Assembly: GCA_001940895.1 (NCBI GenBank)
Contig: MSGY01000006.1
Span: forward strand, 1-64,000
Origin: Christensenellaceae bacterium Phil10
GTDB lineage: Bacteria > Bacillota > Clostridia > Christensenellales > CAG-917
DNA length: 64,000 nt
Direction: 5' to 3'
Shown piece after piece: positions 1 through 64,000 of the stretch. Numbering within the stretch: the first letter of the stretch is position 1; each line of letters opens with the position of its first letter. The position numbers and the translations under genes were made by a program. Below the pieces are notes generated by a model. It had not been told where the DNA came from and did no database searches. It was given only the letters and a program-made list of their open reading frames with translations.

Positions 1-9
1 ATTGACATC

Positions 10-34
10 GGCTTGCCTTTCGCAAGCCTTTTTT
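10..34 (+). terminator. Rho-independent terminator of an upstream gene
   Basis: A 7-bp stem GGCTTGC/GCAAGCC with loop CTTTC is followed by six T residues. It would end transcription of a plus-strand gene lying left of the window. Confidence 0.75.
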
Positions 35-235
35 ATACCCTCCGTCGTCCCGCGTGTTTCCAACACGCCGTGCTTCGCACTCAACCCTCTCTCGGCTGAC
101 GCTTTCTTCGCAATTCCCTTGCTCGTTTCGCTATTACGCTCGTTTCTCTCGCTACGACTCCCCCCGGGTACACCGGCAGATTATTGTTTTCCGAAGATTT
201 ATAGTGTTTTCTCATCTATAAATGATTAAAATGAT
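35..235. repeat. Hairpin-rich intergenic element, no credible gene
   Basis: This stretch has no convincing coding region; the open frame across it is low-complexity and has no ribosome site. It contains a hairpin GCGTGTT/AACACGC (52-68), a second hairpin GTGC/GCAC with a TTC loop (70-80), and two imperfect tandem copies of GCTCGTTTC (121-129 and 138-146). Such packed small hairpins beside a terminator resemble dispersed intergenic repeats or a small structured RNA. Only one copy is in the window, so its repeat nature is inferred. Confidence 0.4.
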
Positions 236-260
236 AAAAAGCGGCTTTATTGCCGCTTTT
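236..260 (-). terminator. Terminator of the AraC-type regulator gene
   Basis: The stem GCGGC/GCCGC with loop TTTATT is flanked by five A residues on the left and four T residues on the right, so it can work in both directions. It lies 15 bases past the end of the minus-strand regulator gene. Confidence 0.75.
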
Positions 261-274
261 ATTATAATTAAACG

Positions 275-1243
275 TCATTTTATTCTTTTTACCGGCCTGA
301 CGTACTTAAAGCAGCGGTCGGGGTCGAAATAAAAATACGCTATTCTGCCCGGAGTCAAATCGAGTTCGTAACCGGCCGCGGCGTAGTCGAACGACGACAT
401 CGCTTTTTCAACCTTATCCTCGACGCTTCGACATTCCTGTTCGTAATCGAACGGGCCGTGTTCGAACACCGCGTATTCGGCCTCGGGAATATCGGCGATA
501 AGCATATTGTCGGGAATATCGCCGTTATAATCGGCGGGAAGTCTGCTTCCGTAGCACTCGACGCGCGGAATACCCCATGCGCACAATCTGCCCGAAGGGT
601 CGTTAATATATGCCATAATCTGTCCGTTATAAGCGTTTGCGTCGTTGCCGTCGTCATCGAGCTTTCCCTTGATGCTGTCCAGTAAACCGCAGATTGTCTC
701 GCAATCCTGCCCGGGTATAAGACTCTGCTTTTGCCAGAAATCGAAATATCCGTTGCTCTCATAATTTTTGACGTGCAAAAATTTGTGCGCGGGAATTGTT
801 ACAAAATAAATTTTTACGTTTTCATCCGATTTAAACATACCTATTTCTCCTAATCCTGCAAGATATCGGTCGAAGGGGTTGATTTTCGTTCGCAGAACGA
901 CGGGCTTGGGATTGCGTCTGTATTCCCGCGGGGATTGACCGTAGGCGTTTCTGAACGCCCGTGAAAAAGCTTCTCCCGAAGAAAATCCGTAATCGTACGC
1001 GATATCGCAGATTTTGCGCGTTCCGTCCCTTACCTCCTTAAGCGCGAACGTCAGTTTGCGTTTTCCGAGATAATCTTTAAACTGCATACCCGAAATCTCC
1101 TTGAATTTTCTCGTAACGTAAAACTCCGAATAACCCGTTTTCCGTGCAAGTCTTTCAAGCGTTAGCGCCTCGTCGTCCCCGCTAAGCAGGCATTTGTCGA
1201 TTTCGTCTGCGATAAACTGAATCTGTTTCTGCCATTCGAACAT
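275..1243 (-). CDS. AraC-family transcriptional regulator with GyrI-like effector-binding domain
   Basis: This 322-residue protein has an AraC-type double helix-turn-helix at its N-terminus (about residues 1-110, with the typical second-helix sequence GFSSGEAFSRAFRNAYGQSP) and a GyrI-like small-molecule-binding domain from about 140 to the end. That order, DNA-binding first and effector domain last, is the Rob/SoxS-with-GyrI type found in multidrug or stress regulators. The ATG at 1243 follows GAGG at good spacing. It is divergent from an EamA-family transporter, which is a plausible target, but this is inferred from position only. Confidence 0.9.
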   Translation of the reverse strand: MFEWQKQIQFIADEIDKCLLSGDDEALTLERLARKTGYSEFYVTRKFKEISGMQFKDYLGKRKLTFALKEVRDGTRKICDIAYDYGFSSGEAFSRAFRNAYGQSPREYRRNPKPVVLRTKINPFDRYLAGLGEIGMFKSDENVKIYFVTIPAHKFLHVKNYESNGYFDFWQKQSLIPGQDCETICGLLDSIKGKLDDDGNDANAYNGQIMAYINDPSGRLCAWGIPRVECYGSRLPADYNGDIPDNMLIADIPEAEYAVFEHGPFDYEQECRSVEDKVEKAMSSFDYAAAGYELDLTPGRIAYFYFDPDRCFKYVRPVKRIK

Positions 1244-1270
1244 ATTAACCCTCTTTCGTCCGTCGTAACG

Positions 1271-1279
1271 ATTATAACA
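1271..1279 (-). promoter_or_regulatory. Extended -10 promoter for the AraC-type gene
   Basis: The minus strand reads TGTTATAAT, a consensus extended -10. No good -35 lies 17 bases upstream, which is normal for the extended type. The start codon is about 27 bases downstream. Confidence 0.5.
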
Positions 1280-1390
1280 TATCTCTTTTTAAAAAACCTG
1301 ATTTCAGTTGCTGTAATCATACAACCTTTGCCGGGCGACTTTATATATAGTTAATTATATAAAATAAATAATATTTCATATTAAAACGAA

Positions 1391-1419
1391 TTGACACGAC
1401 TTAACAAAGGGTGCATAAT
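1391..1419 (+). promoter_or_regulatory. Sigma-A promoter of the EamA transporter gene
   Basis: TTGACA (1391-1396), a 17-bp spacer and CATAAT (1414-1419). The predicted RNA start is near 1426, leaving only about 10 untranslated bases. A TTG here opens a longer reading frame but is the -35 box itself. Confidence 0.7.
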
Positions 1420-1435
1420 TCTTTACGGTGAAGAT

Positions 1436-2335
1436 ATGAACTGGATACTGCTTGCGTTGTGTTCGGCGGTATGCACCTCGCTTACCACGATACTCGCCAA
1501 AATCGGAATAAAAAACGTAAACTCTAATTTTGCTACCGCGTATCGCACGTGCATAGTTCTTTTATGCTCTCTTGTAATGTGCGCGATAACGGGAAATATC
1601 GCGCGTATGGGAGACGTCAGCGGAAAGAATATATTATTTCTCGCATTATCGGGAATATCCACGGGGTTTTCGTGGCTTTTTTATTTTGCCGCTCTTAAAG
1701 AAGGCGACGTCAATAAAGTCGCGCCCGTCGACAAATCGAGTTTCGTACTTACAGCCGTGCTGTTTTTGATTTTCTTTTTCGACGATACGACGAAAGGCGG
1801 GGACCCCCTGACCATAGGCATGCTTTGCCTAACGATGGCGCTTATGCTTACCGGAACGTTTATGATGCTTCCGAAATCGGATAAGGCGCAACCCGCCGGA
1901 AGCAGAAAATGGATTATCTACGCAATTCTGAGCGCAGTATTCGCGGCCTTCGTTTCCCTGTTCGTTAAACTGGGTCTTTCCGATATTCCGTCCGACGTCG
2001 GCACGTTTTACAGAACGCTTACTGTACTCGTCTTTGCGTTCGCAATCGTGCTTGCGAAAAAGGATTACCGCGGCGCGAAAGAGATAACGGGAAAATCCTG
2101 GGTGTTTCTTACGTTGTCGGGTATTGCGACGGGCGGCGCGTGGCTTACCGAATACGCCGCGTTAAACTATGTCGGTTCGAATCCGGTTGCGGTTAACTGC
2201 ATAGGAAAACTGTCCATACTTCTTACGATGTTTTTATCTTTCGCAATCTGCAAAGAAAAGTTTACGAAACGTTCGCTCGCGGGATTGTTTCTGCTTACGG
2301 CGGGCATAGTCCTTATAATCGTTTTCAGTTTATAG
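1436..2335 (+). CDS. EamA/DMT-family membrane transporter
   Basis: The 299-residue product is almost entirely hydrophobic, with about ten predicted membrane helices arranged as two repeated halves (about 1-140 and 155-299), the layout of the drug/metabolite transporter superfamily. The substrate cannot be told from sequence; family members export amino acids, metabolites or drugs. The start at 1436 is chosen because GGTGA lies just before it and the protein then begins with the first membrane helix (MNWILLALCSA); an earlier in-frame TTG lies in the promoter. The divergent AraC-type regulator may control it. Confidence 0.85.
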   Translation: MNWILLALCSAVCTSLTTILAKIGIKNVNSNFATAYRTCIVLLCSLVMCAITGNIARMGDVSGKNILFLALSGISTGFSWLFYFAALKEGDVNKVAPVDKSSFVLTAVLFLIFFFDDTTKGGDPLTIGMLCLTMALMLTGTFMMLPKSDKAQPAGSRKWIIYAILSAVFAAFVSLFVKLGLSDIPSDVGTFYRTLTVLVFAFAIVLAKKDYRGAKEITGKSWVFLTLSGIATGGAWLTEYAALNYVGSNPVAVNCIGKLSILLTMFLSFAICKEKFTKRSLAGLFLLTAGIVLIIVFSL

Positions 2336-2392
2336 CGAAAACAGTCGTAATTTCTTTATAAAAATCTTTCGGCCGTAAAGCCGCGCGATATT

Positions 2393-2422
2393 AAAAAACC
2401 CTCCGTTGTTGACGGAGGGTTT
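2393..2422. terminator. Bidirectional terminator between converging genes
   Basis: An 11-bp stem AAACCCTCCGT/ACGGAGGGTTT with loop TGTTG, with A-run on the left and T-run on the right. It serves the EamA gene on plus and the foldase gene on minus. Confidence 0.85.
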
Positions 2423-2435
2423 CAACTTTCGTTTA

Positions 2436-4241
2436 TCAGACGCCCAGACTCTTTTTCAACTCTTGCATAAATTTTTTCCAGAGTTTGTCGTTCTTCGAGA
2501 TAGCGTCTTTATTGTTGTTAATGGCGTTTTGCGCTTCAATCTGATATTCGTTTGCGGAATAGGTGTTTTTAAGTTCTTCGACGATTGCTTCCCTGAGCGT
2601 TAAGGGTTGGTCGTTCTCGTCTCCGAAACGGCCGTAATCGATGATATAATCGAGGCCGATGCAGTTGTTTGCCGCGTCGATATTTTCGGTATCGGCGGTG
2701 TTATAAGGCAGATAACTCACAAACATGAAGTGAATGCCGTAATCGGTAACACAATATCCGTACGCGCCGAGTCCCATGCCGTTTATATGATATTTGCTTA
2801 CGAGTGCGGAATACTCCTCGTCGGTATCGCTGGTGCCGTTTATGAGCGCGCGGCCGAGAGTCGTGAATTCGGAAACGAAAGAACTCGTTTTGCCGTCGGG
2901 CGGAATAAGATATCCGTTGCCGCCGTTGGTAATCGCGTTATTGTTGTTCGAGTCGTACATACCCGTATCGTCGTTTACCATATAGACGTATCTGGTTGCG
3001 ATTTCGCGGGCTTCCTCAAACGATTTTCCGGCAAGTTCGGCATAGAGTTCGGCAATGACGTCGGTAACTTTGAATTCGGCTATTTTGCCGTCCGCGCCGA
3101 GAACGTAAGCATTGCTGTTTTCCTCTCCTTCCTTTGCGTCGGCGTCATAGTCGAGGTTGGATTTCCTGACCATGATTTCCTGCGCGAGAGCGTCGCGGAA
3201 TTGTTGTACGAGAGCCTCGTCGGGCTGGTCCTTTTTGAATTGATTGATTTTTGCGGTTTGTTCGTCGCTGAATTTGAACAGTACGTTATAGACGTATCCG
3301 TAACCCTGCTCTCCTGCGGGATGATAAACCGTTTTGTCAAGCGAGGACGTAATCGCGGACTTATACGCGCTTTCGGTATTCGTCGCAAACGCTTCCTTGT
3401 TCAGCGTGATATACTTGCTGTATTTCGAATTGACGGCGGCGATATCGGGATTGTAGTCCTTTCCGAAACTTCTCTTGTATTTTGCGAGAAGTTGCGTTTC
3501 GTATGCGCTTTCGAGATAATAGTCGTAGGATTTATAATTATCAGCAAGTTGTTTTTTAAGTTCGGCAATGGCTTTCGGGATAAGGTCCTTCTGTTCGTCG
3601 GTCATTTCTTCCCATTCCTTTTCGGTATAAAGGTCCTTATATTCCTTGTCGAAGAATTTAACCTCGCGGTCTTTATCCTCAATCGTGCCGTCGTAATCGA
3701 TTTCGGCTTCCGCCATATCGGGACGGACGGGACGAGGGGAGATTTCCTCCTCTTCTTCGGTATCTTCGTCGGTATCTTCGTCGTCGGCGTCTTCGTCTTC
3801 GTCGTCGGCGTGAATTTCGCTCCAGAGTTCGTCGTATATGCTTTTGTACCAACTCGACACCGTTTCGTTGGCGCTTTTTACCGCTTCGTTGACTTCGACT
3901 TCGGTGAGAAGGTCGACAACGTTTTTGGAAACGTCGCCGCCCGATATCTTATCGCGCACGTAAAGAATGAGCAACTCTCTCTCGGCAAGAGAATCGAGAA
4001 TAAGCTCGGCCGTTTCCTCTACGGTGTAACCGTAGTAATATACGTAATAGTATGCGAGGGAATTGAAAGACTCGTTGAATTCGCCTTTCGTAACCGATGC
4101 CGTAAGGCCTTTGTACCTGATTACGGCAAGTTCCTGATTGTAGTCGCGTTCCTCGTTTTTGGTAATAACGTCGCAACCCACGAGCACGGAGATTGCGATG
4201 ACCGCCACAAGTAAAACCGCCAATATTTTTTTAATATTCAT
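2436..4241 (-). CDS. PrsA/SurA-like foldase lipoprotein
   Basis: The 601-residue product starts with a signal peptide and lipobox (...SVLVGC, Cys near residue 23), so it is probably anchored outside the membrane. An N-terminal SurA-like chaperone region follows (about 35-135), then a strikingly acidic linker of Asp/Glu (about 145-175), a helical middle, and a C-terminal segment resembling a parvulin prolyl isomerase (GYLIPP...FVSEFTTLGRALINGTS...YGIHFMFVSY). The parvulin part is divergent, so isomerase activity is uncertain. It follows mfd and pth, an order common in Clostridia. The ATG at 4241 has AAGGAG six bases upstream; the ATG at 4244 is an alternative. It probably helps fold exported proteins. 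Confidence 0.8.
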   Translation of the reverse strand: MNIKKILAVLLVAVIAISVLVGCDVITKNEERDYNQELAVIRYKGLTASVTKGEFNESFNSLAYYYVYYYGYTVEETAELILDSLAERELLILYVRDKISGGDVSKNVVDLLTEVEVNEAVKSANETVSSWYKSIYDELWSEIHADDEDEDADDEDTDEDTEEEEEISPRPVRPDMAEAEIDYDGTIEDKDREVKFFDKEYKDLYTEKEWEEMTDEQKDLIPKAIAELKKQLADNYKSYDYYLESAYETQLLAKYKRSFGKDYNPDIAAVNSKYSKYITLNKEAFATNTESAYKSAITSSLDKTVYHPAGEQGYGYVYNVLFKFSDEQTAKINQFKKDQPDEALVQQFRDALAQEIMVRKSNLDYDADAKEGEENSNAYVLGADGKIAEFKVTDVIAELYAELAGKSFEEAREIATRYVYMVNDDTGMYDSNNNNAITNGGNGYLIPPDGKTSSFVSEFTTLGRALINGTSDTDEEYSALVSKYHINGMGLGAYGYCVTDYGIHFMFVSYLPYNTADTENIDAANNCIGLDYIIDYGRFGDENDQPLTLREAIVEELKNTYSANEYQIEAQNAINNNKDAISKNDKLWKKFMQELKKSLGV

Positions 4242-4288
4242 CATAGACTCCTTGCGGATATGTATATAAAATAAAAACCGTACATCAT

Positions 4289-4317
4289 ATTATATATGAT
4301 ATCTTGAAATTAGGCAA
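4289..4317 (-). promoter_or_regulatory. Promoter of the foldase gene
   Basis: The minus strand reads TTGCCT, 17 bp, TATAAT in the 170-bp gap after mfd, so the foldase can be expressed separately from the genes before it. Confidence 0.5.
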
Positions 4318-4414
4318 ACGATTTTTCGCATATTGACGGGCTATTTGCCGTCCGCCGCCCCTTTTTCGCATAAAACGACGCCATTAATGCCGACGCGGGA
4401 TAAAAAAACCGACG

Positions 4415-7400
4415 TCATCCGGCGGATTTTCCCGCAATCAACAAGAAGTTTATCATCTCCGAAAGCGTTTTCTCGGGCGTTTTTCCTCTGACGTCGAAAA
4501 GGAGCTCGGGTGGAAGCGTCGCGGTAAGCACCACGTTATCGGCAAGTTTCGCGACGGCGTTAAGCAGACTCTGTTCCTTGAAAACTTCGGCGTCCCTGAA
4601 AACGAAAGCGGCGCCTTTTTTGTTCAGAATAATTTTTACAATCCCGTATTCGCCCGCAAGACTCTTCAGCAACGCCACGTCGATAAGATTGACAAGAGGC
4701 TGTTCGGGCGGGCCGTAGATATCCGTCAGAGTCTTTATCAGTTCGTCGCGTGCCGATGGCGACGAAACTTCGGAAATCATCTTATAAACTCTTATCTTGT
4801 CCCGCTGACTTACGTAATTTTCGGAAACGTACGCGTTTACGTCTATCTTGATTTCGATTTCGGCAGTTTCTTTTCTGCCTCCCGTTTTCAGTTCCTCGAC
4901 CGTTTCCTTCAGAATCTTATTGTACAGTTCGTAACCGACTTTTTCGATATGTCCGTGCTGCTCGGCTCCGAGGAATGTTCCCGCGCCCCTTATTTCGAGG
5001 TCGCGAAGAGAAATTTTGAATCCGCTGCCGAAATCGCTGTATTCGGTAAGCGCGCTCAACCGTTTTACGGCGTCCGACGTCAGAACTTTGTTAAGACGGG
5101 TCGTAAAATAGGCGTGAGCAAGCGCACCGCTTCGACCCACTCTTCCCCTCAGTTGATAGAGCGTCGACAAACCGAATCTGTCCGCGTCGTATACGAACAA
5201 CGTGTTTGCGTCGGGAAGGTCTATTCCGTTTTCGATAATTGTCGTCGCCACAAGCACGTCCGCTTCTTTCTGATAAAACGCCGTCATACGGGCGTCGAGT
5301 TCGGAAGCGGGCATCTGTCCGTGCGCCACCATTACCCTTGCGCGACCTTCGGTAATCCGCCTTACTTTATCCGCGAAATCGTCAATCGTTTCGACGTAAT
5401 TATATAATACGAAAACCTGCCCGCCTCTCGCTACTTCGCGCAGAATCGCGTCTTTAAGTAACGCATCGCTGTATTCAACTATATAATTCTGTACGGGAAG
5501 CCTGTTTTTCGGGGGCGTTTCGAGCAGACTGATATCCCTTATTCCGCTTAACGCGAGATTGAGAGTGCGCGGTATCGGAGTGGCCGTCAGCGTAAGCACG
5601 TTCACGTCCTTTTTTACCGTTTTGAGTTTTTCTTTATGTTCTACCCCGAATCGCTGTTCTTCGTCGAGAACGAGCAGTCCGAGGTCGCGGAAAACCACGT
5701 CCTTCGACAACAGACGGTGCGTGCCGACCACAATACTGATAATTCCCTCTTTTAAATCCCGCAATACTCTGTCCGCCTCTCTGTCGGACTGAAGCCTCGT
5801 CAATAAAGCGGTTTTTATTCCGAATCCGTTCAGCCTTGCGTTCAACGTGTTGAAATGCTGTTTCGCAAGCACCGTCGTTGGCGCGAGAATTGCGGCCTGC
5901 TTGTTATCCATAACGGTTTTGAACACTGCGCGGAACGCCACTTCGGTTTTGCCGTAACCCACGTCGCCGCATATCAGTCTGTCCATAACGCGGCCCTTTT
6001 CCATATCGGATTTTACGTCGGCTACGGCCTTTTCCTGGTCGGGCGTCAGGTCAAACTCGAAATTATCCTCGAATTCCTTCTGCCATACCGTATCTTTGGA
6101 ATAAACGAAACCTTTTTGCTTTTCGCGTTCCGCATAAAGTTGCATAAGGTCTATGGCAAGTTTTCGGACGCTTGCCCGTGTTTTTTCCTTTACTTTTGCA
6201 AATTCTTTTCCGCCGATTTTGTTAAGACGCGGCGTTTCTCCGCCCGAGAACTTTGTAAGCAGTTCCATCTGGTCGACGGGAACGTAAAGTTTGTCTCCGT
6301 CCCTGTAACGCAATACGACGTAATCTTTCTGTATTCCCGACGCGGTTAGTTTTTCGGTGCCTTCGCAGATTCCTATACCGTGCACTTCGTGAACTACGTA
6401 ATCGCCCGGTTTTAACTGCGCAAACCCGGTCTTCGGTCGATAGTTTTCCTTTCTTTCTCCCGTTTTACCGAACAGTTCGTCGGTGCCGAGCACGGCGAGT
6501 TTCGCGCTGTGATAAATAAATCCCGTTCTGATTGCCGCGCTCGTCGCAATCATGGTCGAACGAGTGAAATCTTCGTCCCTTTCCACGAAGACGTCGGCCG
6601 ATTTGAGTTCCTTCGATACCGTCGCGGCTCTTTTTGCGTCTCCGCAACACAACATTACTCTGTAACCCGACGCATTGAAGTTTCTGAGGTCGGTAACGAG
6701 TACGTTCTTGTCGAGATAGTATTTCGTCGGTTGCTGACTTCTGAAAGTGAACTGAGCCTCGCTCTCGAACATAGGATTCAGAGCGGTAAGCTGCTGAAAA
6801 GCAAGCCTTCGGTAAATTCTGACGTACGTCGAAACGTCGGCGCGCGTGAGCATTGCGTCTTTATGCGCGGGAAGAGCCTCGCCGCCCTCTACGAAGGCCT
6901 TTACTCTGCCCGCATGCTCTTTTTCGATAAGTTCGAGTTTGTCAAAAGTGATTTTCGGCTCGTCTATAACGACCGTAGCGTCACGCGGCAGATAATCGAA
7001 GACGACGCTTTTATCCGATATAAAAGGAGTAATCCACACAAGCGACGGGTCGGTCGGGTCGAGTTCGAGCTTTCCCGACACGTCTTCGATAATGTCGTTG
7101 ACGGCGCCGCTCGTATTCGTTTTTCTGAGTTTTGCCGTAATGCCTTCGGCTTCCTCTCTGTCCAGAAGGACGTCGGTTGCGGGCGGAATCACGACGTGTC
7201 CCGTCTCCCCGACGCTTTCCATCGTAGACGGATCGAAATATTTGACGTTTTCGACGATATCGTCGAAATAATTAATTCTTACGGGAAGGTCGAATGACGG
7301 CGGATATACGTCGAGAATATCGCCCCTAAGCGAAAACGTCCCCTTTTCCGTCGCGATTTCCGACCGGGTATATCCCGCTTTAACAAGTTTTTCGGCAACG

Positions 7401-7837
7401 TCGTCGGGCGGATATTCGCCCTCTTTCATTATCGTCAGATGCGCTTTACGGAATTTTGCGGCGTTTGGCAGATACTGCATTACTCCCTCGGCGGGAATAA
7501 CCGCGATTTCGGCGTTTCCCGTCGCAAGACGAGACAACGCGCCCAGTCTTTTTCCGAAATTGGCGTCGGACAACGTTTTTCTGTGCAACAGCACGTCGTC
7601 CTTGTCATACAGCAGAACGACCTTGTCGCCGACGTATCCTTTCAAACGCGTATATGCGGTTTCTGCGGCAAGCCTGTCGGGCGAAATAAGCAGTTTAACG
7701 CCCGGAATTGCACTGAGAACGTGCATTTTTGCCCCTTGGGCAAGCGAAAACGCCGTGACGGCCTTGCCGTCGCGTAAGCAATGGAGAAGGTTTCCGAAAT
7801 CTCCTTTCAGATTATCGAGTTTTAAAAAATCATACAT
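4415..7837 (-). CDS. mfd: Transcription-repair coupling factor
   Basis: Mfd releases RNA polymerase stalled at DNA damage and recruits UvrA. The 1140-residue product has the normal length and order: UvrB-like N-terminal module (to about 350), the RNA-polymerase-interaction CarD-like domain (about 474-545, LKPGDYVVHEVHGIGICEG), then the translocase motor with Walker A GDVGYGKT (about 618-625), DEEQ box (about 726), TATPIPRT, and the C-terminal UvrA-interaction domain. It lies 27 bases after pth and is probably cotranscribed. The ribosome site is weak (GGTG). Confidence 0.97.
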   Translation of the reverse strand: MYDFLKLDNLKGDFGNLLHCLRDGKAVTAFSLAQGAKMHVLSAIPGVKLLISPDRLAAETAYTRLKGYVGDKVVLLYDKDDVLLHRKTLSDANFGKRLGALSRLATGNAEIAVIPAEGVMQYLPNAAKFRKAHLTIMKEGEYPPDDVAEKLVKAGYTRSEIATEKGTFSLRGDILDVYPPSFDLPVRINYFDDIVENVKYFDPSTMESVGETGHVVIPPATDVLLDREEAEGITAKLRKTNTSGAVNDIIEDVSGKLELDPTDPSLVWITPFISDKSVVFDYLPRDATVVIDEPKITFDKLELIEKEHAGRVKAFVEGGEALPAHKDAMLTRADVSTYVRIYRRLAFQQLTALNPMFESEAQFTFRSQQPTKYYLDKNVLVTDLRNFNASGYRVMLCCGDAKRAATVSKELKSADVFVERDEDFTRSTMIATSAAIRTGFIYHSAKLAVLGTDELFGKTGERKENYRPKTGFAQLKPGDYVVHEVHGIGICEGTEKLTASGIQKDYVVLRYRDGDKLYVPVDQMELLTKFSGGETPRLNKIGGKEFAKVKEKTRASVRKLAIDLMQLYAEREKQKGFVYSKDTVWQKEFEDNFEFDLTPDQEKAVADVKSDMEKGRVMDRLICGDVGYGKTEVAFRAVFKTVMDNKQAAILAPTTVLAKQHFNTLNARLNGFGIKTALLTRLQSDREADRVLRDLKEGIISIVVGTHRLLSKDVVFRDLGLLVLDEEQRFGVEHKEKLKTVKKDVNVLTLTATPIPRTLNLALSGIRDISLLETPPKNRLPVQNYIVEYSDALLKDAILREVARGGQVFVLYNYVETIDDFADKVRRITEGRARVMVAHGQMPASELDARMTAFYQKEADVLVATTIIENGIDLPDANTLFVYDADRFGLSTLYQLRGRVGRSGALAHAYFTTRLNKVLTSDAVKRLSALTEYSDFGSGFKISLRDLEIRGAGTFLGAEQHGHIEKVGYELYNKILKETVEELKTGGRKETAEIEIKIDVNAYVSENYVSQRDKIRVYKMISEVSSPSARDELIKTLTDIYGPPEQPLVNLIDVALLKSLAGEYGIVKIILNKKGAAFVFRDAEVFKEQSLLNAVAKLADNVVLTATLPPELLFDVRGKTPEKTLSEMINFLLIAGKSAG

Positions 7838-7864
7838 TCAACGCACCGCTGAAAGTAAAATTAT

Positions 7865-8440
7865 TTATGTGGGAGAATAAGCGTTTACCGTGCGCATAAG
7901 ACGGTCCCAGTCTCCGTCTTTTACGTATTCGTAAAGTGCGTCGGCGGCAAAAGTCGTCGCGGCGTCGGTCAGCGTCTTGTTGTCGCCTTTTACCTTGCTC
8001 AGCACGACGTTGTATAAAGGCGCTTCGCCTCTGTCAAACCCCGTCCCTACTCTTATACGTCGGAAAGACGTGTTCCCGTTAAGGCAATCGACGATATTTC
8101 TCATTCCGTTATGGGTACCGGCGCTGCCCGAACTTCTTGCGCGAAGAGTGCCCAGCGCAATATCGATATCGTCGTAAATTACGACGATGCCGTCGGCTGT
8201 TTCCCGGTATTTTCCCATAAGTTCCCTGACGGATTCTCCCGACAGATTCATATAGGTTTCGGGTTTTGCAATCACGATTTTGCGGCCGTTGACGTTCGTT
8301 ACCGCCGTTTTCGCCCTGCATTCGGTATGCGAAAATTTTACGCCGAGTTTTTTTGCAAGTTTATCGGCGACGTCGAAACCCATATTGTGATAGGTGTTTT
8401 TGTATTGCAATCCTTTGTTGCCAAGTCCGATTATAATCAT
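7865..8440 (-). CDS. pth: Peptidyl-tRNA hydrolase
   Basis: Pth cleaves peptidyl-tRNA released by stalled ribosomes. With the start at 8440 the product has 191 residues, the family norm, and begins MIIIGLGN. The conserved active-site features are present: Asn8 (GLGN), His18 (NTYHNMGF), TYMNLSG, the Asp of YDDIDI and GTHNGMRN. The open frame continues upstream but that extension is Arg-rich and unlike the family; AAAGG precedes the chosen ATG. It is followed closely by mfd. Confidence 0.95.
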   Translation of the reverse strand: MIIIGLGNKGLQYKNTYHNMGFDVADKLAKKLGVKFSHTECRAKTAVTNVNGRKIVIAKPETYMNLSGESVRELMGKYRETADGIVVIYDDIDIALGTLRARSSGSAGTHNGMRNIVDCLNGNTSFRRIRVGTGFDRGEAPLYNVVLSKVKGDNKTLTDAATTFAADALYEYVKDGDWDRLMRTVNAYSPT

Positions 8441-8490
8441 ATACGACCTTTTTCGGTATTGTACTATTTTCACTCCGAAAAGTACAGAAA

Positions 8491-8940
8491 TTAAAGCCTG
8501 TTTCTTTTCTTTTTGAAATATTCGGATAAAAGCGCGGCGCATTCTTCCTGCAATATGCCGCCTTCTACGTGCAGTCTGTGATTGAAACGCTTGTCCTCGG
8601 GAAGATTGTACAGCGTGCCGCAACAGCCCGCTTTTTTGTCGTATGCGCCGAAATACAGGTTTTTAAGACGGCTGTTTATCAGCGCGCCCGCGCACATGGC
8701 GCACGGTTCGAGCGTGACGTACATTTCGCAATCCGACAGATACCAGCCGAGTTTTTTCGCCGCGGCAGCAATGGCAACGGTTTCCGCGTGGGACAGCGCG
8801 CAGTTATCTCTTTCTTTTCTGTTGTTGCCTTCGGCTACGATTTCGCCGTTCAACACGATAACCGCGCCTATCGGCACTTCGTCGTGACTTTCGGCCTCTT
8901 TTGCCAGCTCGATGGCTCTTCTCATAAATTTTTCTTCCAT
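8491..8940 (-). CDS. tadA: tRNA-specific adenosine deaminase
   Basis: TadA converts the wobble adenosine of tRNA-Arg(ACG) to inosine. The 149-residue protein carries the zinc deaminase motifs: His51-Ala-Glu53 and Pro79-Cys80-x-x-Cys83. The start has GAGGAG just upstream and overlaps the end of the M14 peptidase gene by 19 bases, so the two are probably translationally linked. Confidence 0.95.
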   Translation of the reverse strand: MEEKFMRRAIELAKEAESHDEVPIGAVIVLNGEIVAEGNNRKERDNCALSHAETVAIAAAAKKLGWYLSDCEMYVTLEPCAMCAGALINSRLKNLYFGAYDKKAGCCGTLYNLPEDKRFNHRLHVEGGILQEECAALLSEYFKKKRNRL

Positions 8941-9740
8941 AACTCCTCGCCGATATCGGCAAGAATACCCGCCGATTTCAGTACCGTTTTCGAAAATTCC
9001 GCCGCATGCGACGCGTCAATCGGGTGCGAAAGACGGTCGTTGCCCAGTTCGGCCGTGACCGAAAACCCGAAACCCGATTTGATAAACCAATCTTTGAATC
9101 CGCCCGCGCTTCCCGCGCTTTCGGCATACGGCATTTTCATGCTTGCGGCAATTATTTTAACATACTTTATATAATTATTGCAATTCTTATAACCGTAGTA
9201 TAAAATATTCCCCTTCGTATGCAGACTCATCGACGCGGTAAACATATATCTTTCCTGCAGATTTTTTATTGCAATCGTTTCACTTTCCGAAAAAGGCGCG
9301 GGGCCGATATAATTTTCGGGCGCAGGTTGTCTTACGTTTTGTCCGCCCTCTCCCCAATCGGCGTTGAAGTTCACGTTCAAATCAACGGCGCGCCCGTCGG
9401 CTTTCCACAGCGAGAAATTTTTTCCACCGTTAACGGCAAGCAAAAACTCGCGATAGTTTTCGTCCGCGCTTTCGACGCCGTACTTTACAAGCATCGCGCC
9501 GTCGGGATTGAGCATCGGCACGAAACATACCGCGCGGCCTTTATAGGCTTTCATCGTTTCGACAAGCACGGCGCTCGTAACGCTTTCTCTTGCGTGAATG
9601 CCGGCGTGAATCAGGGCGCGGGGTTCTCCGTCGCCGATTACGCATGCGAATATTTCCCTTCCGAAAAGGCTCTTTCCTATCGAAAAAACTCCCCCGAATT
9701 TTTCGAGGTCGCGCAATAAGTCGTCGTATCCGTAAAGCAT
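8922..9740 (-). CDS. M14-family zinc carboxypeptidase, peptidoglycan gamma-glutamyl-peptidase type
   Basis: The 272-residue protein has the M14 zinc site His49-x-x-Glu52 (GIHARES) with third ligand His174 (MSLHTKG), and catalytic Glu231 (TAELG). The usual DLNRN is DLNVN here, so the substrate-carboxylate arginine is replaced. Related proteins cleave gamma-D-glutamyl-diaminopimelate bonds in peptidoglycan. No signal peptide is seen, which fits a cytoplasmic recycling role, but this is inference. There is no Shine-Dalgarno before the ATG; instead TATAAT ends five bases upstream. Confidence 0.85.
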   Translation of the reverse strand: MLYGYDDLLRDLEKFGGVFSIGKSLFGREIFACVIGDGEPRALIHAGIHARESVTSAVLVETMKAYKGRAVCFVPMLNPDGAMLVKYGVESADENYREFLLAVNGGKNFSLWKADGRAVDLNVNFNADWGEGGQNVRQPAPENYIGPAPFSESETIAIKNLQERYMFTASMSLHTKGNILYYGYKNCNNYIKYVKIIAASMKMPYAESAGSAGGFKDWFIKSGFGFSVTAELGNDRLSHPIDASHAAEFSKTVLKSAGILADIGEELWKKNL

Positions 9741-9761
9741 ACGACATTATATGCCGGATTA

Positions 9762-10232
9762 TTATTTATGATACGGCAGTTTGTTTATTATTGAAAAAGC
9801 GCGGTAAATCTGCTCGGACAATATCACCCGCATAAGCTGATGAGGATAGGTAACGCGCCCGAAAGAAATTTCGACGTCCGCGCGGCGTTTCACCTCGTCG
9901 CTTACACCGTTGCTTCCTCCTATAACGAAAGTAATTTCGGAAACCCCCTCCGTCATTTTCGCGTCGATTAACGCCGCAAGTTCCTCGCTCGACACGATTC
10001 TGCCCTCTATTGCGGTAAGCACAACGAATCCTTTAAGATTGTCAAGCAGTTTTTTGCCCTCCTTTTCCACCGAAAGGGCGATTTCCGCAGGGGACTGAGT
10101 CTTTGGGGGATATTCGGGACATTCCGTAATTTTTACGTCTGCAAAACGCCCCGTGCGCTTTACGTATTCCGTTATGGCGTCGGCGAAAAATTTTTCCTTG
10201 ATTTTTCCCACTGCCGCTATGTTGACTTTCAT
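9762..10232 (-). CDS. rlmH: 23S rRNA (pseudouridine-1915-N3) methyltransferase
   Basis: RlmH methylates pseudouridine 1915 in helix 69 of 23S rRNA using SAM. The 156-residue product has the SPOUT-fold signature FVIGGSNGVSDEV, the PHQLMRVILSEQIYRAF helix and the conserved C-terminal YHK. The start at 10232 (MKVNIAAVGK) matches the family better than the ATG five codons earlier, and it overlaps the previous gene as ATGA. WalJ lies three genes upstream, as in many Firmicutes. Confidence 0.95.
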   Translation of the reverse strand: MKVNIAAVGKIKEKFFADAITEYVKRTGRFADVKITECPEYPPKTQSPAEIALSVEKEGKKLLDNLKGFVVLTAIEGRIVSSEELAALIDAKMTEGVSEITFVIGGSNGVSDEVKRRADVEISFGRVTYPHQLMRVILSEQIYRAFSIINKLPYHK

Positions 10233-11200
10233 CTTATTATACCCCATACGAGCGTTATTACGGTAATTATGCCGTTAAGTACGGCGGCAAAAACCAACGG
10301 CAGATTTTCGTATCGGGTAGTAACTTCGTCGTACGTTTTTACTTCCTCGCCGCATTTCATACGCCTGTCGCTTTCGACGGCAGACAACCTTAAAAAGAGT
10401 ACGAAGACGATAAATACCGCAACGAAAAACAACAGCGTCGCGCCCGTTACGCCCCATACGCTACCCGTAAATAAATTGTATATTTTGTCGAAAAACGCAC
10501 TCTTTCCGACGTCGGAAATATACGACCTCATCACCGAAACGAAATTGTTTACGAAATGACAGAACACCGCCGGCCATATGCTTTTCGTAACGTATACCAG
10601 TCCGCCGGTAATCAGCCCGAAAAAGAAGGTATAAAACACCTGCGTTACGTTAGTATGCATAAGCGCGAACATCGCCGCCGTAAGAAATATTACCCTCAGC
10701 GGCTTATCGGGATTCCGGCTTGCGGAATACAGAAGTCCCCTGTTCGTAAATTCCTCGAATAAGGCGGGAAGCACGGCGGTAAGAGCTATGTCCGCAAACA
10801 GAATTCCCGTCGTATATTTCATATGTCCCGAGACCGATTTGTATCCCAGATCGCTGATAAGCGTATACCATACCGACGAAAGACAGGAAATAAGATAAGG
10901 CGTCAGCAGCGAAATAATCAATACTATCGCGGCGCCCTTCAACGATATCTTTCCCCTGTATCCGAATTCGCCGAAAATTTTGTTTACGGCTCGTTTTTCT
11001 TTGTGAGTTTTAAGATAAACGAAATACAGCGAAAAAGGTATCAGACCGAAAATCAGGCATTGTACGGTCGTACTCCATACCGCGTCGGACGAAATGTCGT
11101 CAAGGCCCCTTAAAATGCCCTCCGACACGGCAATCCGCATAAATACGACCAGCAGCATCGATACCGCGTATATTGATTTTTTTACCGTGCGTTCTGTCAT
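10229..11200 (-). CDS. CPBP-family intramembrane metalloprotease (first of two)
   Basis: The 323-residue protein has about eight predicted membrane helices and the CPBP (Abi/CAAX protease) motifs: EEFTNRG, FALMHTN, and HFVNN. The Glu and His residues form the intramembrane active site in this family. It overlaps rlmH by four bases and begins one base after the stop of a second CPBP gene. There is no Shine-Dalgarno, so translation is probably coupled. Family roles include prenyl-protein processing, bacteriocin self-immunity and lipid-linked glycan handling; none can be assigned. Confidence 0.88.
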   Translation of the reverse strand: MTERTVKKSIYAVSMLLVVFMRIAVSEGILRGLDDISSDAVWSTTVQCLIFGLIPFSLYFVYLKTHKEKRAVNKIFGEFGYRGKISLKGAAIVLIISLLTPYLISCLSSVWYTLISDLGYKSVSGHMKYTTGILFADIALTAVLPALFEEFTNRGLLYSASRNPDKPLRVIFLTAAMFALMHTNVTQVFYTFFFGLITGGLVYVTKSIWPAVFCHFVNNFVSVMRSYISDVGKSAFFDKIYNLFTGSVWGVTGATLLFFVAVFIVFVLFLRLSAVESDRRMKCGEEVKTYDEVTTRYENLPLVFAAVLNGIITVITLVWGIIR

Positions 11201-11201
11201 T

Positions 11202-12359
11202 TCAGAGCAAAAAACCCGATATCAGCGACAGCACCCATATTATGCCGAGGATTATAAAACCAAGCTTGATGTTCGAAGGAAAAAAATCTTCGCGCGTCAT
11301 CTCGCGCACCTCGTCGTCGCAAGGCACTATATCACCGATTATAACGTTTATCTTCTTATATGCGTTTTTAAACCCGTTTTTCTTAAATAATCCGGTAATG
11401 GACTTAAATGCGTTTACGAAGTCGCCGCGCTGTTTTTCCGCTTTTTTGCCAAGCGGCGCGGCGGTTGTAAATACGCCGTCCTTGTTTTCATATACGTCTA
11501 CTATTTCGTTGGTTTCGGAAAGCGCGGGTTTTGCGGGAACGCTGACCGACGTGAACTTTTTAAGAAGATATACGACAAGCGTGCATCCGAGCAATATCGC
11601 GACTATCCATATAAGATACCAGAGCGCGGGATGCATATCGTACATTCCCGTTATTTCGAAAAACTTCGAAACGGGATAGTCGAGCGACAAACTTAAAAAG
11701 TTATTGAAAAAGTGCAACAGCACTCCCGCCCAGAGCGAACGGGACACGAGCACCACGTAGGCAAGCACCGCTCCGAGAAAAAACTGATGAACCGTCTGAA
11801 TGGGATTGCCGTGCATAAGCGAAAACATACCCGCCGTAATGAGAATGGCATACGAGAAATCCCTTTTCTGTTCGGCGGCGTTCAGAACCATGCCGCGCAT
11901 AAGAAATTCCTCCGAAAAAGCGGGAAGCAACGCCATCGTCAGAAGTCCCAAAAAATATGCGCCCGCCGACGCGTTGGTATCGGCAAAATTCAGTTCCATC
12001 GAAAATCCCATTCTCGACAGCAGGTCGAGAAAAATATTCGAAATAGGCAGGAACGCCATAATACAGCATACCGACAGCAACGCGAGAATCCCGACCTGTT
12101 TAAGGTTGAGCTTTTTATCGAGTTTCGTTGCGCTTACGACGTCCACGTTTTTGCACTTGGAATATATAAGCACCGTCGATACGAACGCGACGGGATTCAG
12201 AATGTATTCGCACCACACCACGACGGGCGGCCAGGCGGAGGTACTTTTATAAATAACGGTAAAAACCAACTGATATATTATACTTACCGCATAATACGCC
12301 GCAAACGCACATAGAAAGGCGTTGCCGGTATTGGAAAACCTGAAATTCTTGTTTTTCAT
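11202..12359 (-). CDS. CPBP-family intramembrane metalloprotease (second of two)
   Basis: This 385-residue membrane protein carries the CPBP motifs SEEFLMRG, FSLMHGN and HFFNN. After the last conserved helix it has a long soluble C-terminal part (about 290-360) and one final hydrophobic helix, an extension not present in its neighbour. The ATG at 12359 overlaps the walJ stop as ATGA; the longer frame beginning at 12383 has no ribosome site. The two CPBP genes are distant paralogues, and only their motifs are clearly alike. Confidence 0.87.
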   Translation of the reverse strand: MKNKNFRFSNTGNAFLCAFAAYYAVSIIYQLVFTVIYKSTSAWPPVVVWCEYILNPVAFVSTVLIYSKCKNVDVVSATKLDKKLNLKQVGILALLSVCCIMAFLPISNIFLDLLSRMGFSMELNFADTNASAGAYFLGLLTMALLPAFSEEFLMRGMVLNAAEQKRDFSYAILITAGMFSLMHGNPIQTVHQFFLGAVLAYVVLVSRSLWAGVLLHFFNNFLSLSLDYPVSKFFEITGMYDMHPALWYLIWIVAILLGCTLVVYLLKKFTSVSVPAKPALSETNEIVDVYENKDGVFTTAAPLGKKAEKQRGDFVNAFKSITGLFKKNGFKNAYKKINVIIGDIVPCDDEVREMTREDFFPSNIKLGFIILGIIWVLSLISGFLL

Positions 12360-13141
12360 TTCGCGATATAAATCTCTCCGCATTTATTCTGATAGGCAAT
12401 ATCGACCGCAACGTCGTTTACCGAAAATCCGTTTTTCTCCAGCGCCGCGACGACCGTGGAAAAGGCAAGCTCGGGGCAATTGTTCTCTTCGGAAAGGTGG
12501 CCGAGAATAAGCCTTTTCATCCCGCATCCGGCAAGAGCCGTCGCAACGAGAGCGGCGCTGTCGTTGGAAAGATGCCCGTTTGCGCCTCTTATTCTCGTTT
12601 TAAGGGTTTTGGGATACGCCCCGTGCAAAAGCATCTCCGTATCGTGATTTGCCTCTAACAATACTATCTGACTACCCTTTAAATTACTTAAAATACCGTC
12701 GGTAACGTGTCCGACGTCGGTTGCGACGGACACTCGCGACTGCCCGCACTCGAAACTGTATCCCAGAGGATACGCCGTATCGTGCGGTATTCTGAAAGGA
12801 TAAATTCTGATATCTCCTATCAGAAATCCCGCGTCGAAAAAATCGACGTTTTCGAAAGCAACTGGCCCTGCTTTTCTGACGAGAGCCGGCATTATCCTTT
12901 CGTGCGCGTAAACCTTTACTCCCATTGCCGCAAGACATTGCAATCCCGAAACGTGGTCGTCGTGTTCGTGGGTGATAAGCACGCCGTCGAGGTCGCGTAT
13001 TCCCACGTTATCCTTCGAAAGAGCCTCGGCAATGCGTTTTGTGCCGACGCCTGCGTCAACCAGCAGATGCGTGGTTTCCGACGCGATATATGTGCAGTTT
13101 CCCTTGCTTCCGCTTGCGACGGACATTATTTTCAGCGACAT
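12356..13141 (-). CDS. walJ: WalJ/YycJ-type MBL-fold hydrolase
   Basis: This 261-residue metallo-beta-lactamase-fold protein has the metal motif His58-x-His60-Asp61-x-His63 (THEHDDH) and later ligands in the VATDVGH and GHLS segments. It belongs to the YycJ (WalJ) group, predicted 5'-3' exonucleases linked to the WalKR cell-wall region in Firmicutes, though here no walK or walR is nearby. It heads the run of minus-strand genes leading to rlmH, with GAGG before its ATG. Confidence 0.88.
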   Translation of the reverse strand: MSLKIMSVASGSKGNCTYIASETTHLLVDAGVGTKRIAEALSKDNVGIRDLDGVLITHEHDDHVSGLQCLAAMGVKVYAHERIMPALVRKAGPVAFENVDFFDAGFLIGDIRIYPFRIPHDTAYPLGYSFECGQSRVSVATDVGHVTDGILSNLKGSQIVLLEANHDTEMLLHGAYPKTLKTRIRGANGHLSNDSAALVATALAGCGMKRLILGHLSEENNCPELAFSTVVAALEKNGFSVNDVAVDIAYQNKCGEIYIAK

Positions 13142-13157
13142 AATAACCTCGCGTATT

Positions 13158-13186
13158 ATTGTATCACGGTTTTTTTCGCTTTACAA
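13158..13186 (-). promoter_or_regulatory. Promoter of the walJ operon
   Basis: The minus strand reads TTGTAA, 17 bp, TACAAT, about 17 bases before the walJ start codon. It could drive the tightly packed genes down to tadA or mfd. Confidence 0.55.
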
Positions 13187-13284
13187 GTATTATCGCAGTT
13201 TACTTATTTATATATAAGTATCCGTATCAATAAAAATTCGCCCGTATTTTTCCCGGAATAAATTTCCGCTTACGGCTCGAATAT

Positions 13285-13315
13285 AAAAAAGCTTCGCAAC
13301 GTCGTTGCGAAGCTT
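13285..13315 (-). terminator. Terminator of the three-gene membrane cluster
   Basis: A perfect 12-bp stem AAGCTTCGCAAC/GTTGCGAAGCTT with loop GTC, followed on the minus strand by six U. It lies just past the stop of the gene ending at 13334. Confidence 0.88.
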
Positions 13316-13333
13316 CTGTCCGGAATAATAACT

Positions 13334-14326
13334 TCAGATAAGGTCGCTAAGGTCGTCGTCGTCCGGTTTAACTTTTCTCGGCATAAATATAAGGCTGAAC
13401 ACGAACAACAATAGCGTTACCATGACAAGGCGCCATGCAAAGCTTCCCTCCGCAACGGGATTGAGAGGCACGTTATACGACGCAAATCTTCCGACAAGCG
13501 CGCATACCAGCGCGCACGCCGCCGAAACGAGAAGCATAATAAGCGCGGATATCCAGATTTTATATCCCTTTCCGTTGCAGATACCTACAAACTCGACAAT
13601 CAGGGTGGCAAGCGCTATCGCGTATAAAGCGGTATATGCAAACAAAGGAATCTGTCCGACTATATCCGAAGCGTTGAAATTCATCCATCCTCCGATTATT
13701 TCGGGTTGACCGGGTGCAAGTACTATACTCGTGATTCCGAGTTTCGGGGCAAAATAATTAAGCACCGCAAACGCAAAAATTCCAAGAGTGATTACGAATA
13801 ATATCGCGGAAAACACGCGGTTTTTGGTTTTGTTTTTCTTTATTGCCGTTTCCCCGGCGCTTTCCTCTTCCCCAACGAATTCGGGGGATTTTTCGCGCAC
13901 TTTCGCCGCGCGTGCCGCCTTCTTGTCGAGAGGCTGGTCCTTGACCTCGGGCAAAGGTTTGTCCGCAGGCGCCGCGGGCTTTTTATCTATCTGCAACATA
14001 GGCTGATTCTGCGTTGCGTACGGTACGAATGCCACGGGCACCACCACCGGATTCAGCTGAACCTGACCCTTGGGAGCGATTATGGGTTGCAGTCCTCCCG
14101 ATACGGGACGCATAACGGCATACTCGACGGGAGTTGCCTGTTGCGCGGGTTGCGTAACGGGACGCTGAACGGGCGCTGAAACGGGTCTGCTCGTAGGTAT
14201 GGGAGCGCGTTCGGATTTAGTGATTGAAAGTCCCGAAACGTCCTCGTCGTACGGAGTTACGTTTATCGCGTCGGTTTTCGGCGTTGCGTTTACGGGCGCG
14301 TTTTCTTTTTTGTTTTTCTTTTTCAT
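13334..14326 (-). CDS. Uncharacterised membrane protein with Pro-rich cytoplasmic tail and PVAxVPY motif
   Basis: I do not recognise this 330-residue protein. It has a long charged, Pro-rich N-terminal tail (about 1-165) and four predicted membrane helices (about 170-192, 225-245, 253-275, 298-318), ending with an acidic tail (DDDDLSDLI). Residues 93-108 contain PVVVPVAFVPYATQNQ, a motif echoed in both neighbouring genes. GGAGG precedes the ATG. It is the third gene of a compact cluster with 15- and 12-base gaps and is followed by a strong terminator. Confidence 0.8.
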   Translation of the reverse strand: MKKKNKKENAPVNATPKTDAINVTPYDEDVSGLSITKSERAPIPTSRPVSAPVQRPVTQPAQQATPVEYAVMRPVSGGLQPIIAPKGQVQLNPVVVPVAFVPYATQNQPMLQIDKKPAAPADKPLPEVKDQPLDKKAARAAKVREKSPEFVGEEESAGETAIKKNKTKNRVFSAILFVITLGIFAFAVLNYFAPKLGITSIVLAPGQPEIIGGWMNFNASDIVGQIPLFAYTALYAIALATLIVEFVGICNGKGYKIWISALIMLLVSAACALVCALVGRFASYNVPLNPVAEGSFAWRLVMVTLLLFVFSLIFMPRKVKPDDDDLSDLI

Positions 14327-14341
14327 ATATAACCTCCGGGG

Positions 14342-15055
14342 TTAAAACTCAACGGTTTCTGCTATTTTGTATTTGGGGCATATAATGCCGCATATCCATG
14401 CGAAAATCAGGTTGGCGCAGCCGATTATTATCAGCATCAGGCACGGCCAGCCGCACTCTCTCGTAAGAAGATTGCCGATACTTTTGATTTGCGAGAAAAA
14501 TTTCATTTCGTAAAACGCCGCGACAACGAGAGCTAAAAACGCTATGAACGCGAACAAAGAATATCCGCGTCTTTTTCCCGTGAATACGGCCACCAAGGAT
14601 AAAACGAGGTTTACCGCAATCGCAACGTACGCAACGGCAATCAGATACGGTACGAACACAAGCGAAAACTGAGTAAACTGTTTGTTTTCGAACATCGTCT
14701 TGAACATATCCGCGAAATAGCCGAGGCTTGCGTATTTTTCAATCGCGCCTATGGGGTATTTTTTCGCGAAAGAGAAAACGAAAAGCAATATCGACGCTAG
14801 AGAAATAATAAACGCAATTATTCCTCCTATCCTTGCCGATACGCGTTTTTCGCTTTTTCTTGCGGCGATTTCGGTTTTATCGCCTGCCGACTGAGCTACC
14901 GTTTCTTCTTCGTCGCCGTAAGAAATATACGGAGCAATCGCCACGGGATTTACCGTGGGTTGCAGTTGAATTTTTTCGTTAGGTCTCGGAATGGGGCAGG
15001 GTTTATTTACGGGCAAAGGGCCGTAAAACACCACTTTTTCTTCTTTATTATCCAT
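14342..15055 (-). CDS. Uncharacterised four-helix membrane protein with PVAxVPY motif
   Basis: The 237-residue product has a short Pro-rich N-terminal tail (1-75) followed by four predicted membrane helices, the same plan as its downstream neighbour. The tail holds PTVNPVAIAPYIS (33-45), which aligns with the motif in the other two cluster genes. I cannot name a family. GGAGG lies before the ATG. Confidence 0.8.
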   Translation of the reverse strand: MDNKEEKVVFYGPLPVNKPCPIPRPNEKIQLQPTVNPVAIAPYISYGDEEETVAQSAGDKTEIAARKSEKRVSARIGGIIAFIISLASILLFVFSFAKKYPIGAIEKYASLGYFADMFKTMFENKQFTQFSLVFVPYLIAVAYVAIAVNLVLSLVAVFTGKRRGYSLFAFIAFLALVVAAFYEMKFFSQIKSIGNLLTRECGWPCLMLIIIGCANLIFAWICGIICPKYKIAETVEF

Positions 15056-15067
15056 AAAAACCTCCCG

Positions 15068-15901
15068 CTATTTCTTGCCGTTTGAATTTCTCGCGCGGAG
15101 TTTTTCGTAATCGGATTTCGACGCGTACTGCCACAAAGGCTGTTCCTGCGTAACGTAAGGCACTATTGCGAGAGGCTGAACTATGGGCGAACTCTGAACG
15201 AATCCGTCGCGCGCATAGCCCGCATAACCTCCTGCATAACCTGCGGAAACGTTTTCCGCGCGGCCCACGGGCGTACTGTCCGCCGAGCGTTTTCCGTTGA
15301 GAAACTCGGGTTTTTTATCGGTGGTAACGGGAAATGCGGGAGCGGGTTGCGAAGGAGTGTGAAGCCCGTCCGGTATTTCGACGGCGTCTTCGAAAGAGGT
15401 TATTCTCTGTTTGCTTGCGAGATACTCGCTGCGATTTCTGTCGCGGCCGCAACGACGGCATTTCACGTCGCCGAGGTCGTTTCGCTTGCCGCACACCGGA
15501 CATACGTACGTGGTTTTTTCGAGTTCTTCGGGAGACAATCTGTCGAATTCGGAATTAAAGGAGTCGGCAAAGGAGTGCAGCAAAGGCAGAACTTCCTGAA
15601 GTTTTTCGATATTTTCTACTTCGAATTCTTTTTCGAATTCACCGGGCATCTCGCTGCCGCAAGCCGTGCAATATAAAGCGTCCTCGGCGTTTTCGCTGCC
15701 GCAGACGGGACACTGTACGGTTTTGGGTTTTCTGAGAAGCACGGCGCCGCAATGTTTGCAAAAACGCGTGCCGGGAGCGTTCGGGGTGTTGCATGCCGAA
15801 CAGATAAGCGCGTCCTCGGCGGCAAAAAGCCCCTGTCCGCACACGGGACAGAAAGAATCGCCCGGTTGAACGACGGAACCGCAGGTTTTACATATTGCCA
15901 T
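15068..15901 (-). CDS. Four-zinc-ribbon protein with C-terminal PLAIVPY motif
   Basis: The 277-residue protein has four CxxC-x10-CxxC zinc ribbons, with cysteines at 4/7/18/21, 34/37/48/51, 64/67/78/81 and 134/137/148/151. A Gly/Tyr-rich, probably disordered region follows, then PIVQPLAIVPYVTQEQP (239-255), matching the motif in the two membrane proteins encoded just downstream. There is no membrane helix. A likely reading is a cytoplasmic scaffold or regulator working with the two membrane proteins; this is inference from the shared motif and operon. Confidence 0.82.
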   Translation of the reverse strand: MAICKTCGSVVQPGDSFCPVCGQGLFAAEDALICSACNTPNAPGTRFCKHCGAVLLRKPKTVQCPVCGSENAEDALYCTACGSEMPGEFEKEFEVENIEKLQEVLPLLHSFADSFNSEFDRLSPEELEKTTYVCPVCGKRNDLGDVKCRRCGRDRNRSEYLASKQRITSFEDAVEIPDGLHTPSQPAPAFPVTTDKKPEFLNGKRSADSTPVGRAENVSAGYAGGYAGYARDGFVQSSPIVQPLAIVPYVTQEQPLWQYASKSDYEKLRARNSNGKK

Positions 15902-15914
15902 ATTAACTCTCCTT

Positions 15915-15999
15915 AAATCCGTTGTGAATTTCGATGTTCTTATCTATTATAAACTAATTTGACCTACATATCAACGGATTTGCGGAAAAAGTTGATATG
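15915..15999 (-). promoter_or_regulatory. Promoter of the zinc-ribbon cluster with nested inverted repeats
   Basis: The minus strand reads TTGATA (15969-15974), 17 bp, TATAAT (15946-15951). A perfect 10-bp inverted repeat AAATCCGTTG (15915-15924)/CAACGGATTT (15972-15981) brackets the promoter, and a second 9-bp repeat CATATCAAC (15967-15975)/GTTGATATG (15991-15999) covers the -35 box. Both look like regulator-binding sites, but the regulator is unknown. Confidence 0.55.
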
Positions 16000-16016
16000 A
16001 TTGTCAAAAGATTTTG

Positions 16017-17657
16017 TCATTTGTTGTAATTGTCTTTAAGCCCGACTATTTCGTTGAATACGGGCGCGGCAGGGTCGTAGTCGCTGCGTGCCATATAGTA
16101 TCCCTGTCTCATAAACTGAAATCTGTCGAAAGGTTTCGTACCGTCGGCGACGAATTTTTCGGCCTTTCCGTGCAGAACGGTTTTGCTGTCGGGGTTTACT
16201 CTGTCTTCAAGACTGCCTTCGACGTCGTTGATAAGATAATCGTATCGGTTTACGGTAATATCGACGCAGTCCGCGGCGTTAACCCAATGAATAACGCCTT
16301 TAACTTTAATACCCGCGTTCGCTCCGCCCGACCTGCTGTCCTCGATATATCTGCAACGCACTTCGGTAACGTTGCCGTTTTCGTCGACGTCGGAGCCCGT
16401 GTATTCCACGATATACGCTCCTTTGAGCCTTACCGTTCCGCCGGGTTTGAGCCTGAAATATTTGGGAGGCGGGTCAAGCGAAAAATCGCTTTCTTCGATA
16501 TACAACTCACGGCCGAAAGTCGCTTTATGAACGCCTGCGCCCTCCTTGCCGGGATTATTTTCGATTTCGATTTCTTCGGTTTTATCGGCGGGATAGTTTT
16601 CGACGATAAGTTTAAGGGGTTTCAGCACCGCCATTGCCCTCGTCGCGTTTTCGTTAAGATTTTCCCTGACGCAATGTTCGAGCAACGCGATATCGACTTC
16701 GCTGTTCGCCTTCGATACGCCGATGCGCGAGCAGAAATCCCTTATTGCCTCGGGGGGATATCCTCTTTCTCTCATTCCGCTTAAAGTCGGCATACGGGGG
16801 TCGTTCCAGCCCTCGACGACGCCGTCCTCTACAAGCTGACGGAGATATCTTTTGCTCATAACCGTGTGAGTGAGATTAAGTCTTGCGAACTCAATCTGCC
16901 TCGGACGGGGATTGAATCCGCATTTTTCGACAACCCAGTCGTAAAGCGGGCGATGGTCCTCGAATTCGAGACTGCAACAGCTGTGCGTTATTCCTTCTAT
17001 CGCGTCCTCGAGAGGGTGCGCGAAATCGTACATCGGATAAATCACCCATTTCGTACCCTGTCTGTGATGCGGCGCTTTTACTATGCGGTAAATTACGGGG
17101 TCGCGCATATTTATGTTGTTTGCCGCCATATCGATTTTTGCGCGCAAAACCTTTTCGCCGTCGTCGTATTTGCCCGCCCTCATCTCTCTGAAAAGCCTGA
17201 GATTTTCATCTACCGGGCGGTTTCTGTACGGGCTGTCGACGCCGGGTTCGGTAAGAGTGCCGCGCGTTTTGCTGATTTCCTCCGCCGAAAGGTCGCATAC
17301 GTAGGCAAGACCGTCTTTTATGAGTTTCTCGGCAAGTTCGTACATTTTTTCGAAATAGTCCGACGCATAGTAGAGAGCGTCCCATTCGAATCCAAGCCAT
17401 TTTATGTCTTCCTGAATGCTGTTCACGTATTCGACGTCCTCTTTCGAGGGGTTCGTGTCGTCGAAACGCAGATTGCAGGTGCCGTGATATTTTTCCTTGA
17501 TGCCGAAATTTATGCACACCGCTTTGGCGTGACCGATATGCAGATATCCGTTCGGTTCGGGCGGGAAACGGGTTGCAATCGCGGTATGTTTACCGCTTTT
17601 TAAATCGGCGTCGATAATGTCTTCGATAAAATTCGTAGGTTTTGCTATCTCTTCCAT
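16017..17657 (-). CDS. glnS: Glutaminyl-tRNA synthetase
   Basis: GlnRS charges tRNA-Gln directly with glutamine. The 546-residue product is close to the usual 550 and has the class I motifs: HIGH at 40-43 (GYLHIGHAK) and the KMSKS variant VMSKR near 266, followed by the two C-terminal anticodon-binding barrels. Many Firmicutes lack GlnRS and use GatCAB, so this gene is informative about the lineage. AAGGAG precedes the ATG. No T-box leader is present; the gene seems to be transcribed with alr and the ATP-grasp gene. Confidence 0.97.
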   Translation of the reverse strand: MEEIAKPTNFIEDIIDADLKSGKHTAIATRFPPEPNGYLHIGHAKAVCINFGIKEKYHGTCNLRFDDTNPSKEDVEYVNSIQEDIKWLGFEWDALYYASDYFEKMYELAEKLIKDGLAYVCDLSAEEISKTRGTLTEPGVDSPYRNRPVDENLRLFREMRAGKYDDGEKVLRAKIDMAANNINMRDPVIYRIVKAPHHRQGTKWVIYPMYDFAHPLEDAIEGITHSCCSLEFEDHRPLYDWVVEKCGFNPRPRQIEFARLNLTHTVMSKRYLRQLVEDGVVEGWNDPRMPTLSGMRERGYPPEAIRDFCSRIGVSKANSEVDIALLEHCVRENLNENATRAMAVLKPLKLIVENYPADKTEEIEIENNPGKEGAGVHKATFGRELYIEESDFSLDPPPKYFRLKPGGTVRLKGAYIVEYTGSDVDENGNVTEVRCRYIEDSRSGGANAGIKVKGVIHWVNAADCVDITVNRYDYLINDVEGSLEDRVNPDSKTVLHGKAEKFVADGTKPFDRFQFMRQGYYMARSDYDPAAPVFNEIVGLKDNYNK

Positions 17658-17706
17658 ATATGCTCCTTAAAGATAAATCAGCGCTTTATGCGCCGATTTC
17701 AAACTA

Positions 17707-18102
17707 TTAAATTCCGTTTTTGCGTTTATTGCCTTCACAGAGAGAGGGAAATACCGCTTCGGAAGCTTTCAGAACGCTTTTTCCGTTCTCTTTTGCAAAT
17801 CCGAATTTCTTAAGCCTGTCGTCCTCGCCGTCTATTCTTACGAGAACGGGGGTGAAGGAAAGTTTGAACAGAATCGTTCTGAAAAAAAAGTCTTCCGCAA
17901 ACGCTTTCTCCGCCGTTCCGTCGGCAACCGCGAAGTCTCCGACGTCGACAATTCCGTCCGTCAGAGTCATTCTGCATACCCCCACGGCGTTTTCGTTTTC
18001 GTACAGTACGGCGTTGATTCCGCCGACTTCGGCGTTTATACCGGTTTTTTCATAAAGTTTTTCAAGTAACGACGGGTCGTCCGAATACTCGACGGTAAGC
18101 AT
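17707..18102 (-). CDS. Small GNAT-like protein, probably degenerate acetyltransferase
   Basis: The 131-residue protein has the strand-helix pattern of the GNAT fold (AVGVCRMTL...VDVGDFAV...FRTILFKL...LVRIDGEDDRLKKFGF), but the acetyl-CoA pyrophosphate loop (R/Q-x-x-G-x-G/A) is not recognisable, so it may be inactive or have another role. GAGG precedes the ATG. It sits 73 bases after the ATP-grasp gene and 49 bases before glnS. Confidence 0.55.
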   Translation of the reverse strand: MLTVEYSDDPSLLEKLYEKTGINAEVGGINAVLYENENAVGVCRMTLTDGIVDVGDFAVADGTAEKAFAEDFFFRTILFKLSFTPVLVRIDGEDDRLKKFGFAKENGKSVLKASEAVFPSLCEGNKRKNGI

Positions 18103-18175
18103 AAATTCCTCTTCGAAATACAGTTTTTTTTATTATATAAATAATTCTTATTAAAGTCAATTGTTAAAAACTCAA

Positions 18176-19069
18176 TTAAAGCCCTTCCCGGACGTTTTTT
18201 GAGGATATTACGTCGAGAACACGGGCGACGTATGCTCGGGCGACGTTCCGTCCCGTCACTCTTTCGGCCTCTCTGAAGAAAGCGTTGCTGTTAACTTCCG
18301 CAAGCAACGGCCCGTCCTTGCCGTACAGTAAATCGACGCCACAATAATCGAGACCGAGCGCAGTCGCCGCTTTTTCGGCAAGAGCGACGTATTCATCGGG
18401 AGGAGTAACGGCGTATCCTTTCCCTCCGAGGTCGATATTGCTTCTGAAATCGGCGTCGGAACGTCTTTCCATGGCGGCGAAACATTTTCCGCCTATCACG
18501 ATAATTCGCATATCTCTTCCCGCGCTCTCTTCGACAAATTTCTGATATAAAACGGGCTTTCCTTTCAAAACGTTCATAAGGGAAAGCAATTCCTCTTTCG
18601 TCCGCGCGAGATATACCCCCTTCCCGCGGCTGCCGAAACTTTCTTTCACGACCACGGGCAAGCCGAGAACGGATATAACCTTATCCGCTTCTTCGGGTTT
18701 TATGACGGCATTGTTCGTATAACAAAGCGGCGCGGGAAGGGTTTCGGGCATCGGCACGACCCCCGATAACGCAACGTGCGTAATCATTTTGTCGTCGCAG
18801 GTCTCAATGGCGGCGGCTCGGTTAAATAGACGTATTCCCGTTTTTTCGAGAATGCGCGCGAGATACTTGTCCTTATCGAGATACACGACGAAATCGCCGT
18901 AATCCTTCGTCAGAAGACCTCGTTTTGCGCACAGTGCGGAATAGTCGTCGTTTTTTACCACGGATACTTTTGCGCCCGCTTTCGTAAATTCTTCTTTCAG
19001 TCTCGACGCCTGCTCCGTCAGCGACGGCATATCGGCGTACGCGTTTACCAATATCGTTCCTTTCATCAT
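18176..19069 (-). CDS. ATP-grasp ligase of the RimK / glutathione-synthase group
   Basis: The 297-residue protein has the ATP-grasp fold: the ATP-binding lysine and glycine loop (VVVKESFGSRGKGVYL, about 140-155), the Mg-binding DLLYGKDGPLLAEVNSN segment near 240-257, and an N-terminal pre-ATP-grasp domain. RimK-type enzymes join an amino acid to a carboxylate. The nearness to alanine racemase suggests an amino-acid or D-alanine ligation step, but the substrate is not readable from sequence. GGAG lies six bases before the ATG. Confidence 0.82.
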   Translation of the reverse strand: MMKGTILVNAYADMPSLTEQASRLKEEFTKAGAKVSVVKNDDYSALCAKRGLLTKDYGDFVVYLDKDKYLARILEKTGIRLFNRAAAIETCDDKMITHVALSGVVPMPETLPAPLCYTNNAVIKPEEADKVISVLGLPVVVKESFGSRGKGVYLARTKEELLSLMNVLKGKPVLYQKFVEESAGRDMRIIVIGGKCFAAMERRSDADFRSNIDLGGKGYAVTPPDEYVALAEKAATALGLDYCGVDLLYGKDGPLLAEVNSNAFFREAERVTGRNVARAYVARVLDVISSKNVREGL

Positions 19070-19157
19070 CGGATACTCCGAAACAATTCGTTAAAACTAT
19101 TTTAAACCAAATTTGCGTTTTATCAAAACGTTTTCGGGATTTTCCGCCGATAATCGG

Positions 19158-20252
19158 CTATTCTTTTTGCGGCGTGACGCTGCCGTTTGTTCCCAGGTAT
19201 ATCCTCGGCACTCTTTTCGAGATGCCGGTAAAAATCTCGTACGGTACGGTATCCGAAGCTTCGGCCGTTTCGATTACGGAAAGACGGTTTCCGAATATTT
19301 CGACGATATCTCCCGTCGACGCGTTCGTATCGGTAGCGTCGAAAGAAAAACAGTCCATGGAAATCCTGCCGGTAAATCGCCGTTTCCCGCCTTTGAAAAA
19401 AACGCTGCCTTTTTCAGCCGCCGCACGCGGCACCCCGTCGGCATATCCCGCCGAGACGACGGCCGACGTCACGTCGCGGGCCGCACGGTATTGCAACCCG
19501 TATCCGACGTATTCGCCGCATTTCAGCCGATTGACGGCGATTATTCTTGCGTATAACGACATTACGGGCAATAATTCCGTTTCGGTATTTTCAACGGGAT
19601 TGATTCCGTAAAGGGCTATTCCCGCCCTCGTTCCGTCGAAAATTCCGCCGTATGCGAGCGCGGCCGCGCTGTTTGCGGCGATAAATCTGACGTTTTCGTT
19701 GCTTTCGTTTCTGAATTGCGTTTCGAACCGTCTGAATTTTTCCGTCTGAATCCTCGTAAATTCTTTTTCTTCGTCGCTTTTTCCGTCGGCTGCGGCAAAA
19801 TGAGTAAACACGCATACCGTTTTAAGAAGTTTTGCCGTTTTCAACGCTTTTTCGTAATCGGAAAACCCCAGTCTGTTCATTCCGGTATTCAGTTTCAGCG
19901 CGACGGGCAAGTCGTATTTTTTCGCAAGAAAAGCGCTGCGCTCGTCATACACTACGGGCGTTATTCCGATATCCTTCGCATGCCCGAAATCACGGACGAA
20001 CCCGAGCACGAAAATTTCGCCGCCTATTCCCGCGTTGCGAAGTTCTTCGGCCTCGTCCGACGTCGAAACGGCAAACCCTCCGCACCCGCACGAAGCAAGT
20101 TTTCCTGCAACCTCCTTTGCCCCGTGGCCGTAAGCGTCCGCCTTTACGACTGCGATAACCTCCTTTGACGTGCGTCTTTTTACCGCGTCGTAATTGTACG
20201 CAAGCCTGTCGAGATTTACCGTTGCGAAACATCTTTCCGTTTCCTTTCTCAT
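19158..20252 (-). CDS. alr: Alanine racemase
   Basis: Alr interconverts L- and D-alanine for peptidoglycan synthesis. The 364-residue protein has the PLP lysine Lys37 in VKADAYGHG, the catalytic tyrosine in VGYGLQYRA, and the conserved VSAGYADGVPR and GRISMDCFSFD segments. No Shine-Dalgarno is visible before the ATG; a TATAAT ends eight bases upstream on the same strand, so the mRNA may be leaderless or nearly so. It appears to head the run alr, ATP-grasp ligase, GNAT-like gene, glnS. Confidence 0.95.
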   Translation of the reverse strand: MRKETERCFATVNLDRLAYNYDAVKRRTSKEVIAVVKADAYGHGAKEVAGKLASCGCGGFAVSTSDEAEELRNAGIGGEIFVLGFVRDFGHAKDIGITPVVYDERSAFLAKKYDLPVALKLNTGMNRLGFSDYEKALKTAKLLKTVCVFTHFAAADGKSDEEKEFTRIQTEKFRRFETQFRNESNENVRFIAANSAAALAYGGIFDGTRAGIALYGINPVENTETELLPVMSLYARIIAVNRLKCGEYVGYGLQYRAARDVTSAVVSAGYADGVPRAAAEKGSVFFKGGKRRFTGRISMDCFSFDATDTNASTGDIVEIFGNRLSVIETAEASDTVPYEIFTGISKRVPRIYLGTNGSVTPQKE

Positions 20253-20307
20253 AAATATCGATTATATGCGCGCGACGGGCGGTATTTGCTTCCTTTTCGG
20301 TTAATTA

Positions 20308-20336
20308 TTGACTAGCGCGAAGAAAAGGATTAAAAT
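20308..20336 (+). promoter_or_regulatory. Sigma-A promoter upstream of nagA
   Basis: TTGACT (20308-20313), 17 bp, TAAAAT (20331-20336). The expected RNA start, near 20343, coincides with an ATG, so the transcript could begin with the mini-ORF and reach nagA after about 220 bases. Confidence 0.65.
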
Positions 20337-20342
20337 TATCGT

Positions 20343-20417
20343 ATGCTCGGAATTTCCGAAGCGTTTCGGGACGACTTTCCGAAAAAGGCGGATTTCGTCG
20401 CGAAAACGAACCGATGA
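20343..20417 (+). CDS. Mini-ORF of 24 codons at the predicted RNA start
   Basis: It begins MLGISEAFRDDF, with its ATG six bases after the -10 box of a good promoter and no ribosome site, so it would be translated as a leaderless ORF. Its last codons overlap the next mini-ORF as ATGA. It could be a leader peptide or the remnant of a decayed gene. I recognise no family. Confidence 0.35.
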   Translation: MLGISEAFRDDFPKKADFVAKTNR

Positions 20418-20533
20418 CGGGCGGCGGCAGACGTTACTTTATTTCCGCAAAAGGGTACTGCCGGTTTGAATACAATAAGAAAGCAGGTCTGTTCCTCCGT
20501 TTTGAAAAACTGCCGGACACGATTTGTTTATAA
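20414..20533 (+). CDS. Mini-ORF of 39 codons overlapping the previous one
   Basis: The predicted peptide begins MTGGGRRYFISAKGY, is rich in basic and aromatic residues, and ends 30 bases before nagA. The four-base overlap with the first mini-ORF suggests coupled translation. It has no Shine-Dalgarno of its own. The pair may instead be the frameshifted remains of one small gene. Confidence 0.35.
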   Translation: MTGGGRRYFISAKGYCRFEYNKKAGLFLRFEKLPDTICL

Positions 20534-20562
20534 ACCGCAACCGACAAAACAAGGTGTTTAAT

Positions 20563-21690
20563 ATGAAATTTGAAAACGTAAAATTTATTTTCGGGGGATT
20601 AATCGGTAACGATGCTTATGACGTCGAGATTAGCGGCGACGTAATTTCGGCAATTACTCCCGCTTGTAAAAAAGAAAATTGCAACTACGTTACGCTTCCC
20701 TATATAGACGTGCATACGCACGGCGGAGCGGGACACGACGTATCGGAACTGACCAAAGAAGCCCTTGACGCAATAGGCGATTATCTTCTGTATAACGGCA
20801 TAGGGGCGTATCTTCCTACTTTCGTAGCAACTCCTCTCGGAAAGCTCGACGAAATGTTTTTAAAACTCAGAAATCTTTCGCCGTCCGGCGCCGAGATTCT
20901 CGGGGCGCATATCGAAGGGCCGTATATCAGTCTTGCGAAAAAAGGCGCGCAACCCGCCGCTAACATCTTGACCGTATACGACCCGAAAGACGCCGTATTC
21001 TTTGAAAAAAACAAAGACATTCTTAAAATAGTAACCCTGTGTCCCGCCACGAAAAACGCGCCTCTTCTCGTGAAAACGCTTGTCGGAAACGGCATAAAAG
21101 CCGAAGCGGGACACGACGACAGCGTCGATACCGATATAATCGAATGTATGAAAAACGGTCTTGACGGAGCGACTCATATCTATTGCGCGTCAAGCGGTTT
21201 CAGACGTCTGAAAGGAAGCATCGAAAAACACCTCGGTCTGAACGAATGCGCGTTGCTTTTCGACGAGATATATACCGAAGTCATTGCCGACGGCGTTCAT
21301 ATAAGCGAAAATCTTTTCGACTTTATTTATAAAAACAAAGGATATCGAAAAATTATTCTCGTATCCGACAGTCTCGCGCCCGCCGGCGCGCCGTGCGGAA
21401 AATACCTTCTGGGCGACGACACTCCCGTAATTACGGACGGCACGGCGGCGTATCTCGAAGATAAATCCGCGCTTGCCGGAAGCATTACGAACGTTGCAAA
21501 AACGGTAGAAAACGTCGTTTCCTACGGCGTGCCTCTCGCTCATGCCGTTTACGCCGCCACCGAAACGCCGCGAAAATATCTTTCTCTTCCTTACGATGCG
21601 CTGTCTTGCGGCAGCACCGCGTCTTTTAACGTACTGGACGAAAAAGGAAAGCTTCTGCACGTCGTGAACCGCGGCAGACCGGTAAGATAA
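20563..21690 (+). CDS. nagA: N-acetylglucosamine-6-phosphate deacetylase-like amidohydrolase
   Basis: NagA removes the acetyl group from GlcNAc-6-phosphate in amino-sugar use and cell-wall recycling. The 375-residue product has the amidohydrolase landmarks of the family: HTHGGAGHD, HIEGPY, GHDDS, IADGVHI and VSDSLAPAG. The usual HLFNAM segment is HIYCASSG, so the substrate may differ a little. The start at 20563 has AAGGTG six bases upstream. No nagB is adjacent. Confidence 0.85.
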   Translation: MKFENVKFIFGGLIGNDAYDVEISGDVISAITPACKKENCNYVTLPYIDVHTHGGAGHDVSELTKEALDAIGDYLLYNGIGAYLPTFVATPLGKLDEMFLKLRNLSPSGAEILGAHIEGPYISLAKKGAQPAANILTVYDPKDAVFFEKNKDILKIVTLCPATKNAPLLVKTLVGNGIKAEAGHDDSVDTDIIECMKNGLDGATHIYCASSGFRRLKGSIEKHLGLNECALLFDEIYTEVIADGVHISENLFDFIYKNKGYRKIILVSDSLAPAGAPCGKYLLGDDTPVITDGTAAYLEDKSALAGSITNVAKTVENVVSYGVPLAHAVYAATETPRKYLSLPYDALSCGSTASFNVLDEKGKLLHVVNRGRPVR

Positions 21691-21691
21691 T

Positions 21692-21740
21692 TTTTCCGGT
21701 CCGGAAAACTGTTTACACCGTCGTTTTTTTGGTGTAAAAT
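21692..21740 (+). promoter_or_regulatory. Promoter with overlapping inverted repeat before the 2-hydroxyacid dehydrogenase
   Basis: A promoter TTTACA (21712-21717), 17 bp, TAAAAT (21735-21740) is spanned by a perfect inverted repeat TTTACACC-N11-GGTGTAAA (21712-21738), so one arm is the -35 box and the other runs into the -10 box. Just upstream lies a second palindrome, TTTTCCGG-T-CCGGAAAA (21692-21708), immediately after the nagA stop. A dimeric repressor site is likely; the second palindrome may also help to end nagA transcription. Confidence 0.55.
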
Positions 21741-21774
21741 AAAATCGCAGGAAAACCATTTACAGGAGGACGTT

Positions 21775-22737
21775 ATGAAAATCGTAGTGTTGGACGGATA
21801 TACGGAAAACCCCGGCGACCTCAGTTGGGAGAAATTCCGCTCTCTCGGTGAACTCACCGTTTACGACCGTACCGAAAACGACTTCGACACGATTGTAAAA
21901 CGCATAGGCAACAATCAGGCGGTAATCGTAAACAAAGTCAATATCACCCGGGAAATTCTGGACGCCTGCCCTTCTATCGAATATATAGGCGTTCTTGCGA
22001 CGGGCTATAATATCGTCGATACCGAAGCGGCCGCGGAACGCGGAATCCCCGTATGCAACGTGCCTACCTACGCTACCGCTGCCGTAGGACAGTTTACTTT
22101 TGCACTTCTTCTCGAAGCCTGCCTGCACGTCGGCCATCACAGCGCCGAAGTACATAAAGGTCGCTGGAGCGCAAACAAAGACTTCTGCTTCTGGGATTAT
22201 CCTCTTATCGAACTCAGCGGAAAAACCATGGGGCTCGTCGGCTACGGTCGTATAGGTCGCTCTGTCGCGACGATTGCAAAGGCTTTCGGAATGAACGTGC
22301 TCGCCTATGACAACAAGATGTCGCTTGACGACGTAATTGCCGAATACACCGACCTGAACGACCTTTATGCGCGTTCCGACGTGATTTCTCTGCACTGTCC
22401 GATGAACCGCAACAACGAAAAAATGATAAACGCGGACGCTTTTTGCAAGATGCGCGACGGCGTAATTCTCATAAACACGTCCCGCGGCGGTCTCGTCGAC
22501 GAAAACGACCTCAAAGACGCCCTCGTTTCGGGCAAGGTTGCGTTTGCCGCAATAGACGTCGTTTCCGAGGAACCCATCCGACCCGATAATCCTCTTCTCG
22601 GACTCGATAACTGCATAATCACTCCTCACATTGCGTGGGCCTCGAAAGAAAGCCGCAAACGCCTTATGGACACCGCGGCCATGAATCTGATGTCCTATAT
22701 GGACGGCGAACCTATAAACGTGGTAAATTTCGGATAA
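21775..22737 (+). CDS. D-2-hydroxyacid dehydrogenase
   Basis: The 320-residue NAD-dependent enzyme has the Rossmann motif GLVGYGRIGRSVA (about 154-166), the substrate-binding segment GVLATGYNIVD and the catalytic pattern with Arg (TSRGGLVDE), Glu (VSEEP) and His (TPHIAWAS). It reduces 2-oxo acids or glyoxylate/hydroxypyruvate; the exact substrate is unknown. AGGAGG precedes the ATG. It has its own promoter and terminator. Confidence 0.88.
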   Translation: MKIVVLDGYTENPGDLSWEKFRSLGELTVYDRTENDFDTIVKRIGNNQAVIVNKVNITREILDACPSIEYIGVLATGYNIVDTEAAAERGIPVCNVPTYATAAVGQFTFALLLEACLHVGHHSAEVHKGRWSANKDFCFWDYPLIELSGKTMGLVGYGRIGRSVATIAKAFGMNVLAYDNKMSLDDVIAEYTDLNDLYARSDVISLHCPMNRNNEKMINADAFCKMRDGVILINTSRGGLVDENDLKDALVSGKVAFAAIDVVSEEPIRPDNPLLGLDNCIITPHIAWASKESRKRLMDTAAMNLMSYMDGEPINVVNFG

Positions 22738-22756
22738 AAACATCGGAATATACTCA

Positions 22757-22778
22757 CCCGCCGCAAGGCGGGTTTTTT
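22757..22778 (+). terminator. Terminator of the dehydrogenase gene
   Basis: The stem CCCGCC/GGCGGG with a GCAA loop is followed by six T. The next promoter starts two bases later. Confidence 0.9.
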
Positions 22779-22779
22779 C

Positions 22780-22808
22780 TTGACAATTTGCTTTCGTTGC
22801 CGTATAAT
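22780..22808 (+). promoter_or_regulatory. Consensus sigma-A promoter of the AbrB-ABC operon
   Basis: TTGACA (22780-22785), 17 bp, TATAAT (22803-22808), a perfect match to consensus. AbrB-type proteins in such operons are often autoregulators, so the downstream AT-rich stretch may hold its operator. Confidence 0.85.
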
Positions 22809-22845
22809 TTGTTATACAAATCATACTTTTTATACCGGAGGACAT

Positions 22846-23055
22846 ATGAGAAACGTTAAAGACGGCAGATATGCCTGGACTGCAAAAGTGGGCGAAAAAG
22901 GCCAGATTGTAATTCCGAAAGAAGCAAGAGATATTTTCGGAATAAAACCCGGCGATACGCTTATTCTTTTCGGAGACCCCGAAAGGGGCATTGCAATTCC
23001 CCCGTCGGACGCAATAACCGGATATATCGCAACGGTTTTCACCTCGGAGAAATAA
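22846..23055 (+). CDS. AbrB/SpoVT-family DNA-binding protein
   Basis: The 69-residue protein is one AbrB swapped-hairpin domain (KVGEKGQIVIPKEARDIFGI) with no further domain. It starts at 22846 after GGAGG. It is one base before an ABC transporter pair, an arrangement common in Clostridia, and probably regulates that operon. Confidence 0.88.
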   Translation: MRNVKDGRYAWTAKVGEKGQIVIPKEARDIFGIKPGDTLILFGDPERGIAIPPSDAITGYIATVFTSEK

Positions 23056-23056
23056 A

Positions 23057-23902
23057 ATGAAAGACGTTTTAAGAGTATCGGGACTGTCGAAATCCTATCC
23101 GTCGTTTAAACTGCGCGACGTAAGTTTCGAAATCGCAGAAGGCAGCATAACGGGATTCATCGGCAGAAACGGCGCGGGAAAATCCACGACGCTCAAATGT
23201 ATAATGAATACCGTCCGCAAAGACGGCGGAGAGGTGTTTTTTTTCGGAAAACCTTTTGATGGTAACGAGCGCGAAATAAAAAACCGTACGGGATTCATAA
23301 CGGGAGGCGTCGATTACTATCCCGGTAAAAAACTGAAAACTATTACCGACGTTACGAAAAGGTTTTACGACGCCTGGAGCGACGAAGATTATCGCCGTTA
23401 TACTTCGTCTTTCGACCTTGACGAAAACAAAACGCCGAGACAACTGTCGCAGGGAATGAGGGTAAAGTATTCGCTTGCGCTTGCCCTCTCTCATAACGCC
23501 GACCTTCTGATACTCGACGAGCCTACGAGCGGACTTGACCCGGTATCGAGAGAAGATTTGCTGGAAACCTTCCTGAGACTTTCGGACGAAGGAAAAACCG
23601 TTCTGTTTTCGACGCACGTAACTTCCGACCTCGAAAAATGCGCAAGCAATATTATTTATATAAAGGACGGCGGGATTTTCGCCGAGGACGATATGCGCGA
23701 TTTCGAAAAAAAATTCGCCCTTATCGAAACGACGTGGCAGTCCCTGCCCGACGGCGTATCGGAGAAAGCCATCGGCATAAGACGCACTAAAAACGGCTTC
23801 AGCATACTCTTTTATGCGAATGAAGTGCCTTTTATGTCCGAAAACATAAAAACGCCCACTCTCGAGGATATTATGGTTCACGTTGAAAAGGAGGGATTAT
23901 GA
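23057..23902 (+). CDS. ABC transporter ATP-binding protein (YtrB/BcrA type)
   Basis: The 281-residue ATPase has Walker A GRNGAGKST, the signature LSQGMRVK, Walker B LLILDEPTSGLD and the switch His (FSTHV). The C-terminal 80 residues are the extension seen in exporter ATPases of the BcrA/YtrB group. It overlaps the permease gene as ATGA. These small exporters often protect against antimicrobial peptides; no substrate is indicated here. Confidence 0.9.
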   Translation: MKDVLRVSGLSKSYPSFKLRDVSFEIAEGSITGFIGRNGAGKSTTLKCIMNTVRKDGGEVFFFGKPFDGNEREIKNRTGFITGGVDYYPGKKLKTITDVTKRFYDAWSDEDYRRYTSSFDLDENKTPRQLSQGMRVKYSLALALSHNADLLILDEPTSGLDPVSREDLLETFLRLSDEGKTVLFSTHVTSDLEKCASNIIYIKDGGIFAEDDMRDFEKKFALIETTWQSLPDGVSEKAIGIRRTKNGFSILFYANEVPFMSENIKTPTLEDIMVHVEKEGL

Positions 23903-24549
23903 AAAATCTGCTGAACAAAGAATTCCGCCTTGCCTTACATCCGACGAACATAATTTTTATTTCGTTTGCGCTGATGCTGCTTATCCCTAATTTTCCCTAT
24001 CTCGTCGCTTTTTTCTATACCGGCCTCGGATTGTTTTTTACGTGCATAACGGGACGCGAAAACAACGATACGGAATACAGCGTTTCCCTTCCCGTCGGCA
24101 GAAAAGACGTGGTAAAAGGCAGAATTGCGTTTGCAGTAATTCTCGAACTCGCGACGCTTGTTGTTTCCGTGCCGTTTGCGATAATCCGCGATTTTATAAT
24201 AAAAGGTATTCCTTCAAACCAGGCCGGCTCTATGCCGGGACTTGCGTTTTTCGGACTTGCTTTTCTTTTATACGGGGTTTTCAACGCGGTATTTTTCACC
24301 TGTTATTACAAAAATCCGTTAAAAGTAGGAAAAAGTTTCGTGCTGGCAAGCCTTGCAATATTCATCGTGGTGATTGTCGATATCGTGCTTTCTCACGTTC
24401 CCGTCTGTTCGGAAGTGTTCTGTGATACGGGCAATTCCCGTATCGCCGCAAAACTTTCGGTTTTCTTTGCGGGGATAGCCGTCTATATCGTACTTACTGC
24501 GATTGCCGTCGTTCGGAGTGCGAAAAACTTTTCAAAGCTCGACTTATAA
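23899..24549 (+). CDS. ABC-2 type permease of the AbrB-linked exporter
   Basis: The 216-residue protein has about six predicted membrane helices and the ABC-2 small permease pattern (MKNLLNKEFRLALHPT at the start, SLPVGRKDVVKGR after helix 2). It pairs with the ATPase whose stop codon it overlaps. Confidence 0.85.
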   Translation: MKNLLNKEFRLALHPTNIIFISFALMLLIPNFPYLVAFFYTGLGLFFTCITGRENNDTEYSVSLPVGRKDVVKGRIAFAVILELATLVVSVPFAIIRDFIIKGIPSNQAGSMPGLAFFGLAFLLYGVFNAVFFTCYYKNPLKVGKSFVLASLAIFIVVIVDIVLSHVPVCSEVFCDTGNSRIAAKLSVFFAGIAVYIVLTAIAVVRSAKNFSKLDL

Positions 24550-24590
24550 TCCTGATTTTAATATATTAAGCAGCGCCCTTCGAACAAAAC

Positions 24591-24614
24591 AAAAACCGCC
24601 CTTCCGGGCGGTTT
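24591..24614. terminator. Bidirectional terminator between exporter operon and serS
   Basis: A 9-bp stem AAACCGCCC/GGGCGGTTT with a TTCC loop sits between the converging genes. Confidence 0.85.
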
Positions 24615-24630
24615 AATCATATATTTTCGG

Positions 24631-25911
24631 TTATTTTATCACTTCGATACCGCCCATAAACGGACGCAGTACCTCGGGAACGGTTACCGAGCCGTCCGCA
24701 TTCTGATACTGTTCGACAAGCGCGGGCATAATTCTGCTGGTTGCAAGACCGCTTCCGTTAAGAGTATGAACGTAGCGTGTTTTACCCGTTACGGCGTCGC
24801 GGAAACGGGTATTGTTTCTGCGTGCCTGATAATCTCTTGCGTTGGAAACGCTGGACACTTCCTTGAATATTCCCATCGAAGGAATCCATACTTCGATATC
24901 GGTCGTGCGCGCCATCGATGCCGAGCAATCTCCCGCGGCGAGTTTGGATACGCGATGATAGAGCCCGAGTTTTTCGACAAGGCGGCTTGCTTTATTCACA
25001 AGTTCTTCGAAAGCCTCGTCGCTGTGATCGGGATGAGCGTATTGCACCATTTCGACTTTATTGAACTGATGTCCGCGAATCATACCTCTTTCTTCGCTTC
25101 TGTAACTTCCCGCTTCTTTTCTGAAACACGGCGTATAAGCGAACATTTTTATCGGAAGCTTGCTTTCGTCGATAATTTCGCCCGAATAGACGTTCACGAG
25201 AGCGGTTTCGGCCGTGGGAAGCATAAAGCGGTTCTTTTTGCGGTCGGCGTCGACGTCAAGCCAGTAAACTTCGTCGGCGAATTTGGGAAATTGTCCCGCG
25301 CCGAAGCCGCAGTTGTAACCGAGCTGATGCGGAGGCAGGATAAATTCGTAGCCGTCGGCAAGATGTTCGGAAACGAAAAAGTTTAAAAGCGCCCATTCGA
25401 GACGTGCGCCCATTCCTCTGTACATCCAGAAACCGCCGCCCGAAAGTTTGACGCCTCTTTCGTAATCGATAAGTCCGAGAGAGGTGCAAAGGTCCACGTG
25501 ATTTTTCGGCGTGAAGTCGAATTCGGGTTTTTTCCCGATTACTCTTTCGACCGCGTTATTCTCCTTTCCTCCCGCGACAAGGTCTTCGTCGGGCAGGTTG
25601 GGAAGACAGGCGACGAATTCGAAAATTTTATCCTCGAGGTCGGCGACCCTTTCGTCGATTTTCGCGATTTCGTTACCGATTTCTCTCATTTCTTCAAAGA
25701 TAACGCCCACGGGTTTCCCTTCTTTTTTATAAGTAGGAATTTCCGCCGAAACTTTATTTTTGCGCGCTTTGAGAGTTTCCACCTCAGATATGAGTTTTCT
25801 GCGCTCAATATCCCATTCGAGAGGAGCGGAGAAGTCGGCTTCGTAGCCCTTTTTAAGAAGCGCGGCCTTGACTTTTTCGGGTTCGGTTCTTATTAAATTG
25901 ATATCTATCAT
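24631..25911 (-). CDS. serS: Seryl-tRNA synthetase
   Basis: The 426-residue class II enzyme has the N-terminal coiled-coil arm (about 30-100) that grips the long variable arm of tRNA-Ser, motif 2 (FRKEAGSYRSEERGMIRGHQ) and motif 3 (GLATSRIMPALVEQ). AGGAGG precedes the ATG, eight bases after leuS ends, so the two are cotranscribed. Confidence 0.97.
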   Translation of the reverse strand: MIDINLIRTEPEKVKAALLKKGYEADFSAPLEWDIERRKLISEVETLKARKNKVSAEIPTYKKEGKPVGVIFEEMREIGNEIAKIDERVADLEDKIFEFVACLPNLPDEDLVAGGKENNAVERVIGKKPEFDFTPKNHVDLCTSLGLIDYERGVKLSGGGFWMYRGMGARLEWALLNFFVSEHLADGYEFILPPHQLGYNCGFGAGQFPKFADEVYWLDVDADRKKNRFMLPTAETALVNVYSGEIIDESKLPIKMFAYTPCFRKEAGSYRSEERGMIRGHQFNKVEMVQYAHPDHSDEAFEELVNKASRLVEKLGLYHRVSKLAAGDCSASMARTTDIEVWIPSMGIFKEVSSVSNARDYQARRNNTRFRDAVTGKTRYVHTLNGSGLATSRIMPALVEQYQNADGSVTVPEVLRPFMGGIEVIK

Positions 25912-25919
25912 ATAGCCTC

Positions 25920-28349
25920 CTAAATTACGAAGTTGATAAGACGGTGAGGAATTACGATAACTTTTTTCGGAGTCTGTCCTTCAAGCAGTTTCCGCACCGT
26001 CGGATCGGCAAGCGCGATTTTTTCGATTTCCTTATTGTCTGCGCCTGCGGGAACGACGATTTTCGTTTTTACTCTGCTGTTAATCTGCACGGCCAGTTCG
26101 AGCTCGTCTTTGACAAGCGCTTTTTCGTTGACCTTGGGGAAGTCTTCGTTGAACACGCTCGACTTATTGCCGAGAATCTCCCACAGTTCCTCGGCAAAAT
26201 GCGGCGCGAACGGCGCAAGAACTTTGACGAGGTCCGTAACGCAATCTTTAAACAGCCTGTTTTTATCCGAAACCTTGTTTTCGTAATCGGTAAGAGCGTT
26301 GGTAAATTCCATTATACGGGCTATCGCCGTATTGAAACTGAAGTTTTCGGTGTCTGCCGTAACGCTTTTAATCGTGGAGTTTCGCACGAAATCGAGATTC
26401 TTCTCGACGGCCGAATATTCTTTTTCGTTATAAGAGAACGTGCGGCTGTGGCAGACGAGACGCTCGACTCTGTCCATAAAGCGCTGAATGCTTTCAAGCC
26501 CTTTGTCGTTCCACGGGCCGCCCTCTACGTATGAAAAACCGAACATCAGATACAGACGGAAAGCGTCGCTGCCGTATTTCTCGATAAGCGCGTCGGGACT
26601 TACGACGTTTCCGCGCGACTTACTCATTTTCTGTCCGTCGGGACCGAGAATTGTGCCTTGATGCACAAGCGATTTAAAGGGCTCGTCGAAATCGAGATAT
26701 CCCATATCGCGCAACGCTTTCGTGAAGAAGCGCGCATAAAGCAGGTGCATACAGGCATGTTCCGCCCCGCCGATGTATTTGTCGACAGGCAACATTTTAT
26801 CGACTTTGTCGCGACTGAACGCTTCTTTGTCGTTTTTGGGATCGACGTATCTTAAGTAGTACCAGCTGCTGCACACGAACGTATCGAGCGTATCGGGATC
26901 GCGACGGGCGGGACGACCGCAGACGGGGCATTTAACGTTCATAAATTCCTCGCATTTTTTTAGCGGGCTTTCTCCGTCGGGAGTGAAATTGACGTTGTAC
27001 GGCAGTTCTACGGGCAAATCTTCTTCGGGTACGGGTACCGCGCCGCAATGTTCGCAATGGATAACGGGTATGGGCGCGCCCCAGTAACGCTGACGCGAAA
27101 TAAGCCAGTCGCGCAGACGGTAATTCGTTTTAAGCGCGCCTTTGCCCTCTTTTTCGAGTTTTTTAATTACTGCGACTCTTCCCTCTTCGGTAGTCATCCC
27201 GTCAAACTCTCCGCTGTTGACCATAACGCCGTAATCGGTAAACGGCAAATCGTCGGGACTGCCGTCTTTGCTTTTTATTACTCTTTCCACGGGCAAACCG
27301 TGCTTTACCGCAAAAACGTAGTCGCGCTCGTCGTGCGCCGCAACGCCCATAACGGCGCCGGTGCCGTAACTGGCAAGCACGTAATCGGCAACGAGAATGG
27401 GAACTTCACGGCCGTTTATGGGATTTATAGCGTAACTGCCCGTAAATACGCCCGTCTTTTCACGGTTGGAAGAAAGACGTTCGATTTCGTTAATTTTGCT
27501 GCACTGTACCTTATAATCCTCGACGGCCTGTCTGTTTTCCTCGGTCGTCAACTCGTCGACCAGCGGGCTTTCGGGAGCGAGAACGACGTACGTTATACCG
27601 AAAATCGTATCGGCGCGGGTTGTAAACACGCGGAACTTAATATTTTTGTCCTTAACCTGAAATTCGATTTCGCCGCCCGTCGATTTTCCTATCCAGTGCT
27701 TTTGCATAAGTTTGGTTTTCTCGGGCCAGTCGAGTTTGTCGATGTCGTTTAAAAGTTCCTCGGCGTAATCGGTAATTTTAAAGAACCATTGCGTGAGATT
27801 TTTACGGACTACGGTAGCGCCGCATCTTTCGCAGCATCCGTCGACGACCTGCTCGTTGGCAAGCACCGTCTTGCAGGACGGACACCAGTTTACGGGCGCT
27901 TCCTTGCGGTATGCGAGGTTGTGTTTGTACATCTGCAAAAACAGCCATTGCGTCCATTTATAATATTTGGGGTCGCAGGTAACCACCTCGTAATCCCAGT
28001 CGTAAGTCGCGCCGATGTTTTTGAGCTGTTTTTCCATCGTCGCGATATTCTTCAGCGTGCTGTCTTTGGGATGAATGCCCGTTTTAATAGCATAGTTCTC
28101 GGCGGGAAGTCCGAATGCGTCGAAGCCCATCGGCTGAAACACTTCGTATCCCTGCATCCTTTTAAAACGCGCGAAACTGTCGGACGGACCGTAATTGAAC
28201 CAGTGGCCGACGTGAAGTTTCGCACCCGACGGATACGAAAACATTTCGAGCACGTAATACTTTTTGTCGATACGCGAGGTATCGAACTTATACGTTTCGT
28301 CCTCCTCCCATTTCTTATTCCATTTTGCCTCGATTTCCAGCATATTCAT
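25920..28349 (-). CDS. leuS: Leucyl-tRNA synthetase
   Basis: The 809-residue class I enzyme has the HIGH-type motif HVGHW near residue 45, the CP1 editing insert (about 220-400) and KMSKS near 576 ([10 protein letters not shown]). The length is normal for a bacterial LeuRS. It heads a leuS-serS operon with a short leader of about 25 bases, so no T-box riboswitch is present, which is unusual for Firmicutes synthetase genes. Confidence 0.97.
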
Positions 28350-28380
28350 AGGAAATACCTCGATAAAAAATATTGTTTAG

Positions 28381-28409
28381 ATTATAGCAAACTATATACT
28401 TAAAGTAAA
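28381..28409 (-). promoter_or_regulatory. Promoter of leuS-serS
   Basis: The minus strand reads TTTACT, 17 bp, TATAAT, about 32 bases before the leuS start codon in a very AT-rich stretch. Confidence 0.7.
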
Positions 28410-28444
28410 CAAAATAAATAAAATATATTAAATTTTATATATCG

Positions 28445-28466
28445 AAAACCCGCCGTAAAGGCGGGT
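28445..28466 (-). terminator. Terminator of the Zn/Cd operon
   Basis: The stem CCCGCC/GGCGGG with loop GTAAA is followed on the minus strand by a U tract, 34 bases past the ATPase stop. Confidence 0.75.
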
Positions 28467-28499
28467 AATTGTTTGCACGAAACTCCTTAATAATCCCGA

Positions 28500-30374
28500 T
28501 TAGTTGTTTTTGTTTGTTTTAAGCGCTCTCATCGAATTCAGCGTGGCAAGCACCGCAACGCCGACGTCGGCAAACACCGCAAGCCACATGTTGGCTATCC
28601 CCAAGGCGCCCAGAATAAGCACCACCGCCTTTACAAGCAATATGAATACGATATTTTCGTAAGCAAGACGCAAGGTCTTTTTGCTTATTTTTTTCGCCTC
28701 GGTAATGCCTTTCAGATTGTCGTGCATAAGCACCATATCCGAAGCCTCGACCGCACTGTCGCTTCCCGTGCCGCCCATAGAAACGCCTATGTCCGAGCGG
28801 GTGAGAACGGGGGCGTCGTTTACTCCGTCGCCCACGTACACGACGGTGTCCTTTTTGCGCTTGCTTTCCATAAGCGCTTCCATCTGCACTACTTTATCGG
28901 CGGGAAGCAAACCGTATTTATAGTCGTCTATTCCCACCTCGTTTGCGATTTTACGGGCGTATTTCTCGTTATCACCCGTAAGCATAACGGTTTTCGCTCC
29001 CTCTTTTTTCAGCTCTTCGATAACTTCTTTCGCCTCGGGACGCACCGTGTCGGCAATTACGATTGCGCCGAGATATTTGCCGTTTTTCGCAACGTAAACC
29101 ACGCTTCCCTCCTCTTCGACGGGAATAAACGCGATTTTGTTTTCAACCATAAGTCTTGCGTTGCCGCACAGAATACTTCCTTTTGCGCCTTTTGCAACCA
29201 TTCCGCGACCTGCAAGCTCTTTTACCTCGTAGTCGGCGGAAACGGCCGCGTTGCCGTATGCGGACGTAATGCTCTTCGCAATCGGATGAAGACTGCCGCT
29301 TTCGGCTATACTCGCCACGCGCAGAATTTCCTCTTTGTTGTTTTCGGGAACGACGCTCACAACCTCGAATTTGCCTTTCGTAAGGGTGCCCGTCTTGTCG
29401 AATACGTAGACGTTGGCCTTCCCGAGCATTTCGAGATAGCAGGTCCCCTTAAACAAAATACCCTTTCTGGACGCGCTTCCTATACCCCCGAAAAACGACA
29501 TCGGTATGCTTATCACGAGCGCGCACGGACAACTGATTACAAGAAAAGTAAGCGCTCTTTTCAGCCAGTCTGTCCATACCGCGCCGTCGTGAATATTCGT
29601 TACGAGAGGGGGAATAACGGCAAGAAGAATCGCCGATATCACGACGAAAGGCGTATAATATCTTGCAAAACGCGTAATGAAATTTTCGGCTTTCGCCTTT
29701 TTTTCCGACGCGTTTTCCACCATATCGAGTATCTTTGCGACGGTGCTGTCGCAATATTCCTTTTTCGCCCCGATATATAGGACTCCCGAAAGATTTATCG
29801 TACCGCTCAATATCTCGCTTCCCTCGTAAACGGCGCGAGGCATACTTTCACCCGTAAGCGCGGACGTATCCACGCTTCCTTCGCCTTTAATCACCACGCC
29901 GTCGACGGGTACCTTTTCGCCCGCTCTGACTACGAGAACGTCGCCGACCTTTACTTCTTCGGGAAGAACTTCGACTTCCTGACCCTCTCTTAACACCACA
30001 GCGTTTTCCGGGCGGATGTTCATGAGCGAAGAAATGGATTTGCGGCTTTTACCGACGGCGTAATTCTGAAACAGTTCCCCGACCTGATACAGCAACATGA
30101 CGGCAACGGCTTCGGGATACTCGCCCGTAGCGAACGCGCCTATGGTCGCTATGCACATCAGAAAATTCTCGTCGAATATCTGCCCGTGGGCAATGTTTCT
30201 GACCGCTCTCCACAATACGTCGTATCCAATTGCGAGATATATTGCCATATACACCGCAAGTTCGGCATACCAGATAATATCCGTCGTCTTTCCGACGACG
30301 AAAATCACGAGAAAAGCCAACGCGCACACTATTATGCGAATCAGCCGAATTTGATTTTTATTTAACTTTTTCAT
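28500..30374 (-). CDS. Zn/Cd/Pb-type heavy-metal P1B ATPase
   Basis: The 624-residue exporter has the P-type ATPase order: A-domain TGES (SALTGESMP), membrane motif CPC (SCPCALVISIP, near 281), phosphorylation site DKTGTLTKG (near 326), and hinge GDGVNDAP. It has no N-terminal metal-binding domain; a separate HMA protein gene lies one base upstream instead. With a CadC/SmtB-type repressor in the same operon, zinc, cadmium or lead export is the best reading. The ATG at 30374 is used; the TTG four codons earlier overlaps the previous gene. Confidence 0.93.
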   Translation of the reverse strand: MKKLNKNQIRLIRIIVCALAFLVIFVVGKTTDIIWYAELAVYMAIYLAIGYDVLWRAVRNIAHGQIFDENFLMCIATIGAFATGEYPEAVAVMLLYQVGELFQNYAVGKSRKSISSLMNIRPENAVVLREGQEVEVLPEEVKVGDVLVVRAGEKVPVDGVVIKGEGSVDTSALTGESMPRAVYEGSEILSGTINLSGVLYIGAKKEYCDSTVAKILDMVENASEKKAKAENFITRFARYYTPFVVISAILLAVIPPLVTNIHDGAVWTDWLKRALTFLVISCPCALVISIPMSFFGGIGSASRKGILFKGTCYLEMLGKANVYVFDKTGTLTKGKFEVVSVVPENNKEEILRVASIAESGSLHPIAKSITSAYGNAAVSADYEVKELAGRGMVAKGAKGSILCGNARLMVENKIAFIPVEEEGSVVYVAKNGKYLGAIVIADTVRPEAKEVIEELKKEGAKTVMLTGDNEKYARKIANEVGIDDYKYGLLPADKVVQMEALMESKRKKDTVVYVGDGVNDAPVLTRSDIGVSMGGTGSDSAVEASDMVLMHDNLKGITEAKKISKKTLRLAYENIVFILLVKAVVLILGALGIANMWLAVFADVGVAVLATLNSMRALKTNKNN

Positions 30375-30375
30375 A

Positions 30376-30597
30376 TTATAAACCAATTATTTTGCAATCT
30401 GGCTCAACTTTTTTGCAGCAACGAGCTACTTCTTCCGCTACTCTTTCAAAATCGCTCTCATTGCATTCGAACGTCAGTTTTTCTGCAAAGAAATTGAAAT
30501 TCGCGTCGGTTACGCCGGCAATTTTTTTGACGTTTCTTTCTATTTTCGCGGCGCAGGCCGCGCAGTCGACGTCTTTTACGGTTAGGGTTTTTTTCAT
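30376..30597 (-). CDS. Stand-alone heavy-metal-associated (HMA) domain protein
   Basis: The 73-residue protein is a single HMA fold with the metal motif Cys12-x-x-Cys15 (DVDCAACAAK) and extra cysteines near the C-terminus (RCCKK, DCK). It starts at 30597 after AAAGGAG. It matches the detached N-terminal domain of the ATPase encoded one base downstream and probably passes metal to it. Confidence 0.88.
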   Translation of the reverse strand: MKKTLTVKDVDCAACAAKIERNVKKIAGVTDANFNFFAEKLTFECNESDFERVAEEVARCCKKVEPDCKIIGL

Positions 30598-30602
30598 ATA
30601 TT

Positions 30603-30962
30603 TCACTCCTTTACGTGTTCGGTTGCGGTTTCGAGAATTTTTACCACGTGGTCGTCCGATAACGAATAAAAAACCTCTTTGCCGCATCTTCTTGCCTTAA
30701 CTAATTTATTGTGTCGCAATATCCTTAACTGATGTGAAACGGCGCTCACGGACAAGTTCAGAACTTCGGCAATATCGCAAACGCACATTTCGCCCGCGGA
30801 AAGAGTGGCGAGAATACTCGTCCTCGTGCTGTCGCCGAAAATTTTAAACAGTTCCGCAACGTCGTATAACGTTTCCGTATCGAGAAGAGCCGCCTTTGCT
30901 TTTTTTACGGACTCTTCGTGCGGGGCGTTAATCTCGCAGAATTCGTTTTCGTGTTCTTTCAT
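30603..30962 (-). CDS. ArsR/SmtB-family metal-sensing repressor (CadC-like)
   Basis: The 119-residue winged-helix protein carries both classical metal sites of this family: the alpha3N site with Cys60-x-Cys62 (MCVCD) plus an N-terminal Cys9, as in CadC for Cd/Pb, and the alpha5 site Asp103-x-His105-x10-His116-x2-Glu119, as in SmtB/CzrA for zinc. A perfect palindrome of SmtB type lies in its own promoter region. It should release DNA on metal binding and switch on the HMA-ATPase genes behind it. Confidence 0.92.
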   Translation of the reverse strand: MKEHENEFCEINAPHEESVKKAKAALLDTETLYDVAELFKIFGDSTRTSILATLSAGEMCVCDIAEVLNLSVSAVSHQLRILRHNKLVKARRCGKEVFYSLSDDHVVKILETATEHVKE

Positions 30963-30975
30963 ATACACCTCTTGC

Positions 30976-30991
30976 TTGAACAACTGTTCAA
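30976..30991. promoter_or_regulatory. Operator palindrome for the CadC-like repressor
   Basis: TTGAACA-AC-TGTTCAA is a perfect 7-2-7 palindrome containing the TGAACA/TGTTCA half-sites typical of SmtB/CadC operators. It lies just downstream of the -10 box, where binding would block transcription. Confidence 0.8.
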
Positions 30992-31000
30992 CTGTAATCG

Positions 31001-31029
31001 ATTATAAAACCGCCCTCCTCGTTTGTCAA
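31001..31029 (-). promoter_or_regulatory. Consensus promoter of the Zn/Cd operon
   Basis: The minus strand reads TTGACA, 17 bp, TATAAT. It is immediately upstream of the operator palindrome. Confidence 0.88.
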
Positions 31030-31037
31030 GCGGTTTT
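31006..31037 (-). terminator. Stem-loop after the MATE gene, enclosing the Zn/Cd promoter
   Basis: An inverted repeat AAAACCGC (31006-31013)/GCGGTTTT (31030-31037) with a 16-base loop lies six bases after the MATE stop codon, and the minus strand ends with TTTTAT. It could terminate MATE transcripts while the -35 box of the next operon lies in its loop. Confidence 0.5.
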
Positions 31038-31042
31038 GCATA

Positions 31043-32554
31043 TTATTTCTGCGGTTGTTTATTTTTTCCCGTTCTGCCCCTTATTTTCTCGATAACGCGG
31101 CTTTCCGAAGTTACGTCCAGCATTCCGTCCCATTTTTTTACTGCAAGATAGATATAATATATTGCCGCCGTTATCACCCAGCTTACAGGGTAAATCATAA
31201 ATAAAACGGTCAGATTATGCGTAAGCAGTACGGCGGAATAAAGCCATATTATCCTTATAAGCAATATGCCTATAAACGTAATTATAAACGCCGTCAGCGA
31301 TTTTCCCAGTCCTTTCAGCGTGCCCGAAAAAACCTCGCACATGCAGAATATGACGTAAAACGGACAGATGTGAAGTATTATTTCGGAGCCGACCTGAACG
31401 ACTTCTTGTTCATTATTAAATATGCGCACGATGTCGCCGCGAAGAACAATCACGGGGATTATAATGATAACGGCGGTTATCACGCTCATAAGCATCGCCG
31501 TTTTAAATCCCTTCTTTATGCGGTCGGGACGGTTTGCGCCCAAGTTCTGTCCGACAAAACTGTTCATTGCCATTCCGTAAGACGCAATCGGCGCATAGGT
31601 GAAATCGTCGACTTTCGAAGCGGCCACCCACCCTGCCATTACCACCGAGCCGAATGTGTTCAGACTTGATTGAATAAGAAGATTCCCGACGCTGTACATA
31701 CTCGTCTGCAATCCCGCGGGCAATCCCACTTTGAATATGCGCGATAAAATCCCGCCGTCTATTCTGAACCGTCTCAGCGTAAGTCTGTAATCCTTTTTCG
31801 AAAATATCAGCCTTATTAACACGAGAACCGCCGAAAAATACTGGGAAATAAGCGTCGCCCACGCCGCTCCGGCCACGCCCATCCCGAGACTTTTTACGAA
31901 CGCTACGTCAAGGCCGATATTCAAAACACATGCGCTCAGCAGAAATATAAAGGGGCTTTTGCTGTCGCCGACAGCCATCAGAACACCGGCTCCCATATTG
32001 TATATTACCGTTCCCGTAATGCCCAGAAAATATATCTGCAGATATTTCAGGCTGAGTTCCATGACGTTTCCGGGCGTATTGACGGCCCTTAGTATGGGCG
32101 CGGCGAGAAAATATCCGCCAACCGTAAGCAATGCGGCCGATACCACGGCAAGAAAGGCGCACATCTGCACCGACCTATTTACCTTTTCGCCGTCTTTTGC
32201 GCCGTAATACTGTGCCACCACGACGCTCGACCCGACCGACAAACCGAGAAACAGCGACACAATAACGTTGATAATACTGTTGTTGCTTCCAACCGCCGCC
32301 AGAGCTTCGTGTCCGACGTATCTGCCGACCACCATCGAATCAACGGCGTTATAAAGACGCTGTATAACGTTGCTGAGCAATATGGGAAGCGCGAAAAACA
32401 GAATCTGCTTCCATATTACGCCTTCGGTCATGTTTTTTTCGGCGACGGCGGACGCAACGGCGGTATCGCCGCCGGATTTTTCCGCCACGCTTTCGCTTTC
32501 GTCGCTTACGAGCCCGTCCTTTATTTCTTCGTTTTTGCTTTCGCTTTCGTTCAT
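31043..32554 (-). CDS. MATE-family efflux transporter
   Basis: The protein (503 residues from this ATG) has twelve predicted membrane helices and MATE landmarks (RLYNAVDSMVVGRYVG, and APIASYGMAMNSFVGQNLGA in the second half). The first 41 residues are an acidic Ser/Glu-rich tail not found in most relatives, which begin at MTEGVIWKQ. Neither candidate start has a Shine-Dalgarno. The ATG at 32554 lies seven bases after a TATATT box, so leaderless translation is plausible. Family members export drugs or metabolites with Na+ or H+. Confidence 0.88.
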   Translation of the reverse strand: MNESESKNEEIKDGLVSDESESVAEKSGGDTAVASAVAEKNMTEGVIWKQILFFALPILLSNVIQRLYNAVDSMVVGRYVGHEALAAVGSNNSIINVIVSLFLGLSVGSSVVVAQYYGAKDGEKVNRSVQMCAFLAVVSAALLTVGGYFLAAPILRAVNTPGNVMELSLKYLQIYFLGITGTVIYNMGAGVLMAVGDSKSPFIFLLSACVLNIGLDVAFVKSLGMGVAGAAWATLISQYFSAVLVLIRLIFSKKDYRLTLRRFRIDGGILSRIFKVGLPAGLQTSMYSVGNLLIQSSLNTFGSVVMAGWVAASKVDDFTYAPIASYGMAMNSFVGQNLGANRPDRIKKGFKTAMLMSVITAVIIIIPVIVLRGDIVRIFNNEQEVVQVGSEIILHICPFYVIFCMCEVFSGTLKGLGKSLTAFIITFIGILLIRIIWLYSAVLLTHNLTVLFMIYPVSWVITAAIYYIYLAVKKWDGMLDVTSESRVIEKIRGRTGKNKQPQK

Positions 32555-32561
32555 AGCGCAA

Positions 32562-32590
32562 AATATATTCTTAAATCGAATTATTGTCAA
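32562..32590 (-). promoter_or_regulatory. Promoter of the MATE gene
   Basis: The minus strand reads TTGACA, 17 bp, TATATT, only seven bases before the ATG. Confidence 0.7.
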
Positions 32591-32631
32591 TCGTTTCGGG
32601 CAGTTCCCGCGCCGAATTTTTTTTTAATTTG

Positions 32632-32658
32632 AAAAAGGCACGCTTTCGCGTGCCTTAA
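32632..32658 (-). terminator. Terminator of the GNAT-flavoprotein operon
   Basis: The stem GGCACGC/GCGTGCC with a TTTC loop is followed on the minus strand by five U; it ends three bases past the flavoprotein stop codon. Confidence 0.85.
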
Positions 32659-32660
32659 AA

Positions 32661-33962
32661 TCATTTTCTGACTTTCAAATCGAGCTTATCCGCCCATTTC
32701 CGCAATTTCGCGGCGTCGTATTTTTTCGGTATTTTTTTGGCGTAACTCATTGCTCTTATTCCCTTTACGGCGCATTTAAGCGCCTTCGCCACGAATCCGA
32801 AATTTTTAAGCGCGATACCTATCTTTTTAAATATGAACTTTGCGCCGGGTCCTTTCGCGTTTTCGTCCGTGCTGAGAAGTGCCATATCCTCGTCGGTTAC
32901 TATGCCGCTTGAAAAAGCCTTGTCGACGACTTCTGCGGGAAGATTGAGCGCCCAGCGTTTCAGAACGTCCACGAAAACGTAAGCAAAACCGAATTGTTTG
33001 AAAAATTTCAGCTGATACGGATAAAGCGATTTTGCCGTAAAATCGCATTCCCTGCCTATCGTTTCCGCAAGCATTCTGCCCGCTTTCATACTGCTTTCGA
33101 TACCGCTTCCCATCATCGGCATCGTCATAAACGCGCTGTCTCCCACGACTGCGTATCCGTCCGCAACCATGATTCCCGCGGGATATCTCAGCGAAATATC
33201 CACCCGTCTTTCGAAAAAAGGTTTGCCCGTATTGAAAGCGTGCTCCTTAAGCAGGGACTCTTTCGCTTTCGTTATTTCGTCGTCGGGCAGTTCTCCTATA
33301 CGACCGATAAGTATATCGGCCTTATCGTCGGGATTCAGATTGCACCAGTCGATGCCGTTGCCTCCGAGATGTTTCACGTACAGCGTACACGGCGGAACAG
33401 GCAGTTCTTTTGTCAAATCCGTTTCGTAATACCCGCGAAACGCACATAACTTATCGTCATTGTGCGGTTCGGGTATGCCGAATTTCCCGGGCACCTGACG
33501 GCGGAATTTCGAATTATATCCCGACGCGTCAATCACCATATCCGCAGGAATTTCCGTCCCTCCGACCACTACGCCCGCAACTTTTTCGTCTTTGACGATA
33601 AGTCTTTCGACGGGACTTTCAAAGTTTATTTCTACGTTTTTACATTCGCTTAAAAGTCGGTCGAGCAGGTATTTTCTGTCAATCGAAATTTCTTCGAGCG
33701 GCGGCGTCATAGGAACTCTCAGCGTGCTTTTCCCGTCGGGCGATACGAATTTCCACTTGCTCTTCTGAACGCAATCCTCAATGGGCAAAGGGGCAAGTCC
33801 CGCTTCTTCGAAAACCGCGCGCCTGATATCGTCGCGCCACGGATGCGCGGCGTTTTCTCTCCGTTCGGCCTCGTACACGATTACTTCGTGGCCCGAATCC
33901 GCAAGATGTTTCGCGGCGACGAGTCCGCCCTGTCCGCATCCGATAACGATTATTCTGCTCAT
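32661..33962 (-). CDS. FAD-dependent oxidoreductase of the geranylgeranyl-reductase family
   Basis: The 433-residue protein begins with the dinucleotide-binding motif IGCGQGGLVAAKHL and has the second FAD motif VVGDSAFMTMPMMGSGIESS near 285. This layout belongs to the group of geranylgeranyl reductases, FixC and related flavoproteins that reduce or hydroxylate lipid-like substrates. The basic C-terminal 80 residues (about 355-433) may touch membrane. Its substrate is unknown. AGGAGG precedes the ATG; a GNAT gene lies 17 bases upstream in the same operon. Confidence 0.82.
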   Translation of the reverse strand: MSRIIVIGCGQGGLVAAKHLADSGHEVIVYEAERRENAAHPWRDDIRRAVFEEAGLAPLPIEDCVQKSKWKFVSPDGKSTLRVPMTPPLEEISIDRKYLLDRLLSECKNVEINFESPVERLIVKDEKVAGVVVGGTEIPADMVIDASGYNSKFRRQVPGKFGIPEPHNDDKLCAFRGYYETDLTKELPVPPCTLYVKHLGGNGIDWCNLNPDDKADILIGRIGELPDDEITKAKESLLKEHAFNTGKPFFERRVDISLRYPAGIMVADGYAVVGDSAFMTMPMMGSGIESSMKAGRMLAETIGRECDFTAKSLYPYQLKFFKQFGFAYVFVDVLKRWALNLPAEVVDKAFSSGIVTDEDMALLSTDENAKGPGAKFIFKKIGIALKNFGFVAKALKCAVKGIRAMSYAKKIPKKYDAAKLRKWADKLDLKVRK

Positions 33963-33979
33963 AATTTCCTCCTTAACGT

Positions 33980-34435
33980 TTATTTAACGTCCCTTCTGTC
34001 TTTAACCATCTGCAAATACGGCAAATCCCCGTATCCCAGCGATTTATACAATTTATGCGCGCCTTCGTTTTCCTTCGTATATTCGAGACGCATTCTCCTA
34101 TATCCCTCTTTTGCGCATTTTCCTTCGATATATATCAGCGCGGCGCTTCCGAGACCCTTCCCTCTGTGCTCCGGCGAAACGTATATTTCGTCAATCCACA
34201 TCGTCATTCCGCCCGCCTCCTGCGAGTACGTTTTCGCACACAGTACGTAACCCGCGCTTTCGCCGTTATCGGTGACGATATAACATTCGGCAAAGGGGTT
34301 TCCGTCGACGAACGATTCGAACGCGTCGCAAATATTTTTTTCGGAAATCGCGTGGCACACTGCCTCCGACGCATAAAATGCTTTTGCAAATGCAATATAA
34401 GTTTCGCGGTCGTCCGCCGTTATCGGTCTTAACAT
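33980..34435 (-). CDS. GNAT-family N-acetyltransferase
   Basis: The 151-residue protein has a complete GNAT fold with the acetyl-CoA loop HRGKGLGSA (about 90-98) and the C-terminal LYKSLGY strand. The substrate cannot be inferred. AGGAG lies before the ATG. It is the first gene of a two-gene operon with the flavoprotein. Confidence 0.88.
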   Translation of the reverse strand: MLRPITADDRETYIAFAKAFYASEAVCHAISEKNICDAFESFVDGNPFAECYIVTDNGESAGYVLCAKTYSQEAGGMTMWIDEIYVSPEHRGKGLGSAALIYIEGKCAKEGYRRMRLEYTKENEGAHKLYKSLGYGDLPYLQMVKDRRDVK

Positions 34436-34479
34436 AACAATCTCCTGTCGGCTTTTGCGGGCTTTTACCCGACCCGTTT

Positions 34480-34509
34480 ATTATAATTCGGCGAAATATC
34501 CGTTGTCAA
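34480..34509 (-). promoter_or_regulatory. Promoter of the GNAT-flavoprotein operon
   Basis: The minus strand reads TTGACA, 18 bp, TATAAT. A 9-base direct repeat AATATCCGT occurs in the spacer and again near 34536 in this divergent region. Confidence 0.7.
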
Positions 34510-34588
34510 CACGCTTTCGGTCATCTTTTTTTCCGAATATCCGTACGACTTTCGCAAAACGGTGTTATTATTGAATACGAGGTGAATT

Positions 34589-35419
34589 ATGAATATAGAC
34601 GAATTCGACTACAAAGAACCGTGCTGTCCCCTGAGCGACGGCAAAGATTTTTATTACCCGCGCGAAGTCAGACAACCCGAAAGCATTCCCGTAGACAGGA
34701 TAATCTCCCGCCTGGACGAATATTTTTCGCATAACGACCTGACGTCTGCGGAAGCTCTTCTCGATTACTGGCTGAAAGAGGCTGTCGACTTATCCGATTA
34801 CCGGGGCGAACTTTCGGTACTTAACGAATTTACGGGTCTTTACCGCAAGACGGGAAACAAAGAAAAAAGCGAAAAAATCAACGGCCGTATTTTCGACCTT
34901 CTGAATATTCTCGATTTAAAAAACACCGTCTCCGGCGCAACGATACTGTTGAACGTCGCAACCAACAAAAAAGCCTTCGGCGACCCGCAGGGCGCAATCG
35001 AATTATATCTCGAGGCCGCGGATATCTACGCTTCGTCGTTAAAACCCGACGACCCTCTCTTCGGCGGCTTATACAATAATTTCGCGCTGGCGCTTGCGGA
35101 TACGGGCGATTTCGAAAAAGCGTACGATTATTTCGACAAAGCCCTGTCCATAGTCAGAAAAAACAAAAACCTTCCCGATTGCGCCGTAACTTATTGCAAT
35201 ATTGCCGTCACGAAACTCCTTGAAAACCCGCTGAACGACGAAGAATCGGACAACGCTCTCGACGACGCGTTGAAACGTCTCGACGACCCTGACGTCGTAA
35301 AAGACGGTTATTACGCTTTCGTTTGCGACAAGTGTGCGGCGGCGTTCGGCGAATGCGGCAGATTTACGGACGCAGCCGACCTTAAAGAAAGAGCGAGGAA
35401 AATTTATGAAAGGGATTGA
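34589..35419 (+). CDS. Tetratricopeptide-repeat protein
   Basis: The 276-residue soluble protein is helical, with TPR-like pairs between about 110 and 270 (for example NNFALALADTGDFEKAYDYFDKALSI). It has no signal peptide. Its end overlaps the DUF4037 gene by 14 bases. The pair probably acts together, with the TPR protein as partner or substrate carrier for the putative nucleotidyltransferase; this is inferred from the overlap. Confidence 0.82.
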   Translation: MNIDEFDYKEPCCPLSDGKDFYYPREVRQPESIPVDRIISRLDEYFSHNDLTSAEALLDYWLKEAVDLSDYRGELSVLNEFTGLYRKTGNKEKSEKINGRIFDLLNILDLKNTVSGATILLNVATNKKAFGDPQGAIELYLEAADIYASSLKPDDPLFGGLYNNFALALADTGDFEKAYDYFDKALSIVRKNKNLPDCAVTYCNIAVTKLLENPLNDEESDNALDDALKRLDDPDVVKDGYYAFVCDKCAAAFGECGRFTDAADLKERARKIYERD

Positions 35420-36344
35420 AATAAGCAAAAAATATTTTTACGAATTCGGTCTTCCCTTGCTTGAAAAAGATTTCCCCGACCTCGTGCCGCGTCTGTCCGC
35501 GGGTCTTGCAGGCGAAGGAAGCGAGTGCATGGGTTACGACGACGAAATCTCGCGCGACCACGATTTCGAGCCCGGGTTCTGTATATGGCTTTCCGACGAC
35601 GACTACAACGAATACGGTTTTCGCCTCTCCCGCGCGTATATGAAACTTCCCTCCGAATTCGACGGTCTTAAACGCCAGACTCTGAATCCTGCCGGCGGCG
35701 CAAGACACGGCGTCTTTAAAACGAGCGAATTTTTCGAAAAATATCTGGACTCTCCAAGCGGCCCGAAAACTTATGAAGAATGGCTTGCCATTCCCTCTCA
35801 ATACCTTAAAACCGCCGTATCGGGGGAAATTTTCGTGAACAACGAAAAAAACTTTTACGAGGTAAGAAAAAAACTCGCAAACGGCTATCCCGAAGACGTG
35901 CGTCTGAAAAAAATAGCCGCAAATTCGGCAGTTGCGGGTCAGGCGGGTCAATACAATTATCCTCGTCTTATCTCGCGGGGCGAAACGGGCGGAGCCCAGC
36001 TTGCCGTATACGAATTCGTGCGGCACGTGATTTCGGCGGTTTATCTCGTCAACAACGAATACGAACCGTTTTATAAGTGGGCCTACCGCGGCATGCGCGA
36101 CCTGAAAACTCTTTCAGACCTCGAGACCCCTCTCTCCTTCCTCACCGAAACGGGAAACGGAAAAGAAGAGGCGGCGTTGAAATGCGAAATTATCGAAGAC
36201 GTTGCTTCGCGACTGATAGCCGAATACAAAAAACAGAATATCTCCGACGCAACCTGCAACAATCTCGACACGCACGCCTTGTCAGTGCAGGAGCACGTTA
36301 AGGATGCGTCCTTAAGAAATTCAAACGTTTTTTCGGGAATATAA
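35406..36344 (+). CDS. DUF4037 protein with nucleotidyltransferase active-site motif
   Basis: The 312-residue protein begins with a polymerase-beta-type nucleotidyltransferase signature: Gly38-Ser39, eleven residues, then Asp51-His52-Asp53 (GSECMGYDDEISRDHD). The rest matches the DUF4037 helical region. Such enzymes transfer a nucleotide to RNA, protein or a small molecule, but no role is known to me for this group. The start is set by GAGG before the ATG at 35406. Confidence 0.8.
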   Translation: MKGIEISKKYFYEFGLPLLEKDFPDLVPRLSAGLAGEGSECMGYDDEISRDHDFEPGFCIWLSDDDYNEYGFRLSRAYMKLPSEFDGLKRQTLNPAGGARHGVFKTSEFFEKYLDSPSGPKTYEEWLAIPSQYLKTAVSGEIFVNNEKNFYEVRKKLANGYPEDVRLKKIAANSAVAGQAGQYNYPRLISRGETGGAQLAVYEFVRHVISAVYLVNNEYEPFYKWAYRGMRDLKTLSDLETPLSFLTETGNGKEEAALKCEIIEDVASRLIAEYKKQNISDATCNNLDTHALSVQEHVKDASLRNSNVFSGI

Positions 36345-36363
36345 AAACTTAAATATAAGTATT

Positions 36364-36391
36364 AAATCCGCGCAAATTGCGCGGATTTATT
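36364..36391. terminator. Bidirectional terminator between DUF4037 and TetR genes
   Basis: A near-perfect palindrome AAATCCGCGCAA-A-TTGCGCGGATTT separates the converging genes, with A/T tracts on both sides. Confidence 0.8.
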
Positions 36392-36423
36392 GTTTATTAA
36401 CCGTTTTTTACTGATAAACCGCC

Positions 36424-37041
36424 TTATTTGTTTTTCACGTAATCGGTAAACATATTGATAAGAAGCTCTATTTTACTGTCGACGGACTTGTCTTTCGAAA
36501 CGATGTTCCCTCTCATCGTGAGTTTCTGCGTAAGACTTATAAGCGATTGAGTCGCCGCAAAATAAAAATCCTCGAAACTGCCGACGTTCCTGACCGACCC
36601 GTCCGAAAGTCCTTTTTTGTATGCTGTTTCGAACATCGAGTATATTTCAAGCATGATATCGTCGTATTTGTCCCTGTCTTCGGAAGTGATTTTCTCGCTT
36701 ATCAGAAAAGCGTCGAGCGTAAACAGAAAATGCGTGAAATTTTTATCGGAAACCACCGTATAGGTAAAATTTCTCGTAAGAAAAGCAAGCTGTTCGTATC
36801 CCGTTTTGTCGAAGTTTTCGTCGTAAAGAACGCGCATTCTGTCTAATTTATCTTCCCACAGCGCAACGGCGCACTCCATCACGAGCGCGTTTTTTCCTCC
36901 GAAATACCGATAAACCGACGCGACGCCGAAATCGGCGAACAACGCGACGTCCGTCATCGAAACCCCGGTTACTCCTCTTTCCGTAAACAGTTGTTTTGCT
37001 TTATCAAGCACGTATTGCCTGTTTCTGTCTTTTGCACCCAT
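36424..37041 (-). CDS. TetR-family transcriptional regulator
   Basis: The 205-residue protein has a TetR N-terminal DNA-binding domain (AKQLFTERGVTGVSMTDVALFADFGVASVYRYFGGK split over about 15-50) and an all-helical ligand domain. GAGGTG precedes the ATG. It is divergent from the radical SAM gene, and the region between holds TATCA/TGATA repeats that could be its operator. Confidence 0.9.
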   Translation of the reverse strand: MGAKDRNRQYVLDKAKQLFTERGVTGVSMTDVALFADFGVASVYRYFGGKNALVMECAVALWEDKLDRMRVLYDENFDKTGYEQLAFLTRNFTYTVVSDKNFTHFLFTLDAFLISEKITSEDRDKYDDIMLEIYSMFETAYKKGLSDGSVRNVGSFEDFYFAATQSLISLTQKLTMRGNIVSKDKSVDSKIELLINMFTDYVKNK

Positions 37042-37061
37042 ACTTCACCTCTTTTTCATAC

Positions 37062-37089
37062 TATCATATTTTTGATAAATACTCTATCA
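37062..37089. promoter_or_regulatory. Possible TetR operator
   Basis: Three alternating half-sites, TATCA (37062-37066), TGATA (37073-37077) and TATCA (37085-37089), form two adjoining inverted repeats about 20 bases upstream of the TetR start codon. Confidence 0.4.
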
Positions 37090-37158
37090 TTTCGGAAACC
37101 TTTTCTCGGATTTTATCGCGTTCACACGAGCGTTTTTTTCGATTTCGGGGTTTTTAAG

Positions 37159-37187
37159 TTGAATTTACCGTGATTTTATAGTATTAT
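37159..37187 (+). promoter_or_regulatory. Promoter of the radical SAM gene
   Basis: TTGAAT (37159-37164), 17 bp, TATTAT (37182-37187), ending 16 bases before the ATG. Confidence 0.55.
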
Positions 37188-37203
37188 AACGAAAGAGGTA
37201 ATT

Positions 37204-38274
37204 ATGAATATCGACAAACAGATTTTTTATAAAGCGGAGCTTCTCTGCAAAGGAATGCGCGTCACGGAAAACGCAAAAGAAAAACTTCTTAAAGATTATC
37301 CCGACTTTTTTACCAAGGGAATAATGCACAGCATCAATATCAGATTTTCCGAAACGAACTGCAACGTAAGCGTTGCGGACGATTTCGCGCATTCTTCGCC
37401 TTATCTTCTGGACGAAAAAAACGGCGCGTTTTTCATATCGGACGGGAAAGACTCGTTTTCCGTGACTTTTTTCGGCGTTCTGCCTCATACCGGGACCGTC
37501 GTCGACGATTACGCAAGACTTCATTCCACGGGTTGCGTTACAATCTGGCCCAGCAACAACTGCTGTTATGACAGAGACAACGAAAAATGCCGTTTCTGCA
37601 GTATAGTCAAACTTCACGAAGAACCCCTCAATCCGGACGTGCTTGCCGACGGCATAAAAAAACTGTTTGAAAAGTCCGAAGGGAATATGTTGAATTTTTC
37701 GGGCGGCACCTATAAAAATCCAGACGTTATGGCCGATTACTGGATAACGCTCGTTAAAAAAATACGCGCTTTTTCGGACGCGAAAATCGCAATAGAACTT
37801 GCGCCGCCCTCCGACCTCGGCAAACTGGACGAACTGAAAAACGCGGGTCTCGACGTCGTTATTATGAACCTTGAAGTGGCCGACGACAATCTGAGAAAAA
37901 CCATATGTCCCGGCAAATCGCGCATCTCATACGAACATTATTACGACGCCTTTCGCCGCGCCGTATCGCTTTTCGGGTGGGGACAGGTTTCGTCCGTTCT
38001 GATTGCGGGAATTCAGCCCAAAGAGGATATCATGCGCGAGTGCGAAAAGATGGCTGCGACAGGGGTTTTCCCGACGGTTATGCCCATACGCCCCCTCGAT
38101 AACACGGGCGTCGGTCTCAACGTCAGATGCAATCCGTCCGACCTGATAGAAATCGCAACTCATCTGTCGAAACTTCTCGTAAAATACAAACTCGACTTCA
38201 AACGTCAGGAAGGTTGCACCAAATGCGGAGGCTGTTCAATCGAGAACGATTGCTATCGCAAAGAGCTTCTCTGA
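37204..38274 (+). CDS. Radical SAM protein with non-canonical CX7CX2C motif
   Basis: The 356-residue protein looks like a radical SAM TIM-barrel enzyme, with GGT-type SAM contact (NFSGGTYKN) and later barrel strands, but its cluster motif is Cys121-x7-Cys129-x2-Cys132 (CYDRDNEKCRFC; Cys120 is an alternative first ligand) instead of CxxxCxxC. Four C-terminal cysteines at 338, 341, 344 and 350 could hold a second iron-sulfur cluster. It resembles biotin-synthase-like uncharacterised proteins. GAGG precedes the ATG. A divergent TetR gene probably regulates it. Confidence 0.8.
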   Translation: MNIDKQIFYKAELLCKGMRVTENAKEKLLKDYPDFFTKGIMHSINIRFSETNCNVSVADDFAHSSPYLLDEKNGAFFISDGKDSFSVTFFGVLPHTGTVVDDYARLHSTGCVTIWPSNNCCYDRDNEKCRFCSIVKLHEEPLNPDVLADGIKKLFEKSEGNMLNFSGGTYKNPDVMADYWITLVKKIRAFSDAKIAIELAPPSDLGKLDELKNAGLDVVIMNLEVADDNLRKTICPGKSRISYEHYYDAFRRAVSLFGWGQVSSVLIAGIQPKEDIMRECEKMAATGVFPTVMPIRPLDNTGVGLNVRCNPSDLIEIATHLSKLLVKYKLDFKRQEGCTKCGGCSIENDCYRKELL

Positions 38275-38279
38275 AAATT

Positions 38280-38304
38280 ACGCCGTCGACAGACGGCGTT
38301 TTTT
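38280..38304 (+). terminator. Terminator of the radical SAM gene
   Basis: The stem ACGCCGTC/GACGGCGT with a GACA loop is followed by a T run. Confidence 0.9.
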
Positions 38305-38358
38305 GCTTCTGCCGACGCATCCTTTTCTATACAAAGCAATATTTCTATATAAAAATCG

Positions 38359-38388
38359 TTTACTTTTAAAAACCTGTTGTGTTATAAT
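38359..38388 (+). promoter_or_regulatory. Promoter of the FGGY kinase gene
   Basis: TTTACT (38359-38364), 18 bp, TATAAT (38383-38388), about 50 bases before the ATG. Confidence 0.65.
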
Positions 38389-38438
38389 TTTCCTAAATTG
38401 TACTCGGGTATAATTTTACAAATTTCAGAGGGTGAGTT

Positions 38439-40037
38439 ATGAAGAATTACATTCTGGCCTACGACGTAGGCACTACCGGCATCAAAACCTGTATCTGCGA
38501 AATCGACAAGGACATAAAAATTCTGGCGTCCGCTTCCGAAAGCTATAAACTTTACGTCTATGACGACGGCGGCGCCGAACAGGATCCCGAAGAATGGTGG
38601 GCGGCAATGTGCTCCACTACCCGCACCGTATTTGCGAAAGCCGATATCGACCCGAAAGACGTTGCAGGTATTTCGTTCTGCTCCCAGGCACAGGGGCTCG
38701 TTCTCGTCGACAAAGACGGCAAGGCCATACGACGCGCCTTTTCGTATATGGACCAGCGCGCAAGACGCGAGATAAAGGAAGGTATCGCGCACGGATTGCA
38801 GATTGCGGGTGCAAATATCTTCAAACTGATTCCCGCTCTTATGATTACGGGCGCGGCGCCAGTCAGCGTGAAAGACCCCGTTTGGAAATACAACTGGGTA
38901 AAAAACAACGAACCCGAAAATTTCAAAAAAGTTTATAAATGGCTTGACGTCAAAGAATATCTCATCTGCCGCCTCACCGGCGAATTCGTAATGACGTACG
39001 ACAGCGCTTTCGGCACTCTGCTGTACGACCTAAAAAACAAACGTTTCAGCAAAAAGATGTGTTCGTTGTTCGGGGTGGACTTCAATCACCTCCCCCGACT
39101 GATAGCTTCTTCGGATTGCGCGGGCACGACGAACGAACAGGCCGCGAAAGAACTGGGACTCGTGCCGGGCATCAAAGTTTTCGGAGGAGGAATGGACGCG
39201 TCACTCATCGGAGTGGGCGCGGGAAGCACGTCCCTCGGAGACACCCATATTTACAGCGGAACGTCGGGCTGGGTATCTACGGTTACCGATAAATCCGCCG
39301 TGGACGTCAGCACAATGATTGCGGCCGTCGTGGCGGCTCAACCCGGGAAATTCAATTACTTTGCCGAGCTCGAAACGTCGGGCAAATGCCTTGAATGGGT
39401 AAAAGACCATATCGCTTTGGACGAGGTGGGAATTTATATTCAGAAGAAACACATTGCCGAAGATTTCGAGTCGAAATATCTCAATCTTTATCAATATATG
39501 ACATCGGTGGTGGACGACATTCCCGCGGGTTCTGGCGGCGTAATATTTACACCGTGGCTTCACGGAAACCGCTGTCCTTTCGAGGACCCGAAAGCGCGCG
39601 GAATGTTTTTCAATATCAGTCTCGAAACGGGAAAGACCGAACTTATCCGTTCCGTACTGGAGGGCGTGTGCTATCATAAACGCTGGATGCTCGAAGCGTC
39701 CGAGAAAAAGGTAAAAGTCTCGGATACCATTCGCTTCGTCGGTGGCGGCGCCCTTAACGATTTTACTTGCCAGCTGCTTGCGGACGTTACCGGACATACG
39801 ATTGAAACCGTAGAAAGTCCTCAGAACGTAGGCGCGGTAGGCGCGGCGGTTTGCGTTGCGATAGGGCTTAATCTTATTCCTTCTTTTGATAACGTTAAGG
39901 ACTTTATCCCCGCGAAAAAGACGTTTAAACCCAATTTTAAGTTAAAAAGCGAAGTTTACGACAAAGGTTTCGAGGTATTTAAAAACCTTTACAAATCCAA
40001 CAAGAAGAACTTTGCAATGCTGAATTACAACAAATAA
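38439..40037 (+). CDS. FGGY-family carbohydrate kinase (xylulokinase-like)
   Basis: The 532-residue protein has the FGGY ATPase features: phosphate-1 loop YDVGTTGIKT at the start, the catalytic region FGGGMDASLIGVGAG near 250 and the adenosine loop FVGGGALNDFTCQLLADV near 435. It phosphorylates a sugar or polyol, with xylulose the closest general type. No sugar isomerase or transporter adjoins it. GAGGGTGAG precedes the ATG. Confidence 0.88.
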   Translation: MKNYILAYDVGTTGIKTCICEIDKDIKILASASESYKLYVYDDGGAEQDPEEWWAAMCSTTRTVFAKADIDPKDVAGISFCSQAQGLVLVDKDGKAIRRAFSYMDQRARREIKEGIAHGLQIAGANIFKLIPALMITGAAPVSVKDPVWKYNWVKNNEPENFKKVYKWLDVKEYLICRLTGEFVMTYDSAFGTLLYDLKNKRFSKKMCSLFGVDFNHLPRLIASSDCAGTTNEQAAKELGLVPGIKVFGGGMDASLIGVGAGSTSLGDTHIYSGTSGWVSTVTDKSAVDVSTMIAAVVAAQPGKFNYFAELETSGKCLEWVKDHIALDEVGIYIQKKHIAEDFESKYLNLYQYMTSVVDDIPAGSGGVIFTPWLHGNRCPFEDPKARGMFFNISLETGKTELIRSVLEGVCYHKRWMLEASEKKVKVSDTIRFVGGGALNDFTCQLLADVTGHTIETVESPQNVGAVGAAVCVAIGLNLIPSFDNVKDFIPAKKTFKPNFKLKSEVYDKGFEVFKNLYKSNKKNFAMLNYNK

Positions 40038-40050
40038 GTTTTCTTATTCC

Positions 40051-40075
40051 GGCCCCGGTAACCCGGGGCTTTTTT
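40051..40075 (+). terminator. Terminator of the FGGY kinase gene
   Basis: The GC-rich stem GCCCCGG/CCGGGGC with a short TAAC-type loop is followed by six T. Confidence 0.9.
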
Positions 40076-40245
40076 ATGCGCGTGCGCACACGTTTATACT
40101 TAATTATTGTTTTTATCGTTGCTATACTTAACAATATTATTTTGCCGTCGCGCGATAAATGTTTTGCCGACAGAGCGCGTTTTTTACGGTGAAAAATTTA
40201 TCGGTTTGAATTTTTAAAAAATTTTTTAAATTATCGTAAAAAAGC

Positions 40246-40274
40246 TTTACAAAATTTTTTTGGTATGATATTAT
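40246..40274 (+). promoter_or_regulatory. Promoter of the amino-acid ABC transporter operon
   Basis: TTTACA (40246-40251), 17 bp, TATTAT (40269-40274). The rest of the 291-base gap (40038-40328) is AT-rich; it holds a direct repeat of TATACTTAA at 40095 and 40123 and no gene that I can support. Confidence 0.6.
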
Positions 40275-40328
40275 CTCACCATAACACTTTATCGCACTAA
40301 ATCGATAATGCAACGAGGTAAAATTCAT

Positions 40329-41195
40329 ATGAAAAGAAAAATCGTAACAATAACCGTCATTTCGTTAATAGCGGCATGCGCATTCGCCTTTACCGCATGC
40401 AACAAAAAGTCCGGCTATACCGCTCTCGGCGCGCAAGCGGACATTTTCAAGGAACTCAACGCAAAAACCGCCGACGTCGGCATAATGGACTACACTATGG
40501 CCAACTATCTTTTAAGCACCGAAAGCGCTATGGCAAACAATCTTATGATTGCCGATATCGCGTTCGAGGAGGAATATTACGGTATCGCGTTCAGAAAGGC
40601 CGCCGACGGCAAATACAACGCTCTCACCGATCTCGTAAACAAAACTCTTGTCGAACTTAAAGACTCCGAATACAAAACGATTGCCGAGAAATACGGCATT
40701 TCGGGAAGTACGCTGGACATTACATACTCCGCTCCTTCGGGCGAAGCCGACAATACCGAACTGGACTACGTCGTCTCGAAGGGTAAAATCGTGATAGGAT
40801 TCACCCTCAACGCCCCGATGGCCCTCGGAGAAGGCGACAAAACGACGGGAGGTTTCGACACCGACCTTGCGAACGCCGTCTTTGCGAAAATCAGCGAAAC
40901 TACGGGAAAAACCATAGCCGTCGAATTCAAACTCATCGACTGGAGTAAAAAAGAAGCCGAAATGGAAAGCAAAGCCATCGACTGCGTATGGAACGGTATG
41001 ACGGTAACCCCTGCCCGCTGCGAAATGTGGTCGGTATCGATAAATTATCTTGCCAACAGACAATGCGCCGTCATCAGAAAGTCCGATAAAGACAAATATA
41101 CTACGCTCGAAAGTCTTAAAAATGCGCGCATCGTCGCAGAAGACGGCTCCGCCGGCGAAGAAGCGGCAAAAAGCATACTCGGCATAGCAGCCTGA
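40329..41195 (+). CDS. Amino-acid ABC transporter binding lipoprotein with swapped halves (circular permutation)
   Basis: The 288-residue product has a lipoprotein signal (lipobox FTAC, Cys24). After it, residues 30-123 match the second half of a type-3 solute-binding protein (GAQADIFKELNAKTADVGIM, then EEYYGIAFRK and AEKYGIS), which normally comes last. A linker follows (124-139), then residues 141-288 match the usual first half (SKGKIVIGF, GGFDTDLANAVF, WNGMTVTPAR, IVAEDGSAGEEAAKS) and the protein stops where the second half would begin. The total equals one complete binding domain, so it looks circularly permuted rather than truncated. It serves the permease and ATPase behind it. Confidence 0.88.
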   Translation: MKRKIVTITVISLIAACAFAFTACNKKSGYTALGAQADIFKELNAKTADVGIMDYTMANYLLSTESAMANNLMIADIAFEEEYYGIAFRKAADGKYNALTDLVNKTLVELKDSEYKTIAEKYGISGSTLDITYSAPSGEADNTELDYVVSKGKIVIGFTLNAPMALGEGDKTTGGFDTDLANAVFAKISETTGKTIAVEFKLIDWSKKEAEMESKAIDCVWNGMTVTPARCEMWSVSINYLANRQCAVIRKSDKDKYTTLESLKNARIVAEDGSAGEEAAKSILGIAA

Positions 41196-41209
41196 TAAAA
41201 ACCCGTCCC

Positions 41210-41228
41210 GCCCCCGTTTTTCGGGGGC
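41210..41228 (+). terminator. Intercistronic stem-loop after the binding-protein gene
   Basis: The 7-bp stem GCCCCCG/CGGGGGC with a T5 loop is not followed by a real T run. Such loops between binding-protein and permease genes usually stabilise the upstream message or partly stop transcription. Confidence 0.55.
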
Positions 41229-41241
41229 AATTTATTCCGAC

Positions 41242-41910
41242 ATGATACTTTCAGCAATAACCATCACTTTTACCGAAGTTACAAGACAACTTCTGACCGG
41301 TTTCGGGACAACGTGCTTATTGTTTATATTAACGCTCGTGTTCTCGATACCTCTCGGTCTGGTTGTGTGCTTTGCCTCGACGTCGCGTTTCAAGCCTCTT
41401 TCGTGGCTTGCCCGGATAATCGTATGGATTATACGAGGCACGCCCCTTATGCTTCAGATAATCGTCGTATTTTACGTGCCCGGTTTTCTTTTCGATTATC
41501 CCATGAGTTCGCGTTTTGCGGCCGTTCTCGTGGCTTTCGTGATAAACTACGCGTGCTACTTTTCCGAAATATACAGAGGCGGCATTCAGTCCGTCCCGAA
41601 AGGACAACAGGAAGCGGCGGAAGTGCTGGGAATGAAAAAATCCCAGACATTCCGTTACGTTACTCTTCCGCAGGTTGTTAAGCGCATTATGCCGCCTATG
41701 TCCAACGAAATAATCACTCTGGTCAAGGATACTTCTCTTGCCCGCGTCATCGGCGTGGTAGAACTCATAAAATTCAGCGAGCAGATAGTAAACAACTACG
41801 TAATTCTCTGGCCGCTGTTCTATGCCGGGGTATTCTATCTCGTATTCAACGGATTGCTCAGCGTTCTTTTCCGCTATATCGAAAAGAAACTCGACTACTA
41901 TAAGGTGTGA
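41242..41910 (+). CDS. Polar amino-acid ABC transporter permease
   Basis: The 222-residue protein has about five membrane helices and the His/Glu/Gln-type permease signature RGTPLMLQ, with the EAA loop EAAEVLGMKKSQTFRYVTLP that contacts the ATPase. Its ribosome site is weak. It sits one base before the ATPase gene. Confidence 0.93.
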   Translation: MILSAITITFTEVTRQLLTGFGTTCLLFILTLVFSIPLGLVVCFASTSRFKPLSWLARIIVWIIRGTPLMLQIIVVFYVPGFLFDYPMSSRFAAVLVAFVINYACYFSEIYRGGIQSVPKGQQEAAEVLGMKKSQTFRYVTLPQVVKRIMPPMSNEIITLVKDTSLARVIGVVELIKFSEQIVNNYVILWPLFYAGVFYLVFNGLLSVLFRYIEKKLDYYKV

Positions 41911-41911
41911 A

Positions 41912-42760
41912 ATGAAAATACTCGAAGTAAAGAATCTCAAAAAGAATTTCGGCGACAGAGCCGTTCTCAAGGGCATCGATTTCGATATGGAAAAGGGAGA
42001 AGTTCTTGTAATCATAGGTTCGTCGGGAAGCGGCAAAACCACTCTTTTAAGATGTCTGAACTTTCTGGAAACCGCCGACAGCGGAAGCATTGCCGTAAAC
42101 GGCGACATACTTTACGACGGCACGGTCGACTCGAAAGACAGATACAACGACCTCAGGGAAAAACGCCTGCACTTCGGGCTCGTATTTCAGCAATTCAATC
42201 TTTTTCCGCATATGAACGTACTGAAAAACGTGAAAATGCCCGCCGAACTTCTGCTGAAAGACGCCTTGAAAAAGGAAAAAATCCGTTTGAAATCGGAAGG
42301 AGTCAAAGGAAACGAACTTCGGAAATCGCTTTCGTCTTTTAAGGAAAAGGAATATCGCGGATTAGACTACCGCGCGAAAATTCTTATCGACCGCGTTGGT
42401 CTTTCCGACAGCATTAATGCCTATCCGTGCGAGCTTTCGGGCGGACAACAGCAACGGGTAGCAATCGCGCGGGCGCTGGAACTTTCGCCAGATATTCTTT
42501 GTTTTGACGAGCCCACGTCCGCTCTCGACCCCGAACTGACGGGCGAGGTGCTTAAAGTTATCCGCTCGCTGAAAACCGGCGACCGCACAATGATAATAGT
42601 AACCCACGAAATGGACTTTGCAAGAAAAGTCGCCGACCGCGTAATTTTTATGGCCGACGGAGTAATCGAAGAAGAAGGGTCGCCCGACGAGATATTTACA
42701 AATCCCCAAAGCGAAAAAACCAAAGCCTTTCTCGCAAACGTCAACAATCCCGATTTTTAA
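41912..42760 (+). CDS. Polar amino-acid ABC transporter ATP-binding protein with Lys-rich insert
   Basis: The 282-residue ATPase has Walker A GSSGSGKTT, Q-loop FQQFNLFPHM, signature LSGGQQQR, Walker B ILCFDEPTSALDPE and the H-loop VTHEM. Between the Q-loop and the signature it carries about 35 extra, very Lys-rich residues (near 110-150) compared with the usual 240-250-residue members. AAGGTG precedes the ATG at 41912. Confidence 0.93.
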   Translation: MKILEVKNLKKNFGDRAVLKGIDFDMEKGEVLVIIGSSGSGKTTLLRCLNFLETADSGSIAVNGDILYDGTVDSKDRYNDLREKRLHFGLVFQQFNLFPHMNVLKNVKMPAELLLKDALKKEKIRLKSEGVKGNELRKSLSSFKEKEYRGLDYRAKILIDRVGLSDSINAYPCELSGGQQQRVAIARALELSPDILCFDEPTSALDPELTGEVLKVIRSLKTGDRTMIIVTHEMDFARKVADRVIFMADGVIEEEGSPDEIFTNPQSEKTKAFLANVNNPDF

Positions 42761-42783
42761 AATCAAACCGATAAACAGACTAA

Positions 42784-42809
42784 AAAACGCACCCGAGAGG
42801 GTGCGTTTT
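42784..42809. terminator. Bidirectional terminator between converging operons
   Basis: An 11-bp stem AAAACGCACCC/GGGTGCGTTTT with a GAGA loop stands between the transporter operon and the giant-protein operon. Confidence 0.9.
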
Positions 42810-42827
42810 ATTGCGTTATCCTTTGAA

Positions 42828-45800
42828 CTATTGCGCCGTCCAGGCCGACGTCGTCGCGTCGTATCGGTAGGTCTTGCCCTTTTCCGCCTGCACACCCGAA
42901 AGCGTTGCGGCTTTCGTTACGCTGCATACTTCTTCGTAGGTAACCACGACGTAGATGCCCGACGTGGAGTTGCTTCCCTTTCCTTCTTTCGACGTAATGC
43001 CCGTAAGAGTCGCCGAGGCTCCCGTATTGACCGCTCCGCCGCCCGTCGACAGAATATTTCCGCCGAATGCGCCGTTGATATTCATCGTTCCGTTTACGGT
43101 TATTACCGAGTCTCCTCTTGCCGCGCCGGGATAAGGACAGGTGCTTATGTCGGTAAAGGTATGGTCGTACGTTATCGCTTTTCCGTTAAGATTATACGTC
43201 GCGCCCGGCTTTACGGTAAGCGTCGCGCCCGGCATAAATTTGAACGAATAGTCCTGCGTAAACGTCGTGCCGTCCTCGAGCGTTATATCGGTCCTGCCGT
43301 CGACGGGGAAAAACACTTTTTCGGACGACATCGTTATTTCGCACTTGAACACGGCAACTTTTATACTTGTATAGCCGTCCTTTACGCTTCCGTAAAGTTT
43401 AAGTCCCACGCGGTTTTCAGAGAAAGTCTTTACGATTTTGCTGTCAGTCCCCACAAGCCTTAACAGTCCGCTCGACGCGTCGCTTCCGTCTGACGAAACG
43501 AACACAATGTACGCCTCGTTAATCTGAGCGGGAACCGTAATGCCCATTTTTTCCTGTGCGCTCGTCGCTATTTTCGCATAGCCTTTAAGCGTGCTGCCTT
43601 TGTTTATCGTAAGCGTAACCCGAATGCTGCGAAGTTCGTATTGGCTGAACGGGAACTGCGTCGGATTGTCCACCGAAAAGCTTCCGCCGAAAGCCACTGT
43701 CGTTCCGAGAATTTTATCGTTGCCGACGTATCTTGCCGACGACACCGTGCCACCCATCCAGCCCGAAAGATGCAGATTTTCTACTACCGTCGAGTTGTTT
43801 GCCGTTATTTCTCCCGACCCTTTAATATATCCGTATACTTCAAGAGCCGCGTTATTCAGTACGATATTACCGTTAAGAATAACCTCGCTGTAACCGCCGG
43901 ATATTCTGTTCTGTCCCGTTCCTGCCTGTCGACTTCCCGTCAATGCGCCGACGATAAACGAACCGTATACGGTAATATTCGTTCCCTCGGGTACGGTCAG
44001 AGTACGATAAAGCATCGGCGTTCCGTTGGACGCGGGATGAGCGCCGTAGTTTTCCGAGCCGTCCTCACCTCCGCCAACGTGTCCTTTTACGTCGGTTTCG
44101 CTGAACGGCACGAGAAGGGTTACGCCCGTTTTAACGGTGCGGTACGCATTATCGTTGTATAATACGTCCGCAATAGATTTTTCGGCAAACGCCGTATCGG
44201 TCGTTACGATAACGACGTTTCCGCTTTTCGCGTTGAACAGGGCGTCCTCTATCGTATAATAACTTTCGCCGATTTTTACGCCCTTGACTTTAACGTAACA
44301 TACGCCGTCCGCCAAGCGATAGTTGTCGGAAGTCATCGTAACGACGCTCTTATAAGTGCCCGCCGCCGTAAACGAAGATACGTCGAAAGTCAAAGTATAA
44401 TATTCGGCTGAAAGTTCGTTTCCTTTATAAATCACGACGGGCCGTATTTCGTGCGCGTTTCCGTCGTAAACAAATTCGAAAATATTTGAGAAAATGCTCG
44501 TTTCCGCTTTTTTCACATCAACGGATATATTAAGCGTAAAATCGTTGTGGTTTTCGGGATCGGCATTATATATCGCCTCGTACGCGCCTTTTTTGCACAC
44601 GGGAATTTCGGAAAGATTTTTCCATCTGTATCCCGCGTCGAGCGCAACGTCCGAAAGCCTTTGCGCGGGATCGTACGTTATTGCAATCAATTTGCCGTAA
44701 GAAACGTCCGCGTAGTCGGCCTTTGCCATTTCGACGGAAGATGTATCGTTCGTAAACTCATAGTTTCCGTTTGCGTCGGCGGCATATGCGACGTATTGAC
44801 CTGCGTTTATAAATTCACACGCAACGCCGTCTTTTCTGAAAACTACGGTTGCAGACGCTTCGTTGCCGTTAACGTCAGTGAACACTGCCGTGACGGTTTG
44901 CGAAGTACCGTCGTAAACGTGTCCCGTCAGCCCGCCCCACGTAAGAGTCGCCTGTTTTTTGTTTACGGTCAGAACACCCGGAACGAAAGTAATATCGTAA
45001 TTTCGGTGCGAAAGCCCCGAAATTTTTATTTCGTGCGTTCCGGCGCCGTAGCCGTCAATCTGATATTGCGCCGTACCGAGGTCCGCTCCTTCGTCGCCCG
45101 CTACCAATCCCTGCGTACTATAAGTATTCACGAACACTTCGCCGAAGGTTATCGTAACGTCGTTTGCGGTAACGGTAAGAGGCGCCCTGTTTATCGTCAG
45201 ATTGATTTGTCCTTCCTCGTCAGAAAGCAGACCGTCGTTATCGTGAACTTTGAAATATACGACGTAAGAACCCGCATTGTTGAATTCAGGAACGGTATCG
45301 GAATATTCGCCGCCTTCTGTTTTATAGGTTATCGTATAATGAGTGCCATCCGCGGCGGTTACAAAAACCGAATGATATTTACCGTCGTATATAACCGTCT
45401 CGTCCTTAAAGGTTATGTCGAAATTGACGTTGACCAGAGTAACGCTGAACGAATAATTTATATCGTAGCAATCCGCGTTGGTAACGGAAAGACCGCTCAG
45501 GTCGAAGTCACCTATATTATCGTGCGTGCCTTCTGTATTGACGTTCAGCGATACGACGCCGTTGACCTCGTCGCTTCCCTGCAATCCTTTTATTTCAAGT
45601 CTGTCCGCAGTTGCGCTGAAACCGTCCCTCAATGCGGCACGGGCGGTAAGACTTATATTAAGAGCGCGTTTGTGCGCCACCTTGAAGGTTTTGCTTTCGA
45701 TTTCGCCCGATAAAATATAATTGTCGCTTAAACCGTTTAAAGTTGCAGATACGCTGTATAAACCGCCCACTTTGTCATAACGATTATAATTTGTTACATA

Positions 45801-47828
45801 GGAAACGTTTAAGGTATCGCTACCGTACAATCCTTCGGCGGTTATCGCGAATTCGGGACACGGGTCGCCGTAAGTCAAGTCGGCAACGTCGTTTATAGTT
45901 ACTGTTATTTCTCGCGGCGATACGGTAAGAGTGCCGTCTTTTACGGTAACCGAATAATTTTCGGACGCCGTTACGCTTGCGGTAATCGCATAATTATCGA
46001 CCGCGTCGCCCTTTCTGTAATCTGTTGAAATTTCCGCGGTTGCCTTGTCCGAAAACCTCAGACCCTCGATTATTGCCGCGACGTCCGACGGAAAATCGTC
46101 GCCGTAAACGATACCGCGGGAGGGCAACGTGACGGTGAGAGGCGCTTTGTTTACCGTAAGCGTCAGTTGATTTCCTTCGTCGGTTTCGGTAATATACCTG
46201 AATTCATAATTATCCGAAGTAAGCCCCGAAACATTCTTTACCGCGAACTCGCCCGTGCGTGTTGCATTTTGTCTTATCGTGATTTCGCCCTGCGTCAGGA
46301 CGTAGTTCATATAATTTATTTCGCCGCTTATTTCGCTTACGTCTCCCGTAAAATTAACGGGTATCCAGTTGAGAGTCGGAAGTCGTTCGCCGTAAAAAAC
46401 AGATATATCGGGAAGGGAAACTCTGATTTCGGCAACGGCCTTTTTTACGGTTACTTTCGCTTCGCCGACAACCTTATCCTTGTGATTTTTTCTGGATATT
46501 TTGACGAATACGCTGTATTCGCCTGCGTTTTCGAACGCCGGAGCGGTTGTCGAAAAATCACCCATTGCGCCGGTGCCGTACAGAATTACGTCGCCTTCAA
46601 GGCAGTTTACGCCGGGAAGGTGCGCTTTACCGTCGGCATATACGTACTCGGTATCGTAAACGCTGACGTCGGTTATCGTAAGCGGAGTTATCGAAATGTC
46701 GATGTTTTTTCCGCTTTCGATTTCCTTATAAGTTTCAAGCCCGTATTCTTCCGCCGAAAGAACGACCCTGACTTTGAACTTATAGTTTCCGACGTCGGGA
46801 CAATCTATTCCGACGCGGGGCAGATAATAATTCCCGTCGTTTTCAACGGGGATAATCTTATCTTTTTCCCCATTCTTATACCAGACGTAAACGTAATCGC
46901 CGTCGTCGTTTTGTTCGTATTTTCTCTCGAACACGCCAAGACTTCCGTATTCTTCCTGGGTATTGACGTTTCTTACAAACCACTCGTATTTATACGTTAT
47001 TCCTTGTACTTCGAACGCCGCGGCGCTTAAATTCGCAACTATCCCCTTATCAGCGTCGTACGGTATATTTGTAAAGTTAAGGCAAATCTCCGCGCCGACG
47101 GGACTGTCGTCGATTCGGATTTTTGCACCGAATCCGGTATTTTCACCCTTCATAACCGCCGAAGTCGCGTCGACGGGAGTCTTTGTTTCGTCTTCTCTGT
47201 CGTACCAGCCGTCGAAAAGAAAACCTTCGGGTACGACAAGTTTATTCTGTGCGGATAAAAACATATCCGAAATACTCTCTCCCGTTTCCACGGCGTCGTA
47301 TACTTCTATAGCCGCGCCCGTGAAATCGTAAAACGTAAGCGTGTACTTCTTTGGAGTGAACGTTGCGTAAACTTTTATATCTGCAGTAACGTTATCAAAC
47401 GGTCTGTTCCAGCCCTCAAAATCGTATCCTTCCTTATCGACGACAGGGGCGACCGCCGCTCCTCCGTATTCGACGGGCTGTGTTTCAATCATGTTTTCCC
47501 CGTCGTAAAAAGTCACCGTAAACGTCCTAATTTCCCATTTTCCGTAAACAATGCTGCCGTCTTCGGGCGTTTTTTCAAGCGGTATGGTCAGTTCTTTATC
47601 GATAAACCACCCCACGAAGTCGTATCCCGTTTTGGTAGTGGGCGTAAACCTCAGCACTTTCGATGCGTCGTAACTTTCGCGGAATACTTCGTCACCGTCC
47701 ATAAGAGTAACATATGAGGTTCCTACGTCGTCCGAAACCTGCTCGTGAACGCACGCGCAAAAACTCGCTGTCAGCATAATCAAAACAATCAGCGTAAGAC
47801 AAATCCTAATACGTCTTCTTTTTTTCAT
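42828..47828 (-). CDS. Giant secreted protein with InlB-type and MBG repeats and a C-terminal beta-solenoid
   Basis: The 1666-residue protein has an N-terminal signal sequence ending near a possible lipobox (SFCAC). Three InlB/Listeria-Bacteroides repeats follow (about 40-230, with GYDFVGW, GYDFEGW and GFLFDGW), then a tandem series of MBG-type beta domains (about 390-1130, for example APLTVTANDVTITFGE), and a Gly/Asn-rich beta-solenoid-like C-terminal part (about 1200-1666). There is no LPXTG or SLH anchor. It lies 13 bases after another giant gene and shares an operon with an ABC exporter. A cell-surface or adhesin role is likely. Confidence 0.85.
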   Translation of the reverse strand: MKKRRRIRICLTLIVLIMLTASFCACVHEQVSDDVGTSYVTLMDGDEVFRESYDASKVLRFTPTTKTGYDFVGWFIDKELTIPLEKTPEDGSIVYGKWEIRTFTVTFYDGENMIETQPVEYGGAAVAPVVDKEGYDFEGWNRPFDNVTADIKVYATFTPKKYTLTFYDFTGAAIEVYDAVETGESISDMFLSAQNKLVVPEGFLFDGWYDREDETKTPVDATSAVMKGENTGFGAKIRIDDSPVGAEICLNFTNIPYDADKGIVANLSAAAFEVQGITYKYEWFVRNVNTQEEYGSLGVFERKYEQNDDGDYVYVWYKNGEKDKIIPVENDGNYYLPRVGIDCPDVGNYKFKVRVVLSAEEYGLETYKEIESGKNIDISITPLTITDVSVYDTEYVYADGKAHLPGVNCLEGDVILYGTGAMGDFSTTAPAFENAGEYSVFVKISRKNHKDKVVGEAKVTVKKAVAEIRVSLPDISVFYGERLPTLNWIPVNFTGDVSEISGEINYMNYVLTQGEITIRQNATRTGEFAVKNVSGLTSDNYEFRYITETDEGNQLTLTVNKAPLTVTLPSRGIVYGDDFPSDVAAIIEGLRFSDKATAEISTDYRKGDAVDNYAITASVTASENYSVTVKDGTLTVSPREITVTINDVADLTYGDPCPEFAITAEGLYGSDTLNVSYVTNYNRYDKVGGLYSVSATLNGLSDNYILSGEIESKTFKVAHKRALNISLTARAALRDGFSATADRLEIKGLQGSDEVNGVVSLNVNTEGTHDNIGDFDLSGLSVTNADCYDINYSFSVTLVNVNFDITFKDETVIYDGKYHSVFVTAADGTHYTITYKTEGGEYSDTVPEFNNAGSYVVYFKVHDNDGLLSDEEGQINLTINRAPLTVTANDVTITFGEVFVNTYSTQGLVAGDEGADLGTAQYQIDGYGAGTHEIKISGLSHRNYDITFVPGVLTVNKKQATLTWGGLTGHVYDGTSQTVTAVFTDVNGNEASATVVFRKDGVACEFINAGQYVAYAADANGNYEFTNDTSSVEMAKADYADVSYGKLIAITYDPAQRLSDVALDAGYRWKNLSEIPVCKKGAYEAIYNADPENHNDFTLNISVDVKKAETSIFSNIFEFVYDGNAHEIRPVVIYKGNELSAEYYTLTFDVSSFTAAGTYKSVVTMTSDNYRLADGVCYVKVKGVKIGESYYTIEDALFNAKSGNVVIVTTDTAFAEKSIADVLYNDNAYRTVKTGVTLLVPFSETDVKGHVGGGEDGSENYGAHPASNGTPMLYRTLTVPEGTNITVYGSFIVGALTGSRQAGTGQNRISGGYSEVILNGNIVLNNAALEVYGYIKGSGEITANNSTVVENLHLSGWMGGTVSSARYVGNDKILGTTVAFGGSFSVDNPTQFPFSQYELRSIRVTLTINKGSTLKGYAKIATSAQEKMGITVPAQINEAYIVFVSSDGSDASSGLLRLVGTDSKIVKTFSENRVGLKLYGSVKDGYTSIKVAVFKCEITMSSEKVFFPVDGRTDITLEDGTTFTQDYSFKFMPGATLTVKPGATYNLNGKAITYDHTFTDISTCPYPGAARGDSVITVNGTMNINGAFGGNILSTGGGAVNTGASATLTGITSKEGKGSNSTSGIYVVVTYEEVCSVTKAATLSGVQAEKGKTYRYDATTSAWTAQ

Positions 47829-47841
47829 TTTTCTTTCCTTC

Positions 47842-50800
47842 TTATAATGTTGCGGGAGTAATAATAACTCCCGTTTCTTTTATTTCTTCCTGCCAAAAAT
47901 AATTGCTCGCGGATTGCGAATTGTACAAATAAAACATAAAATCGCCCGTACCTGCGGCCATCGGCAACGCCTGCCCCTGCGCCTGCAAAATTTTGTTCGA
48001 ACTGTCTTTCAGCACCGCAATATTTACGGCGTATCCGGTCAGACTTTCGGTTTCGGCCTCCGACATGTCCAGATACGAATAGTTATAGCCTCCTCCGTAG
48101 AAGGCAATGCCTCCGTGCACGTATTCCTCGTCGCCTATCTGCGCCGTAATATAATCGAATTTACTTCCCGCGTTCTGATTTTTCACCTCGGTAAGCATTG
48201 CGGATACGTTAAGTCTAAGTTTATCGCTTGCGTCCGAAGTAGTTTCGATAAGCGTGCTGCTGTCGACGTTGGACAGTTTTTTCCAGTCGAGAATCTTCAC
48301 GTCGCCTACTATTCTCAAAGCCGAAGCAAGGGACGTCGCTGCGCAATTTTCCCAGCCTTTGATGCCGCCGTTGAGCATTGTACCCGAGAAGTGCGTTTCC
48401 ATTCCTATCGAGAAAAGTCCCGACGTCTCCAGAACGGAATTTTTCAAAGTTACGTCCGTGATTAAATAACGCTCGTTGAAATAATCGTCGCTCGCATTGT
48501 TAGCGTCGTATTCGTAATATGCCGCCCCGTCCGCGGTTTTCAGGCGATACTGTTCGAATTCGCCGTTTTCGTTCAGCCCCGACCTGACGGCGCGGTTGCT
48601 TCCCGTTTTCAGAATGAATTCTCTTGCGTTTGAAAGCACGCAACTTTCGATACTCACGTTTATACGTTCGTTTTCCGCCTTAAAACTTCCGATTTCGTCC
48701 ATTATCGGGTTTCCGCCGTCACCGCCGCCGAAGATTCTCACCGTAGTGCGTCCGTTGGAAACGCGGCTGTTCAGAAGCCTTACTCCGTCGGACGCTATTT
48801 CGAGCGTCGTTCCGGTATTGTTCAGTTCCGAAAGATTGAATTTTCCGTCGCCGTCGTAAAGACTTTCGTCTTTGCAACCTTTTAAAACGACGTTGTCGAT
48901 AATTACCCCGTCCTCTCTCACCAGGAAAGCGACGTTATCCTGAGCTTTGACCGCGGCGGAGGTTATGGACACAAAATCGAGCGGTCCTTTGAAAATAACG
49001 GGATTACCCGTGCCGTCTTCGCATTTTGTAAAGTAATCGGCGTTGATTTCAAAACCGTTGCCGTAAACGTCGGCGGCAAATTCCATAACGTACAGCACCG
49101 AAGGACGACCCGCTCCTTTGTTCTCGTAAAACTGCCAGTCGTATGTCGTAAGCATGGTTTTTACGTCCTTCTGCAATTCTTCGACGTTTAATACGTTGCC
49201 GTTGTCGTCGGTGCCGAGCATTACGTTATCGGTAAGCACGACCCGCTGTTTCTGTACGGTCGCGCGCTTAAGGTCGCGGTAATTGCCGGCAAAAACGCCT
49301 TCCTTCACGCTTCGAATTTTGATTTCGGCCTTGAAATCGGTGCCGAAATAAGCGTTATATTTTTCGAGTTCTGCGCAAAGAGTCGTTACTCCGTCGGTAT
49401 TCGCGGATATTTCGTTGCCCGAAACGTTCAGAAGATTTCCGGGGTCGGAATAGACCGCGCCGCAAAAATCGAGAAGAGTTTCCGCGTCTTCGGATTCGTC
49501 TCCTTCCGTTCTGACGACCAAAGGCATTTTGCGATAACGGGACAACCCGTCCGCCGCCCTGCTTCCCACGGCGAGAACGTTCTCGATGCCGTATTCTTTC
49601 GCGCCGTCGACGAATTCGACCGAAAGTACGTTTGCAACGACCTCGACGGTTTTTATTACCTTGTAAATTTCTTTATCGCCCTTTTTCGCAACTACTTCAA
49701 TCGTTGCCTTGCCGCGTTTCTTCGCGGTTATATCGGCGTTTATTCCGTCGGATACGATTTCGATTACGTCCTCTCCTTCGGAAACCGTCCAAACGAACGT
49801 AAGTCCTGCGTCGTCGAAATCGGAATAGGCGACGTACGATACCTCGGTTTTGTTTTTCTGATAAATCGTTCCGTCGGAAGTACGGTGATAGGACGTGTGA
49901 ACGTCAAAGGAATAATCCCTGAATTTAACTTCGATATAAAAAGGTTTGCCGTCCTTCCCGTAAATCACCGCCGTTTTGTCCGTGTCTTCAAACTCGTTTA
50001 CGTCTATGGTAATTTTGTAACGGTAAAGGTCGTTTTCTTCCCCTATAATATGAAAATCACTGATTGCGCCGATTTCCGACACGTCCGCGTCCGATTGTTC
50101 CAGGGGAATCTGCGATTCGACGTAAATGACCGCCGTATCCGCGCCGTTTTTCAGCGAGAGAACGGCGTTGTCCGACATGCCGTTTACCGCAATACCCTCG
50201 TCTCCCTTCTTCACGTTTACGGACGCGTTGACGGTTCTTACGATGCCTCCGCCTATTCCGTCGGGACACTCCGCCCTGATTTCGGCCGTACCGCTCAATA
50301 GTGCTTTCGCGTCTCCCGTTACGGGGTTTATCTTCAGAATATCCTCGTCAGAGCTGCTCCATATTATTCTCGCGCCCGATGCGGACGAGGGATAAACCGT
50401 TGCCGAAAAGCGGTTTACTCCTCCCGTAAGTCCGACGAAAAGATTGCCTTCCTCGTCGGTTAAGACGATTTCGTCATTTACGCAAGGCGTTATATTTATC
50501 GCTTTATCGGTAAAAACGTTTACGATAACGCTGTCTTTGAATCCTTTCTCGACGGACGTCGCCGTAATACGCGCTTTTCCGACGTCGGTTATCGTAAGCA
50601 ATCCGTCCGCGCTGACTTCTATACCTTCCGCGTCTTCTCCGTTCACGCCGGACGCCGAAAAAACGTATTTTTGGTTTCTGGCGTTTACGGGTTCGACCTG
50701 AGCCGTCAGCCGCATCGTGGTCGCGCCGTTGAAATCGACGTTTATAAACCCTTCGTCGTTCTGCGTGGTAATGCGTATGCCGCTTACGGGAATATCCGTA

Positions 50801-50889
50801 TATATGCCCGCCGCCTTTCCTACCGAAAACAGCGCTATCATAAAAATAACGGGTATAATCAGCATCAGAGCCATTACTCTTTTTTTCAT
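47842..50889 (-). CDS. Large secreted protein with bacterial Ig-like domains and beta-helix region
   Basis: The 1015-residue protein starts with a signal peptide (MKKRVMALMLIIPVIFMIAL) without a lipobox. Big_2-type Ig domains occupy the first half (for example YPSSASGARIIWSSSDEDIL and SGTAEIRAE), and a parallel beta-helix-like segment follows (about 580-900, VIIDNVVLKG, GVRLLNSRVSNG). No anchor or catalytic motif is recognised. It starts one base after the permease stop codon, with GGAGGG upstream, so its translation seems tied to the exporter. Confidence 0.83.
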   Translation of the reverse strand: MKKRVMALMLIIPVIFMIALFSVGKAAGIYTDIPVSGIRITTQNDEGFINVDFNGATTMRLTAQVEPVNARNQKYVFSASGVNGEDAEGIEVSADGLLTITDVGKARITATSVEKGFKDSVIVNVFTDKAINITPCVNDEIVLTDEEGNLFVGLTGGVNRFSATVYPSSASGARIIWSSSDEDILKINPVTGDAKALLSGTAEIRAECPDGIGGGIVRTVNASVNVKKGDEGIAVNGMSDNAVLSLKNGADTAVIYVESQIPLEQSDADVSEIGAISDFHIIGEENDLYRYKITIDVNEFEDTDKTAVIYGKDGKPFYIEVKFRDYSFDVHTSYHRTSDGTIYQKNKTEVSYVAYSDFDDAGLTFVWTVSEGEDVIEIVSDGINADITAKKRGKATIEVVAKKGDKEIYKVIKTVEVVANVLSVEFVDGAKEYGIENVLAVGSRAADGLSRYRKMPLVVRTEGDESEDAETLLDFCGAVYSDPGNLLNVSGNEISANTDGVTTLCAELEKYNAYFGTDFKAEIKIRSVKEGVFAGNYRDLKRATVQKQRVVLTDNVMLGTDDNGNVLNVEELQKDVKTMLTTYDWQFYENKGAGRPSVLYVMEFAADVYGNGFEINADYFTKCEDGTGNPVIFKGPLDFVSITSAAVKAQDNVAFLVREDGVIIDNVVLKGCKDESLYDGDGKFNLSELNNTGTTLEIASDGVRLLNSRVSNGRTTVRIFGGGDGGNPIMDEIGSFKAENERINVSIESCVLSNAREFILKTGSNRAVRSGLNENGEFEQYRLKTADGAAYYEYDANNASDDYFNERYLITDVTLKNSVLETSGLFSIGMETHFSGTMLNGGIKGWENCAATSLASALRIVGDVKILDWKKLSNVDSSTLIETTSDASDKLRLNVSAMLTEVKNQNAGSKFDYITAQIGDEEYVHGGIAFYGGGYNYSYLDMSEAETESLTGYAVNIAVLKDSSNKILQAQGQALPMAAGTGDFMFYLYNSQSASNYFWQEEIKETGVIITPATL

Positions 50890-50890
50890 A

Positions 50891-52552
50891 TCAGTCGCCC
50901 TCCGTAAGCGCGTCGAAACGTTTTCTTATGCCCGAAAAAGCATACGCCGCCGCGCAGGCAAGCGCCGTTACCGCGCCCGCACCCGCAAAAAGATAAGTAA
51001 ACAGCCCGTAATTCTTGCCTTTTAGTCCCTGCATCACGTTTACGGCGAGAGGTATCCCGCCGAGAACGAGCGCAAGTAATATTCCTATTACTATTATTAA
51101 CGATACGTTATTGTTCGTTTCCCTCACCACGTTGTCGTCGTCGAAGGAAAACCTCGGCTTGTTCAGGTCCTTTCTCGTGGCAATAAGAATCTCGGCGACG
51201 CTTAATATCATTACCACGACAAATACGAACAGGCCTTCGGGTACGGAAACGAATTTTTTCCCGGCGAGTACGGCCGCCGTAATGCCTGCCGACAACGCCG
51301 AAACCGTAACGTTCATAGCGATTTTAGGCGCCAGCACGTCGGTTATTTTAAGAGGAAGCGTCTTCAGCATGTAAAACGCCCTGCCGTCCCTGCTGACGTT
51401 GGTCGCGGGAAAAGTATTCGTCAACGCGCCGAAAAGCACGGTAAGAAATATTGCGAGTTCGAAATCGTTCTCGACGAATACGAGCGTCTTGAGAAGACTT
51501 TTTCCTATCGTCATGCAAAAATAGACCATAAGGGGCATTATCGCCGCAACCGAAAAGTATTCCACCGCGTAATCGGGCGTTAATAAAACCGTTTCGAATT
51601 CCTTTACGAAAAGGCTTGTTCTTGCGGACATGCGACGACGGAGTTTCCCGTCCGAAAATATTATTTTTCCGCCGCGCGTGTTTTGTATTTTCATCGCCTT
51701 ATTAAAAAGAGCGGACGTTACGAAAAGTCCCGTTACGGCGGACGCGACGGTAATCGCCAGAAGAATTCCGAAGTTCTTTCCCGCTTCGATGCCGAGAGTA
51801 AACCGCGCGATAAAGTTTGCGGGAACGAGTTTGTCCGTTACGTTTATGATTGCCGTCATCGTTTTTTCCGAAAAGAAAAACTTTATCTCGCCCGTAGACA
51901 TCAGGGTGCGCATAAAGTCGAGGACGTTCGCGTAACCCCAGAACAACAAAAACATTATGGCGGTTATCACGATAAAAAGACTTAAGTATTTGGACTGGAA
52001 AAATCTTTTTATATAATAATACGGCATGCAAAGTACCGACGACGCCGCAAGCGACGCGAACGGAATCAGCAACGCCGCAAAAACCGAAAGCGCAATATAA
52101 CCCGCGCCCTGCCCCGTTACCGCGGCGAAAACCGATATGAACGGAAGCGTCGCGATGAGCGAAGTCAGCGTCTGTTTAAAATAAACGCTGATAACCTTCG
52201 ACAAAAACACCGTGCTCGCTTTTACGGGCAAAGTTATAAGAATCTGCCTGTCGTCGCTTTCGAACAGCGCGCGGTTTATCATGCTTACGCCGCTGATAAT
52301 GCCTATCAGAAAAACCGACTCGTAAACGAGCGTCATTATCTCGAATTGTCTTGCCCTGACGTCGGCGACGCCGTACATACGTATAGCCGTGTATTTTTCG
52401 ACGAACGCGCCGAAAACCTCAACGATTACGAAAAGCATAAGCGCAAGTAGCGCGAGCGTCAGAATAGCGCCGACGTAATCGATATTCTTCTTATCGCGGC
52501 GGAAATAAGAAAGTTTCTCGCACAACTGTTTTTTAAGAAGCACTCCGAGCAT
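50891..52552 (-). CDS. Large ABC-2 type permease of the giant-protein operon
   Basis: The 553-residue membrane protein has about twelve predicted helices in two halves, separated by a soluble loop near 300-330, as in putative ABC exporters of Clostridia. It has no ATPase domain and pairs with the ATPase gene ending two bases upstream. The ATG at 52552 is preferred; the longer frame starts with a TTG inside the ATPase gene. Confidence 0.85.
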   Translation of the reverse strand: MLGVLLKKQLCEKLSYFRRDKKNIDYVGAILTLALLALMLFVIVEVFGAFVEKYTAIRMYGVADVRARQFEIMTLVYESVFLIGIISGVSMINRALFESDDRQILITLPVKASTVFLSKVISVYFKQTLTSLIATLPFISVFAAVTGQGAGYIALSVFAALLIPFASLAASSVLCMPYYYIKRFFQSKYLSLFIVITAIMFLLFWGYANVLDFMRTLMSTGEIKFFFSEKTMTAIINVTDKLVPANFIARFTLGIEAGKNFGILLAITVASAVTGLFVTSALFNKAMKIQNTRGGKIIFSDGKLRRRMSARTSLFVKEFETVLLTPDYAVEYFSVAAIMPLMVYFCMTIGKSLLKTLVFVENDFELAIFLTVLFGALTNTFPATNVSRDGRAFYMLKTLPLKITDVLAPKIAMNVTVSALSAGITAAVLAGKKFVSVPEGLFVFVVVMILSVAEILIATRKDLNKPRFSFDDDNVVRETNNNVSLIIVIGILLALVLGGIPLAVNVMQGLKGKNYGLFTYLFAGAGAVTALACAAAYAFSGIRKRFDALTEGD

Positions 52553-52554
52553 TT

Positions 52555-53328
52555 TTATTCGTTCTCCGCTTTTTCGCAATCGTAATAAGCGTCGATAATT
52601 TCGTCGTTATCACGACTTTCGTTTTTAAGGTCGATTTCGGTTACTATTTCGCCGCTCGCGATTATTATCGTCCGGTCGCAGATTCTGCGCACTATATCGA
52701 GATTATGCGAAGAAAACAGTATGGTCTTTCCGTTTTTTACGTAATCGCGCATAAACGAAATCACCGCGTTTTGCGTACGGGGGTCGAGGCCGAGCATAGG
52801 TTCGTCCAGAATCCATAATTCGGGGTCGTGCATCAGAGAACCCATCATACAGATTTTCTGTTTCATTCCGTGCGAATAACCGGAAATAAGTTTTTTCACG
52901 CTGTCGCCCAGCCTGAACACTTTTTCGAGAGATTCGTATTTAGCTTGTCTTTCTTCCGTGGGTACGCCGTACACGTCGGCCATAAAAGACAGATACTGCG
53001 TTCCCGTCATTTTCTGAAAAACGGTGTGGTTGTCCGTCACGAAAGAAAAGCGGCGTTTTGCCTCCACGGGATTTTTTTCGATATCGTATCCCGCTATCGT
53101 GATTTTTCCTTCGCTTAAAGGAATCATTCCCGTTATACATTTGAGCGTCGTGGATTTTCCGGCGCCGTTTGCGCCCAGAATACCGAGTATTTCTCCACGC
53201 TTGCAGGTAAAAGAAATATTCTTTACGGCATAATCGGATTTTTTATCGTATTTTTTATAAAGTCCGTTAACCTCTAAAGGAGCGCCGTCGATTACCTGCG
53301 CCGTTCGTTCGTGTTTCTGTTTTTTCAT
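52555..53328 (-). CDS. ABC transporter ATP-binding protein of the giant-protein operon
   Basis: The 257-residue ATPase has Walker A GANGAGKST, signature ISGYSHGMKQK, Walker B LWILDEPMLGLD and the switch His (FSSHN). The signature is YSHGM rather than LSGGQ, as in Nod/Drr-type exporters. The start at 53328 follows AGGG; two earlier in-frame ATGs exist. It heads the operon. Confidence 0.88.
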   Translation of the reverse strand: MKKQKHERTAQVIDGAPLEVNGLYKKYDKKSDYAVKNISFTCKRGEILGILGANGAGKSTTLKCITGMIPLSEGKITIAGYDIEKNPVEAKRRFSFVTDNHTVFQKMTGTQYLSFMADVYGVPTEERQAKYESLEKVFRLGDSVKKLISGYSHGMKQKICMMGSLMHDPELWILDEPMLGLDPRTQNAVISFMRDYVKNGKTILFSSHNLDIVRRICDRTIIIASGEIVTEIDLKNESRDNDEIIDAYYDCEKAENE

Positions 53329-53395
53329 TCTTCTTTCCCTAGTCATCAAAATCATGACTTATATTAAATAAACAATTCGCCGATAAATATTATTT

Positions 53396-53454
53396 GACAA
53401 ATTTATATTTATATAAATTGTTTATATTATACAAATATTTGTCGGATTTGTCAA
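53396..53454 (-). promoter_or_regulatory. Consensus promoter of the giant-protein operon with repeated ATTTGTC
   Basis: The minus strand reads TTGACA (53449-53454), 17 bp, TATAAT (53426-53431). The plus strand carries ATTTGTC twice in tandem (53437-53443 and 53446-53452) across the -35 and spacer, and its inverted copy GACAAAT at 53396-53402 downstream. These may be binding sites for an unknown regulator. Confidence 0.7.
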
Positions 53455-53480
53455 ACAAAAACTTCCCGCGATGAAAATCG

Positions 53481-53509
53481 TTGACTTTTCAAACGGCGCG
53501 ACGTATAAT
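53481..53509 (+). promoter_or_regulatory. Promoter of csoR-copA
   Basis: TTGACT (53481-53486), 17 bp, TATAAT (53504-53509), directly followed by the copper operator. Confidence 0.85.
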
Positions 53510-53514
53510 CCTAC

Positions 53515-53533
53515 TATACCCCCATAGGGTATA
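53515..53533. promoter_or_regulatory. CsoR operator
   Basis: TATACCC-CCATA-GGGTATA is a 7-5-7 inverted repeat with the G/C-run core known for CsoR sites. It lies at the transcription start, where apo-CsoR would block transcription until Cu(I) binds. Confidence 0.85.
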
Positions 53534-53559
53534 TAAAAACACCGCCGGAGGAAAAGAAT

Positions 53560-53880
53560 TTGGCACAAAGCAAAACTACCGGAATCAAGTGCGCCGCCTG
53601 TCGCGAAAAACAAACTCCACGCTCGGAAAAGGACTTAAAAATTCTTAACGACAGGTTAAACCGCATAATCGGTCAATTAAACGGAATTCAGAGAATGTTG
53701 AACGAAAACAGATATTGCGGCGACGTTATTATGCAACTCGGCGCCGCCGAACGCGCGTTACAGAGCCTCGGATACATGATTTTGTCCGAACATTTCAGAA
53801 CCTGCGTAGCGGAAAACGTCGCGACGGGAAACACCGCAATTCTCGACGAAGCGATTGAACTCGTCAGAAAACTGAAATAA
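53560..53880 (+). CDS. csoR: Copper-sensing repressor CsoR
   Basis: The 106-residue helical protein has the CsoR Cu(I) ligands Cys53, His78 and Cys82 (RYCGD, SEHFRTC). It starts at a TTG eight bases after GGAGG. An N-terminal extension with a CxxC pair (Cys11, Cys14) is not part of the core fold. A matching operator lies in its promoter and copA follows eight bases downstream. Confidence 0.93.
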   Translation: MAQSKTTGIKCAACREKQTPRSEKDLKILNDRLNRIIGQLNGIQRMLNENRYCGDVIMQLGAAERALQSLGYMILSEHFRTCVAENVATGNTAILDEAIELVRKLK

Positions 53881-53887
53881 TATACGT

Positions 53888-56404
53888 ATGGAAAAATTGC
53901 GATTCGACGTTTTCGGAATGACGTGTTCGGCCTGCAGCGCGCGCGTTGAAAAAGCGGTATCGGCTCTTTCCGGAGTAAAAGAAGCGTCCGTCAGTCTTAT
54001 GACCAATCAGATGACTGTTGTTTTTTCGTCCCCTCTTACGGCGGACGATATTATGCGTGCGGTAAGAGACGCCGGTTATAAAGCCGAAATTTCGGACCCT
54101 TCGCATAATAAAAAGCAACCGAACGCTACGGTCGTCCTTTTTATCAGGTTTCTGATTTCTCTTGCCGCGCTTATTCCTCTGATGTACGTCTCGATGGGAC
54201 ACGCGATGTGGGGCTGGCCCCTTCCCGAAAAATTTGCGGAAAACGCTCTTGCCGTAGCAGGTTGCGAACTTGCACTTTCTCTTTTCGTGATGATTGTAAA
54301 CGGAAAATTTTTCGTTAACGGCGCAAAAAGTCTGTTTCATCGCGCGCCTAATATGGATACGCTCGTGGCGATGGGCAGTTCCGTTTCGTTTTTTTACAGC
54401 GTTGCTCTGATGATTGCGGCAGGGGTAAAAGGAACGGACGCTCATCTTCTGCACGGGTTATATTTCGAATCGGCCGCAATGATACCCGCTCTTATCACTC
54501 TCGGCAAAGCCCTTGAATCGTACAGCAAAGGAAAGACGACTTCCGCAATAAAAGGACTTATGGCGCTTGCTCCTTCCGTCGTCTGCGTCCTGAAAGACGG
54601 CAAGGAGGAAACGGTGCCTCTCGACGAGCTTAAGACGGGAGATTTGTTCATCACCCGACCGGGAGAAAACTTTGCGGCGGACGGCGTTATCGTATCGGGC
54701 GATTGCTCCGTAAACGAAGCGGCCATAACCGGAGAGAGCATGCCCGTAGAAAAAACCGCGGGAAGCGAAGTAATTTCGGGAACGGTAAACCTTAACGGCT
54801 TCGTTACCGCCAAGGCAACGAAGGTAGGCGAAGACAGCGCTCTCGGCAGTATTGTAAAACTCGTGCAGGAAGCGTCCGCGTCCAAAGCTCCTATCGCAAA
54901 AACGGCGGATAAAGTATCGGGTATATTCGTGCCTGCCGTACTTATCGTCGCGTTGATTACTTTCGTCGTCTGGATTGCCGTCAGCAAAAATACGGCGGCT
55001 TCGCTTACGCACGCCATAAGCGTTCTTGTAATAAGCTGTCCGTGCGCGCTTGGTCTCGCCACGCCCGTCGCGATAATGGTCGGCAACGGAAAGTCCGCAA
55101 AATCGGGCATTCTGTTCAAGACCGCCGCCGCTCTGGAAGAAACGGGAAAATCCGACATAGTCGTGTTCGATAAAACGGGAACGCTGACGAAAGGCTCGCC
55201 TGTCGTTACCGACGTCGTTCCTTTTAACGGATTTACCGGAAACGACGTTTTAAAAACAGCCGCCGCCCTCGAAAAAGGAAGCGAGCATCCCCTTGCCGCA
55301 GCCGTTTTACGCAAAGCCGAAGAAAGCGGACTGACTTATCTCCCGGCGGAAAATTTCATCGGTCTTTCGGGTCACGGAGTAAAAGGCACAGTCGACGACA
55401 GATACGCCGTCGTAGGAAATCTGTCGCTTATGCGCGACGAAGGAGCGGATACTTCCGACGCGGAAGATATCGGTAAAAAATTCGCTCTCGAAGGCAAAAC
55501 GCCCGTATATCTTGCCGTCGATAAAAAAATCGCAGGCGTGATAGCGGTCACGGACGAGATAAAGGAAGACGCCGCAAAAGCCGTCGAAAAACTCAAACGG
55601 CAGGGACTTGCCGTCGCGATGCTTACGGGCGACAACGCTTACAGCGCCGAAGCGGTCGCAAAAAAATGCGGCATTGATACCGTATTCAGCGAAGTTCTGC
55701 CCGAGGAAAAAGACGCCGTCGTCAACAGCCTTAAAAAATACGGCCGCGTAATAATGGTCGGGGACGGAATAAACGACGCCCCCGCGCTTACGGGAGCCGA
55801 CACGGGAATTGCAATCGGCGCGGGAACGGATATCGCGATTGACAGCGCCGACGTGGTTCTGATGCGCTCGTCCGTTAACGACGTCCCGCGGGCAACGGTT
55901 CTTTCGCGACGCACGATGACGAATATACGCGAAAACCTGTTCTGGGCGTTTATCTACAACTGCGTCTGCATACCCGTTGCCGCAGGCGCGTTCAGCCCTC
56001 TCGGTATAACTCTCAACCCGATGATAGGCGCCGCCGCAATGAGTTTGTCAAGTCTTTCCGTCGTTCTTAACGCCCTGAGACTGAATCTCGTCAACCCCGA
56101 TAAAATACGCGCGTCTAAAAAGAAAACCGCATTGCCGCCCGCCGATGAAATATTCGCGAAAAACATTAAAGGCAATTATAAAGGAGAAATTAATATGAGT
56201 AAAAAAATCAATATCGAAGGAATGATGTGCGCCCACTGTGCGGCGCGCGTTAAAAACGCTCTGTCCCGAATCGACGGAGTAAAAGAAGTCGACGTTTCGG
56301 TTGAAGAAAACCGCGCGACGGTTACGTTGTCTTCGGCCGTGAGCGACGACGTTCTCAAATCCGCCGTGGAAACGGAAGGTTATGTCGTAACGTCGATAGA
56401 ATAA
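53888..56404 (+). CDS. copA: Copper-exporting P1B ATPase with HMA domains at both ends
   Basis: The 838-residue protein has an N-terminal HMA domain (GMTCSAC), A-domain TGES, membrane motif CPC (SCPCALGLATP, near 383), DKTGTLTKG near 427, GDGINDAP near 625, and the Cu(I) residues YN and MSLSS in the last helices. After the final helix and a short linker it continues in frame into a second HMA domain (GMMCAHC, residues 770-838). That last part begins with an ATG preceded by AAGGAG, so it may also be made as free CopZ. No Shine-Dalgarno is seen before the main ATG; coupling with csoR is likely. Confidence 0.95.
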   Translation: MEKLRFDVFGMTCSACSARVEKAVSALSGVKEASVSLMTNQMTVVFSSPLTADDIMRAVRDAGYKAEISDPSHNKKQPNATVVLFIRFLISLAALIPLMYVSMGHAMWGWPLPEKFAENALAVAGCELALSLFVMIVNGKFFVNGAKSLFHRAPNMDTLVAMGSSVSFFYSVALMIAAGVKGTDAHLLHGLYFESAAMIPALITLGKALESYSKGKTTSAIKGLMALAPSVVCVLKDGKEETVPLDELKTGDLFITRPGENFAADGVIVSGDCSVNEAAITGESMPVEKTAGSEVISGTVNLNGFVTAKATKVGEDSALGSIVKLVQEASASKAPIAKTADKVSGIFVPAVLIVALITFVVWIAVSKNTAASLTHAISVLVISCPCALGLATPVAIMVGNGKSAKSGILFKTAAALEETGKSDIVVFDKTGTLTKGSPVVTDVVPFNGFTGNDVLKTAAALEKGSEHPLAAAVLRKAEESGLTYLPAENFIGLSGHGVKGTVDDRYAVVGNLSLMRDEGADTSDAEDIGKKFALEGKTPVYLAVDKKIAGVIAVTDEIKEDAAKAVEKLKRQGLAVAMLTGDNAYSAEAVAKKCGIDTVFSEVLPEEKDAVVNSLKKYGRVIMVGDGINDAPALTGADTGIAIGAGTDIAIDSADVVLMRSSVNDVPRATVLSRRTMTNIRENLFWAFIYNCVCIPVAAGAFSPLGITLNPMIGAAAMSLSSLSVVLNALRLNLVNPDKIRASKKKTALPPADEIFAKNIKGNYKGEINMSKKINIEGMMCAHCAARVKNALSRIDGVKEVDVSVEENRATVTLSSAVSDDVLKSAVETEGYVVTSIE
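56181..56404 (+). CDS. copZ: Possible internal CopZ-like copper chaperone (in-frame restart within copA)
   Basis: AAGGAG (56181-56186) lies eight bases before an in-frame ATG at 56195. The reading frame from this ATG encodes 69 residues beginning MSKKINIEGMMCAHCAARVK, a complete stand-alone HMA chaperone with the Cu(I) motif CxxC. In many relatives copZ is a separate gene directly behind copA. Here no stop codon separates them, so the cell may make a long CopA and a free chaperone from one frame. The coding part is 56195-56404; the start listed includes the ribosome site. Confidence 0.55.
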
Positions 56405-56408
56405 TTGC

Positions 56409-56433
56409 AAAAACGCGGCGCGGCGCGCCGCGT
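56409..56433 (-). terminator. Terminator of the ABC-F gene
   Basis: The stem CGCGGCG/CGCCGCG with a five-base loop is followed on the minus strand by five U. It stands between the converging copA and ABC-F genes. Confidence 0.75.
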
Positions 56434-56436
56434 GAT

Positions 56437-58314
56437 TCAGTTGAGCGATTCCCATTCTGTAAGCAGCGGTTCGAGTTTCTCGTCATACTCTTTCAGCAGA
56501 CTTTCGATTTCCGTTACTCTGATATAATCGCTGTTGATTTGCGGGTCGTCGAGTTTCTTTCTTATTTCGTTCTCCTCGTTTTCGAGCGCCGTGATTTTTT
56601 GTTCGAGAAAGGCTATTCTGTGTTTTCTGCGCGCTTCTTCTTTTCCCGCAATAAATCTTTCTCCGACCGATTTCTTTTTTTCCTTTGCGTCCGCAACGCG
56701 TATATCTTCCTCGTTACGGCGCGTTTCCTCGTATTCCTCGTAAGTGCCGTCGAAATATTTCACTCCGCCGTCGCAAAAGACGAACAATCCGTCCGACACG
56801 CGGTTAATAAGGTATCTGTCGTGAGAAACGACTATTACCGTACCGGTATAATCGACAAGAAGTTTCTCGAGGGTTTCCTTGCCGATAATATCCATATGAT
56901 TCGTCGGCTCGTCGAAAATCAGAACGTTGGGTCGCTTTTTAAAGATTTTGCACAATTGAAGTCTGACCTTTTCTCCTCCCGATAAGTCCACTACTCTTTT
57001 GAATACGTCGTCCCCGGTAAACAGAAATCCGCCGAGCGCCGTTCGGATTTCGGTATCCGTCAGCGACGGAAATTCCTCTCTGAAATCCTCTATTACCGTT
57101 CGTTCGGAATACGACGCCGCCATAACCTGGTCGAAATAACCCGCCTTTACGTTCGCGCCGAATACGACGCTGCCCGATAACGGATTAATACTTCCCGCTA
57201 TGGTCTTGAGAAGAGTGGATTTACCCGTACCGTTCAGGCCGATTACTCCTATTTTTCTGCCTTTCGTAACGGTATATGTCAGCTCGCCGAGGGGTTTGTC
57301 ATAGCCGAATACAAGTTTATTCATCACGACAACGTCTCTTCCGCTTTCGGTTTCCGGCTGAAAATCCGCCCTGAAAGTTGCGGTATCGAATCTTCGCGGG
57401 GCGTCGGGACGGCCTATTCTTTCTATTTCTTTCAGCTTGGACTGCACCATTGCCGCTTTCGTCGCTTTATATCTGAATCTTTCGACAAGAGACGTAAGTC
57501 TCGCGATTTCTTTTTCCTTCCATTTCGAATCCTTCAACGCCTTGTCGTACGCCTGCTGTTTCTGCGAGACGTAAGCCGTATAGTTTCCCTTATACCTCGT
57601 CGTTACGCCGTATTCCGTTTCGTAAACCACGTTTACGACGCGGTCGAGAAACATACGGTCGTGAGAAACGACCACAAGGGATTTTTTATAGTTTTTCAGA
57701 AAGTTTTCAAGCCATTCCACGGCCGGAAGGTCAAGATGATTCGTCGGTTCGTCAAGAAGAAGCAGGTCGGGTTTGGACAGCAACAGCTTTATAAGCGCGA
57801 TTTTCGTGCGTTGTCCGCCCGAAAAAGCGGCAAGTTTTTTATCGAGGTCCTCGTCCGAAAATCCGAATTTACGCACCGCCGTCATATATTCCTTTTTATA
57901 AGTATAGCCGCCGGCATTTTCGAATCTGTCAAGCGCTTCGGAATATTTTAAGGCCTTTTCTTCCGAAGGATTGCCGTCCATTTCCGCAAGAGCGGACTCC
58001 ACCTTCTTTTCAAGCGCGATAACGTCCGAAAACGATTTTAAAATTTCGTCGAGAAAGGTTGCGTTTTCGTCGAAGGTAATCTGGGCGAGATATCCTATCC
58101 TCGGCGCTCCCGATACGGTAAACGAGTATTTTTCGTCGCCGTCGCCCTCCGTCGGGACGACTTCTCCCGTCAGACATTTCAATAATGTGGTTTTTCCCGA
58201 GCCGTTTCGCCCGACAACCGCGACTTTCTCGTTGTCGCATACTTCGAAATTTATTTCGGACAACACGGTATCGCCGTCGTAACCCGCGCTTCCGTTTACT
58301 ATCGATATTCTCAT
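56437..58314 (-). CDS. ABC-F family ATPase (ribosome-associated)
   Basis: The 625-residue protein has two ABC domains without membrane helices, with Walker A GRNGSGKTT and GLNGTGKST, signatures FSGGQRTK and LSGGEKVR, the P-site linker between them (about 245-320), and a C-terminal coiled coil (about 545-625). ABC-F proteins act on the ribosome in translation or antibiotic protection. The ATG at 58314 begins a family-typical N-terminus (MRISIVNGSAGY). No Shine-Dalgarno is present; a TATAAT ends six bases upstream. Confidence 0.92.
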   Translation of the reverse strand: MRISIVNGSAGYDGDTVLSEINFEVCDNEKVAVVGRNGSGKTTLLKCLTGEVVPTEGDGDEKYSFTVSGAPRIGYLAQITFDENATFLDEILKSFSDVIALEKKVESALAEMDGNPSEEKALKYSEALDRFENAGGYTYKKEYMTAVRKFGFSDEDLDKKLAAFSGGQRTKIALIKLLLSKPDLLLLDEPTNHLDLPAVEWLENFLKNYKKSLVVVSHDRMFLDRVVNVVYETEYGVTTRYKGNYTAYVSQKQQAYDKALKDSKWKEKEIARLTSLVERFRYKATKAAMVQSKLKEIERIGRPDAPRRFDTATFRADFQPETESGRDVVVMNKLVFGYDKPLGELTYTVTKGRKIGVIGLNGTGKSTLLKTIAGSINPLSGSVVFGANVKAGYFDQVMAASYSERTVIEDFREEFPSLTDTEIRTALGGFLFTGDDVFKRVVDLSGGEKVRLQLCKIFKKRPNVLIFDEPTNHMDIIGKETLEKLLVDYTGTVIVVSHDRYLINRVSDGLFVFCDGGVKYFDGTYEEYEETRRNEEDIRVADAKEKKKSVGERFIAGKEEARRKHRIAFLEQKITALENEENEIRKKLDDPQINSDYIRVTEIESLLKEYDEKLEPLLTEWESLN

Positions 58315-58320
58315 ACGACG

Positions 58321-58349
58321 ATTATATAAAACCAAACGGTATTTGTCAT
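58321..58349 (-). promoter_or_regulatory. Promoter abutting the ABC-F start codon
   Basis: The minus strand reads ATGACA, 17 bp, TATAAT, then CGTCGT and the ATG. The expected RNA start is at or next to the A of ATG. Confidence 0.7.
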
Positions 58350-58363
58350 TCTTTTTTCATCGC

Positions 58364-58392
58364 TTTACATATTTTAATGCAGGTGCTATAAT
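58364..58392 (+). promoter_or_regulatory. Promoter of the sugar isomerase-like gene
   Basis: TTTACA (58364-58369), 17 bp, TATAAT (58387-58392), 21 bases before the ATG. Confidence 0.75.
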
Positions 58393-58413
58393 GCAATTCG
58401 GACGAGGCATAAT

Positions 58414-59196
58414 ATGATAGGCATAACTTCAAATAATTTAATGGATTTACCGATGGAAAAGCGCTTTGAACTTTTCAGGGCGCACGGATTCGAAGCCGTT
58501 ATGATATGGCTGGGCGGACGCGACGGGGACGATACTCCCGAGGAGCGCGCGAAATACGCCGTGCGGCAAGGTCTGTATATCGAAAATTTTCACCTTACGG
58601 CCGATAATTTAAACGAAATCTGGCTCGACGACCCGACGGGCGACGAAACTATAGACAAAATGAAAAGCGAAATTGCCGTCGCTTCGGAATACGGCGTTAA
58701 AACGGCCGTCCTTCACCTGACGCACGGAGCCGTCGTTCCGGATATTTCCGCAAAGGGTCTTTCGAGATTCGAAAATCTTCTTAAATTCGCCGAAGAAGCA
58801 AAAGTCAGGCTTGCCGTCGAAAACGTTATGACGGGCGAACATCCGCGTTACGTTCTCGATAATTTCGACAGCCCGTATCTCGGTTTGTGTTACGATTCGG
58901 GTCACGACAACCTGTGGCGCGTCGCCGACTGGCTGTCGCTTTATTCAAATCGTCTTTTCGCAATGCATCTGCACGATAATTTTGCAGAAAAAGACTCCCA
59001 TCTCATACCCGGTGACGGCAATATCAACTGGGAAACGCTCCTTCCGAGATTGAAAAAATCCTCCTATAAAGGCGCAATCGCTCTGGAAACGAAAGACGCC
59101 GCGGATATATACCGCGACGCCGATAAAAACGATTATCTCGATAAGGTTTTTATTGCCGGCAGACGAATTGCCGCGCGACTTCCCGAAAACCCCTGA
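58414..59196 (+). CDS. Sugar-phosphate isomerase/epimerase (xylose-isomerase-like TIM barrel)
   Basis: The 260-residue protein has the barrel motifs of the IolE/endonuclease-IV-like group: VLHLTHG, LAVENVM, GLCYDSGHDN, AMHLHDN and ALETKDA, which supply the metal-binding His, Glu and Asp. The substrate is unknown. GAGG precedes the ATG. It ends one base before the converging alaS gene, with no terminator between. Confidence 0.83.
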   Translation: MIGITSNNLMDLPMEKRFELFRAHGFEAVMIWLGGRDGDDTPEERAKYAVRQGLYIENFHLTADNLNEIWLDDPTGDETIDKMKSEIAVASEYGVKTAVLHLTHGAVVPDISAKGLSRFENLLKFAEEAKVRLAVENVMTGEHPRYVLDNFDSPYLGLCYDSGHDNLWRVADWLSLYSNRLFAMHLHDNFAEKDSHLIPGDGNINWETLLPRLKKSSYKGAIALETKDAADIYRDADKNDYLDKVFIAGRRIAARLPENP

Positions 59197-60981
59197 TTAT
59201 TGACCTATTACGGCTTTGATTCTCCTCACGCCCGCCGAACTGGATTGTTCTTTTACGATTTTGAACGACTTCAGGTCGCCCGTGTTCGCCGCGTGAGGAC
59301 CGCCGCAGATTTCTTTACTGAAATCCCCTATTGTATAAACCTTTACTTTCTCGCCGTATTTGCTGTCGAAAATGCCGATTGCACCCTGCGCTTTGGCTTC
59401 GTCGACCGTCATTTCTTCGCACACTACGGGAATTTTCTTTTCAATCTGCTCGTTTACAAGGTCCTCGACCTCCTGAATTTCCTCTTTCGTCATCGCTCTG
59501 TCGAATCCGAAATCGAAGCGCAGACGCTCGGCGGTAATATTGCTGCCGCGCTGGCGCGCCTCTCCTTTAAGAACTTTCATAAGAGCCGCGTGCAAAAGAT
59601 GCGTTGCCGTATGAAGCTTTGCCGTTTCTTCTGAATTGTCCGCAAGCCCGCCGTGGAATTTCTGTTCGGCGCCGGCCTGCGATTTTTTCTGATGTTCTTT
59701 AAACGCTTCGGCGTATCCCGCTTCGTCTACGTCGAAACCCTGTTCTCTGGCAAGTTCCACCGTCATCTCTATAGGAAACCCGTAAGTGTCGTAAAGACGG
59801 AAAGCCGTCTTACCGCTTATTGTTTTCGTAGGAATATGCGTAATAACCTTTTCAAACTCCTTCAGTCCCTGTTGCAAAGTGTTTGAAAATCTTACCTCTT
59901 CTTTATCGAGTTCTGACAAAATCCTGTCTTTATTTGTCAAAAGATATCCGTAAACATCGCCGTATTGCGAAATATACTGTTCGGCTATCTTAGACAACGA
60001 GCGCTCGGGAAGGTCGATAATACGGCCGAAACGCACCGCTCTGCGAATAAGTCTTCTTAATATATAACCCTGGTCGACGTTGCCGGGCACTATTCCTTTC
60101 GGGTCGCCTATAAGAAACGCGGAAGTCCTTACGTGGTCGGCGATAATGCGAATGGCTTTCGTAACTTCATCGCTTTCGCCGTATTTGTGTCCCGAAAGTT
60201 TTTCGATAAGCGACACGGCGGGTCTGAACAAATCGGTTTCATATACCGAGCCGTACCCGTTAAGTATGCACAGCGTGCGTTCGAGTCCCATTCCCGTATC
60301 GACGTTTTTATGTTCCATGATTTCGAACGTTCCGTCCGCGCGCTTATTGTACTGCATAAACACGTCGTTCCAGATTTCGAGATACTTGCCGCAATCGCAA
60401 GCGGGAGAACAATTTTCCGAACATTTGGGTTTTCCGGTGTCGATAAACATTTCGGTATCGGGACCGCACGGGCCGGTCACGCCGGCGGGACCCCACCAGT
60501 TGTTTTCCTTCGGCAAAAAGAAAATACGGTCTTCGGTGATTCCCATTTTTTTCCATAACTCCGCGCTTTCGTCGTCTCTTTTGCAATCTTCGTCGCCGGC
60601 AAAAACGCTTACCGCAAGTTTTTCGACGGGAATTTCAAGCACCTTCGTGAGAAACTCGAAAGACCAGGGAATCATTTCTTCCCTGAAATAGTCGCCGAGT
60701 GACCAGTTTCCGAGCATTTCGAAGAAAGTGCAATGCGAAGCGTCTCCCACTTCGTCGATATCGCCTGTTCTTACGCAGACCTGCACGTCGGCAAGTCTGT
60801 TTCCCATCGGGTGTTTTTCACCGAGAAGATATGGCACGAGGGGATGCATCCCTGCCGTAGTAAAAAGCACAGTGGGGTCGTTTTCGGGAATAAGCGACGC
60901 CGACGGAATAATTTTGTGTCCTCTTTCTTTGTAAAAATCGCACCATAAAGCGCGCAGTTCTTTGCTGTTGATTTTTTTCAT
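59197..60981 (-). CDS. alaS: Compact alanyl-tRNA synthetase
   Basis: The 594-residue enzyme has the class II catalytic core (about 1-240, with FTTAGMHPLVPYLLG and GTGMGLERT-like NVDTGMGLERTLCIL), the tRNA-binding helical domain, and the editing-domain zinc motifs THLLH (near 460) and CGGPH (near 563). It stops right after AGVRRIKAVIG. Compared with the usual 870-880 residues it lacks the Gly-rich beta-barrel part before THLLH and the whole C-Ala domain. A four-Cys cluster (CSENCSPACDC) sits in the catalytic domain. It is 9 bases after the Ppx-like gene, with AAAGGA before the ATG. Confidence 0.93.
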   Translation of the reverse strand: MKKINSKELRALWCDFYKERGHKIIPSASLIPENDPTVLFTTAGMHPLVPYLLGEKHPMGNRLADVQVCVRTGDIDEVGDASHCTFFEMLGNWSLGDYFREEMIPWSFEFLTKVLEIPVEKLAVSVFAGDEDCKRDDESAELWKKMGITEDRIFFLPKENNWWGPAGVTGPCGPDTEMFIDTGKPKCSENCSPACDCGKYLEIWNDVFMQYNKRADGTFEIMEHKNVDTGMGLERTLCILNGYGSVYETDLFRPAVSLIEKLSGHKYGESDEVTKAIRIIADHVRTSAFLIGDPKGIVPGNVDQGYILRRLIRRAVRFGRIIDLPERSLSKIAEQYISQYGDVYGYLLTNKDRILSELDKEEVRFSNTLQQGLKEFEKVITHIPTKTISGKTAFRLYDTYGFPIEMTVELAREQGFDVDEAGYAEAFKEHQKKSQAGAEQKFHGGLADNSEETAKLHTATHLLHAALMKVLKGEARQRGSNITAERLRFDFGFDRAMTKEEIQEVEDLVNEQIEKKIPVVCEEMTVDEAKAQGAIGIFDSKYGEKVKVYTIGDFSKEICGGPHAANTGDLKSFKIVKEQSSSAGVRRIKAVIGQ

Positions 60982-60990
60982 ATCGTTCCT

Positions 60991-61878
60991 TTATAATATC
61001 TCCGCGTATTCGGCTTTGAAACCGCGCGGCAAAATTCCTTTTCTGATGAGATAACCTTCGGCGCCGTCGCCCTCGCTGACGGTAAGTTTATCCGCGCCGA
61101 TATATTTTAAAATCATCGCGTACATCAGTATTCCCGGCGCGATAATATCCGCGCGTTTTTCGGGAAGACCTTTTATCTTTCGCCTTTCTTCGAAAGACAT
61201 CGGCCGTATTTTCTCGTACATTTCCATAATGTCGGCAAAAGTAAGGTCGCTGCCGTTTACGACGGACGGGTCGTACGGCTCGAGCGAATGTTTCATCGCC
61301 GCCATCGTGGAAATAGTGCCGCCTATTGCGATGACTTTGTCGAACCGGGGCAGATTGCCGTAACCGGTGAGACACTTCCCGATAAACGAAACCATCTCCG
61401 TCCCGGACTTTTCGAGGTCGGCTAACCTGACGATACCGTAAGGCAGACTTTTTTCGTTCCCGATGCGATTGCCGTTTCCTACCGTGATTTCGGTACTTGC
61501 CCCGCCCATATCGATAACGCAGCAATCTCCGTTTGCCGCCGCGCCGAGATATCCGATTTCCGCCTCGGTACATTTGTCGAGCACGTCGACGTCCGCGCCG
61601 CATAACTCTTTTACTCTTTCTACGAAAGCGTGCCTGTTCTTCGCCGAACGGACGGCTTCCGTCGCATATACGAAAACCTCCCGAGCTCCCGCCTGCACGG
61701 CCTGAAAATAGAATTCCGCCACGGCCTGCGCGGTGCGCTCGGAATTGACGGGCTGCAGAATATTCGCCGCGCCCATATTTTCCGCAAGTCTCGTCGTGTT
61801 GATTTTTTTCTGAACGCGTTTTCCGTCGGTAACCATCAGTCTTACCGACGTACTTCCGATATCTATGACTCCGTACAT
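60991..61878 (-). CDS. Ppx/GppA-family phosphatase
   Basis: The 295-residue protein has the actin-like ATPase features of exopolyphosphatase/pppGpp phosphatases: IDIGSTSVRL at the start, VIDMGGASTEITV near 125 and IAIGGTISTMAAM near 200. It consists of the two core domains only, without the C-terminal HD domain of long Ppx enzymes. It heads a two-gene operon with alaS. GAGG precedes the ATG. Confidence 0.88.
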   Translation of the reverse strand: MYGVIDIGSTSVRLMVTDGKRVQKKINTTRLAENMGAANILQPVNSERTAQAVAEFYFQAVQAGAREVFVYATEAVRSAKNRHAFVERVKELCGADVDVLDKCTEAEIGYLGAAANGDCCVIDMGGASTEITVGNGNRIGNEKSLPYGIVRLADLEKSGTEMVSFIGKCLTGYGNLPRFDKVIAIGGTISTMAAMKHSLEPYDPSVVNGSDLTFADIMEMYEKIRPMSFEERRKIKGLPEKRADIIAPGILMYAMILKYIGADKLTVSEGDGAEGYLIRKGILPRGFKAEYAEIL

Positions 61879-61905
61879 TTTATTCCTCGCTTAAAGAATA
61901 CGTAT

Positions 61906-61934
61906 ATTATAAACAAGCCTTTCGTATTTGTCAA
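61906..61934 (-). promoter_or_regulatory. Consensus promoter of the ppx-alaS operon
   Basis: The minus strand reads TTGACA, 17 bp, TATAAT. It overlaps the divergent yabP promoter region. Confidence 0.88.
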
Positions 61935-61959
61935 TTTTAAGCCCCGTATCGCATATATT
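61931..61959 (+). promoter_or_regulatory. Possible sigma-E type sporulation promoter of yabP
   Basis: CATATATT (61952-61959) matches the sigma-E -10 consensus CATAcanT at all but one position, with a weak -35 (TCAATTTT) about 14 bases upstream. Only six bases separate it from the ATG. Confidence 0.45.
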
Positions 61960-61965
61960 GTTTTT

Positions 61966-62226
61966 ATGGAAAATGCAAAACGGGGCGGTCTGACGCTTGA
62001 AAACGACAAACTTACGATGACGGCTGTAAGCAAAATTATATCCAACAACGAAAAATCCATAAACCTCGTACAGGGCGGCGAAAACGTATCCATTACCGGC
62101 GACGGACTGAGTATTTCGGAACTTAACGTGGAATCGGGCAGACTTTCGGCGACGGGACGGGTGAAGGAAATCAGGTTTTCGGCATCGTTCGACAAAAAGA
62201 ATTTTTTGGGCAAAATTTTCAGATGA
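61966..62226 (+). CDS. yabP: Sporulation protein YabP
   Basis: The 86-residue protein has the YabP/YqfC beta-rich pattern (LTLENDKLTMTAVSKIIS, INLVQGGENVSITGDGLSIS). In Bacillus and Clostridia yabP is made in the mother cell under sigma-E. The ATG at 61966 has no Shine-Dalgarno. It overlaps yabQ as ATGA. It is the main sign that this organism descends from endospore formers. Confidence 0.88.
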   Translation: MENAKRGGLTLENDKLTMTAVSKIISNNEKSINLVQGGENVSITGDGLSISELNVESGRLSATGRVKEIRFSASFDKKNFLGKIFR

Positions 62227-62540
62227 CGTATTCGACGATAACCGAAAGCTATATGTTTCTTTCCCTTCTGTTAACGGGAGGAGTATGCGGCGCGGTTTTC
62301 GGCGTTATCGATTTTCGGATTAAAAACCGAGGGATACCCGCAAAGGTCGCCGGCGATGCTTTTTTTATTGCGTTTACCGCGTTATCGCTGTTTTTCGTGC
62401 TTGAAAAAGCCTGCGGCGGAGACATACGTTTTTATCACGTCGCAGGCTTTATAATCGGTTTTTCTTTTATTAAAGCGCTTATTTCGCGAATTATTACCTT
62501 AATAGCAGATATACTGTCGCGCCTGAAGAATCGGTCGTGA
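62223..62540 (+). CDS. yabQ: Spore cortex protein YabQ
   Basis: The 105-residue protein has about three predicted membrane helices and the YabQ pattern (FLSLLLTGGVCGAVFGVIDF, then GGDIRFYHVAGFIIGFSF). YabQ is needed for cortex formation in Bacillus. The usual next gene divIC is missing here; instead the end of yabQ overlaps a converging surface-protein gene by 47 bases. Confidence 0.85.
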   Translation: MTYSTITESYMFLSLLLTGGVCGAVFGVIDFRIKNRGIPAKVAGDAFFIAFTALSLFFVLEKACGGDIRFYHVAGFIIGFSFIKALISRIITLIADILSRLKNRS

Positions 62541-64000
62541 CTTTCATTTGTTGCGAATAGTACATTCCTATACCGACGGGCAACGAAAGGCCTTTTTTGA
62601 CTTTAAATTCAACCGCGCTCATTCCTTTCGAATCGGCGTATCTGACTATTGCGCTTATTTCGCTCGTGCTTTCGGCATACAAATCGTAAGTCGTCGATAA
62701 GTACGTGAAAGTCGTGTTTTTATAATAATCGAAAACGCCGTTCGCGGCGGGATAACCGTGAGTGGATTTTTCTGCGTGAGTGGATTTTACGAAGGAATCG
62801 TTGACGAGAAAATATGCGTGCGAAAGATATTCGGTCGTGCCGACGGCGGTATCGCCCCACGTCGTATCTACCACGAACCAGTCGTTCGCTCCGTCGTCGT
62901 CGGCGTCCAGAAGAACCTTGTTCCAGGCGTGTCCGCCTTTTTCGCCGGTCGTACCTGCAACGCCGCTTACGCGAACGGCGTTTATTCCCTCTATTCCGCA
63001 CATAAGCACGAACGCCTTCGATTTTCCGTCGCAGACGGCGTGCATATCCTTTCCGTAAAATTCGTCAAGGAAAATGCCTTCGAGATAAAAACCGTAATAG
63101 CGCATCTTATTGTTAAGGTCCAGCGCGGAGTCGGAGGAAGTCGTTACGGCGTTGGCGCAGTCGTGGTCGTAGCGTACGCTACAGACAATCCAGTCGTAAA
63201 TGGCGTGAACCTTTTCGAGGTCCGTCATCCCGTCGTTTACGATTTTTCCGAGCGCGTCTTTCGCGTTTTCGTAAATGCTCTGAAGATTTGCGGCGTTCAT
63301 TCCCGTAAATACGGGCTTATATCCCCATGCCACGGCTTTATATAGCATATTGCTTGTGGACACCGCCATGGTATCGCTTACGGTATCGATATAAAATTCG
63401 TGCGTCGCCCCGTTTCCCGAATAATGCGCGGAAGGAGAAGCGCTTTGTACCGTATTCGTTTCGATATCGGGCGCGTCCGTATCGGGCGAATTCACGATGC
63501 GGTATAATTCAAAGTCGTCCGCATAATAACTTATGGATATTTCGTATTCGTTCGTCCTTTTTTCCGTTACGGAATACCCGGGAAGTATTCCCGATTCTTC
63601 GGAGCTGTCCCTCGCCTTTTTGACGGCTTCGCTTACGCTTGAAAACGTTCCGCTTTCAACGTAAATATCGACGGTTTCAATCTGATTTTCGATTGCATAC
63701 AGAATTACGTTGCGAAGTTCCTCCTCGGACGCAATATAAGAATTCTGAGCATATCCGCCGTAGGAATGAAGGGTTTTCGTATAGTTCCATTTCCGGCTGC
63801 CCGTCTCGAAACGTACGACGGTAACGGCTTTTGCGGTTACGCCGTCGATTGAGGCGGTTACGACGTACTCGCCGTACGAATCGGGTCTGAAATCGTACGT
63901 TGCGCCGATTGCGCGGCAAACGTCGTTGACGTACCATTTTATCTCGTCGGGATTTGTATTTTTAGGGGACGTCGAGGCGGTAAACGTAACGGTTTCCGCG
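62494..64000 (-). CDS. Transglutaminase-like surface protein (5' end outside window)
   Basis: The frame stays open to the right edge, so the start lies beyond the window; about 502 residues are visible. The first visible part looks like an Ig-type beta domain (IKWYVNDV...YGEYVVTASIDG). The C-terminal part has a transglutaminase-like Cys-His-Asp triad: HAVCDGKSKAF, GGHAWNKVLLD and VVDTTWGD. Proteins of this type in Clostridia are secreted peptidases or cross-linkers. An internal GTG at 63495 could be taken for a start but the coding pattern continues upstream of it. Confidence 0.85.
   Translation of the reverse strand, partial: AETVTFTASTSPKNTNPDEIKWYVNDVCRAIGATYDFRPDSYGEYVVTASIDGVTAKAVTVVRFETGSRKWNYTKTLHSYGGYAQNSYIASEEELRNVILYAIENQIETVDIYVESGTFSSVSEAVKKARDSSEESGILPGYSVTEKRTNEYEISISYYADDFELYRIVNSPDTDAPDIETNTVQSASPSAHYSGNGATHEFYIDTVSDTMAVSTSNMLYKAVAWGYKPVFTGMNAANLQSIYENAKDALGKIVNDGMTDLEKVHAIYDWIVCSVRYDHDCANAVTTSSDSALDLNNKMRYYGFYLEGIFLDEFYGKDMHAVCDGKSKAFVLMCGIEGINAVRVSGVAGTTGEKGGHAWNKVLLDADDDGANDWFVVDTTWGDTAVGTTEYLSHAYFLVNDSFVKSTHAEKSTHGYPAANGVFDYYKNTTFTYLSTTYDLYAESTSEISAIVRYADSKGMSAVEFKVKKGLSLPVGIGMYYSQQMKVTTDSSGATVYLLLR

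Follow-up and report, generated by a model that had tools for sequence, protein, structure and literature searches.

Circularly permuted type-3 amino-acid binding lipoproteins in a Christensenellaceae bacterium and related Clostridia, with four recurring cut sites

Circular permutation in nature is generally regarded as a rare single event per protein family, and the usual model for it is duplication or fusion with subsequent loss of the outer halves. The only natural permuted binding-protein precedent that we found (in the open-access literature and few subscription papers) is TpMglB-2 (Tp0684) of Treponema pallidum, a lipid-anchored, circularly permuted ABC binding protein assigned to "Type Ic / Cluster Bc" (PMC4990184). 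Homologs of it are also found in Gram-positive bacteria, and, though permuted, it binds ligand and changes conformation (PMC4990184). It has a type I fold and a sugar ligand; its single type of cut introduces a fourth hinge crossing, and its permuted part bears scant resemblance to the canonical counterpart (PMC4990184). In the open-access literature and the few subscription papers covered, we found neither a description of permuted type-3 binding proteins nor any account of binding proteins being permuted recurrently.

The DNA analyzed here (the window) is a stretch of 64,000 nucleotides from Christensenellaceae bacterium Phil10 (contig MSGY01000006.1, positions 1 to 64,000). One of its open reading frames encodes a protein of 288 aa with a lipobox (FTAC) at Cys24. 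Its parts are given below, where h numbers are positions (h1-h242) of a canonical-order HMM, 242 positions long, that was made from seven relatives without permutation.

40329..41195, forward strand: circularly permuted type-3 amino-acid binding lipoprotein gene, cut-site type A (profile and rotation scoring)
40329..40400, forward strand: lipoprotein signal peptide and lipobox, ending at Cys24, the mature anchor residue (AFTAC; Cys conserved in the alignment)
40413..40712, forward strand: old C-terminal part, now first, with the second half of lobe II, the return hinge strand and the C-terminal helices of lobe I (profile h136/145-240; model; rotation)
40713..40742, forward strand: polar linker from the old C-terminus to the old N-terminus (rotation optimum here)
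40743..41192, forward strand: old N-terminal part, now last, with the N-terminal half of lobe I, the first hinge strand and the first strand and helix of lobe II (profile h2-139; 4ohn match; rotation)

Residues ~29-128 correspond to the C-terminal portion of a type-3 binding protein, and residues ~139-288 to its N-terminal portion. When compared with PDB 4ohn by phmmer, query residues 150-277 aligned to chain positions 16-136 and residues 47-122 to positions 172-243, the second piece being weak alone. The canonical-order HMM likewise found h136-240 first, then h2-139. An exhaustive rotation scan of the mature protein gave a single optimum, with cuts at linker residues 131-138; the rotated protein was matched as one full-length domain (h2-240, 180 bits), whereas the native order gave two pieces (118.9 and 54.5 bits). 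A canonical protein, used as control, scored best when unrotated. Because the profile order, the single rotation optimum and the unrotated control agree, the reading of a permuted order at 40329-41195 is correct, and the reading frame is confirmed as an SBP_bac_3 / cluster F amino-acid binding lipoprotein that is circularly permuted, with its C-terminal part first. The Pfam model SBP_bac_3 (PF00497) scored 63.5 bits against a cut-off of 26.4, its best stretch covering residues 155-254 only. Similarity over the whole domain, as expected of cluster F, is met at full length after rotation. A canonical chain begins and ends in lobe I; here the order is reversed and the termini lie in lobe II, so the N-to-C arrangement expected of cluster F is absent.

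To model the protein, AlphaFold2 was given the window protein, one relative (L031) and separately aligned halves of relatives (alignment A7). The resulting model had a pLDDT of 87.8 and a pTM of 0.83, while a model from two sequences alone (pLDDT 44.5) was too poor for use. From the chain start, the model runs through strand, helix, strand, helix, helix, strand, long hinge strand and two helices; from the linker onward, it runs through beta1, a hairpin, alpha1, beta2, alpha2, beta3, alpha3, a long hinge strand, helix, strand and helix. Once rotated, this is the element order of the cluster F fold (HisJ, GlnBP), and a complete cluster F fold, permuted, is predicted for the window protein. Both long hinge strands are kept, at mature residues 58-65 and 218-227 (prediction only), and the cluster F expectation of two lobes with two hinge strands is met only in this predicted model. 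Foldseek matched the model mostly to type II fold proteins in the PDB, with full-length TM values below 0.5; such low values are expected with a permuted chain, because Foldseek compares structures in chain order. No significant match was found among viral models. None of the 60 best matches among solved structures was a lone permuted type-3 domain; the only chain to span the junction was 6h30, in which two binding domains are naturally fused.

The residues expected at a cluster F ligand site are present in the window protein: R230 (TxxR), S274 (GSxG) and D54 of lobe II. The lobe-II Asp, which contacts the ligand in the SBP_bac_3 family (GlnBP, HisJ), is found in all scored permutants. The TxxR Arg, which we take to hold the ligand carboxylate, is absent in several permutants and some canonical relatives (L004-L009, L047, L056, L058, L060 and others), suggesting a changed ligand in those proteins.

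The binding-protein gene is followed by a permease gene (BPD_transp_1) and then a GlnQ-like ATPase gene, so that the genetic link to a polar amino-acid permease and ATPase expected of cluster F is met at this locus.

40246..40274, forward strand: putative sigma-70-like promoter, TTTACA-17-TATTAT with TG before the second hexamer (consensus match)
41210..41228, forward strand: terminator-like GC hairpin between the binding-protein and permease genes (consensus match only)
41242..41910, forward strand: ABC permease, BPD_transp_1 / HEQRo family, single gene (family matches)
41909..42760, forward strand: ABC transporter ATPase, GlnQ/HisP/TcyN-like

The evidence for the promoter is weak, since such consensus matches occur at background frequency; the hairpin is as expected if the binding protein is expressed above the permease. 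The permease, encoded by one gene, is expected to act as a homodimer. A permease lies directly downstream at 96 of the 102 permutant loci, and four of the six exceptions end within 300 bases. The window ATPase carries ~29 extra charged residues between its Q-loop and signature (window ~42254-42358), and up to ~90 extra residues are seen in this stretch in the ATPases of relatives. A tie between this insertion and the permutation was rejected, as canonical operons carry the insertion too. Directly downstream, on the opposite strand (42828-47828), lies a gene for a protein of 1666 aa that begins like a lipoprotein and contains MBG and Listeria-Bacteroides repeat domains.

The genome of the window is a fragmented draft (25 contigs, 55% complete), a state in which a misassembly, or a chimera of two neighboring binding-protein genes, could be mistaken for a permuted gene; none of the genomes searched is of the same genus. 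We consider this explanation close to impossible. Relatives with the same order were found as intact reading frames in separate assemblies at 61, 59, 52 and 52% identity, with others down to 35% identity. The order also recurs in more remote genomes of the same family and taxonomic order, as well as in a Clostridia MAG from sheep colon. The signal peptide, cut point and stop also agree with a four-site pattern across 101 proteins, and the window's own genome yielded only one such gene. As far as sequence comparison can decide, misassembly is already refuted by the relatives with the same order. It is also very improbable that the gene is a decaying or non-functional rearranged pseudogene: the loss of the ligand Arg in some relatives could be read that way, but the Asp is invariant, the frames are intact, the gene sits in an operon with permease and ATPase, and dN/dS was 0.03-0.15 in ten permutant pairs. 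The permutant relatives are shown by these values to be under purifying selection. The pair of the window gene and L034 gave a dN/dS of 0.07, but with a saturated dS (4.4).

The preliminary description of this gene had proposed a circular permutation, and this proposal is borne out by the rotation scoring, the confident model with the full element order of a binding protein and the same order in related genomes. The boundaries that it drew (residues 30-123 and 141-288) were off by a few residues at most. Three of the checks that it suggested came out in its favor: the halves rejoined in canonical order gave the single 180-bit match to the canonical-order HMM, the predicted structure has the complete two-lobed element order of the HisJ/GlnH-type fold in permuted form, and relatives with this order exist in independent genomes down to the lowest identity given above. 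Neither of the outcomes named as fatal to it, a misassembly or the lack of a two-lobed fold in the prediction, was obtained.

To survey the family, a junction-spanning query and a profile were used on genomes of the order (396), the class (341) and the phylum (299). We classified 101 complete permutants and 68 canonical sequences; L120 and L141 were left out of the counts because contig ends cut these genes. The permutants fall into four types by the position of the cut.

Cut site C, h31-34: hairpin after strand 1, in lobe I; 19 permutants
Cut site H, ~h109-115: just past hinge strand 1; 25 permutants
Cut site A (the type of the window protein), ~h135-145: inside lobe II; 31 permutants
Cut site B, ~h180-186: just ahead of hinge strand 2; 26 permutants

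Each of the four sites is a loop position in the AlphaFold2 model. In types H and B each lobe is one continuous stretch and a single hinge strand joins the lobes; types A and C keep both hinge strands. It follows from the order of parts, without having been measured, that the anchor Cys is on lobe II in A and H, where the return hinge strand begins in B, and ~2-3 residues from lobe I in C. Linker lengths are unremarkable. Within the order, at least 58 genomes encode permutants; the class sample (341 genomes) contained at least 28 such genomes and the phylum sample (299) at least 12. These counts hold only among the matches listed and are not frequencies, because the query favored permutants. 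Several genomes hold canonical and permuted copies together. One genome (G415; contigs C30, C12 and C23) holds three permutants, of which two are type B and the third has type-H-like pieces. A type B permutant (L146) lies on a contig catalogued as viral (IMGVR_UViG_3300028326_000340), possibly host DNA. No plasmid record matched over 80% of the junction query.

Trees of the rotated sequences, canonical and permuted, were built with IQ-TREE and FastTree, and the two orders interleave on them. The IQ-TREE tree required 24 changes among five states (canonical, A, B, C and H), and 17 when only canonical and permuted were distinguished. With branches below an SH-aLRT of 95 collapsed, 17 five-state changes and 12 canonical-versus-permuted changes remained (14 and 9 when collapsed at 98); the corresponding FastTree counts were 17 and 11 at 95, and 14 and 6 at 98. 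Gain and loss of permutation are not separable in these counts. Permutation arose many times independently at four recurring cut sites, both in gut Clostridia and elsewhere in the phylum, and would thereby have shifted the membrane anchor and the hinge repeatedly. The preliminary description had called such permutation rare, a view that does not hold for the type-3 binding proteins sampled here, where permutants are common and arose repeatedly. One canonical pair (L090/L094) sits among type C proteins and may be a return to canonical order. Canonical L129 is ~70% identical to the B-type proteins L106, L113 and L114, and canonical L148 and L176 are ~60% identical to the H-type L150; such close pairs show recent events.

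Two readings of this recurrence were weighed. Permutation could be neutral, keeping the fold, bringing no functional change and being frequent through frequent duplication of binding-protein genes. This reading, which we hold as apt to be right as wrong, is favored by the placing of cuts in loops, by the sharing of genomes between canonical and permuted copies and by the ordinary linkers. It sits less well with at least 12 switches at only four sites, which looks non-random, in a sample of this phylum only and without a comparison to chance loops. The same recurrence at four sites speaks for an adaptive reading, in which permutation at four preferred loops in Clostridia and relatives would shift the lipid anchor from lobe to lobe: types A, B and H would carry it on lobe II or at the hinge, and type C flush against lobe I. 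Types B and H would also be left with only one covalent hinge strand, and these changes would tune how the protein closes or docks on the homodimeric permease. The nearness of the type C anchor Cys to the fold (~2-3 residues) would fit it, and an anchoring argument was raised for TpMglB-2 by its authors (PMC4990184). However, no functional data stand behind the adaptive reading, and permeases of this kind also work with canonical binding proteins, in part within the same genomes; we regard it as possible and rather doubtful. If true, circular permutation would be an evolutionary means of tuning docking and closing on a homodimeric permease.

The most likely origin is an in-frame duplication or fusion of binding-protein domains that would have been followed by loss of the outer parts, a plausible route that is inferred and only indirectly supported. 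Fused tandem domains (6h30 and the 731-aa L190) and adjacent canonical binding-protein copies (G646) are known in the family, and the precursors needed for this route therefore exist. No fused intermediate gene of a permuted lineage was found in the surveyed genomes, and no end overlaps are left in the permutants as traces of duplication. Stop-containing similarity past the ends of L079, L083 and L084 was considered as a duplication remnant and rejected, the downstream DNA being permease.

We are highly confident that the best explanation of the window gene is a working, lipid-anchored cluster F binding protein for polar amino acids, permuted inside lobe II, most probably derived by duplication or fusion, and one of at least 101. 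Its order of parts, conservation, operon and recurrence and the purifying selection on its relatives are observed, and its fold is predicted. The chain would now start at the second strand of lobe II and end at the first helix of that lobe, the old termini in lobe I being bridged by a linker of ~10 residues. Since both hinge strands are kept, the protein should close on its ligand like HisJ/GlnH. It would then deliver its ligand to the transporter encoded beside it, formed by the one permease as a homodimer together with the ATPase, while the membrane anchor would hang from lobe II and not from lobe I. With no binding or transport data, amino-acid binding and import, the ligand class and the geometry of the anchor with its consequence remain inferences, as does the duplication route.

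That one family shows 12 or more switches, even in a sample of modest size, contrasts with the usual view of permutation as a single event. As canonical and permuted homologs are up to ~70% identical, the fitness effect, the route and the roles of hinge strand and anchor are testable on natural pairs. Pfam and NCBIfam models see permutants only partly, and order-dependent structure comparison matches them poorly (full-length TM <0.5).

With the type-3 solute-binding proteins (SBP_bac_3, PF00497; cluster F, type II: HisJ, GlnH, 4ohn, 3hv1), the window protein shares family, predicted fold, ligand-site residues and lipobox, and its operon shares the HEQRo-type permease and GlnQ-like ATPase. It differs in that its two parts are permuted and its anchor is on lobe II, and the models of the family match it only in part. 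In GlnP SBD1-SBD2 (PDB 6h30) and L190, an old C-terminus is linked to an N-terminus of the same family, as expected of a permutation intermediate, but each of these chains holds two complete canonical domains and the window protein one permuted domain. The window protein resembles TpMglB-2 in being naturally permuted, yet it is no member of Type Ic / Cluster Bc: it matches type-3 amino-acid binding proteins only, and a relation to the type I, MglB-related sugar-binding proteins is not met. Compared with TpMglB-2, the group described here has a type II fold, belongs to an amino-acid family, was cut at four sites in many independent events and has kept its sequence similarity.
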